From Clostridia bacterium (GTDB lineage: Bacteria > Bacillota > Clostridia > Oscillospirales > CAG-272): a DNA stretch of 35,693 bases. The notes under the pieces are model-generated. The model ran no database searches. It was given only the letters and a program-made list of their open reading frames with translations, and had not been told where the DNA came from. Position 1 is the stretch's first letter, and each line of letters starts with the position of its first letter. The stretch spans positions 1-35,693 of the forward strand of contig JAGBEE010000032.1 in assembly GCA_017937135.1 (NCBI GenBank). The letters are read 5' to 3'. A program made the translations under genes and the position numbers. Of this stretch, positions 1-35,693 are shown piece after piece.

Positions 1-16
1 ACCCATATACAAAGAG

Positions 17-64
17 AAAGAGAGAACAAATCGGTTTTATAAGCCGAAATGCTCTCTCTTTTTT
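17..64 (+). terminator. Rho-independent terminator of a gene upstream of the window
   Basis: An outer 8-bp stem pairs 17-24 (AAAGAGAG) with 54-61 (CTCTCTTT). It encloses a second 7-bp hairpin (31-37 with 41-47), and a T-run covers 59-64. The T-run direction fits a plus-strand gene ending left of the window. The branched shape is a little unusual for a terminator, so an attenuator is possible. Confidence 0.65.
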
Positions 65-77
65 CTGTTGGTATAAA

Positions 78-304
78 GTGATATTCTTTGCTGACGCAAA
101 GAGTGATATTGTCGCACAGCGACAGTGATATTGAAGCCTTGCGGCTTCAGTGATATTCTATTCGCCCTAAAACTCGGCTTTGAACGCAAATAGGCGTTAA
201 AGCCGCAATATAACTCGGCGTAAGCTGAATATCACTGCGTAGCAATAGAACTCGCCGAAGGCGAATAGAGTTAGCGCGATACTCCGTTATGAGTATCGCG
301 CTAA
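78..304. repeat. Palindromic array of short hairpins with GTGATATT linkers
   Basis: The linker GTGATATT occurs four times on the plus strand (78-85, 103-110, 125-132, 150-157). Small hairpins follow the first three copies: CTTTGC/GCAAAG, GTCGC/GCGAC and GAAGCC/GGCTTC. Around 174-205 a central nested hairpin turns the pattern over. After it the linker returns inverted four times, as AATATAAC (207-214), AATATCAC (228-235), AATAGAAC (244-251) and AATAGAGT (264-271), again separated by small hairpins. CTATTCGCC at 158-166 is the exact reverse complement of 260-268, which closes the structure. A perfect 14-bp stem with a 6-nt loop (271-304) ends it, with no T-run. No coding signal is seen. The function is unknown to me; a non-autonomous repeat element or a structured RNA are both possible. 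Confidence 0.8.
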
Positions 305-320
305 TGCGACAGCCCCTTTC

Positions 321-348
321 CCTATATCCTATATCCTACACCCTAATT
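321..348. repeat. Four 7-nt tandem units of CCTATAT type
   Basis: The units CCTATAT, CCTATAT, CCTACAC and CCTAATT follow each other without gaps. The last one overlaps the stop codon (CTA on the plus strand, TAG on the minus strand) of the MgtC-like gene. It is a short simple repeat, and I know no function for it. Confidence 0.6.
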
Positions 349-996
349 ATCATCGCATCTTTCAATTGAGTAAATAAAGTCATTTTCTCTTATAATTTCG
401 TCAAGCTGAGTTGAGGATAACTCCTTGTCAGTAATAAGAGTAGCACTATATTTAATGCTTTCACCCTCACGAACAATTATAAGCTGATTAAATCTATCAA
501 CACCAAAAATTCCCTTGATTTTCTTGTTTGCTCCATTAATCTGTAGAAAAACAATGTTTACGGAAAAATGCTTTACTGTTTTAAAGGGCGCAATTTTAAG
601 ATGAAATAGCATTTGTATACCAATCATTATAATTGTTGCGCCAAAGGCTAATATGTATAGTCTACCACCACAAGCCATACCAACACCAGCTGTTGCCCAA
701 ACACCTGCCGCTGTTGTAAGGCCCTTTATTTCTTGCTTACGGTAAATAATTATACCTGCACCCAAAAAGCCCACACCGGAAACGATTTGCGCAGCAACCC
801 TTGCCGTATCGGCATCAGGCCCAAAGCCGTATAGGCTCACAATCATCATAAGACAAGCACCAATGCTAACAAGAGTGTGTGTTCTAATTCCTGCCTCCTT
901 AAAGCGCTTTTTCCTTTCAAGGCCAATAAAAAATCCTAAAAAAGCTGACAATAATATATCAATTAACAACCAAAGCTGTGGTATTATATCCTTCAT
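343..996 (-). CDS. MgtC/SapB family membrane protein
   Basis: This 217-residue protein has the MgtC-family layout: four to five hydrophobic segments in the first 130 residues, then a soluble C-terminal domain of about 75 residues. The family signature is visible near residues 24-46, as GLERKKR followed by GIRTHTLVSIGACL, with a second glycine-rich stretch VSGVGFLGAGIIIY near residue 75. MgtC proteins sit in the cytoplasmic membrane and are linked to growth at low magnesium and control of F-type ATP synthase; in Firmicutes the exact role is mostly unproven. The ATG at 996 has GGGAGG about 9 nt upstream. The gene stands alone and diverges from the DUF523 operon. The family is clear, the physiological role is not. 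Confidence 0.9.
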   Translation of the reverse strand: MKDIIPQLWLLIDILLSAFLGFFIGLERKKRFKEAGIRTHTLVSIGACLMMIVSLYGFGPDADTARVAAQIVSGVGFLGAGIIIYRKQEIKGLTTAAGVWATAGVGMACGGRLYILAFGATIIMIGIQMLFHLKIAPFKTVKHFSVNIVFLQINGANKKIKGIFGVDRFNQLIIVREGESIKYSATLITDKELSSTQLDEIIRENDFIYSIERCDDN

Positions 997-1026
997 AAAG
1001 CATAGCCTCCCTTTATTTATCTTTTA

Positions 1027-1055
1027 TTTATATCATACTATTCAAAAAAAGTCAA
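1027..1055 (-). promoter_or_regulatory. Vegetative promoter of the MgtC-like gene
   Basis: On the minus strand TTGACT (1050-1055) and TATAAA (1027-1032) are 17 nt apart. They lie about 30 nt upstream of the ATG at 996. Confidence 0.6.
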
Positions 1056-1124
1056 CAGGTTAATTTTATTATAATATTGCAAAAGATAGGCATATATGAT
1101 AAAATAAACATAATGGAGGGCATT

Positions 1125-1553
1125 ATGGAAAAGATACTAGTAAGTGCCTGCCTTTTGGGTGTGCCTTGTCGTTATGATGGTAAGTCAAAGCCACAACAAG
1201 AGGTAATGGCATTAAAGAATAAATATGAATTAATACCCGTTTGTGCCGAGGTTTTAGGTGGACTTACCACCCCAAGAATAGGAGCAGAGATTATAGGTAA
1301 TAAGGTTATACGCAAGGATGGCGTAGATGTAACCTACGAATATAATAAGGGAGCTAACAAAATTTTGGAAATCGCTAAGGAAAACAATTGCAAAATAGCA
1401 ATTTTAAAGTCCAAAAGCCCATCCTGTGGCAAGGGCGAGGTTTATGACGGTACCTTTAAAAGAGCCTTAATTAAGGGAGATGGCATATTAACTCGTCTTT
1501 TAATTAAAAATGGCATAGCTGTGTATAGCGAAAAGGAGATAGATAAGCTGTGA
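1125..1553 (+). CDS. DUF523 family protein (short TudS-like iron-sulfur desulfidase)
   Basis: The 142-residue protein is a stand-alone DUF523 domain. It shows SACLLGVPCRYDGKSKP at residues 6-22, PVCAEVLGGLTTPR near 40-53 and KSKSPSCGKG near 95-105. The conserved cysteines match those that hold a [4Fe-4S] cluster in TudS thiouracil desulfidase, where DUF523 is joined to DUF1722. By family, a role in removing sulfur from thiolated bases or similar compounds is plausible; this is inference. I chose the ATG at 1125 because GGAGGG (1115-1120) sits just upstream and the conserved SACLLG block begins right after it; in-frame ATGs at 1077 and 1113 lack such a site. Its stop overlaps the GTG start of the next gene by 4 nt, so the two are probably translated together. 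Confidence 0.85.
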   Translation: MEKILVSACLLGVPCRYDGKSKPQQEVMALKNKYELIPVCAEVLGGLTTPRIGAEIIGNKVIRKDGVDVTYEYNKGANKILEIAKENNCKIAILKSKSPSCGKGEVYDGTFKRALIKGDGILTRLLIKNGIAVYSEKEIDKL

Positions 1554-2278
1554 AGATTATAGCAAGTGATTATGACGGAACGATAAACTACAACGGCAAA
1601 ATTAGTGATGAAGATAAATTAGCCATACAAAAGTTCAGAAAAGCAGGACATAAATTTGGCATTGTAACAGGAAGAGACGTGGACCTTGCCCAATGGATAA
1701 AGCAGGAAAACGGCTTGGAGTTTGATTTTGTTATTTGCTGTACAGGTGGCGTTATTAAAGACGGTGATGGTAAAATTATTTACCAAAAGAAGGGAGAAAT
1801 AGGACCCTTTATAGGCGATATAATTGAAAAGGCAAAAGAGCTTGGTGCCTACGGCTTTGCAATAGGAGATGTACTTCTAAAATGCATAATTGACATAAAG
1901 GGGAAAATCCCCTCACAGCTTGATGCGTTAAGTAGCTTTACTCACGCAAATACAGGCTTTACAAGGGACGAAAATGCAACAGCATTTGCAAAATATGTAA
2001 ACGAAAATTATGGGGATAAAATTAGCGCTCACCAAAATGGAACAGCAGTTGATATGCCCCCTGCATATGTTTCAAAGGTAACTGGAATTTATGAGTACGC
2101 AGGGCTTTTTGATAGTCCCGAAATTTACACAGTGGGCGACAATATAAACGACATACCTATGATAGAGGAGTTTTGTGGCTTTGCAGTATCAAATGCAAGG
2201 GACGAGGTAAAGCAAAGGGCAAAGCACCAATGCAATCGAATTGCCGATATGATAGAGTATTTATTGGAGGAAAAATAA
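1550..2278 (+). CDS. HAD superfamily (Cof-type) phosphatase
   Basis: This 242-residue HAD hydrolase has motif I as DYDGTINYNG (nucleophile Asp near residue 7), motif II as GIVTGRD near residue 37, and motif IV as VGDNINDIPMI near 200. The long cap between motifs II and IV fits the Cof/YwpJ group, which dephosphorylates sugar phosphates, flavin mononucleotide, pyridoxal phosphate or similar metabolites. The substrate cannot be read from sequence. It starts with GTG at 1550 inside the stop of the DUF523 gene (GTGA overlap), with an AAGGAG-type site at about 1533-1538. The HD-domain gene follows with no gap, so the three genes form one transcription unit. Confidence 0.85.
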   Translation: MKIIASDYDGTINYNGKISDEDKLAIQKFRKAGHKFGIVTGRDVDLAQWIKQENGLEFDFVICCTGGVIKDGDGKIIYQKKGEIGPFIGDIIEKAKELGAYGFAIGDVLLKCIIDIKGKIPSQLDALSSFTHANTGFTRDENATAFAKYVNENYGDKISAHQNGTAVDMPPAYVSKVTGIYEYAGLFDSPEIYTVGDNINDIPMIEEFCGFAVSNARDEVKQRAKHQCNRIADMIEYLLEEK

Positions 2279-2881
2279 ATGAACGCAAGAGACAGATTTA
2301 TCGAAATTTTCAAGTCAAAAATAAAAAGAGAGGGCGCAGACAAGCTTCTTGATTTTATAATGTCCCCATCCTCTGATTTTTTCACAGCCCCTGCAAGCGC
2401 AAGATATCATAGCGCATACGAGGGAGGCTTGTGCGAGCATTCATTAAACGTATATGATTGCCTTTGCGCATATCTTGACAGAGATGTAGCAAGAGAAAAA
2501 TACGGACTTAATTATAGTGATGAAACAATAGCGATAGTTTCACTTTTGCACGACCTTTGCAAAATGAATGTATATAAGGTTAGCTATCGCAATGTAAAAA
2601 ACGAGCAGGGCACTTGGGAAAAGGTACCATACTTTGAATTTGACGACACCCTACCATATGGACACGGCGAAAAAAGCGTATATATGATAACCCCCTTTAT
2701 GAAGCTAACAAGAGAAGAGGCATTTGCAATAAGATATCATATGGGCTTTTCAAATGTAGAAACACAAATGGCAATAAATTCAGTTGGCAAGGCATTTGAA
2801 ATGTTCCCACTCGCGTTTGCTTTATCCACAGCCGATATGGAGGCTACATACTATATTGAAAGCGATAGAAGAAAGAAATAA
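2279..2881 (+). CDS. HD-domain phosphohydrolase
   Basis: The 200-residue protein carries an HD-type metal site: an early His in YHSAYEGGLCEHSLNVYD (residues 41-58), the HD pair in VSLLHDLCKM (about 87-96), and later His residues in GHGEKSVYM and RYHMGFS. Such proteins cleave phosphate esters, often of nucleotides or second messengers; the substrate here is unknown. The ATG directly abuts the TAA of the HAD gene, with GGAGGAAAAATAA upstream. As the last gene of the DUF523-HAD-HD unit it ends at a bidirectional terminator. The context suggests a small salvage or detoxification unit, but that is inference. Confidence 0.8.
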   Translation: MNARDRFIEIFKSKIKREGADKLLDFIMSPSSDFFTAPASARYHSAYEGGLCEHSLNVYDCLCAYLDRDVAREKYGLNYSDETIAIVSLLHDLCKMNVYKVSYRNVKNEQGTWEKVPYFEFDDTLPYGHGEKSVYMITPFMKLTREEAFAIRYHMGFSNVETQMAINSVGKAFEMFPLAFALSTADMEATYYIESDRRKK

Positions 2882-2883
2882 AA

Positions 2884-2917
2884 CAAAAAATCACCTCAAA
2901 TTGAGGTGATTTTTTCT
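2884..2917. terminator. Bidirectional terminator between convergent genes
   Basis: AAAAAATCACCTC and GAGGTGATTTTTT form a perfect stem around a short AAATT loop. A-run and T-run on opposite sides let it stop both the HD-domain gene and the minus-strand lipoprotein gene. Confidence 0.9.
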
Positions 2918-4363
2918 TTATTCAGTTACAGGCTTGTTTAGTGTAGCAGTAATGGAAATTTTATCCTCTGGAATAGGAATGTCTGTTACAACAGCCTTTG
3001 ATACTAAAAACTCCTCAACCATAGTGTACATTACATTATCGTAAATGTACTGTGGACCAAGCTTTTCAACAAAAATGTTAGCAGAAGTAAGAGCAGTAGC
3101 CTCGTCTAAGCCCTGATAAGACATATAATATGATTTGTAGTAATCAAGTAAATTTGTTTTTTCATTTTGGAGCATAGCATCGGTAGGAATTAAATTGTAT
3201 TGCTTGCTAAGAGAGTAATAAATAAGCTCACCCTTCATGCTTGACTTTACATATTCCTCACGAGTCATACCGTGTTGCTTTTGGAGATACTCATCGACTG
3301 TTTGCTTGTAATTTTCGTAGTATTCAGGCTCTAATTTTTCAAGGTTTGCCATATGCTGCTTATATTCATAGCTCGGATACTCTAAAACCTCACTATTTTT
3401 AAGAATATAATCGTAAACAGTAGCTAAAATATAATCCTTTCTTATAGCTTCCTCAAGCTCCTTAGTAGTAGTGTAATTAGAGAAGTATGTTTTAACAAAG
3501 GCATTGTCATAAATAGGAGCCTCGTAGAGAGATTTTATAGTAACCTCAAAAAGAACGGTTTGTCCCTTTAGATCGAGCTTTTCATCACCGGTTTCGTAAT
3601 CGTCAGGGAAGGTTGCATTAAATGAAAACTCTTGATTTAAGAGCTTGCCAATCAAGTTGTTTTCAAAGTCCTCAATTGCTAAGTGAGAGCCAAGGTAATA
3701 GCTTGATGCATCTGATTTATCAAATGGGTCAAGCTCCTTTCCGTCGTCACCCTTCTTTTTGTTTCCGTCCTTATCAAGAAGGTATCCCTTGTAAGAAACG
3801 CTGACAACGTCACCAACCTTGGTAACCTTATTTACTGGCTGAATTTCAATATATACGTGCTTGTCCTTATATTCGGATAAATAGAAATCAGAAAGCTCTG
3901 TAGCGCCCGTTCCATCAGGCTTTGGCTTGTATTCAGCTCTTGCTGCTGAATCACCAATGCTTTTTCCAATGATAAGTCCTTCAATAGCTGAGCAAATAGT
4001 ACCAGCGCCTAAATTTTTAACAAGGTGATTTTCGAGAGTAACGCTTGGCTCCTCGGCTTGAACTATATATTCCTTGCCTGTCTTTTCATCAACAAGTACA
4101 TTTTCCTCATAGAGCTTAAAGTTAACATAAATATCATCGCCAGGCTCAATTTTGTACTCTGTGGCATACTTAAGTAGGTAGGAGTCTATTGCTGCTTGTA
4201 AAGAAATTAAATCAAAATCAAGCTTATGTCCAACAGCGTCCTCTGGTAATTTAATAAATTCAGAAAAATCGTCGTAGTCGTAGTTTATCTCGCTTCTAAA
4301 GCATGATGTAAGTGAAAATGCCATCAAAGCAACAAGAAGCAAGCAAATAAGGCTTTTTTTCAT
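2918..4363 (-). CDS. Exported trigger-factor-like FKBP lipoprotein (peptidyl-prolyl isomerase)
   Basis: The 481-residue precursor has a lipoprotein signal peptide (MKKS, hydrophobic stretch, LTSC with Cys21), so it should be anchored on the outer face of the membrane. Residues 183-280 form an FKBP-type isomerase domain (GDVVSVSYKGYLL, later YYLGSHLAIEDFENNLIG and VLFEVTIKSL). Residues 72-178 show a weaker copy of the same pattern (GDDIYVNFKL, LGAGTICSAIEGLIIGKSIGD, VYIEIQPVNKV). About 200 helical residues follow, resembling the trigger-factor or SurA/PrsA chaperone arm. The likely role is folding of exported proteins. The ATG at 4363 has GGAGG 4-5 nt upstream and overlaps the stop of the membrane-protein gene by 4 nt, so the two are coupled. 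Cytoplasmic trigger factor is excluded by the signal peptide. Confidence 0.8.
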   Translation of the reverse strand: MKKSLICLLLVALMAFSLTSCFRSEINYDYDDFSEFIKLPEDAVGHKLDFDLISLQAAIDSYLLKYATEYKIEPGDDIYVNFKLYEENVLVDEKTGKEYIVQAEEPSVTLENHLVKNLGAGTICSAIEGLIIGKSIGDSAARAEYKPKPDGTGATELSDFYLSEYKDKHVYIEIQPVNKVTKVGDVVSVSYKGYLLDKDGNKKKGDDGKELDPFDKSDASSYYLGSHLAIEDFENNLIGKLLNQEFSFNATFPDDYETGDEKLDLKGQTVLFEVTIKSLYEAPIYDNAFVKTYFSNYTTTKELEEAIRKDYILATVYDYILKNSEVLEYPSYEYKQHMANLEKLEPEYYENYKQTVDEYLQKQHGMTREEYVKSSMKGELIYYSLSKQYNLIPTDAMLQNEKTNLLDYYKSYYMSYQGLDEATALTSANIFVEKLGPQYIYDNVMYTMVEEFLVSKAVVTDIPIPEDKISITATLNKPVTE

Positions 4364-5160
4364 ATTTCCTCCAACAAATTATCAGTATTTGTATCTTTAA
4401 TTTTTTTCATATTAGTCTTACTAATCTTACCCGAGCCCTGCTCAAATTTGTAGCAAAGAAGGTAGGTAAAGTAATAAACGATATATTGAAGAACAAAATA
4501 AAATACAATGTAGTTAAAGTATTCAAGTAAAATGTCAGCAAGATCAGACGGATAGATACCGTAAAGAAAGACATCTGCTTCGATAAGAAATGGCAAAACA
4601 ACAAAGAATGTAAGATATAGGAAGTAAAATCCAAATATAATAAGCGACATAATAATCATCGCCCTTTGAATAGGATTCTTCCACGAAATAAATTTCTCAA
4701 TTTTTCTTGCGCCATTTTTAGTTAATACATGTGTTAAGAATGCAACAAGCAATGCAGGCAATACCTGAGATATTATACATTGACCAAGGCACATATATAC
4801 TGCCATTAAAAATGCTTCTATACCAAAAGCCTCGCCAACAGTGGCAGACTCAGCCGCTGCAACGATAGAGGAGGCAATGGTTTGATAAATATAGGAAATT
4901 CCAACGGAAATACCAAATATCAAAAATGATTTACAAGCCTCAAGCGGTTTAAACCTTGAGAATGAGTAAATTATAATTCCATAACCGGTAAATAGTGAAA
5001 CTAAATTAAAAAATCTTTTCAAATATCCTGAAAAGGTGATTAGCATTGACGGCTCAACAACATATTCACTCAAAAAATAATTAAGTAACGAGAATAAAAC
5101 CGCTAAGATAGCTGTTGAGGAAACTGCTATAATTGAAAATTTGATAAATTTCTTGCTCAT
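4360..5160 (-). CDS. Multi-pass membrane protein of unknown function
   Basis: I do not recognise this 266-residue protein. It has about six hydrophobic segments (roughly residues 8-30, 45-66, 77-105, 112-146, 166-196 and 212-240) and a lysine-rich cytoplasmic-looking tail. No catalytic motif or transporter signature stands out. It is the first gene of a two-gene minus-strand unit and overlaps the FKBP lipoprotein gene by 4 nt, so a shared role at the membrane, such as help with exported-protein folding, is possible but unproven. The ATG at 5160 is preceded by GAGG with a short spacer. Confidence 0.7.
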   Translation of the reverse strand: MSKKFIKFSIIAVSSTAILAVLFSLLNYFLSEYVVEPSMLITFSGYLKRFFNLVSLFTGYGIIIYSFSRFKPLEACKSFLIFGISVGISYIYQTIASSIVAAAESATVGEAFGIEAFLMAVYMCLGQCIISQVLPALLVAFLTHVLTKNGARKIEKFISWKNPIQRAMIIMSLIIFGFYFLYLTFFVVLPFLIEADVFLYGIYPSDLADILLEYFNYIVFYFVLQYIVYYFTYLLCYKFEQGSGKISKTNMKKIKDTNTDNLLEEI

Positions 5161-5207
5161 AAAACCTCATATGTTTGTAATATATATTCAATGTACACGC
5201 AAGTCAT

Positions 5208-5218
5208 ATTTTATCACA
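5208..5218 (-). promoter_or_regulatory. Possible extended -10 promoter element
   Basis: On the minus strand TGTGA is followed by TAAAAT (5208-5213), an extended -10 form also seen upstream of the first SGNH gene at 6226-6236. No good -35 box is visible. It lies about 50 nt upstream of the membrane-protein start. Confidence 0.35.
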
Positions 5219-5292
5219 CTTTTATATAAAAATAAAGTGTATTTTTTAAAATCTTTGAAAAAATTCAGAAAACTTTCACAAAAGGAGCAAAT

Positions 5293-6201
5293 ATGAGGCT
5301 TGAAAATGAATTAGATTACACCACTCTTAGCGAAAAATTAAACGAATTAGCAAAAAGATATGAAAACATAAGCTTTTCATATCTCGGAGCGAGCGTTTTA
5401 GGAAAATCAATTCCCCTAATCACCTTAGGAGACAGAAGTGCAACAAAAAGCGTTTTATATGTAAGCACCCACCACGCAAGTGAAAACATATGCACAAGCG
5501 TGCTTTTAAAATTTATCGAGGAATATTTAAATGCCTATATGCGTTTTGGGCAGATATGTCAAATAAATCTTCGCTATCTTTTTAAAATGAGAAAAATCTA
5601 TATAATTCCAATGCTAAATCCTGACGGAGTAGATTACAGGCTTAACGGATTAGATGATAAAAATCCACTAAAGGACAGAATTTTAGCCTATAATGGCTCA
5701 GATGATTTTTCAAAATGGAATGCTAATGCAAGGGGTGTTGACTTAAATCACAATTACGATGCTTATTTTAACGAATACAAGGAGCTTGAAAGAGAAAGAG
5801 AAATAATGCCGGGGCCAACTAAATATAGTGGCGAATATCCGGAAAGCGAGCCCGAGGTTATGGCTCTTTGCAATTTTATAAGATATAATTCAGATGAGCT
5901 TGATGGAATAATTACCCTTCATTCACAGGGCGAGGAAATATATTTTTCATCAAACGGACAAATCCCCGAAAGGAGCAAGCACCTATCTAAAATAATTTCA
6001 AGAATGACAGGATATAAATTGAGCACACCACAGGATACAGCATCATACGGAGGACTAAGTGACTGGTTTATAAAGGAATTTAATAAGCCCTCGTTCACGA
6101 TAGAATGTGGCAAGGGAATAAATCCATTACCCATTAGTGAGACAACGAGCATATACGCAAAATTAAGAGAGCTTTTATTCACTTTTCCAATACTTTTCTA
6201 A
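5293..6201 (+). CDS. M14 family zinc carboxypeptidase (likely gamma-D-glutamyl-diamino acid peptidase type)
   Basis: This 302-residue protein has the M14 catalytic set. HASE in THHASENI (residues 56-63) gives the first Zn ligands (HxxE), LHSQGEE near 211 gives the third, and the catalytic Glu lies in FTIECGKG near 275. The N-x-N substrate region reads NARGVDLNHNYDAY, with His where many members carry Arg. Related Firmicutes enzymes cut gamma-D-glutamyl-diaminopimelate bonds in peptidoglycan stems, for recycling or sporulation. No signal peptide is visible, so it probably acts in the cytoplasm on muropeptides. The ATG follows AAAGGAGCAAAT. The gene stands alone upstream of two SGNH hydrolases. 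Confidence 0.85.
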   Translation: MRLENELDYTTLSEKLNELAKRYENISFSYLGASVLGKSIPLITLGDRSATKSVLYVSTHHASENICTSVLLKFIEEYLNAYMRFGQICQINLRYLFKMRKIYIIPMLNPDGVDYRLNGLDDKNPLKDRILAYNGSDDFSKWNANARGVDLNHNYDAYFNEYKELEREREIMPGPTKYSGEYPESEPEVMALCNFIRYNSDELDGIITLHSQGEEIYFSSNGQIPERSKHLSKIISRMTGYKLSTPQDTASYGGLSDWFIKEFNKPSFTIECGKGINPLPISETTSIYAKLRELLFTFPILF

Positions 6202-6208
6202 AAACCTA

Positions 6209-6236
6209 TTGAAAAATTTTTTTAGTGTGATAAAAT
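6209..6236 (+). promoter_or_regulatory. Promoter of the tandem SGNH hydrolase genes
   Basis: TTGAAA (6209-6214) and TAAAAT (6231-6236) are 16 nt apart. TGTGA just before the -10 box adds an extended -10 contact. It lies about 50 nt upstream of the first SGNH start. Confidence 0.55.
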
Positions 6237-6288
6237 GTTCTTTGAAGGGCAATTAGCGCTTCAATTTATATTAAAGAGGTAAAAAGCA

Positions 6289-6945
6289 ATGGAACTCAAG
6301 GGAAAAGTAATAAACTTTTTGGGCGATAGCATTACAGAGGGCGTAGGTGCTTCATCAACAGAAAAGAATTATGTTAGCTTAATGGAAAAAAGCTGTGAGC
6401 TTAAAGAAGCAAGAAACTACGGTATAGGTGGAACGAGAATTGCAAGACAAAGCGTAATGAGCGACTCTCCATTTGATAACGATTTCAATATGCGCGCCGA
6501 TATAATGGAGGATGCAGACCTTGTCGTAGTATTCGGTGGAACAAACGACTACGGTCACGGTCAGGCAGAGCTTGGTAAATTCAGTGACAGAGAGGTGTTT
6601 ACCTTCTACGGAGCTATGCACACTCTTTGCTTAAAGCTCATTAAAAAATATACAAGCAACAAAATAGTATTTTTAACCCCGCTACATAGAATGAATGAGG
6701 ACACAATGCAAGGCACATGGAAGCCCGAGGGCGTAGAGCAAAGGCCACTTATTGATTATGTAAACGCTATAAGAGAGGTATGCGAATATTATTCAATTCC
6801 TGTGCTTGACATGTACAAGGAGGGGCAAATGCCTGGCAACGTATGGACTTGGTGTGAAAAATATATGCCAGACGGACTCCATCCAAACGATAAGGGCTAT
6901 GAAATAATTGCTAATAAGCTAAAGAAATTCCTTGAGAATCTATAA
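6289..6945 (+). CDS. SGNH/GDSL-type esterase, first tandem copy
   Basis: This 218-residue single-domain hydrolase has all four SGNH blocks: GDSITEG with the nucleophile Ser near residue 14, the Gly in GIGGTRIA, GGTNDYGHG with the block III Asn, and DGLHPND with the catalytic Asp and His near 198-201. There is no signal peptide, so it is probably cytoplasmic. Such enzymes usually remove acetyl or other acyl groups from sugars; the substrate is not evident. AAAGAGG precedes the ATG. Only 9 nt separate it from the second copy, which keeps the same motifs and C-terminal MPDGLHPND block, so the pair arose by duplication. Confidence 0.85.
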   Translation: MELKGKVINFLGDSITEGVGASSTEKNYVSLMEKSCELKEARNYGIGGTRIARQSVMSDSPFDNDFNMRADIMEDADLVVVFGGTNDYGHGQAELGKFSDREVFTFYGAMHTLCLKLIKKYTSNKIVFLTPLHRMNEDTMQGTWKPEGVEQRPLIDYVNAIREVCEYYSIPVLDMYKEGQMPGNVWTWCEKYMPDGLHPNDKGYEIIANKLKKFLENL

Positions 6946-6954
6946 GGTGACGCT

Positions 6955-7617
6955 ATGGAATTAAAGGGTAAGAAAATAAATTTTATTGGAGATAGCATTA
7001 CAGAGGGGGCAAGAGTTGATTCACCAGATAACTTTTTCCCTAATATAATAAAACGAAACGCGCAGCTTGCCGAGGCAAGAAACTACGGAGTTGGTGGTAG
7101 CCGAATTGCAAGAGTGCCAAACCCACAAAATATTCCCTCAGACGAGGACTTTAACCTTCGCGCAAGGAGAATGGACCCAGATGTTGACGTAATAGTTGTG
7201 TTTGGTGGCACAAATGATTTTGGACACGCAACCATTCCCTTAGGAATACCAAGCGATAAGGATGAATATACCTTCTATGGAGCGCTTGACACCCTTTGCT
7301 TATATCTTATAAACAATTATCCCGATAAGCAAATTGTGTTTATGACACCACTACATAGATTAAACGAGGACCTTGATTATAATAAAAGAGTAGAGGAAAA
7401 GCTTCCCACAGCAGCACCGCTTAGTGACTTTGTAAAGGCAATAAGAGCTGTTTGTGAGCGCTATTCTATTCCTGTGCTTGATATGTATAGAGATAGCGAA
7501 ATGTATGCGCGCGTTTGGGCGTGGTGCGAAAAATATATGCCTGATGGACTCCACCCAAATGACGAGGGACAAAAGATAATCGCAAGCAAGCTTCAAAAAT
7601 TTCTTGAAAGACTGTAA
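6955..7617 (+). CDS. SGNH/GDSL-type esterase, second tandem copy
   Basis: A 220-residue paralogue of the preceding gene. It shares GDSITEG (Ser near residue 14), NYGVGGSRIA, VVFGGTNDFGHA, MTPLHR, IPVLDMY and MPDGLHPND with the first copy, while the regions between have diverged. The catalytic Ser, Gly, Asn and Asp/His set is intact, so both copies should be active. The divergence suggests a different acyl substrate rather than a recent copy. AAGGTGACGCT precedes the ATG. It probably shares a transcript with the first copy, ending at the hairpin just downstream. Confidence 0.85.
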   Translation: MELKGKKINFIGDSITEGARVDSPDNFFPNIIKRNAQLAEARNYGVGGSRIARVPNPQNIPSDEDFNLRARRMDPDVDVIVVFGGTNDFGHATIPLGIPSDKDEYTFYGALDTLCLYLINNYPDKQIVFMTPLHRLNEDLDYNKRVEEKLPTAAPLSDFVKAIRAVCERYSIPVLDMYRDSEMYARVWAWCEKYMPDGLHPNDEGQKIIASKLQKFLERL

Positions 7618-7624
7618 CAAAGCA

Positions 7625-7652
7625 AAAAGTGTCGCATTTTGCGGCACTTTTT
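7625..7652 (+). terminator. Terminator of the SGNH pair
   Basis: AAAAAGTGTCGC and GCGGCACTTTTT pair around ATTTT with one wobble, followed by a short T-run. Confidence 0.85.
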
Positions 7653-7713
7653 ACGCTTAAAAAGCATATACAAGCAGAGTCTTTAAAAATTTTGAAAAAA
7701 TTAAAAAAAGGTA

Positions 7714-7742
7714 TTGACAAAGCCATTTTTATGTGATATTAT
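7714..7742 (+). promoter_or_regulatory. Promoter of the tRNA cluster
   Basis: A consensus TTGACA (7714-7719) and TATTAT (7737-7742) are exactly 17 nt apart, with TGA just before the -10 box (extended -10). The tRNA-Gly gene begins 28 nt after the -10 box. Confidence 0.85.
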
Positions 7743-7769
7743 ATGAGAGCAAAAACGAAATACAGATTT

Positions 7770-7843
<74 letters not shown>

Positions 7844-7855
7844 TTTTTTTGCTAT

Positions 7856-7932
7856 GTACCTGTAGCTCAGTCGGATAGAGCAACTGCCTTCTAAGCAGTA
7901 GGTCGGGGGTTCGAATCCCTCCAGGTACGCCA
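7856..7932 (+). tRNA. tRNA-Arg (anticodon TCT)
   Basis: The acceptor stem GTACCTG pairs with CAGGTAC, the anticodon loop CTTCTAA reads TCT, the T-loop is GTTCGAATCC, and CCA is encoded. Only 12 T-rich nt separate it from tRNA-Gly. Confidence 0.97.
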
Positions 7933-7996
7933 ACCGTTTATAACGGTTTGGGGTCTTGCCCTTCGGTAAGACTATATATCTCTCCTTTAGGGAGAG
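7932..7996 (+). repeat. Three hairpins in the tRNA-Arg to tRNA-His spacer
   Basis: The 72-nt spacer is almost filled by AACCGTT/AACGGTT (7932-7948), GTCTTGCC/GGTAAGAC (7953-7972) and CTCTCC/GGGAGAG (7980-7996), with TATATAT between the last two. Other tRNA spacers are usually short and plain. The hairpins may guide processing or belong to the hairpin-array family at 78-304 and 8123-8191. No T-run follows, so these are not terminators. Confidence 0.65.
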
Positions 7997-8004
7997 CGCG
8001 CTTT

Positions 8005-8082
8005 GGTGGGTATAGCTCAGCTGGTTAGAGCGTCAGATTGTGGCTCTGAAGGCCGTGGGTTCGAATCTCATTACCCACCCCA
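8005..8082 (+). tRNA. tRNA-His (anticodon GTG)
   Basis: The acceptor stem GTGGGTA pairs with TACCCAC, the anticodon loop TTGTGGC reads GTG, and CCA is encoded. The extra 5' G at 8005 facing C8079 is the histidine-specific G-1:C73 identity pair. Confidence 0.97.
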
Positions 8083-8120
8083 AAAAAGAAAACCGACTAA
8101 AAAGTCGGTTTTCTTTTTTT
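8082..8120 (+). terminator. Terminator of the tRNA cluster
   Basis: AAAAGAAAACCGACT pairs perfectly with AGTCGGTTTTCTTTT around an AAAA loop, then a T-run. It begins at the last base of tRNA-His. Confidence 0.95.
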
Positions 8121-8122
8121 AT

Positions 8123-8191
8123 CCAAGTCGCAGACTTGGCATATCATCACGCTTCAGCGTGTATATCATCAAGGGTGGATTACCATCCTTG
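8123..8191. repeat. Hairpin array with ATATCAT linkers
   Basis: Three perfect or near-perfect hairpins follow one another: CCAAGTC/GACTTGG (8123-8139), CACGC/GCGTG (8148-8161) and CAAGGGTGG/CCATCCTTG (8170-8191). They are separated by CATATCAT and TATATCAT. The linker core ATATCA is the reverse complement of TGATAT in the array at 78-304, so the two look like members of one family. It lies between two terminators and holds no gene. Confidence 0.7.
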
Positions 8192-8244
8192 TACAAAAGT
8201 AAACAATAAATTAAAAGCGCCACTATTTTCCCCCACAATAACAT

Positions 8245-8282
8245 AAAAAACCGTCTGTCCGTTTTCACGGCAGACGGTTTTT
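8245..8282. terminator. Terminator of the C39-like gene
   Basis: AAAAACCGTCTG and CAGACGGTTTTT form a strong stem, with CCG/CGG continuing it inward. The A-run on the left acts as a T-run for the minus-strand gene that ends at 8321; it could also work in the plus direction. Confidence 0.85.
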
Positions 8283-8320
8283 GGGTTAGGTATTAAACGC
8301 ACTATAAGCGGGGCAAACGC

Positions 8321-9469
8321 TTATTTTATTACAAGCGAGTACGCACCCATTTGATTATATCTTTCCTCAAATAGGTCCATATCTATTTCAAATACAGTGC
8401 CTGCAGGGTCTGAGAGCGTTACGGTATTCTTATCAAAATCGTATCCGATAAGCACCATGCAAGCCATATTTGACTTTAAGTATAAGGTTTGTGTGTCTAT
8501 TACCCAAATGCGAGAAATTGACGGGGTAATATCAAAATCCTCGCATGCCCATACAATAACAGCATTTCCAAGAGAAACCTCGTAATAAAGCGCCTCTGTG
8601 TTCATTCCACTCATATCAGACGGTGTATATTTTCCACCATTTGCTTTGATAAACTTATTTGCAGCATTTATAATAACAGGAGGCAAGCAGCCATACGAGT
8701 TGTGCGCGTGTCTTGGGTTGCCAACGTTAGCCTCAAAAAAGCTTGTGTAGCCAACAGGACCCTTGTCAAGATACAAATCGCAAAGGTCACTCTTGTCAAC
8801 CTCATAATTTAGATAGGATAAAACCATTGCAAGCGACGTAACCTCATCGCCACTTGGTAGCTCGGGATATTGGGATATATGTTCAATTTCAAGTAGCTTT
8901 GATGATGGCATATTCTTATAAGCCTCACTCGCTAAAACCTTGCCCTTTGCACTAAGAGAGCTAAGCTTTACACCCTCCTGTGTTGAAATATCAATATCTA
9001 TAAAAGCCTCGACGTTAATCTCTACATCGCCAGTTGCTTCGATTGCAAGTGCATTAGTGGTTAAAAGAGAAGATGTGCCAGCAAAAGTTTCAGACTTAAA
9101 CTCAGCCTTTTGTCCATTTATCATAAGATAACCACTACCTGGAGTAGTAACAGTATTTGGAGTATCAAGATAAAGCTCTGCGCTAAAATAAACTATGTTT
9201 TTCCCCTCGGGCTTTATCATAGCCCACTCAATTCTTAAATTTGTAGATGCTAAGTATTCACTGCGAATAGTGCCTGCTTGGTCAATTACAGCCTTTTCAT
9301 AATCGTCAGGAGTAAGCTCAATGTCAGTCATACTTCCAACATTTGTATGGGGTGTATCTGTGTCGATAGGCTCCTCATCCCCCCACAAATCACTTGCGTT
9401 AGCATAAAAGACCATAGCGCAAACTAAGCATAGTAAAATAAGAATAATGCAAGATAAGTATTTTTTCAT
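8321..9469 (-). CDS. Secreted C39-like papain-fold protein without catalytic Cys/His
   Basis: The 382-residue protein starts MKKYLSCIILILLC, a signal peptide or N-terminal anchor. Residues about 35-180 are an extracellular region of unknown fold. The C-terminal 190 residues resemble the C39-like peptidase domain: YPELPSGDEVTSLAMVLSYL, then MVLIGYDFD and TLSDPAG. In active members the first block reads SGCE and a His precedes VVLIGYD. Here they are SGDE (GAT codon) and MACMVLIGYD, so the nucleophile Cys is Asp and the His is gone, while the third Asp (SDP) remains. It is therefore probably a non-catalytic binding protein. I chose ATG 9469 over an upstream TTG at 9547 because the signal peptide begins there. 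It stands alone. Confidence 0.75.
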   Translation of the reverse strand: MKKYLSCIILILLCLVCAMVFYANASDLWGDEEPIDTDTPHTNVGSMTDIELTPDDYEKAVIDQAGTIRSEYLASTNLRIEWAMIKPEGKNIVYFSAELYLDTPNTVTTPGSGYLMINGQKAEFKSETFAGTSSLLTTNALAIEATGDVEINVEAFIDIDISTQEGVKLSSLSAKGKVLASEAYKNMPSSKLLEIEHISQYPELPSGDEVTSLAMVLSYLNYEVDKSDLCDLYLDKGPVGYTSFFEANVGNPRHAHNSYGCLPPVIINAANKFIKANGGKYTPSDMSGMNTEALYYEVSLGNAVIVWACEDFDITPSISRIWVIDTQTLYLKSNMACMVLIGYDFDKNTVTLSDPAGTVFEIDMDLFEERYNQMGAYSLVIK

Positions 9470-9580
9470 TCCTTTTTTCTCTCTTTCTTTTAATTTTTTT
9501 GTTTCCGAATTTATGTATGACTTAATTATACAGGAAAAATTTACCAATTAAACATAAATCGTAAGACACAAATCACCATC

Positions 9581-9621
9581 AAACGACAAAGCGACGATAA
9601 ACGACAATGGGAAATGTCGTT
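9581..9621. promoter_or_regulatory. Possible operator upstream of ligA: ACGAC repeats
   Basis: AAACGACA occurs at 9581-9588 and 9599-9606, GCGACG lies between them, and TGTCGTT at 9615-9621 is the inverse of AACGACA at 9600-9606. It lies 40-80 nt upstream of the ligA promoter. It does not match the known Gram-positive LexA or DnaA boxes. A regulator site is only a guess. Confidence 0.3.
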
Positions 9622-9663
9622 ACCCAATAAAGAATGAAAAATTCTGCGATAAATAACTTCAAC

Positions 9664-11741
<2,078 letters not shown>

Positions 11742-11762
11742 CTCATAAGAAAGGAGTAAGCA

Positions 11763-13082
11763 ATGATTGCAATTTCTGCAAATGCCAAAAAAGCTATAAG
11801 CGAGCTTAATAAGCACGGCTATGAGACTTATTTAGTAGGTGGCTGTGTGCGTGATATGCTAATGGGAATAGAGCCACACGACTATGATATTACAACAAGT
11901 GCTTCTCCCGACGAAATGAAAGAGGTATTCAAAAACGAAAGGGTTATTGAAACAGGAATAAAGCACGGCACATTAACCGTAATTTATGACGGTGAGCCAA
12001 TTGAAATAACAACCTATCGCATAGACGGTGAATATAAGGATAATAGACATCCCGCAAGCGTTGAATTTACAAGAAATTTAAGTGACGACCTATCAAGACG
12101 TGACTTTACTGTAAATGCGCTCGCGTATAACGAGAGGGACGGAATAATTGACCTTTTTGGTGGAAGGAGCGACATAGAAAATCATATAATAAGAGCAGTT
12201 GGCGATGCAAAAACACGCTTTACCGAGGATGCGCTACGCATTTTCAGAGCAGCTCGGTTTTCGTCAACCCTTGGCTTTGAAATTGAACAAGAAACTAAAA
12301 AAGCGATGATTGAGTGCGCGCACCTTTTAAATAATATTTCAGCTGAAAGAATAAATACCGAATTAACAAAGCTCCTTCTTGGCAAAAACGTAAAAAATGC
12401 CATAATTGAAAATTATGAAGTTTTAGGAGTTCTTATACCTGAATATCTAAAAATGAAGGGCTTTGACCAAAAAAATAAGTGGCATATTTATGATATTTTA
12501 ACTCATACAGCAGTAGCAGTTGAAGCATCTCTAAAAGTACCTCACATAAGGCTTGCATTATTGCTTCACGACACAGGCAAGGTGCACACATTTTTTACCG
12601 ACGAAAACGGAGTGGGACATTTTTGGGGACACAACGAAAAAAGTGCTGAGATAGCAAGGGATTTTCTTAATAAATACAAGTATGATAATTTTACTAAGGA
12701 CGCAGTTTATAGCCTTGTTAAAATTCACGATACACCAATACAAGAGGATAAGGGCTTTATAAAAAAGCGCCTTAACCGACTTGGCGCTGATAGATTTTTT
12801 GATTTGATAGAAATTCAAAGAGCAGACAACAAGGCACAAAACCCCGAGCTTGTTAATTTGCAAAGAATAGACAACATAGAAAAAATGGCACGCGAAATAG
12901 TAAGAGAGGAATGCTTTTCACTTGCAAGCCTGAAGGTTAATGGTAAGGATTTAATATCAATAGGAATCACCGAGGGCAAAAAAATCGGATATGTACTAAA
13001 CGCACTTCTTGACGAGGTAATTGAAGATAAGCTCAAAAACGAAAGAGAAGAGCTTCTTAAAAGAGCAAAGGAAATTAAATAA
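11763..13082 (+). CDS. cca: CCA tRNA nucleotidyltransferase with HD domain
   Basis: This enzyme builds or repairs the 3' CCA of tRNAs. The 439-residue protein shows the class II nucleotidyltransferase head: GGCVRD near residue 22, DYDITTSA near 39, and RRDFTVNALAYN near 115. A tRNA-binding middle follows, then an HD domain with LLLHDTGK near 263. That order is typical of Firmicutes Cca. AAAGGAGTAAGC precedes the ATG. The three tRNA genes in this window already encode CCA, so here the enzyme may mainly do repair. It is the second gene after ligA, ending at a bidirectional terminator. Confidence 0.93.
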   Translation: MIAISANAKKAISELNKHGYETYLVGGCVRDMLMGIEPHDYDITTSASPDEMKEVFKNERVIETGIKHGTLTVIYDGEPIEITTYRIDGEYKDNRHPASVEFTRNLSDDLSRRDFTVNALAYNERDGIIDLFGGRSDIENHIIRAVGDAKTRFTEDALRIFRAARFSSTLGFEIEQETKKAMIECAHLLNNISAERINTELTKLLLGKNVKNAIIENYEVLGVLIPEYLKMKGFDQKNKWHIYDILTHTAVAVEASLKVPHIRLALLLHDTGKVHTFFTDENGVGHFWGHNEKSAEIARDFLNKYKYDNFTKDAVYSLVKIHDTPIQEDKGFIKKRLNRLGADRFFDLIEIQRADNKAQNPELVNLQRIDNIEKMAREIVREECFSLASLKVNGKDLISIGITEGKKIGYVLNALLDEVIEDKLKNEREELLKRAKEIK

Positions 13083-13130
13083 AAAATCCAAGCCAAGTGA
13101 ACTACAGGTTCACAACAGCTTGGATTTTTA
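13083..13130. terminator. Bidirectional terminator between cca and the CapD-like gene
   Basis: AAAATCCAAGC and GCTTGGATTTTT pair, with GTGAAC/GTTCAC extending the stem inward around a small loop. It serves the converging genes on both sides. Confidence 0.9.
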
Positions 13131-13131
13131 G

Positions 13132-14988
13132 TTATCTTCTGTCAATTTTATATGTAGGAACGAGCTCCTTAACGAGGTCCTTCATTTTTTCGCTTTCACT
13201 GTAAGCCTCGTCATAAAGCTTGTCCAAAGTAGCAAAGAGCTTTTCATCGTCAATTTCAAGTGGCTTGCCAATGCTTATTCTGTCATTAGCAGTCTTAGTG
13301 AGCCCCTCCTCCTCCATAAGTCTTTCCTCATAGAGCTTTTCACCGGGACGCAGTCCCGTGATTTTTATTTCAATATCCTTGTGTGGCTCATAGCCCGATA
13401 GCTTTATAAGGTTTACGGCTAAATCATAAATTTTAACCTGCTCGCCCATATCAAGCACGAAGATTTCACCACCCTTAGCATTAGCGCCAGCCTGTAAAAC
13501 AAGACTAACAGCCTCAGGAATAGTCATAAAGTATCTTATAATATCCTTATGTGTAACAGTAACAGGACCACCCTCTGCAATTTGCTTTTTAAATAGTGGA
13601 ATAACAGAGCCATTTGAGCCGAGCACGTTTCCAAATCTGACAGCAACAAAGCAGGTGCTTGATTTTTTTGCATAAGCCTGAATAATCATTTCACAAACAC
13701 GCTTGGTAGCACCCATTATATTGGTTGGGTTTACAGCCTTGTCGGTTGAAATTTGTACAAATTTTTTAACACCGTACTTGTCAGCTGCCTTAACCACCTT
13801 ATAAGTGCCTATTATGTTATTTTTAACTGCCTCGTTAGGTGAGGTCTCCATAAGAGGAACGTGCTTATGAGCAGCTGCGTGAAATACAATATCGGGACGG
13901 TATTTTTTGAAAACATCATCCATCTTTATGCTATCACGAACCGAAGCGATAAGAGTAGTAAGATTTAAATTTGGTAGCTTTCTTTTTAGCTCCTGCTCAA
14001 TATCATAAGCGTTATTCTCATATATATCTAAAATGATAAGCTGCTTAGGATTATGCTCAGCTATTTGTCTTGAAAGCTCACTACCGATAGAGCCACCACC
14101 ACCCGTTACAAGAACAACCTGATCCTCAATGTAATCCATAATGTCCTTGAGGTTTGTCTTTACAGGCTCTCTGCCGAGAAGGTCGTTTACATCAACGTTA
14201 CGCAGTCTTGAAACAGATACCTGACCATCCATTAGCTGATAAATACCGGGCAAGGTTTTAATTTCGCATTTTGTATCAAGACATCTGTTAGAAATTTCCT
14301 TGATAGTTTGCGCGCTTGCAGATGGAATAGCAATTATAATTATATCCGTGTTAGTATCCTTTGCAATCTCTGCAATGCTTTCGCAAGGACCCAAAACCTT
14401 TACACCTAAAATGTAAGAGCCGATTTTTACAGGGTCGTTATCTATAAAGCCAACAGCATTATAGTCGATTTTATCACTTGTTTGAATTTCACGTAAAATC
14501 ATTGTTCCGGCTACACCAGCACCAACGATTAAAACTCTTTTTCTGCCTTCCGTCTTGGCATTATGTATAGTAAATTTTGTATAGCTAAGAATTTTGAGTG
14601 ACGAAACCAAAAAGCCCGATAACACAAGCAAGAAAAGAAAGGAGAGAACGCACCAAGCAATGCTTACCTTTTTCAAGTCCTGTATTGCTACGATTATAAC
14701 ATTACCAAGTAAAACAGCAAGAGCTATAATAACAACCTTAACAAGCTCAGAAATGCTGGCATTTCTAAAGGAAGAGGCGTAAAGCTTAGTTATAAGCGTG
14801 AAAACTATTATAATTCCAATTCCAACAAGTAAATTTATCCAATACTTAGAAAAATAAATATTTATTGTGTCATCAAGTAAAAGTGTCGCAAAAGAGGTGG
14901 AAATGAGATACGAGAGAATAATTCCACCAAAGGAAAATAACGCTTTTAGTAAGCGTATTTTTATTAGCTTACCCACAAGAACCTCCAA
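13132..14988 (-). CDS. CapD/PglF-type nucleoside-diphosphate sugar 4,6-dehydratase, membrane-bound
   Basis: The 618-residue protein has about four membrane segments in the first 135 residues. A first Rossmann fold follows (VLIVGAGVAGTM near 150), then the catalytic short-chain dehydrogenase domain (VLVTGGGGSIGSE near 292). The active-site region reads ISTDKAVNPTNIMGATKR near 415-432, typical of the CapD/WbpM/PglF group, which turns UDP-GlcNAc into the 4-keto-6-deoxy sugar. Products go to capsule, exopolysaccharide or protein glycosylation. The ATG at 14988 is preceded by GGAGG (AGGTTCTTG region). No other glycan genes are adjacent, unusual for this family, so its pathway cannot be told from here. 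Confidence 0.9.
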   Translation of the reverse strand: MEVLVGKLIKIRLLKALFSFGGIILSYLISTSFATLLLDDTINIYFSKYWINLLVGIGIIIVFTLITKLYASSFRNASISELVKVVIIALAVLLGNVIIVAIQDLKKVSIAWCVLSFLFLLVLSGFLVSSLKILSYTKFTIHNAKTEGRKRVLIVGAGVAGTMILREIQTSDKIDYNAVGFIDNDPVKIGSYILGVKVLGPCESIAEIAKDTNTDIIIIAIPSASAQTIKEISNRCLDTKCEIKTLPGIYQLMDGQVSVSRLRNVDVNDLLGREPVKTNLKDIMDYIEDQVVLVTGGGGSIGSELSRQIAEHNPKQLIILDIYENNAYDIEQELKRKLPNLNLTTLIASVRDSIKMDDVFKKYRPDIVFHAAAHKHVPLMETSPNEAVKNNIIGTYKVVKAADKYGVKKFVQISTDKAVNPTNIMGATKRVCEMIIQAYAKKSSTCFVAVRFGNVLGSNGSVIPLFKKQIAEGGPVTVTHKDIIRYFMTIPEAVSLVLQAGANAKGGEIFVLDMGEQVKIYDLAVNLIKLSGYEPHKDIEIKITGLRPGEKLYEERLMEEEGLTKTANDRISIGKPLEIDDEKLFATLDKLYDEAYSESEKMKDLVKELVPTYKIDRR

Positions 14989-15011
14989 AATAAGTTGACT
15001 TTAGCGTAATA

Positions 15012-15040
15012 ATTATACTTTATTTATCGAAAAAAGTCAA
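15012..15040 (-). promoter_or_regulatory. Promoter of the CapD-like gene
   Basis: On the minus strand TTGACT (15035-15040) and TATAAT (15012-15017) are 17 nt apart, just upstream of the start at 14988. Confidence 0.85.
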
Positions 15041-15087
15041 CAAGAAAAATATAAATACAAAAAAACAATATTTTTTAAATTTTACAC

Positions 15088-15116
15088 TTGCAAAAAGTGA
15101 AATAATAGTGTATGAT
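15088..15116 (+). promoter_or_regulatory. ftsZ promoter
   Basis: TTGCAA (15088-15093) and TATGAT (15111-15116) are 17 nt apart. AAAGGAGGAAATAAAA, a strong ribosome site, follows before the ATG at 15174. Confidence 0.8.
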
Positions 15117-15173
15117 TAAAATGTATAGATATGTAATATTGTGAATTTATATTCCTAAAAGGAGGAAATAAAA

Positions 15174-16277
15174 ATGGCTTTTGAGCTTGATAATGATTTT
15201 GAATCAGGTGTAGATATAAGAGTAATAGGTGTCGGTGGTGGCGGAAATAACGCAGTAAACCGTATGATAGCTTCAAATATAAAGGGCGTAGAATTTATCG
15301 CTGTAAATACAGATAGACAAGCACTTGCAAGATGTGGCGCGGCAAAGAAAATTTGCATTGGAGAAAAGGTAACAAGAGGTAACGGAGCAGGTGCAGACCC
15401 TCAAAAGGGAGCAATGTCTGCTGAGGAAAGCGTTGACGACATCAAGGATGCTATCAAGGGCGCAGATATGGTATTTGTAGCATCAGGTATGGGTGGAGGC
15501 ACAGGAACAGGTGCTGCACCTGTAGTAGCAAGAATAGCAAAGGAAATGGGAATCCTTACAGTAGGCATCGTAACAAAGCCCTTCAAGTTTGAGGGCGCAA
15601 GAAGAATGTCACAGGCAGATAGTGGCATTGCTGAGCTTGCAAAGAATGTTGACTCCTTAGTTGTAATACCTAACGAAAGATTAAAAGAAATTTCAGAAGA
15701 AAAAATAACACTTATGAATGCGTTTGCTAAGGCGGACGGAGTATTGGAGCATGGTGTTAAAAGTATATCTGATACAATTAACGTGCATGGCTTTGTAAAC
15801 CTTGACTTTGCTGACGTATCCTCTGTAATGAAGGATGCAGGCTTAGCGCATATGGGCGTTGGCGAGGCAAAGGGTGAGAATAAGGCTATTGAGGCTGCTA
15901 AAATTGCTATAGCAAGCCCACTCCTTGAAACGTCAATTCGTGGCGCAACAGGTATTCTTATCAACATTACCGTGTCTCCCGGTGTTGAGCTTGACGAGGC
16001 TGATGCAGCATCCTCTATGATAACAAGTGAAGCATCACCAAATGCCAATATCATTTGGGGTGTAAACTTCGACGAAACAATTGAGGATACAATTAAGGTA
16101 ACTATTATTGCAACAGGCTTCGATAAAAAAGCTACAAGGGAAATATCTCCTGATGAGGAAATTAATATCACTCCCGTAAATAGAACAACTGGTGATGAGG
16201 AAATTGAGGATATTCTCAAAATAGTAAATGAAACTCGTAGGAAAAGTGTTAGCGAGGACTTTGACGAAAAGTATTAA
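15174..16277 (+). CDS. ftsZ: Cell division protein FtsZ
   Basis: FtsZ is the tubulin-like GTPase that forms the division ring. The 367-residue protein has [13 protein letters not shown] near residues 17-29, the tubulin signature [10 protein letters not shown] near 105-114, the T7-loop region ([11 protein letters not shown] near 205-215), and the C-terminal subdomain ending about residue 315. The tail is short. The usual end peptide (D-I/L-P-x-F-L-R) that binds FtsA, ZapA, SepF or EzrA is not present; instead the protein ends [13 protein letters not shown] and an acidic 9-residue tail. It has its own promoter and terminator and no division genes next to it; in many relatives ftsZ lies in the dcw cluster. 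Confidence 0.97.
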
Positions 16278-16308
16278 TAAAGAGCCACCATCTTGGTGGC
16301 TTTATTTC
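16275..16308 (+). terminator. ftsZ terminator
   Basis: AATAAAG-AGCCACCA pairs with TGGTGGCT-TTATT around TCT. It starts at the ftsZ stop codon. Confidence 0.85.
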
Positions 16309-16456
16309 TATTAGTAATGTACTTATTAAATAATTGAAGAAAAAGATTAAAACAATCAAATTTCATTAAAAATGTATAAAAAATAATCAAATCAAAAAAT
16401 AAATTTACAATTTTTTTGTGCAAAATGTAGAAATTTTCATCAAAAATCACTTATGC
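16309..16456. other. AT-rich intergenic stretch without a gene
   Basis: Between the ftsZ terminator and the rpsL promoter there is only AT-rich DNA with A- and T-tracts. I see no reading frame with a ribosome site and no clear hairpin. The tracts may act as an UP-type element for the strong rpsL promoter, which is inference. Confidence 0.4.
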
Positions 16457-16485
16457 TTGACTTTAAAAGAGTCAAATGCTATAAT
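16457..16485 (+). promoter_or_regulatory. str operon promoter
   Basis: TTGACT (16457-16462) and a perfect TATAAT (16480-16485) are 17 nt apart, the best promoter in the window. Confidence 0.9.
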
Positions 16486-16491
16486 ACTACT

Positions 16492-16606
16492 GTGTGCGAG
16501 CGCGAGAAATGCCATATTTGCGCCCTTTTTGCCTCGTCGCATAATGAAGATACATCGCGTCGTCAAGGCGCTGACGTATAAACATTTATTTTTAAAGAAG
16601 GAGGAA
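16492..16606 (+). promoter_or_regulatory. rpsL leader
   Basis: About 115 nt lie between the predicted start of transcription and the AAGGAGGAACGAA ribosome site. A hairpin CGTCA/TGACG (16561-16576) is the clearest fold. A role in ribosomal-protein feedback is possible but not shown. Confidence 0.35.
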
Positions 16607-16610
16607 CGAA

Positions 16611-17027
16611 ATGCCAACCTTTAATCAGCTCGTTAGACAGGGTAGAACAAACAAGACCTACAAGTCTGTTACTCCAGTTCTTCAAACAGGCTTCAACACC
16701 TTGAAGAACAAAGCGATTGATCAGAGTGCACCTCAAAAGAGAGGCGTATGTACAAAGGTTACAACAACCACACCTAAGAAGCCTAACTCAGCTCTTCGTA
16801 AAATTGCCAGAGTTAAACTTACAAACGGTATGGAGGTAACATCCTACATTCCCGGTATCGGACACAATCTCCAAGAGCACTCAGTTGTTCTCATTCGTGG
16901 AGGAAGAGTTCGTGACTTGCCAGGTTGCCGTTACCACATCATTCGTGGTACACTTGATGCACAAGGCGTAGCAAACCGCAACCAAAGCCGTTCTAAGTAC
17001 GGCGCAAAGCGCGCAAAGAAGAAATAA
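16611..17027 (+). CDS. rpsL: Ribosomal protein S12
   Basis: S12 sits at the decoding centre and helps set accuracy. The 138-residue protein is of Firmicutes length, with the N-terminal insert relative to E. coli. The [21 protein letters not shown] and [16 protein letters not shown] blocks are intact. The lysine equivalent to E. coli K42 (mature numbering) is kept, but the next block reads [13 protein letters not shown]: the position equivalent to K87 (K88 with Met) is Arg101 here, codon CGT at 16911. A very strong ribosome site (AAGGAGGAACGAA) precedes the ATG. It is the first gene of the str operon; codon choice is that of a highly expressed gene. Confidence 0.98.
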
Positions 17028-17190
17028 TTCTTCATTTGCAGGGTAACACAAAAAGTAAAATTTTATCGTAGTTCCTAACTTTGTAGCTGAAATAAATGTT
17101 TATTTGTCAGTGACACTTGTACAGGACACGACGGGAGAATTTCTTTCGAGTACCAATGATATCATATTTTTAATGAAGGAGGGAAGTAAA
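17028..17190 (+). other. rpsL-rpsG intercistronic region
   Basis: The 163-nt gap is longer than usual for this operon. It has a weak AAATAAA/TTTATTT hairpin near 17090-17106 and no terminator or promoter that I can support. In E. coli the S12-S7 spacer binds S7 for feedback; whether that applies here is unknown. Confidence 0.35.
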
Positions 17191-17661
17191 GTGCCAAGAA
17201 GAGGTCAAATTTCCAAAAGAGATGTATTACCAGATCCACTTTACGGTTCTAAGCTCGTAACAAAGCTCATCAACAACATTATGCTTGATGGTAAGAAGGG
17301 TGTAGCTCAAAAGATAGTTTACGATGCATTCAAAATCGTTGAAGAGAAAACTGGAGAGAACGGTCTTGAGATGTTCGTTCAGGCTCTTGAAAATGTAATG
17401 CCTGTATTGGAGGTTAAAGCACGCCGTGTAGGTGGCTCTAACTATCAGGTACCTATGGAAGTAAGAGCAGAAAGACGTCAAACACTTGGTCTTCGTTGGA
17501 TAACCGTTTATTCAAGAAACCGTGGTGAAAAGACTATGGCTGAAAGACTTGCAGGCGAAATACTCGATGCTAAGAATAGCATGGGTGGAGCTTTCAAGAA
17601 GAAAGAAGAAACACACAGAATGGCAGAAGCAAACAAGGCTTTTGCACACTACAGATATTAA
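17191..17661 (+). CDS. rpsG: Ribosomal protein S7
   Basis: S7 starts assembly of the 30S head by binding 16S rRNA. The 156-residue protein begins [15 protein letters not shown] after the start and ends with [12 protein letters not shown], the standard Firmicutes form and length. The start is GTG at 17191, preceded by AAGGAGGG; the frame stays open to an ATG at 17104, but the extra 29 residues match no S7 protein. [15 protein letters not shown]-type RNA-binding residues are present ([10 protein letters not shown] near 99). It sits between rpsL and fusA in the str operon. Confidence 0.97.
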
Positions 17662-17697
17662 TAGTCGCCCTTATTTAATTGAAAGGAAAAAACACAG

Positions 17698-19803
17698 ATG
17701 CCAAGAGAATATTCACTTGAAAATACCCGTAATATTGGTATCATGGCTCACATTGACGCCGGAAAAACCACTACTACAGAACGTATTTTGTTTTACACAG
17801 GTAAAACACATAAAATAGGTGAAACTCACGAAGGTTCTGCTACAATGGACTGGATGGAGCAAGAGCAAGAAAGAGGTATCACAATTACCTCAGCTGCTAC
17901 AACATGCTTCTGGTCTGGCTCAGCAAAGCAGTTCCCGGCTACACGTATCAACATCATTGATACCCCTGGCCACGTTGACTTTACCGTTGAAGTTCAACGT
18001 TCTTTGAGAGTACTTGACGGTTCCGTTACTGTATTCTGTGCTAAGGGTGGCGTTGAACCTCAGTCCGAAACCGTATGGAGACAGGCTGACGAATACGGCG
18101 TACCCCGTATGGCATACGTTAACAAAATGGACATCATGGGTGCAGACTTCTATAGAGTTGTATCTATGATGAAGGAAAGACTTCATGCTAACGCAGTTCC
18201 GATTCAGTTGCCTATTGGCTCCGAGGACACATTTAAAGGTATCATCGACCTTTTTGAAATGAAAGCCGATGTTTACTATGATGACCTTGGCAAGGATATG
18301 AGAGTTGAAGAGATCCCTGCTGAATTACAAGCGAAGGCTGAAGAATACAGAGCAAATATGATTGAATCTATTTGCGAAACAGATGACGATCTTATGATGA
18401 TGTACCTTGAAGGCGAGGAGCCATCAACAGAGGAGCTCAAGGCTGCACTTCGTAAAGCAGTTATCGAAAACAAGATAGTTCCAGTAACATGTGGAACCTC
18501 TTACAAGAACAAGGGAGTACAAAAGCTCCTTGACGCAGTTATCGAATATATGCCTGCTCCTACAGACATTCCTGCTATTAAGGGTGTTCATCCTGAAACA
18601 GGCGAGCCTGATGAGCGTCACGCAAGCGATACAGAGCCATTCTCTGCACTCGCATTTAAGATTATGACAGACCCATTCGTAGGAAAGCTTTGCTTCTTCC
18701 GTGTATACTCAGGATCTGTTCAAGCAGGAACAAGCGTTTACAACTCCTGCAAGGATAAGAACGAAAGATTCGGTCGTATCCTTCAAATGCACGCAAATGA
18801 CAGACAGGATATCGATATTTGTTACGCAGGTGATATTGCCGCAGTTGTTGGTGTAAAGAACACTACAACAGGTGACACCTTCTGTGATGAAAAGAATCCT
18901 ATAATTCTTGAATCAATGGAATTCCCAGAGCCCGTTATCAGCGTTGCTGTTGAGCCTAAGACAAAAGCAGGACAAGAGAAAATGGGTATCGCACTTGCAA
19001 AGCTTGCAGAGGAAGACCCAACATTCAGAACTTACACAGATGAAGAAACAGGACAAACCATTATCGCTGGTATGGGTGAGCTTCACCTTGAGATAATAGT
19101 TGACCGTTTGCTCCGCGAATTTAAGGTTGAAGCAAATGTTGGTAAGCCACAGGTTGCTTATAAGGAAACAATCAGAAGAGAAGCAAACGTTGACCATAAG
19201 TATGCTCGTCAGTCTGGTGGTAAGGGTCAATACGGTCACGTTAAAATCATTATGGAGCCAAACGAGCCTGGTAAGGGATATGAATTCATCAACAAGGTTG
19301 TTGGTGGTGCTATTCCAAAGGAATACATTCCTTGCGTTGATGCTGGTATTCAAGCAGCAGCACAAACTGGTGTACTCGCTGGTTACAGCGTAGTTGACTT
19401 TAAGGTAACACTTTATGATGGTTCATACCACGAGGTTGACTCATCTGAAATGGCGTTCAAGATTGCCGCTTCTATGGCATTCAAGGAAGCTATGAGAAAG
19501 GCAGATCCTGTTCTTACAGAGCCAATCGTTAAGGTTGTTGTAGTAACACCTGATGATTATCTCGGAGATGTTATCGGTAGCCTTAACTCACGTCGTGGAC
19601 AAATTCAGTCCATGGACCCTGTTGCAGGAGCTACACAAGTAACTGCAATGGTACCTCTTGCTGAAATGTTTGGTTATGCAACAACATTGCGTTCCTCAAC
19701 ACAAGGTAGAGCAAACTATTCAATGGAACCTGATCACTTTGCAGAAGTTCCTAAGAACATCCAAGAGGGCATTATAGCTGCTCGCGGAAAAAACAATAAC
19801 TAA
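17698..19803 (+). CDS. fusA: Elongation factor G
   Basis: EF-G drives translocation with GTP and helps split ribosomes with RRF. The 701-residue protein has G1 as [12 protein letters not shown] near residues 17-28, the switch [12 protein letters not shown]3 DTPGHVDF, and G4 NKMD. Domains II to V follow with no gap ([11 protein letters not shown] in domain [15 protein letters not shown] near the end). Length is usual. AAAGGAAAAAACACAG precedes the ATG, 36 nt after the rpsG stop. Codon use is biased as in the rest of the str operon. Confidence 0.98.
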
Positions 19804-19857
19804 TTTTAGTTAACCAATTTTAATAAAAATAATAAAAAAATTCGGAGGAAAATTCAA

Positions 19858-21063
19858 ATGGCTAAGCAGAAATTTGAAAGAACAAAACCCCACGTTAACA
19901 TTGGTACTATCGGTCACGTTGACCATGGTAAGACCACATTAACAGCTGCAATCACAAAGACACTCGCTCTCAAGAACTCAAACATCGAATTCTTGGCATA
20001 CGACCAAATCGATAACTGCCCAGAAGAGAAGGCAAGAGGTATCACAATTAACTCACGTCACGTTGAGTACGAAACAGACAACCGTCACTATGCACACGTT
20101 GACTGCCCAGGCCACGCTGACTACGTTAAGAACATGATCACTGGTGCTGCTCAGATGGACGGTGCTATCCTCGTTGTTGCTGGTACAGACGGACCTATGC
20201 AACAAACACGTGAGCACATTCTTCTTGCTCGTCAGGTTGGCGTTCCTGCAATCGTTGTATTCATGAACAAGTGCGACCTCGTTGACGACGAAGAGCTCCT
20301 TGACCTCGTTGAAATGGAAATCAGAGACCTTCTTTCACAATATGAATTCCCAGGTGATGACATTCCAATCATCCGTGGTTCTGCAAGAGAAGCTCTCACA
20401 TCTACAAATACAGATGTAAATGCTCCTGAATACGCTTGCATTTGGGAACTTATGAACAATGTTGACGAGTACATTCCTACTCCTGACAGAAAAGCTGACC
20501 AACCATTCCTTCTCCCTGTTGAGGACGTATTCTCAATCTCTGGACGTGGTACAGTTGCTACAGGTAGAGTAGAGCGTGGTACAGTTAAGATGTCTGACGA
20601 AGTTGAAATCATCGGTCTTACTGAGGACAGAAGAAAGACAGTTATTACTGGTATCGAAATGTTCAAGAAGATGATGGACAGCGCTGAAGCTGGTGACAAC
20701 GTTGGTCTTCTTCTCCGTGGTGTTCAAAAGAACGAAATCGAAAGAGGACAAGTTCTTTGTAAGCCAGGTACAATCAACCCACACACAAAGTTTGTAGGTC
20801 AAGTATATGTTCTTACAGAAAAGGAAGGCGGACGTTCTAAGCCATTCTTCTCTGGTTACAGACCACAATTCTACCTCAGAACAACAGACGTTACAGGTAT
20901 CATCAGCCTTCCTGCAGATGTTGAAATGTGCCGTCCTGGTGATAACGTAGTTATGAACGTTGAGCTCATCACTCCTATCGCTATTGAGAAGGGTCTCCGT
21001 TTCGCTATTCGTGAGGGTGGCCGTACAGTTGGTTCAGGCGTTGTTTCTGAAATCCTTGCATAA
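19858..21063 (+). CDS. tuf: Elongation factor Tu
   Basis: EF-Tu brings aminoacyl-tRNA to the ribosome. The 401-residue protein has GHVDHGKTT near residues 19-27, [26 protein letters not shown] and a complete three-domain body ending [17 protein letters not shown]. The domain III stretch [13 protein letters not shown] is intact. Small oddities are IDNCPEEK, where most bacteria have IDKAPEEK, and the [15 protein letters not shown] switch region. GGAGG precedes the ATG. It is last in the str operon, followed by a strong terminator. Confidence 0.98.
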
Positions 21064-21075
21064 TTGATTAAAATA

Positions 21076-21108
21076 TAAAAAAGAGTTTCCTCGGAAACTC
21101 TTTTTTTA
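21076..21108 (+). terminator. str operon terminator
   Basis: AAAAGAGTTTCC and GGAAACTCTTTT pair perfectly around TC, followed by a T-run. Confidence 0.95.
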
Positions 21109-21149
21109 TTATTTACACAGAATATTTCCAAGGAAATAATATAAAATAG

Positions 21150-21178
21150 TTGATGAAACAAATAAAATATGTTAGAAT
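21150..21178 (+). promoter_or_regulatory. Promoter of the two-domain SGNH gene
   Basis: TTGATG (21150-21155) and TAGAAT (21173-21178) are 17 nt apart, about 38 nt upstream of the start. Confidence 0.6.
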
Positions 21179-21215
21179 ATAAGGGTAAAATAACTATAAA
21201 TTAAGGTGAAAAGCA

Positions 21216-22289
21216 ATGTATTTTTATAAGGAATTTTCTTCAAACACATTAGCGCCCTCGGGTAATCAAAGCTACTTTTTAAGCGATAATTTGCCTATCA
21301 AATCAAGGTCATTTTATAAGGTCTTTGCAGGCGGCAAGTACAATTATTCGCTTATGTTTTCCAACATAATAGATAGCACCTTTGCAGACGGAAGTCACAG
21401 TCAAAAGAACTATTGCTGTAGGGAATGGACAATAAAAAATGCTACAGTAGCGCTTGTAAAAGGCGATACGAAGGATTTTTCAAACGCTGCTTTAATGAAT
21501 AAAAAGCAGTTAAAATTCAATGGCGAAACAGAGAAAAAAGTAGGCTACGAGGAGATATTTTGGTGCGATGCATTTCCATTTGAGGCAAAAAAGGATGATT
21601 ACATATGCTTAGAAATGGAATTTTGCGGCACAGAAATGCCATATTTTGAGGAGATTTTAATACCTGCATATGTAAAAGAAGGCGAAAAATGGGTATTAAA
21701 TAACAAAACGCCACTATGTGCAATGCTTGGTTGCGACAGAAAAGTTGAGAAAAAAGTAGGATTTTTAGGCGATTCTATTACTGAGGGAATTGGCACAGAG
21801 AAAAATTCGTATGCTTGGTGGTGTGCAAAAATTGCTGAATTTATCGGTGAAAAGTATTCATTTTGGAATCTTGGAATAGGTTTTGGAAGAATAGATGATG
21901 TGGCAACAGATAAAATGTGGCTAAGTAAAGCAAAAAAGCTTGATGTAGTCACATTATGTATGGGCGTAAATGACATTTGTCAAAGCTTTGACACTGATAC
22001 TGTTATAAATAACATTGAAAAAACAGTTGATATTTTAAAGGAAAATGGAGTTAGAGTTATATTATTTACAGTTCCACCATTTGACTGGCAGGGAGAAAAA
22101 ATAAACAAATGGAAAGAGGTAAATGATTATATCAACACAGTCCTTTCTAAAAAAACCGAGATTTTTGATACCGTTTCTGTATGGGGAATGGACAAACCGA
22201 ATGAAAACATTTCTCGTTTTGGTGGACACCCAAATGAAGAGGGCTGTCTAAGACTTGCCGAAAAATTCATAAAGGAAATAAAGCTATAA
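21216..22289 (+). CDS. Two-domain SGNH/GDSL esterase
   Basis: The 357-residue protein has an N-terminal beta-rich domain of about 170 residues and a C-terminal SGNH domain. The latter shows GDSITEG with Ser near residue 187, NLGIGFGRIDD with the Gly, MGVNDICQ with the Asn, and GGHPNEEG with the catalytic His near 342. The jelly-roll plus SGNH order resembles carbohydrate esterase family 2-like deacetylases. No signal peptide is seen, so it should act inside the cell. AAGGTGAAAAGCA precedes the ATG. It is a distant relative of the tandem SGNH pair near 6.3-7.6 kb, and stands as a single gene between two terminators. Confidence 0.82.
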   Translation: MYFYKEFSSNTLAPSGNQSYFLSDNLPIKSRSFYKVFAGGKYNYSLMFSNIIDSTFADGSHSQKNYCCREWTIKNATVALVKGDTKDFSNAALMNKKQLKFNGETEKKVGYEEIFWCDAFPFEAKKDDYICLEMEFCGTEMPYFEEILIPAYVKEGEKWVLNNKTPLCAMLGCDRKVEKKVGFLGDSITEGIGTEKNSYAWWCAKIAEFIGEKYSFWNLGIGFGRIDDVATDKMWLSKAKKLDVVTLCMGVNDICQSFDTDTVINNIEKTVDILKENGVRVILFTVPPFDWQGEKINKWKEVNDYINTVLSKKTEIFDTVSVWGMDKPNENISRFGGHPNEEGCLRLAEKFIKEIKL

Positions 22290-22348
22290 AAAGCACTCAA
22301 AGAACAACATAAAATTCCATTTATTAGAAAAAAACAATAAAATATAAC

Positions 22349-22387
22349 AAATACTTGCTCATATTAACATATGAGCAAGTATTTGTT
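22349..22387. terminator. Bidirectional terminator, perfect 16-bp stem
   Basis: AAATACTTGCTCATAT and its exact complement flank a TAAC loop (22349-22384), followed by a short T-rich stretch. It separates the converging SGNH and oxidoreductase genes. Confidence 0.85.
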
Positions 22388-22402
22388 TTAATTACAAAAG
22401 TG

Positions 22403-23701
22403 TCATTTTAGGTCTTTATTTGCAGGATTTTTGATTAAATTTCCATTCTTGTCAAATCTAGAGCCATGGCAAGGACAGTCCCACGTATGCTCAGCCTTAT
22501 TCCACTTAAGTGCACACCCTAAATGAGGACAGCGTCTTGCTTTAAAATTTATCCAACCACATAGCGCCTCGCCAATATTTACAAAAAGCTGCTTTCTTAG
22601 TATTTTTCTATCTGTGGAAAATATTTTTGCATATTTGTTTTCTTTTTCATTTATTAAATCTGTTATTATTTTCGCTCCAATCATAGATGTTGTCATTCCC
22701 CATTTATTATATCCTGTTAAAACAAACCAGTCTTTTTTTAGTGAGGAATACTGACCTATATATGCCACCTTGTCAAGAGTAATACAGTCCTGTGTTGCCC
22801 ATTTTGAAACGATTTTGCAATTTGGAAAGTATTTTTCTGCCATTTTTTTAAGATTAGTCCAACCCTCGCTTTTTTTACCTGTTCTGTGTTCCTCGCCACC
22901 AAGCAGAATTAAATCGTTGTAATTTCTAAGAGAAATTTTAGACCTGTCATCAATATATGTTCCACTAAAATTAAGGCTGTCATCGCCCTTTAATGCAATT
23001 ACGTAAGAACGACTTTGGAACATTTTTAAAAAGTAGAAGCCGAACCTATCAATGAATGGGAAATGCGTAGCGAATACGACCTTTTTTGCATTTACTGAAC
23101 CATTTTTTGTAATTGCAGTAGTACCTTTTACGTCAATTACATGCGAATTTTCATATATTGTTAAACCCTTAACAATTTCCTTTATAAATTTTAAAGGATT
23201 AAATATTGCTTGATTTTTAAATCTAATCCCACCAACGCTTTTAAATGGTAGCTCATCAAGGACAGTAAATTCAGCATCAATATTTAAACTTTTCAAGCAT
23301 TTTAGCTCATTATCAATTTTTTCTCTATCGTCTAATGAAAAAATATAGCTATCGCAAAGTTCAAAATCACAGTCAATATCCTTACAAAGAGATTTATATT
23401 CTAAGATTGCATCCTCGTTAGCCTCATAATATAAGCGTGCAAGCTCTGAATTAAAGTGCCTCACAAGATATGAGTAAATAAAACCATGCTGTGAGGTAAT
23501 TTTTGCAGTAGTATCACCTGTTACCTTAGAGCAAATCGTATCACTTTCAAGCAAAATACAATTAATTCCCGCCTTCTTTAGCATATAAGCGCATAAAATT
23601 CCCGAAATTCCACCACCTATAATAACAACCTCACATTCAAGATTTTCTTGAAGCTCAGGAAAGGAAGGGAGCGCCGTAATTTTTTTCCATATAGATTTCA
23701 A
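22403..23701 (-). CDS. FAD-dependent oxidoreductase with C-terminal Rieske domain (YhfW-like)
   Basis: The 432-residue protein has a DadA-type FAD fold (VVIIGGGISGILCAYML near residue 25) and a C-terminal Rieske [2Fe-2S] domain with RCPHLGCAL and CPCHGSRF supplying the two Cys and two His ligands. Bacillus YhfW has the same layout; the substrate is unknown. The start is TTG at 23701, preceded by AGGTGG at a good distance. The longer open frame starting at 23791 would overlap spoIVA and run through its terminator, so I reject it. It lies directly downstream of spoIVA but behind a terminator, so joint expression is uncertain. Confidence 0.85.
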   Translation of the reverse strand: MKSIWKKITALPSFPELQENLECEVVIIGGGISGILCAYMLKKAGINCILLESDTICSKVTGDTTAKITSQHGFIYSYLVRHFNSELARLYYEANEDAILEYKSLCKDIDCDFELCDSYIFSLDDREKIDNELKCLKSLNIDAEFTVLDELPFKSVGGIRFKNQAIFNPLKFIKEIVKGLTIYENSHVIDVKGTTAITKNGSVNAKKVVFATHFPFIDRFGFYFLKMFQSRSYVIALKGDDSLNFSGTYIDDRSKISLRNYNDLILLGGEEHRTGKKSEGWTNLKKMAEKYFPNCKIVSKWATQDCITLDKVAYIGQYSSLKKDWFVLTGYNKWGMTTSMIGAKIITDLINEKENKYAKIFSTDRKILRKQLFVNIGEALCGWINFKARRCPHLGCALKWNKAEHTWDCPCHGSRFDKNGNLIKNPANKDLK

Positions 23702-23740
23702 ATTATCACCACCTATGCTTATTCTGCACAGAAACCAAAT

Positions 23741-23768
23741 AAAAAACCCCGAAATTAATCTTTCGGGG
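23741..23768 (-). terminator. spoIVA terminator
   Basis: CCCCGAAA and TTTCGGGG form an 8-bp stem around a 6-nt loop. The A-run at 23741-23746 reads as a T-run on the minus strand, just after the spoIVA stop. Confidence 0.9.
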
Positions 23769-23775
23769 TAAAATG

Positions 23776-25242
23776 TTATAAAATTATGCAAATTAAGCCG
23801 TTTGAGCCTTCATTTATAACTCTTGACAGGGTATCGGAGAGCTTATTCCTTGATTCTGGCGAAATATGCTCAAGCTTAGCGTGTAAGCCATCATTTACAA
23901 GCTCATAAAGTGATTTTCCAAACATATTTGATTCCCAAATTTTTCTTGGGTCATCTTCAAATTCGTCAAGCATATTTTTAACTATTTCCTGTGATTGCTC
24001 AGCGCTTCCAACAATTGGGTTGATTTCTGTTTCAATAGAAGCACGAATCATATGTATAGAAGGTGCGGAGGCCTTTAATTTAACACCATAAGCACCCGAG
24101 TGCTTTACAATTTCAGGCTCTTCGAGTGTCATATCGTCAACATCAGGCAAAACAATACCATATCCAGTTGCGTTTACCTCGTCTATAGCAGAGGAAAACT
24201 TATCAAATTCACGCTTTATTTCTGCAAGTCTTTTAATGTTTATAAACAAATCCTCATCATTTTTTATCTCAAAGCCACAAAGCTCACTCATTGTTTGGTA
24301 ATAAAGCTCAGGTAAAAGAGAAACGTCAATGTCAACCTCTCCCTTTCCAAGGTCACACCTAACCCTCGGATCACCATAAATATTTTCGTTTTCCTTAATT
24401 CCTGCAACACATTTTTTGTAATCATCAATTTTACACGCACTTGACGATGAAGCTTTTATAGAGTTGTATATGCTTTGCTTAAGCCAGTGCGAATTATCAA
24501 GGGAGGCGAGATACTTTGGTAGGTTGAACCTGATTTCGTTCACCTTAAATTGCCCCAAAAGAAGCTCTATAATCCCTTCAAAATCCTCGGTTGTAAGCTC
24601 AAGCGCATTTATAAGCGCAACAGGAGCATCATACCTTTCCTCTAAGCTAAGAGCGAGCTCCTGCGCCTTTTTAGTGTGCGGAGACTGTGAATTTAAAACT
24701 ATAACAAATGGCTTATTTAGAGCCTTCAGCTCGTTTATAACTCGCTCCTCAGCGTTTACATACGCGCTTCTTTCAAGCTCACCAATTGTACCATCAGTAG
24801 TGAGCACAATTCCAACAGTAGAGTGGTCGCAAATTACCTTTTTAGTTCCATATTCAGCAGCTCTTTCAAATTCCATTGGCTCCTCGGACCATGGCGTCAT
24901 AACCATTCTTGCTTGGCCATTTTCCGTGTTACCAATTGCACCATCAACCATATATCCAACACAGTCAATAAGGCGTACCCTCATGCTTGAGCTGCCAACA
25001 GTAATGCCTACAGCCTCATCGGGAATGAATTTTGGCTCAGTTGTCATAATCGTCTTACCCGAAGCGCTTTGAGGTGTTTCATCCTTAGCGCGCTCCTTGT
25101 CGTAACCGGAATCAATATTTGGAATAACAACAACGTCCATAAATTTCTTAACAAATGTAGATTTTCCACTTCGTACAGGGCCTACAACACCTATGTAAAT
25201 TTCTCCGTTAGTCCTCTTTGCAATATCCTCGTATATATTCAT
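23776..25242 (-). CDS. spoIVA: Stage IV sporulation protein A (SpoIVA)
   Basis: SpoIVA is the ATPase that forms the basement layer of the spore coat on the forespore surface and is needed for cortex formation. The 488-residue protein starts MNIYEDIAKRTNGEIYIG, the family signature. It has a Walker A motif GPVRSGKST at residues 21-29, LIDCVGYMVDGA near 91, and the long helical middle and short hydrophobic C-terminus (GLICIIL) that binds SpoVM in Bacillus. Length matches the usual 490. AAAGGACG precedes the ATG at 25242. This is the best evidence that the organism forms endospores. Confidence 0.97.
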   Translation of the reverse strand: MNIYEDIAKRTNGEIYIGVVGPVRSGKSTFVKKFMDVVVIPNIDSGYDKERAKDETPQSASGKTIMTTEPKFIPDEAVGITVGSSSMRVRLIDCVGYMVDGAIGNTENGQARMVMTPWSEEPMEFERAAEYGTKKVICDHSTVGIVLTTDGTIGELERSAYVNAEERVINELKALNKPFVIVLNSQSPHTKKAQELALSLEERYDAPVALINALELTTEDFEGIIELLLGQFKVNEIRFNLPKYLASLDNSHWLKQSIYNSIKASSSSACKIDDYKKCVAGIKENENIYGDPRVRCDLGKGEVDIDVSLLPELYYQTMSELCGFEIKNDEDLFINIKRLAEIKREFDKFSSAIDEVNATGYGIVLPDVDDMTLEEPEIVKHSGAYGVKLKASAPSIHMIRASIETEINPIVGSAEQSQEIVKNMLDEFEDDPRKIWESNMFGKSLYELVNDGLHAKLEHISPESRNKLSDTLSRVINEGSNGLICIIL

Positions 25243-25274
25243 TTGAATACCCGTCCTTTTTCGGTTTTTACTAA

Positions 25275-25302
25275 ATATTATTCCTAAACGAGTAATAATA
25301 TT
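25275..25302 (-). promoter_or_regulatory. Possible sigma-E-type promoter of spoIVA
   Basis: On the minus strand AATATT (25297-25302) is followed after 14 nt by AATAATAT (25275-25282), similar in form to the mother-cell sigma-E consensus. No vegetative promoter is seen here. Bacillus spoIVA is sigma-E-dependent. The match is weak because the region is AT-rich. Confidence 0.3.
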
Positions 25303-25347
25303 ACAAAAACGAAAATAAATAGAGAATGGTAATTGGACAAATCATAC

Positions 25348-25376
25348 TTGACATAGTACACAATATATGATAGAAT
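25348..25376 (+). promoter_or_regulatory. Promoter of the CNNM/CorC gene
   Basis: A perfect TTGACA (25348-25353) and TAGAAT (25371-25376) are 17 nt apart. Confidence 0.85.
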
Positions 25377-25409
25377 ATATATAATTATTTAATGGAGGAT
25401 TTATATATA

Positions 25410-26693
25410 ATGGACCCTGACCCTGAGCCTAATAATATGATGCTAATTATAATGTTCGTATTATTGGCACTTTCTTTCTTTTTCTCATCAGTTGAGACAT
25501 CATTTTCATCATTTAATAAAATAAGGATGAAAAACTTAGCACAAAATGGCAATAAGCGCGCAAATCTTGTTCTAAAGCTTGATGATAAGTACGACAAGCT
25601 TATAACAACAATACTGATTGGCAACAACATAGTAAATATTGCGCTTTCATCAATAGCAACAATATATTTTGTAGCCCTGCTTACAACATCAGAGGAGCTA
25701 TCAGCAACAATATCAACAATAATAACCACAGTTGCAGTTCTTTTGGTAGGAGAAATTACACCTAAGGTTATCGCACGTGAAAAGGCAGATGCCTTTGCAA
25801 TGGCATATGCACCAATTATAAAGGCTTTAATGATAATTTTAACTCCGTTCAGCATAATTTTTGGCGCTTGGAGTAAGCTATGGCACAAAATGTTCCACTC
25901 TGAAGAACAGCAGGCATTTACTGAGGATGAGCTTATCACCATAGTTGATGAAGCTGAGGAGGACGGTACTCTCGAATCAAACGAGGGTAATCTAATAAGA
26001 TCTGCAATTGAATTTAATGATGTATCAGCAGGCGATATTTTGACACCCCGTGTCGATATTTGTGCAATTTCAAAAGATGAAAGCATAAATAATATTGCAA
26101 AAATTTTTATGGAAACAGGCTACTCAAGATTACCTGTTTATGATGAGGATATCGATGATATAATCGGTATTTTGCACGAGAAGGATTTCTTTGTTGCATA
26201 TCACAATAACAACAAAACTATAAACAAACATATTAAAAAACCCGTACACGTGTCTGAACATATTAAAATTCCTGACCTATTACAGGTGCTCAAAAGCAAA
26301 AAATGCCACTTAGCAGTAGTAGTTGATGAATTTGGTGGAACAATGGGAATTGTTACTATGGAGGACATAATAGAGGAGCTTATCGGCGATGTATGGGATG
26401 AGCACGATAAGGTAATTAACGACTATAAGGAGCTTGAGGATGGCTCATTCATAGTAAAATGCTCAACAGACTTAGACGACTTCTTTGAGCGCTTTAATAT
26501 TGACGTATCCGATGATGAGGATATGCCACAAACAGTAAATGGCTTCATAATGAAGGAGCTTGAGGCATTTCCTGAAATTGGTGATGGCTTTGAGTATCAA
26601 AACCTAAGAATAGAAATTTACAAGCTCGGCGCGAAAAAGGTTGAACAAATTCACGTTACTATTATAAATGACGAGGAAAAGGGTGCCGAATAA
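25410..26693 (+). CDS. CNNM/CorC family transporter (DUF21 and CBS domains)
   Basis: The 427-residue protein has a DUF21/CNNM membrane domain in its first 165 residues (FFFSSVETSFSSFNKIR, ILIGNNIVNIALS, VGEITPKVIA). Two CBS domains follow (about 200-320, with ILTPRVDICAISKDES and VVVDEFGGTMGIVT) and a CorC/HlyC tail. Homologues export magnesium or affect cobalt resistance; the hemolysin name is historical. I prefer ATG 25410, since GGAGGA (25394-25399) lies 10 nt upstream; an in-frame ATG at 25392 overlaps that site. The stop codon lies inside the terminator hairpin. Confidence 0.9.
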   Translation: MDPDPEPNNMMLIIMFVLLALSFFFSSVETSFSSFNKIRMKNLAQNGNKRANLVLKLDDKYDKLITTILIGNNIVNIALSSIATIYFVALLTTSEELSATISTIITTVAVLLVGEITPKVIAREKADAFAMAYAPIIKALMIILTPFSIIFGAWSKLWHKMFHSEEQQAFTEDELITIVDEAEEDGTLESNEGNLIRSAIEFNDVSAGDILTPRVDICAISKDESINNIAKIFMETGYSRLPVYDEDIDDIIGILHEKDFFVAYHNNNKTINKHIKKPVHVSEHIKIPDLLQVLKSKKCHLAVVVDEFGGTMGIVTMEDIIEELIGDVWDEHDKVINDYKELEDGSFIVKCSTDLDDFFERFNIDVSDDEDMPQTVNGFIMKELEAFPEIGDGFEYQNLRIEIYKLGAKKVEQIHVTIINDEEKGAE

Positions 26694-26707
26694 AGCACCC
26701 TTTTTTT
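26681..26707 (+). terminator. Terminator overlapping the stop codon of the CNNM gene
   Basis: GGGTGC (26681-26686) pairs with GCACCC (26695-26700), followed by seven T. The loop holds the TAA stop. The HAD gene starts only 13 nt later. Confidence 0.85.
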
Positions 26708-26719
26708 AAAGGAGAAAAT

Positions 26720-27286
26720 ATGAATGTATTTGATTTTGACGGCACAATATACCACGGAGATAGCTCTAAGGACTTCTTCTTTTATTGTGTAAAAAAATAC
26801 CCGAAAATGAAAAAATACCTCTTCAAGTGTGCGTTTTGGGGGATTGGCTTTGCATTAAGGCTCGTCAAAAAAATCAAATTTAAGGAGAAATTTTTCAGCT
26901 TTTTAAAGGATGTTCCCAACGTGGATAAGGCAGTAGAGGAGTTTTGGGCAGAAAAAGGAAACAATATGCACAAATGGTATATGGAAATGAAACAGCCAAG
27001 CGATGTTATAATTTCCGCCTCTCCCGAGTTTTTGCTTGAGCCAATTTGCAAAAGGTTAGGTGTTGAATGTCTTATTGCATCACCAACCGATAAGCATACA
27101 GGCAAGTTTAGTGGGCCAAACTGCTTAGGAGAGGAAAAAGTAAAGAGATTTAGAGAAATTTACCCCGAAGCAGAAATCGATGAGTTTTATTCTGACCGTT
27201 ATGTAGATACTCCTGTGGCTAAAATCGCAAAAAAAGCAATTTTTGTTAAGGGCGAAAAGCTTTCACCTTGGAAAAAATTCAAATAA
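26720..27286 (+). CDS. HAD-IB family phosphatase (phosphoserine phosphatase-like)
   Basis: The 188-residue protein begins MNVFDFDGTIYHGDSS, with the nucleophile Asp5 and general-acid Asp7. Motif II is IISASPEF (Ser near 95), and DEFYSDRYVDTPVA near 155 carries the Mg-binding acidic residues. The helical cap between is typical of subfamily IB, which includes SerB and other small-molecule phosphatases; the substrate is unknown. AAAGGAGAAAAT precedes the ATG. It follows the CNNM gene closely but behind a terminator, so it is expressed by read-through or from an unseen promoter. Confidence 0.85.
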   Translation: MNVFDFDGTIYHGDSSKDFFFYCVKKYPKMKKYLFKCAFWGIGFALRLVKKIKFKEKFFSFLKDVPNVDKAVEEFWAEKGNNMHKWYMEMKQPSDVIISASPEFLLEPICKRLGVECLIASPTDKHTGKFSGPNCLGEEKVKRFREIYPEAEIDEFYSDRYVDTPVAKIAKKAIFVKGEKLSPWKKFK

Positions 27287-27325
27287 AAAAGAGCAGGCTT
27301 CATTCTAAAGCTTGCTCTTATTCTT
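27287..27325. terminator. Terminator between the HAD-IB and ECF-like genes
   Basis: AAGAGCAGGCTT (27289-27300) pairs with AAGC-TGCTCTT (27308-27319) with one mismatch, flanked by an A-run and a T-rich stretch. Its right arm overlaps the end of the minus-strand ECF-like gene. Confidence 0.75.
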
Positions 27326-27827
27326 TTTCTAATTTTTTCATAACCTTGTAAAGAGGTAAAACAAGTAATGACATTACAATATTTCCGCATAAATGGAATA
27401 TATCATAAGGAATACCGACAATCAACCACGAAATCATACCCTCAAAATTAAGACCAAATGCAAGCGCTTGAAATGGCGCATACATTATAGAAAATAAAAT
27501 AGCGTGTAGCGCACAAAAAACAGTTGACATAATAGCAACTACCTTGTCCGATGCATTTTTTGGAATGAGCATAACAAGCAACCAAAGCACCGCCCAGATG
27601 TATGTATAAGGCACCCACCAAAGGTCAAAGCCGGCAATTATTCCATTTAGAAAAACATACACGTATATAGGTATAAGCGCCCTTACTCTGTAAACTAATG
27701 TAAAAACAGTAATAAACATAGCAAGAGGATGTACGTTAGGGATAGATTCCATTATAAGCTTGGACAAAAACATAATAACGCCAAGCATAGTGAAAAGAAT
27801 CATATCCCTTATCCTTTTGTTTTTCAT
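27318..27827 (-). CDS. ECF transporter S component-like membrane protein
   Basis: The 169-residue protein has five to six membrane segments and short loops. It looks like the small substrate-binding subunits of energy-coupling-factor vitamin transporters: the N-terminus RDMILFTMLGVIMFLSKL resembles the conserved first helix that contacts the transporter module. The substrate cannot be inferred, and no EcfA or EcfT genes are in the window; S components often share one distant module. Its ATG overlaps the stop of the cyclophilin gene by 4 nt. Assignment is by general pattern, so an unrelated small membrane protein remains possible. Confidence 0.6.
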   Translation of the reverse strand: MKNKRIRDMILFTMLGVIMFLSKLIMESIPNVHPLAMFITVFTLVYRVRALIPIYVYVFLNGIIAGFDLWWVPYTYIWAVLWLLVMLIPKNASDKVVAIMSTVFCALHAILFSIMYAPFQALAFGLNFEGMISWLIVGIPYDIFHLCGNIVMSLLVLPLYKVMKKLEKE

Positions 27828-28300
27828 TCTTCTATTAATGTTACCTTTTTCATTCTCATATCTCTTAAGGGTCGGTCTGAAAAATTCGTTTTTACCGAAG
27901 CAATTTCATCAACAACATCCATACCAGAAACAACCTTGCCAAATGCAGCATATTCGCCATCTAAGAATTTTCCGTCAGCGTGCATTATAAAGAACTGAGA
28001 TGATGCTGAGTCCTTCATAGAGCTTCTTGCCATAGAAATAACGCCTCTTACGTGGGAAATTTCATTTTTGAATCCGTTGGAAAGAAATTCGCCCTTTATA
28101 GTTTCTTTTGAGCCACCACAGCCTGTACCTGTTGGGTCGCCACCCTGAATCATAAAGCCGCTAATTACTCTATGAAAAATAAGACCGTCATAAAAGCCCT
28201 CTTTAACAAGCCTTTTAAAATTTTGTGTGGTAATAGGAGCTTTGTCATCATAAAGCTCAATGTCGATAATTCCACCATCTTCCATTTCAATACGTACCAT
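27824..28300 (-). CDS. Cyclophilin-type peptidyl-prolyl cis-trans isomerase
   Basis: The 158-residue protein is a compact single cyclophilin domain. It has FHRVISGFMIQGGDPTGTG near residues 42-60, with the catalytic Arg in FHRV, and SQFFIMH near 100. It lacks a signal peptide, so it acts in the cytoplasm, speeding proline isomerisation during folding. I chose ATG 28300, with GAGGTG just upstream; the frame extends to 28357, but that stretch covers the promoter. It is translationally coupled to the membrane-protein gene. Confidence 0.93.
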   Translation of the reverse strand: MVRIEMEDGGIIDIELYDDKAPITTQNFKRLVKEGFYDGLIFHRVISGFMIQGGDPTGTGCGGSKETIKGEFLSNGFKNEISHVRGVISMARSSMKDSASSQFFIMHADGKFLDGEYAAFGKVVSGMDVVDEIASVKTNFSDRPLRDMRMKKVTLIEE

Positions 28301-28328
28301 AAAACACCTCATAATAGCTTTTTTATTT

Positions 28329-28357
28329 ATTGTAACAGAGAATATGCAAAAAGTCAA
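28329..28357 (-). promoter_or_regulatory. Promoter of the cyclophilin gene
   Basis: On the minus strand TTGACT (28352-28357) and TACAAT (28329-28334) are 17 nt apart, about 28 nt before the start. Confidence 0.75.
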
Positions 28358-28447
28358 ATAAAAACAACAATATTTTTCCTATATGTTTAATATTTTAGCT
28401 TTTTGAGAAATATATCTAAATAGAAGTATGTTTTTTAGAGGTATAGA

Positions 28448-29536
28448 ATGGAAAAATATAAGAAAATTATAAATATTGGCGCAGGAGTGTTGATATTTCT
28501 TATACTCGGATATATATTTTTAAAATATCTGCTTGGTATAATTTTGCCATTTTTAATAGCGCTATTGATAGTTGCAATGGTTCGCCCAACAATAAATAAA
28601 ATAGCAAAAAGGTCAAGAGTACCAAAGGCAGTAATAAGTATATTTGTTTTGTCCCTTGCGCTAATTACAATTATTTTAGCATTGACAGTAATAATAAGCG
28701 AGGGGGTAAGACAGCTTGGCAACATAAGCCAAAGCATTATTGACAATCTGTCCAGGGAAGAAAACGTCGTAACGATGATTTTTGAATTTATAAGCAAAAC
28801 AGAGAAGAGATTTCCGTTTCTTGCCAATATTCTCGGCGATGGAGAGAGCGTTTACTCGTTAGTTATGGAAATGGTAAGCGATGGTGTTAAGAACTTAAGC
28901 GTAAAATTAACCACAGGGGTGGCAAATTTTATAACAAGCCTACCTCAAATAGCAATAACAGCAATAGTAATACTATTATCGATTTTTTATTTTGCTAAGG
29001 ACTACGATAAGATAGGAAATGGAGTAATGTCCTTCTTGCCAAGCAAGGTAGGTGTATATATTCCTATCATAAAGCGCGACGTTTTAAGTGTTATAAGTAA
29101 GTATATAAAATCATATCTTATACTTCTTTTAATCACGTTTGCATGCTTATTCTCAGGATTTTTGTTTATGGGGATAGAGAATGCGTTTATCATAGCGCTA
29201 ATAGTGGCATTTATCGACTTTTTGCCCATATTGGGTGCAGGGAGTGTCTTAATTCCGTGGGCAATAATACTATTAATCAATAAAAACGTACCACTTGCAA
29301 TAGGGCTACTTGTGTTGACTCTGGTAATTTATATAGTGCGACAATACGCAGAGCCAAGAATACTAAGCGCGCAAATGAACGTTCACCCCTTAATAACCCT
29401 TTTGGCAATGTATGCAGGCTTTAAAATAGCAGGCATTGGAGGAATGGTTGTCGCTCCAATCCTTGCTTTTATTATAAAAACCTCATATATAAGTATTAAA
29501 AATAAAAAAAATGTTGAAAATGAAAAAGAACTGTGA
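28448..29536 (+). CDS. AI-2E family permease (YtvI-like)
   Basis: The 362-residue protein has seven to eight membrane segments in the layout of the AI-2E/YtvI/PerM family: two near the N-terminus (about 8-48), one near 58-82, a soluble region to about 150, then FFY-type helices and a pair of long hydrophobic stretches from 210 to 345. The conserved block IVAFIDFLPILGAGSVLIPW near 255 is a family hallmark. Members include quorum-signal exporters, Na/H antiporters and YtvI, linked to sporulation in Bacillus. The substrate is unknown. AGAGGTATAGA precedes the ATG. A possible weak promoter lies near 28403-28432. Confidence 0.85.
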   Translation: MEKYKKIINIGAGVLIFLILGYIFLKYLLGIILPFLIALLIVAMVRPTINKIAKRSRVPKAVISIFVLSLALITIILALTVIISEGVRQLGNISQSIIDNLSREENVVTMIFEFISKTEKRFPFLANILGDGESVYSLVMEMVSDGVKNLSVKLTTGVANFITSLPQIAITAIVILLSIFYFAKDYDKIGNGVMSFLPSKVGVYIPIIKRDVLSVISKYIKSYLILLLITFACLFSGFLFMGIENAFIIALIVAFIDFLPILGAGSVLIPWAIILLINKNVPLAIGLLVLTLVIYIVRQYAEPRILSAQMNVHPLITLLAMYAGFKIAGIGGMVVAPILAFIIKTSYISIKNKKNVENEKEL

Positions 29537-29542
29537 TATTAT
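29514..29542 (+). promoter_or_regulatory. trpS promoter
   Basis: TTGAAA (29514-29519) and TATTAT (29537-29542) are 17 nt apart, with TGTGA before the -10 box. The -35 box lies within the end of the permease gene. No T-box leader fits in the 50-nt gap to the start. Confidence 0.75.
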
Positions 29543-29592
29543 AACATATATATTAAAAAACTAAGCATTACGACATATCACAGGAGATTATT

Positions 29593-30597
29593 ATGTATAA
29601 CGACAAAAAGGTGGTTTTCTCAGGCGTACAGCCCTCTGGAAACCTGACAATAGGGAATTATCTTGGAGCAATAAGAAATTTCAGCGCGTTTTCAGAAGAG
29701 TATCATTGCTATTATTGCGTTGTAGATATGCACGCAATTACAGTAAGACAAATTCCTGCCGAATTAAGAAAGAGAACCTACGAAACCTTAGCGCTTTATA
29801 TGGCTTGTGGACTTGACCCACAAAAAAACACGCTCTTTGTACAAAGCCACGTACCACAGCACGCAGAGCTTGGATGGATTCTTGACTGCTACACTATGTT
29901 TGGTGAGCTTTCAAGAATGACACAGTTTAAGGATAAGAGCGCAAAAAATGCTGACAATATAAACGCAGGGCTCTTTACGTATCCGTCACTTATGGCAGCA
30001 GATATTCTTCTGTACCAAACAGAGCTCGTGCCTGTTGGCTCCGACCAAAAGCAGCATCTTGAGCTTGCAAGAGATATAGCAAATCGCTTTAATCAAATAT
30101 ATGGCGAAACCTTTGTTGTGCCTGACGGATATATTACCAAGGATGGCGCAAGAATAATGTCACTTCAAGAGCCAGCAAAGAAAATGAGCAAGTCCGATGC
30201 AAACGAAAACGCAGTAGTAAGAATACTTGACTCTAAGGACGACATTATAAAGAAATTCAAAAGAGCAGTTACAGATTCGGGGAACGAAATTATTCATGGT
30301 GAAGGTAAGGAGGGTATTACTAACCTTCTTAACATCTATACCTGCTTTACAGGAAAAACAATTGAAGAAGCAGAGAAGGAATTTGCTGGCAAGGGTTATG
30401 GTGAATTCAAGCTCGCAGTTGGAGAGGTGTGTGCAGATTCACTCGCTCCTGTAAGAGATGAATTTGCTCGTTTAATGGCAGACAAGGCATATCTTGAACA
30501 GGTAATGGCACAAGGAGCAGAGAGCGCATACCGACACGCAAGACGTACTATGTCAAAGGTAAGACGCAAAATCGGCTTTACAGAATTAAAGCACTAA
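29593..30597 (+). CDS. trpS: Tryptophanyl-tRNA synthetase
   Basis: TrpS charges tRNA-Trp. The 334-residue class I synthetase has the HIGH-type motif as PSGNLTIGNYLGA near residues 10-22, and KKMSKSDANENA near 195-206 (KMSKS), with GSDQKQHLELARDI between. Length is usual for bacterial TrpS. AGGAGATTATT precedes the ATG. In many Firmicutes trpS carries a T-box leader; here the leader is too short for one, so it should not be tryptophan-tRNA-regulated in that way. Confidence 0.97.
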   Translation: MYNDKKVVFSGVQPSGNLTIGNYLGAIRNFSAFSEEYHCYYCVVDMHAITVRQIPAELRKRTYETLALYMACGLDPQKNTLFVQSHVPQHAELGWILDCYTMFGELSRMTQFKDKSAKNADNINAGLFTYPSLMAADILLYQTELVPVGSDQKQHLELARDIANRFNQIYGETFVVPDGYITKDGARIMSLQEPAKKMSKSDANENAVVRILDSKDDIIKKFKRAVTDSGNEIIHGEGKEGITNLLNIYTCFTGKTIEEAEKEFAGKGYGEFKLAVGEVCADSLAPVRDEFARLMADKAYLEQVMAQGAESAYRHARRTMSKVRRKIGFTELKH

Positions 30598-30628
30598 AAA
30601 AATCCCGACAGTGTGTCGGGATTTTTAT
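30597..30628. terminator. Bidirectional terminator of trpS and the response regulator
   Basis: AAATCCCGACA and TGTCGGGATTT pair perfectly around GTG, with A- and T-runs outside. It serves both converging genes. Confidence 0.95.
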
Positions 30629-30642
30629 TTATTACAAGCTGA

Positions 30643-31350
30643 TTAAGCCTCCGTGCTTTGTGGATAAACCTCAAATTTGTAGCCAACGCCCCAAATTGTG
30701 CGAAGCTCCCATTTTGTAGAAACATTAGAAAGCTTTTCACGCAAGCGCTTGATATGTACATCAACCGTACGTGAGTCGCCGAGGTAGTCAAAGCTCCAAA
30801 CCTTATTAAGAAGCTGGTCTCTTGAGAAAACTCTGTTATAATTCTTTGCAAGGAAGTGTAAAAGCATAAATTCCTTGTTTGGTATATCAACGCTTTCACC
30901 CTTGATTTTTAGCTCGTGATTTGACAGACTAATTTCCAGATTGTCAAAGCGAAGAGTATCCTTATCAGAATTTCTTTCGGAGCTGTTGCATCTACGCAAA
31001 ATAGCCTTAACCCTTGCAAAAAGCTCCTTCATATCAAATGGCTTAATAACATAATCATCAGCGCCAAGCTCTAATGCAAGCACCTTGTCAAAAACACCAC
31101 CCTTTGCAGAAATAACTACAATTGGCTTGTTTGATATGGCTCGTATTTCCTTAATAACATCGTTGCCGTCCTTTTTGGGAAGCATAAGGTCAAGTAAAAC
31201 GACATCAGGCTCATAGTGCTTAAATAAATTAAGACCATTTACACCATCACTTGCAGTATTAACCTCATAACCCTCGTTTTGAAAATACACCTTAATAAGC
31301 TCACAGGTATTGATGTCATCATCAATAACAAGTAATTTAGTACCAAGCAT
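30643..31350 (-). CDS. OmpR/PhoB-type response regulator without adjacent kinase
   Basis: The 235-residue protein has a receiver domain (residues 1-120) with acidic pocket VIDDD at 8-12, phosphoacceptor Asp54 in LLDLMLP, and the Lys of VIKPFDM. A winged-helix DNA-binding domain follows (about 135-228), with SRDQLLNKVWSFDYLGDSRTVDVHIKRLREKL, the recognition helix of the OmpR class. It is a transcription regulator, but neither flank has a histidine kinase gene. I chose ATG 31350 (MLGTKLLVIDDD), which has GGAGG 7 nt upstream; the frame runs on to 31377 through that site. Confidence 0.93.
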   Translation of the reverse strand: MLGTKLLVIDDDINTCELIKVYFQNEGYEVNTASDGVNGLNLFKHYEPDVVLLDLMLPKKDGNDVIKEIRAISNKPIVVISAKGGVFDKVLALELGADDYVIKPFDMKELFARVKAILRRCNSSERNSDKDTLRFDNLEISLSNHELKIKGESVDIPNKEFMLLHFLAKNYNRVFSRDQLLNKVWSFDYLGDSRTVDVHIKRLREKLSNVSTKWELRTIWGVGYKFEVYPQSTEA

Positions 31351-31380
31351 AATATAACCTCCGAAAAAATTCCACAAACT

Positions 31381-31409
31381 ATTTTATCATAAAATTACGA
31401 AATTGTAAA
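31381..31409 (-). promoter_or_regulatory. Promoter of the response regulator gene
   Basis: On the minus strand TTTACA (31404-31409) and TAAAAT (31381-31386) are 17 nt apart, upstream of the start at 31350. Confidence 0.65.
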
Positions 31410-31551
31410 CAAAAAATTAAAAAAATATCACATATAGTTAAAAATTAGTTAATAACTTATATACATTTTATACTATGAATGTGAAAACTGAGTGAAAAAG
31501 ATGTGTGATAATAATAAAAAATGCAGAATTTTACTTTTTTTTCGTTTTTAC

Positions 31552-31580
31552 TTGCACACTTGAAGGAAATATTGTATAAT
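31552..31580 (+). promoter_or_regulatory. ychF promoter
   Basis: TTGCAC (31552-31557) and TATAAT (31575-31580) are 17 nt apart, 40 nt upstream of the start. Confidence 0.8.
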
Positions 31581-31620
31581 TGATATGATAAAATATAACT
31601 AAGAGCAAAGGAAAATAAAA

Positions 31621-32715
31621 ATGAAACTTGGAATAGTAGGCTTACCTAACGTAGGTAAAAGTACACTTTTTAACGCACTTACAAATGCAGGCGCACAGAG
31701 CGCAAACTATCCATTCTGCACAATAGAGCCAAATGTTGGCGTAGTTATGGTGCCGGACCAAAGGCTTGATGTACTTGCAAAAATGTATAATCCCGAGCTT
31801 TATACACCGGCTGTTATCGAATTTGTTGATATAGCAGGACTTGTAAAGGGTGCGTCAAAGGGAGAAGGACTTGGAAATAAATTTCTATCTCACATAAGAG
31901 AGGTAGATGCTATAGTTCACGTTGTGCGTTGCTTCGAAAACTCTGACATAATTCACGTTGACGGAAATATAAACCCCGTTCGTGACCTTGAAACGATAAA
32001 TTTGGAGCTTATTTTCTCCGATATGGAAATTCTTGAAAGAAGAATTGATGCAGTAAAAAAGGCGATGAAGGGTGACAAAACCCTTGCAACAAAGCTTGAG
32101 CTTTACGAAAGAGTAATGAAGGCACTTGAGGAGGGCAAAACAGCGCGTAGCCTTGACTATGATGAAGAGGAAAGGGAAATGATTTCCGAGGTAGCTCTTC
32201 TTACAATTAAGCCTGTAATATATGCAGCAAATATAAGCGAGAGCGATATTGCGAGCGACCTTAGTCAAAACAAATTCTATCAAAGCGTTGTAGAGCTTGC
32301 AAAGGAAGAGAAGAGCGAGGTTATCCCTGTTTGCGCTGAAATAGAGGCTGAAATTGCAGAGCTTGACGATGATGAAAAGCAAATGTTTTTAGAGGACTTG
32401 GGCATTAGTGAAAGTGGTCTTGACAGACTTATTAAGGCAAGCTATTCGCTCCTTGGACTTATAAGCTACTTAACAGCAGGACCTAAGGAGGTTCGCGCTT
32501 GGACAATTACTAAGGGAACAAAGGCACCTGGCGCTGCTGGAAAAATTCACTCCGATTTTGAAAAGGGCTTTATTCGTGCAGAGATAGTATCCTTCGATGA
32601 CCTTGTTGCCTGTGGAACAATGGCAGCAGCAAAGGAAAAGGGACTTGTAAGAAGCGAGGGTAAGGAATACGTAATTCAAGACGGAGATATAGTTCTGTTT
32701 AGATTTAACGTTTAA
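31621..32715 (+). CDS. ychF: YchF/Ola1-type ATPase
   Basis: YchF is a conserved ribosome-associated P-loop ATPase tied to stress and redox control. The 364-residue protein has G1 GLPNVGKST at residues 6-14, G3 DIAGLVKGASKGEGLG near 66-81, and a C-terminal TGS domain ending EYVIQDGDIVLFRFNV. The usual NKxD of G4 is replaced by AANISESD, the noncanonical form that gives this family ATP rather than GTP preference. A ribosome site AAAGGA precedes the ATG. It heads a plus-strand run with the methyltransferase, separated by a terminator hairpin. Confidence 0.95.
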   Translation: MKLGIVGLPNVGKSTLFNALTNAGAQSANYPFCTIEPNVGVVMVPDQRLDVLAKMYNPELYTPAVIEFVDIAGLVKGASKGEGLGNKFLSHIREVDAIVHVVRCFENSDIIHVDGNINPVRDLETINLELIFSDMEILERRIDAVKKAMKGDKTLATKLELYERVMKALEEGKTARSLDYDEEEREMISEVALLTIKPVIYAANISESDIASDLSQNKFYQSVVELAKEEKSEVIPVCAEIEAEIAELDDDEKQMFLEDLGISESGLDRLIKASYSLLGLISYLTAGPKEVRAWTITKGTKAPGAAGKIHSDFEKGFIRAEIVSFDDLVACGTMAAAKEKGLVRSEGKEYVIQDGDIVLFRFNV

Positions 32716-32724
32716 TAATCAAAG

Positions 32725-32752
32725 CAAGTCCGATTTAACGGACTTGTTTTTA
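32725..32752 (+). terminator. ychF terminator
   Basis: CAAGTCCG and CGGACTTG pair perfectly around ATTTAA, followed by TTTTTA. The next gene starts 12 nt after the T-run. Confidence 0.85.
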
Positions 32753-32763
32753 TAGGAGAATTT

Positions 32764-33885
32764 ATGAAAATAGAATATGTTGCAACATGCCTGTTCGGTC
32801 TTGAGGGGCTTCTTGGTGAGGAAATAGACTCACTTGGCTATAAAAGAATTGAAACAATGGATGGCAGAATAACCTTTATAGGTGATGAGCTTGCACTTGC
32901 AAGATGCAGTATAAATTTGCGCTTTGCAGAAAGACTTTATATAAAAATGGGCGAGTTTTACGCTCGTAGCTTTGAGGAGCTTTTTGAGGGAACAAAACAA
33001 ATTCCGTGGGAATTTTATATACGCAAGGACGACTCCTTTCCAGTTCGTGGACATAGTATAAAAAGCGATTTGTATTCGATTCCCGACTGCCAAAAAATAA
33101 TAAAAAAGGCAATAGTATCACGTCTTAGTAAGGTGTACGGAATTTCTTGGTTCGAGGAAAGATGCGTAAAATATCAAATAGATTTTTTCATTTTCAAAAA
33201 TAGATGCACCTTAATGATAGATACCTCGGGCACTCCACTTCATAAAAGAGGCTACCGACCAAAATCAAATGAAGCTCCTATAAGAGAAACGCTTGCAGCA
33301 GCGCTTGCTAAGCTATCAAGACCAAGAGAGGACGTCTTATTTTGGGACCCGTTTTGTGGCTCTGGCACAATAGCAATAGAGGCAACTATGCAGATGCTAA
33401 ACTATGCTCCCGGAATTGATAGAGCATACATAGCACAGACCTTCCCACAATTTGACAAATCAATTTGGGAAAATGCAAGAGAAGAGGCAAAAGATAAGAT
33501 AATAACAGATAGTAAATTTGAAGCATATGCCTCCGATATAGACCCGGAATGTGTAAAAATCGCGCAGGAAAGCGCAAAGCACGCAGGAGTATTTAAAAAT
33601 ATGAAAATATTCCAAAGGGACGCACTAACAATACAAACTGAGGGTAGACGTGGCACAATAGTATGTAACCCACCATATGGAGAAAGGCTCCTTTCAATGA
33701 AGGAAACAGAAAGCCTTTACAAGAATATGGGTAAGCATTTTTCAACCCTTGATAAATGGCAACAGTATATAATAACAAGCCATGAGGGCTTTCAAGAGCT
33801 TTTTGGCAGACGCGCCGATAAGGTGAGAAAGCTCTATAACGGAATGATACCCTGCTACTTTTACCAGTTTTTCAAAAATAAATGA
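32764..33885 (+). CDS. THUMP-domain rRNA guanine methyltransferase (RlmL N-terminal/YpsC type)
   Basis: The 373-residue protein has an N-terminal ferredoxin-like/THUMP RNA-binding region (about 1-160). A Rossmann methyltransferase domain follows, with the SAM motif DPFCGSGTIAIEA near 198-210, an acidic residue in SDIDPE near 257, and the catalytic NPPYGERL near 298. It matches the family that makes N2-methylguanosine in 23S rRNA (RlmL N-half in E. coli, YpsC in Bacillus). AGGAGAATTT precedes the ATG. Its TGA stop overlaps an ATG at 33882, but the next gene's real start is most likely at 33945. Confidence 0.92.
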   Translation: MKIEYVATCLFGLEGLLGEEIDSLGYKRIETMDGRITFIGDELALARCSINLRFAERLYIKMGEFYARSFEELFEGTKQIPWEFYIRKDDSFPVRGHSIKSDLYSIPDCQKIIKKAIVSRLSKVYGISWFEERCVKYQIDFFIFKNRCTLMIDTSGTPLHKRGYRPKSNEAPIRETLAAALAKLSRPREDVLFWDPFCGSGTIAIEATMQMLNYAPGIDRAYIAQTFPQFDKSIWENAREEAKDKIITDSKFEAYASDIDPECVKIAQESAKHAGVFKNMKIFQRDALTIQTEGRRGTIVCNPPYGERLLSMKETESLYKNMGKHFSTLDKWQQYIITSHEGFQELFGRRADKVRKLYNGMIPCYFYQFFKNK

Positions 33886-33896
33886 TTAAAAAATTA

Positions 33897-33944
33897 CCTT
33901 TCGTAAATACTAAAAAAGGAAGTATTTGCGAAAGGATTTTTTTT
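33897..33944 (+). terminator. Terminator-like hairpin that holds the next gene's ribosome site
   Basis: CCTTTCGTAAATACT (33897-33911) pairs with AGTATTTGCGAAAGG (33921-33935) in a 15-bp stem with one G-T pair and a 9-nt loop. A run of eight T (33937-33944) follows and ends exactly at the ATG of the spoVAF-like gene. AAAGGA (33931-33936), the only good ribosome site, is in the 3' arm. It looks like a terminator for the methyltransferase gene that would also hide the ribosome site in any read-through RNA. Confidence 0.8.
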
Positions 33945-35357
33945 ATGAAAGAGCTGTCCTTTGACTTAGAAGAGAACATAAAGGAAATAGACAAAATACT
34001 AAACGTCGAAGAAAATTTTGATATAATCAAAAAGGAAATGAGCATAAACAACGAAAAGGTTGTTATGTATTACGTAGATGGCTTTGTAACCTCGGCAATA
34101 ATGCAAAAGCTCATTATGCACCTAACAACAGTTAAGGAATTTGGAAGTGGCAAGGAGGGCGATGTAGAGAAATTTGTTAAAAAAAGCGTACCAAGTGTCG
34201 AGGTTGATGCAGTTTATGATATGGATATGCTCGTCACAATGGTGCTAAGCGGTTGTAGTGCGATACTTGCTAAGGGCTTTGGCAATGGAGCAGTTATAGT
34301 CGATGCAAGGAGCTATCCTGCAAGAGTAACTGAGGAGCCAGGAAATGATAGGGTAATGCGTGGAGCACGCGATGGCTTTGTTGAAACCTTGATATTTAAT
34401 ACAGCAATGATAAGACGAAGAATACGTGACCCTAAGCTAACGGTCAAATACCTAAATGTAGGAGAGAAGTCAAAAACCGATATTTCGGTAGTCTATCTTG
34501 AAGGGAAAGCCGACCCTGTGTACGTAAAATCACTAATTAAGAAAATTGAGTCAATAAAAACAGATGCCCTGCCAATGGGTCATCAAAGCCTTATTGAGTG
34601 CTTGCTAAGAAAAAGAAGATATAATCCGTTTCCAAGGGTAAGATGCACGGAAAGACCGGACTGTGCCTGCGCTTCAATTTTAGAGGGTAGTGTAATAGTA
34701 ATTTGCGACACGTCCCCTGAGGCGTTAATATTACCAACCTCAATTTTTGACTTTTTGCAGGATACAGATGATTACTATTTTACCCCAATAACAGGCTCAT
34801 ATTTGCGTCTTGTAAGACAGCTTGTTTTCTGGGGAGCAGTCGTTTTAACACCTGTATGGTACTATTTTGTAAGTAACCCCGATGTCGTGCCACAATGGCT
34901 GAATTTTATTATTCCCGAGGACTATGGAAATGTACCAATACTCGCTCAGCTGATACTTGTTGAGCTTGTAGTTGACGGATTAAAGCTCGCATCATTAAAT
35001 ACACCAAGCGTAATGTCGAACTCATTTGGTGTAATAGGTGGACTCTTACTTGGGGATTTTGCAGTGGAGGTCGGTTGGCTTAGTGCAGATGTAATATTCT
35101 ATATGGCAATAGTATCAATGGCGAGCTTTACGCAGTCAAATTACGAGCTTGGATATGCTCTTAAATTTGTGAGAATAATTACTCTTATTGCCATAGAGCT
35201 AATAGGAGCTTGGGGACTGCTTCTTGGTGCATTGATTTCTATTATTTTAATTGTATCAACCGAAACAATAAATGGAAAGCGCTCGTATCTGTATCCGTTA
35301 ATACCATTTAACGCGCGTGCACTTTCACGCTTAATTTTCCGTCGTCAAAAGCCATAA
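33945..35357 (+). CDS. SpoVAF/GerA family spore germination protein
   Basis: The 470-residue protein belongs to the GerA A-subunit/SpoVAF family: a soluble N-terminal part of about 280 residues (VVMYYVDGFVTSAIMQ near 37-52, RSYPARVTEEPGNDRVMRGARDGFVETL near 125-152, PRVRCTERPDC near 232) and four to five C-terminal membrane segments with LNTPSVMSNSFGVIGGLLLGDFAV near 345. Such proteins sit in the spore inner membrane and act in nutrient sensing or release of dipicolinate. The gene lies alone, without spoVA or gerB/gerC partners here, so SpoVAF versus GerA cannot be settled; the N-terminal spacing fits SpoVAF better. The start at 33945 matches family length. The frame opens at 33882, but that stretch is the hairpin. 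Confidence 0.85.
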   Translation: MKELSFDLEENIKEIDKILNVEENFDIIKKEMSINNEKVVMYYVDGFVTSAIMQKLIMHLTTVKEFGSGKEGDVEKFVKKSVPSVEVDAVYDMDMLVTMVLSGCSAILAKGFGNGAVIVDARSYPARVTEEPGNDRVMRGARDGFVETLIFNTAMIRRRIRDPKLTVKYLNVGEKSKTDISVVYLEGKADPVYVKSLIKKIESIKTDALPMGHQSLIECLLRKRRYNPFPRVRCTERPDCACASILEGSVIVICDTSPEALILPTSIFDFLQDTDDYYFTPITGSYLRLVRQLVFWGAVVLTPVWYYFVSNPDVVPQWLNFIIPEDYGNVPILAQLILVELVVDGLKLASLNTPSVMSNSFGVIGGLLLGDFAVEVGWLSADVIFYMAIVSMASFTQSNYELGYALKFVRIITLIAIELIGAWGLLLGALISIILIVSTETINGKRSYLYPLIPFNARALSRLIFRRQKP

Positions 35358-35390
35358 ATTTTAATGAATTTTTAATGAAAGCATTGTAGG
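35358..35390. other. AT-rich spacer after the spoVAF-like gene
   Basis: This short AT-rich stretch has no hairpin with a T-run, so I see no terminator for the spoVAF-like gene before the repeat element that follows. Confidence 0.4.
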
Positions 35391-35630
35391 ACACAGGCTA
35401 TTCCTTTAGCTTCCCCAGCGGGGCACCTCGTCAGAAGGAGGCTTGTGTTGCTACCATGCGCACTGCGTGCATTTCCATACAACCTTCGGTGATTCCATGC
35501 AATGCGCCAAATTGATTCCATACGCACTGCGTGTGATTCCATACAACCATATGGTTGATTCCATACACGCTATCGCGTGATTATGATAGGCTCCATCTGA
35601 CGAGGTGCTCCTTGTGGGTATGCCTTGTGC
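35391..35630. repeat. MITE-like imperfect palindrome
   Basis: GCACCTCGTCAGA (35423-35435) returns as an exact 13-nt inverse at 35596-35608. Outside it CACAGGCTATTCC (35392-35404) is an imperfect inverse of 35617-35629, with about 10 extra nt on the left that include a CCCC/GGGG hairpin. The whole is about 240 bp with no reading frame, and carries the hairpin array at 35451-35582 in its centre. That fits a non-autonomous mobile repeat, though no transposase or clear target duplication is visible here. Confidence 0.65.
35451..35582. repeat. Hairpin array with GATTCCATAC linkers
   Basis: The linker GATTCCATAC or a near copy starts at 35471, 35491, 35514, 35535 and 35557, with partial copies at 35451 and 35579, so the period is 20-23 bp. 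Between them lie small hairpins of different sequence: ATGCGC/GCGTGCAT, a weak ACC/GGT, CAAT/ATTG, ACGC/GCGT, CAACC/GGTTG and CACGC/GCGTG. The stems vary but stay complementary, as in the arrays at 78-304 and 8123-8191. Confidence 0.8.
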
Positions 35631-35636
35631 AGAGCT

Positions 35637-35651
35637 GTCGCCAAAGGCGAC
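35637..35651. repeat. GTCGCC/GGCGAC hairpin flanking the palindrome
   Basis: A perfect 6-bp stem around AAA lies just outside the palindrome, followed by TGAGGGAGAGAACC. From memory, AGCTTCCCC ... GTCGCC-AAA-GGCGAC-TGAGGGAG is a widespread repeat in gut Clostridia. Its other half (AGCTTCCCCAGCGGGG) is at 35408-35423, on the far side of the palindrome. Confidence 0.45.
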
Positions 35652-35693
35652 TGAGGGAGAGAACCATAAAAAAGTAATTATTTTAAATTTAAA

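Follow-up and report, generated by a model that had tools for sequence, protein, structure and literature searches.

A probable MITE-like element of gut Clostridia with a linker-joined hairpin array and a preference for the loops of intrinsic terminators

A hairpin array at the start of a contig

The window, that is, the whole stretch of 35,693 nucleotides that was analysed, has the contig start as its base 1, and the element described here is cut at that point. A first-pass annotation had proposed an array of four linkers followed by four inverted ones, with hairpins between them. This arrangement is real in the window: the GTGATATT pattern has 10 matches in the whole window as against 1.18 expected, a number reached in none of 100 shuffles, and the predicted RNA fold of positions 60-320 has z = -8.85, with an equally good fold in none of 200 shuffles. 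The four direct GTGATATT linkers stand as annotated, but the inverted four are mostly degenerate and an exact inverted copy is present at only one of the four. Judged from sequence comparison, the array is the core of a larger dispersed element that starts to the left of base 78; in other copies it continues leftwards from there, first as an AGAGAG/CTCTCT hairpin and then as a leader region, as far as a second end, which is related to the right one. The features of the window copy are as follows.

1..302, plus strand: putative transposable element, portion inside the window, left end past the contig start (aligned copies and flanks; 57 compared elements for the right end and the duplication)
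17..61, plus strand: left hairpin module with arms AGAGAG../..CTCTCT (inverted repeat 17-37 / 41-61, 81% complementary; also in other copies)
78..85, plus strand: linker L1, GTGATATT (pattern match)
86..101, plus strand: hairpin between L1 and L2 (read from sequence; covariation of such units)
103..110, plus strand: linker L2, GTGATATT (pattern match)
111..123, plus strand: hairpin between L2 and L3 (read from sequence; different stems here in other copies)
125..132, plus strand: linker L3, GTGATATT (pattern match)
133..148, plus strand: hairpin between L3 and L4 (read from sequence; different stems here in other copies)
150..157, plus strand: linker L4, GTGATATT (pattern match)
175..205, plus strand: central nested hairpin (of the 8 own-genome copies whose alignment extends to this point, 2 have it)
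207..214, minus strand: inverted linker R1, plus strand reads AATATAAC (read from sequence)
216..227, plus strand: hairpin with loop GTAA (read from sequence)
228..235, minus strand: inverted linker R2, exact, plus strand reads AATATCAC (pattern match)
237..243, plus strand: mini-hairpin GCGTAGC (read from sequence; loop statistics)
244..251, minus strand: inverted linker R3, plus strand reads AATAGAAC (read from sequence)
253..263, plus strand: hairpin with loop GAA (read from sequence)
264..271, minus strand: inverted linker R4, plus strand reads AATAGAGT (read from sequence)
274..301, minus strand: right terminal inverted repeat, itself the closing hairpin of the array (282-301 on the minus strand matches GNGNGATRNYCNTANCGGAG; inverted repeat)
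303..304, no strand: AA, putative right copy of a 2-bp target duplication (position rule from the compared elements; left copy outside the window)
305..319, plus strand: putative right arm of the invaded terminator, TGCGACAGCCCC, with a short T-run (same terminator intact elsewhere in the own genome)

The left module includes a hairpin with a T-run, and the GNGNGATRNYCNTANCGGAG end pattern is matched once in the window and in none of 100 shuffles. To the right of the element lies an MgtC-family gene (346-996, minus strand; PF02308, E 2.7e-37). The gene points its 3′ end at the element and may thus be the one whose terminator was invaded.

Copies and host range

The search for further copies that the first-pass annotation had suggested, in this genome and its relatives, was successful in both. 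At E ≤ 1e-22 the own genome has 10 matches, namely the window copy, six extending over most of the query, one partial copy and two cut at contig ends. With window 1-320 as the query, matches were obtained in 51 of 96 relatives' genomes and in 26 of the 29 of the genus (the own genome included in both counts), with 1-11 listed matches per matching genome. The same query had no match in phage and plasmid collections. Contigs C3, C4 and C35 of the own genome share the first 132 bases of the element at 100%; the assembly breaks inside the element. Among the 80 loci listed when named genomes were scanned for three consecutive linkers, 70 are hairpin arrays by eye, and these lie in MAGs labelled Clostridia, Clostridiales, Oscillospiraceae or Ruminococcus; the other 10 lack such hairpins and consist of simple repeats or other sequence. 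Just upstream of a partial own-genome copy, L034 (contig C17, 2-244), a fragment of an IS3-like transposase was recognised by eye.

Terminal repeats and target duplication

The ends were compared in 57 two-ended elements from the own genome, its relatives and named gut-Clostridia MAGs. Duplicate elements were removed by sequence, which left 61 candidate pairs; L128, L144 and L194 were dropped as chance pattern matches and L256 as a 529-bp form with weak terminator arms. The elements are bounded by convergent pairs of terminal inverted repeats of about 20 bp with the core GNGTGATRYYCTTANCGGAG. For 54 of the 57 elements the spacing is 299-475 bp, whereas three longer ones carry genes. Of 57 genomes examined for the end pattern, 35 contain it, the own genome with 20 matches, and a reversed control pattern occurs in none.

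In 45 of the 57 elements a 2-bp direct repeat stands on both sides, one base beyond the ends; the other 12 lack it. Random re-pairing in 100,000 permutations gave a mean of 15.9 and a maximum of 32, with the offset, which was the best among 25 end positions, taken as given. By eye L256 shows an AT/AT duplication, so that the count would be 46 of 58 with this form included, and 46 of 61 with all four dropped rows kept, provided that L128, L144 and L194 lack one. The duplicated dinucleotides are AA, AT, TA or TT. AA faces AA 17 times and never faces TT, and TT faces AA twice; the pairing of AA with AA and never with TT indicates duplication, not palindromy.

These ends bear on whether transposition took place at all. 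Palindromic repeats might have grown in place from terminator hairpins through slippage and gene conversion, an origin with which the repeated palindromic units and the single linker version within each element are consistent. The presence of the same ends at unrelated sites and the 2-bp direct duplication argue against such growth, which we consider highly improbable.

Location in the loops of intrinsic terminators

The flanks of the elements have a common organisation: the left flank has an A-run with a GC-rich arm, the right flank the matching arm with a T-run. This corresponds to an intrinsic terminator carrying the element in its loop. The complementarity of the own flank pair exceeded the 99th percentile of mismatched pairs in 52 of the 57 elements, the other 5 failing this arm test, and the 95th percentile in 54; the left flank contained AAAA in 52 elements and the right flank TTTT in 49. 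The sequences of the arms vary from site to site, the sites being unrelated. Downstream of ridA in the own genome, for example, the element lies in a terminator loop with the arms CAGATGCACAA / TTGTGCATCTG. The neighbouring yerC gene was traced to 24 same-genus loci, 13 of them with ridA close upstream, and by eye ridA is followed in all 13 relatives by a short hairpin, in some with a weak T-run, and the element is absent. The terminator arms have diverged in these relatives, which makes the locus the same place and not an identical empty site; a clean empty site with identical arms was not found among the compared loci. The terminator invaded in the window is intact, with the loop TTAA, at 14 distinct places of the own genome (20 locus rows, some overlapping). 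At these places (L040-L054; window 305-319) the dispersed terminator GGGGCGTCGCTTAATGCGACAGCCCC has a conserved stretch, GATAGTGAAAT, after it and looks like another repeat family. A scan for split terminators over 392 kb of the own genome gave 12 matches as against 18 in the reversed control; with only 24 simple terminators found, its settings were too strict to be informative, and it carries no weight here.

Given the terminal repeats, the duplication and the terminator-loop place, the element is very probably a MITE-like, non-autonomous transposon of gut bacteria that targets terminator loops. A non-autonomous element was one of four readings offered in the first-pass annotation, and it is the one that the ends, the 2-bp duplication and the specific target bear out. 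Intrinsic terminators are abundant short palindromes with AT-rich loops and would provide many nearly harmless sites for an element able to read them.

Stems, loops and linker versions of the interior

The proposal that the hairpin stems vary while staying complementary holds across copies: at least 4 outer pairs are kept in 188 of 267 distinct GTGATATT units, as compared with only 3.6% of halves cross-combined between units. The possibility, raised beforehand, that the stems drift without pairing was thus examined, and the pairing is kept. In the inverted orientation the loops are closed by C-G in 122 of 155 cases, and among the 124 loops that are 3-4 bases long, 72 have G first and A last, a type of loop that is very stable in DNA and RNA alike. 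The linkers also differ between elements. The 53 elements shorter than 430 bp carry TGATATT (29 elements), TGAAGTT (6), GTTATGA, TCGATAT, TGAATTG and TGATGTT (4 each) or TGAAATC (2), so by sequence at least seven linker versions exist. There is one version per element, with its complement in the opposite half, although by a stricter count a few elements (L288, L023 and L009) have no such linker pair. Since the versions are matched by complements in the other half, linkers, like stems, change in step. Predicted pairing between left and right linkers has a mean of 0.15 to 0.72 depending on the version, the value of 0.15 belonging to the version with two members. From these patterns we infer that folding itself is selected for a function, and with its seven linker versions nature offers an experiment on pairing over long range.

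Similarly designed arrays that have other linkers (ATGAATTG, AACTTCACT, AACATCACT, GATTTCAT) were also seen beside or inside elements (upstream parts of L027, L059, L060 and L082), which indicates that hairpin arrays nest.

What this function might be can be approached through two readings of the array. One is that the array is a signal for transposition, in which an enzyme or host factor would read single-stranded DNA, either its hairpins or the repeated linker, and would require several of these. The C-G closure and the G...A loops of the inverted orientation would suit such recognition, as would the fact that the terminal repeat is a hairpin and the target a hairpin loop. However, the gene-carrying forms L347 and L350 show, on reading, no array between their ends, so the array is not needed in every member; the occurrence of seven linker versions with ends of the same kind argues against a single linker-reading protein; and the own genome has no Y1 transposase. 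On this evidence a transposition signal is an unlikely role for the array.

The array as a possible spacer within a split terminator

The role that we favour, tentatively and with somewhat less than even confidence, is that of a self-folding spacer that would keep the split terminator closed. According to this model, an enzyme acting in trans (none was found here) would recognise the terminal repeats and insert the element into the AT-rich loop of a terminator. The interior would fold during transcription, with the left linkers pairing with the right ones to give a branched rod, and the rod would hold the two terminator arms close to each other, so that termination would survive. Insertion would then be nearly harmless, which would explain both the choice of target and the paired stems. 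If so, the interior of a transposon would have been selected to preserve the function of the site that it splits.

Fold predictions were made with native and shuffled inserts. At equilibrium, the predicted pairing of the terminator arms in 49 elements was 0.993 around native inserts and 0.973 around shuffled ones, values that are saturated and give no separation, and the mean MFE was -160.6 with native and -110.7 with shuffled inserts. When the inserts were folded alone, the native ends were closer than the mean of their own shuffles in 39 of 53 cases, with a median exterior size of 5 as against 12.9. This last result lends modest support to a spacer that holds the arms together.

The stability of the fold, both in the z-score of the window copy and in the MFE of native inserts, would also be expected if the element were by now a feature of its host, kept as a structured 3′ end because it improves termination or protects transcripts from being degraded. 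Its location at gene ends and the T-run hairpin of the left module are in line with this explanation. Contrary to it, the element is patchy at orthologous gene ends, its distribution over 51 of 96 relatives, at 1-11 listed matches apiece, fits mobile DNA better, and no Rfam family is matched; we consider a host feature improbable.

Gene-carrying relatives

Between ends of the same kind, longer forms carry genes, according to our own reading of the loci.

L074 and L186, same place, 1240 bp: HAD hydrolase
L348: another HAD hydrolase
L347: 169-aa protein with hydrophobic ends
L351: P-loop protein, then DUF559
L350: 161-aa protein
L255: 132-aa protein
L256: 86-aa frame
L183: DUF559

Terminator arms are clear for L074, L183, L255 and L350; those of L256 are weak, and by eye L347, L348 and L351 show no evident ones. 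Six of the gene-carrying forms have, by eye, a promoter-like stretch in common, and most have a leader in common. When this leader served as the query, 28 of 245 genomes of the order contained it. It could be placed in 29 of the 30 loci retrieved, 22 of which have a frame of at least 60 aa directly after it, and a Pfam scan of 20 of these 22 frames gave 6 matches: three GNAT acetyltransferases, a nucleotidyltransferase, Cass2 and SF0329. Exact terminator arms were found at 7 of the 29 leader loci (among them L362, L365, L366, L375 and L377, with L374 and L380 doubtful). When a mismatch was allowed, 6 of 18 leader loci lay above the 95th and 4 of 18 above the 99th percentile of mismatched pairs, with arms for example at L357 and L373. 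The evidence for the terminator target is thus firm in the elements selected through their end repeats and only partial in the loci selected through the leader.

Mobile insertion cassettes and integron gene cassettes are likewise non-autonomous units with diverse small genes. The forms described here share with them the varied small genes, and one cargo matches the Pfam family Cass2, 'Integron-associated effector binding protein'; they differ from cassettes, as these are commonly defined, in their inverted-repeat ends and in the duplication within terminator loops. A possible though rather doubtful extension would be a gene-cassette system of gut Clostridia, separate from integrons, in which single genes, each equipped with the common leader, a promoter-like stretch and a hairpin resembling a terminator, insert into terminator loops, and of which gene-less arrays, including that of the window, would be the cargo-free relatives. 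Both would be driven by a dedicated recombinase that reads terminator hairpins (none was found), and the interchangeable self-complementary linkers would be a folding code by which split terminators stay functional. What the gene-carrying relatives point to is a way of exchanging genes among gut Clostridia that is easy to miss, as neither ends nor an enzyme could be matched to a catalogued family.

Known repeat families and the search for a mobilising enzyme

REP/BIME palindromes and IS200/IS605-type elements are hairpins with short linkers that are served by hairpin-reading enzymes. The present element differs from them in its terminal inverted repeats and 2-bp duplication, and membership was rejected because the own genome, the sole genome searched for the Y1 transposase PF01797, has no match to it. 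Elements of the IS630 / Tc1-mariner group duplicate TA. Derivation from this group was discarded, as DDE_3 (PF13358) is absent from the carriers in the genus (0 of 29 genus genomes; 2 of 57 overall) and duplications of AA, AT and TT also occur. The DEDD transposase of IS110 was found in full length (PF01548) in only 1 of 29 genus genomes (G012), and an IS110 derivative was rejected on this count. Weak PF01548 matches lie in frames of 983-1488 aa, with frames of about 1430-1490 aa in many genus genomes (L393-L406), and these could be the RuvC parts of Cas9-like proteins.

As in bacterial MITEs, the elements are short, present in many copies and bounded by terminal inverted repeats and a target duplication, and the array forms have no transposase gene; on examination, the inverted repeats, the duplication and the short, repeated, transposase-free state were all found. 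Unlike MITEs, they occupy terminator loops almost exclusively and contain a long tree of linker-joined hairpins with interchangeable linkers, and no parent transposon was found. The sections consulted of a MITE review mention no terminator-loop target (PMC10969869). As far as the consulted sections of the source go, the BOX repeats of Streptococcus pneumoniae are modular, variable in length, tightly folded, located near gene ends and nested with other repeats, and have terminal repeats and target duplications (PMC3049150). Modularity, terminal repeats, duplications and a tight fold are therefore shared with the present element in a comparison by design only, whereas BOX has the composition boxA-boxB-boxC, and an inverted second half with complementary linkers or insertion into terminator loops is not described in these sections (PMC3049150). 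The SPRITE repeat of the same species is there said to resemble a terminator (PMC3049150), that is, it is terminator-like itself, in contrast to an insert in a terminator. Rfam at the gathering threshold identified only three tRNAs in the window and no family for the array, and a literature search, including the consulted parts of PMC10969869, PMC4133298, PMC3049150 and PMC6382973, brought up neither an account of these repeats nor one of a terminator-loop target.

No mobilising enzyme was found in the own genome, in the genus genomes or between wider-spaced ends, the MAGs being incomplete. Among end pairs spaced 480-7000 bp apart, 10 rows had complementary flanks, several of them gene-carrying forms; no transposase was seen in them, the examination for ORFs covering the rows other than L169 and L175. 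One of these loci, L161, consists of two elements on either side of ordinary genes. DUF559, which we take to be Vsr-like here, lies inside two longer elements (L183 and L351) and occurs in 32 of 57 genomes. It was rejected as the mobilising enzyme, as at 10 of the 20 DUF559 loci whose flanks are complete the gene sits directly between inverted repeats of its own, at least 17 bp long and of the CCTCCCT or CCTTCCC type (L197, L198, L200, L208, L213, L214, L215, L216, L218 and L223), and no match was found in G006, G009 and G018, which are rich in the end pattern (completeness 79, 63 and 72%). DUF559 looks like part of a separate, nested mobile element. Inserts of about 1.3 kb with another end sequence, of the AAGGACAGTTTT type, are present at L201, L212 and L213, and the A-run/T-run arms around L201 and L212 suggest further families in terminators.
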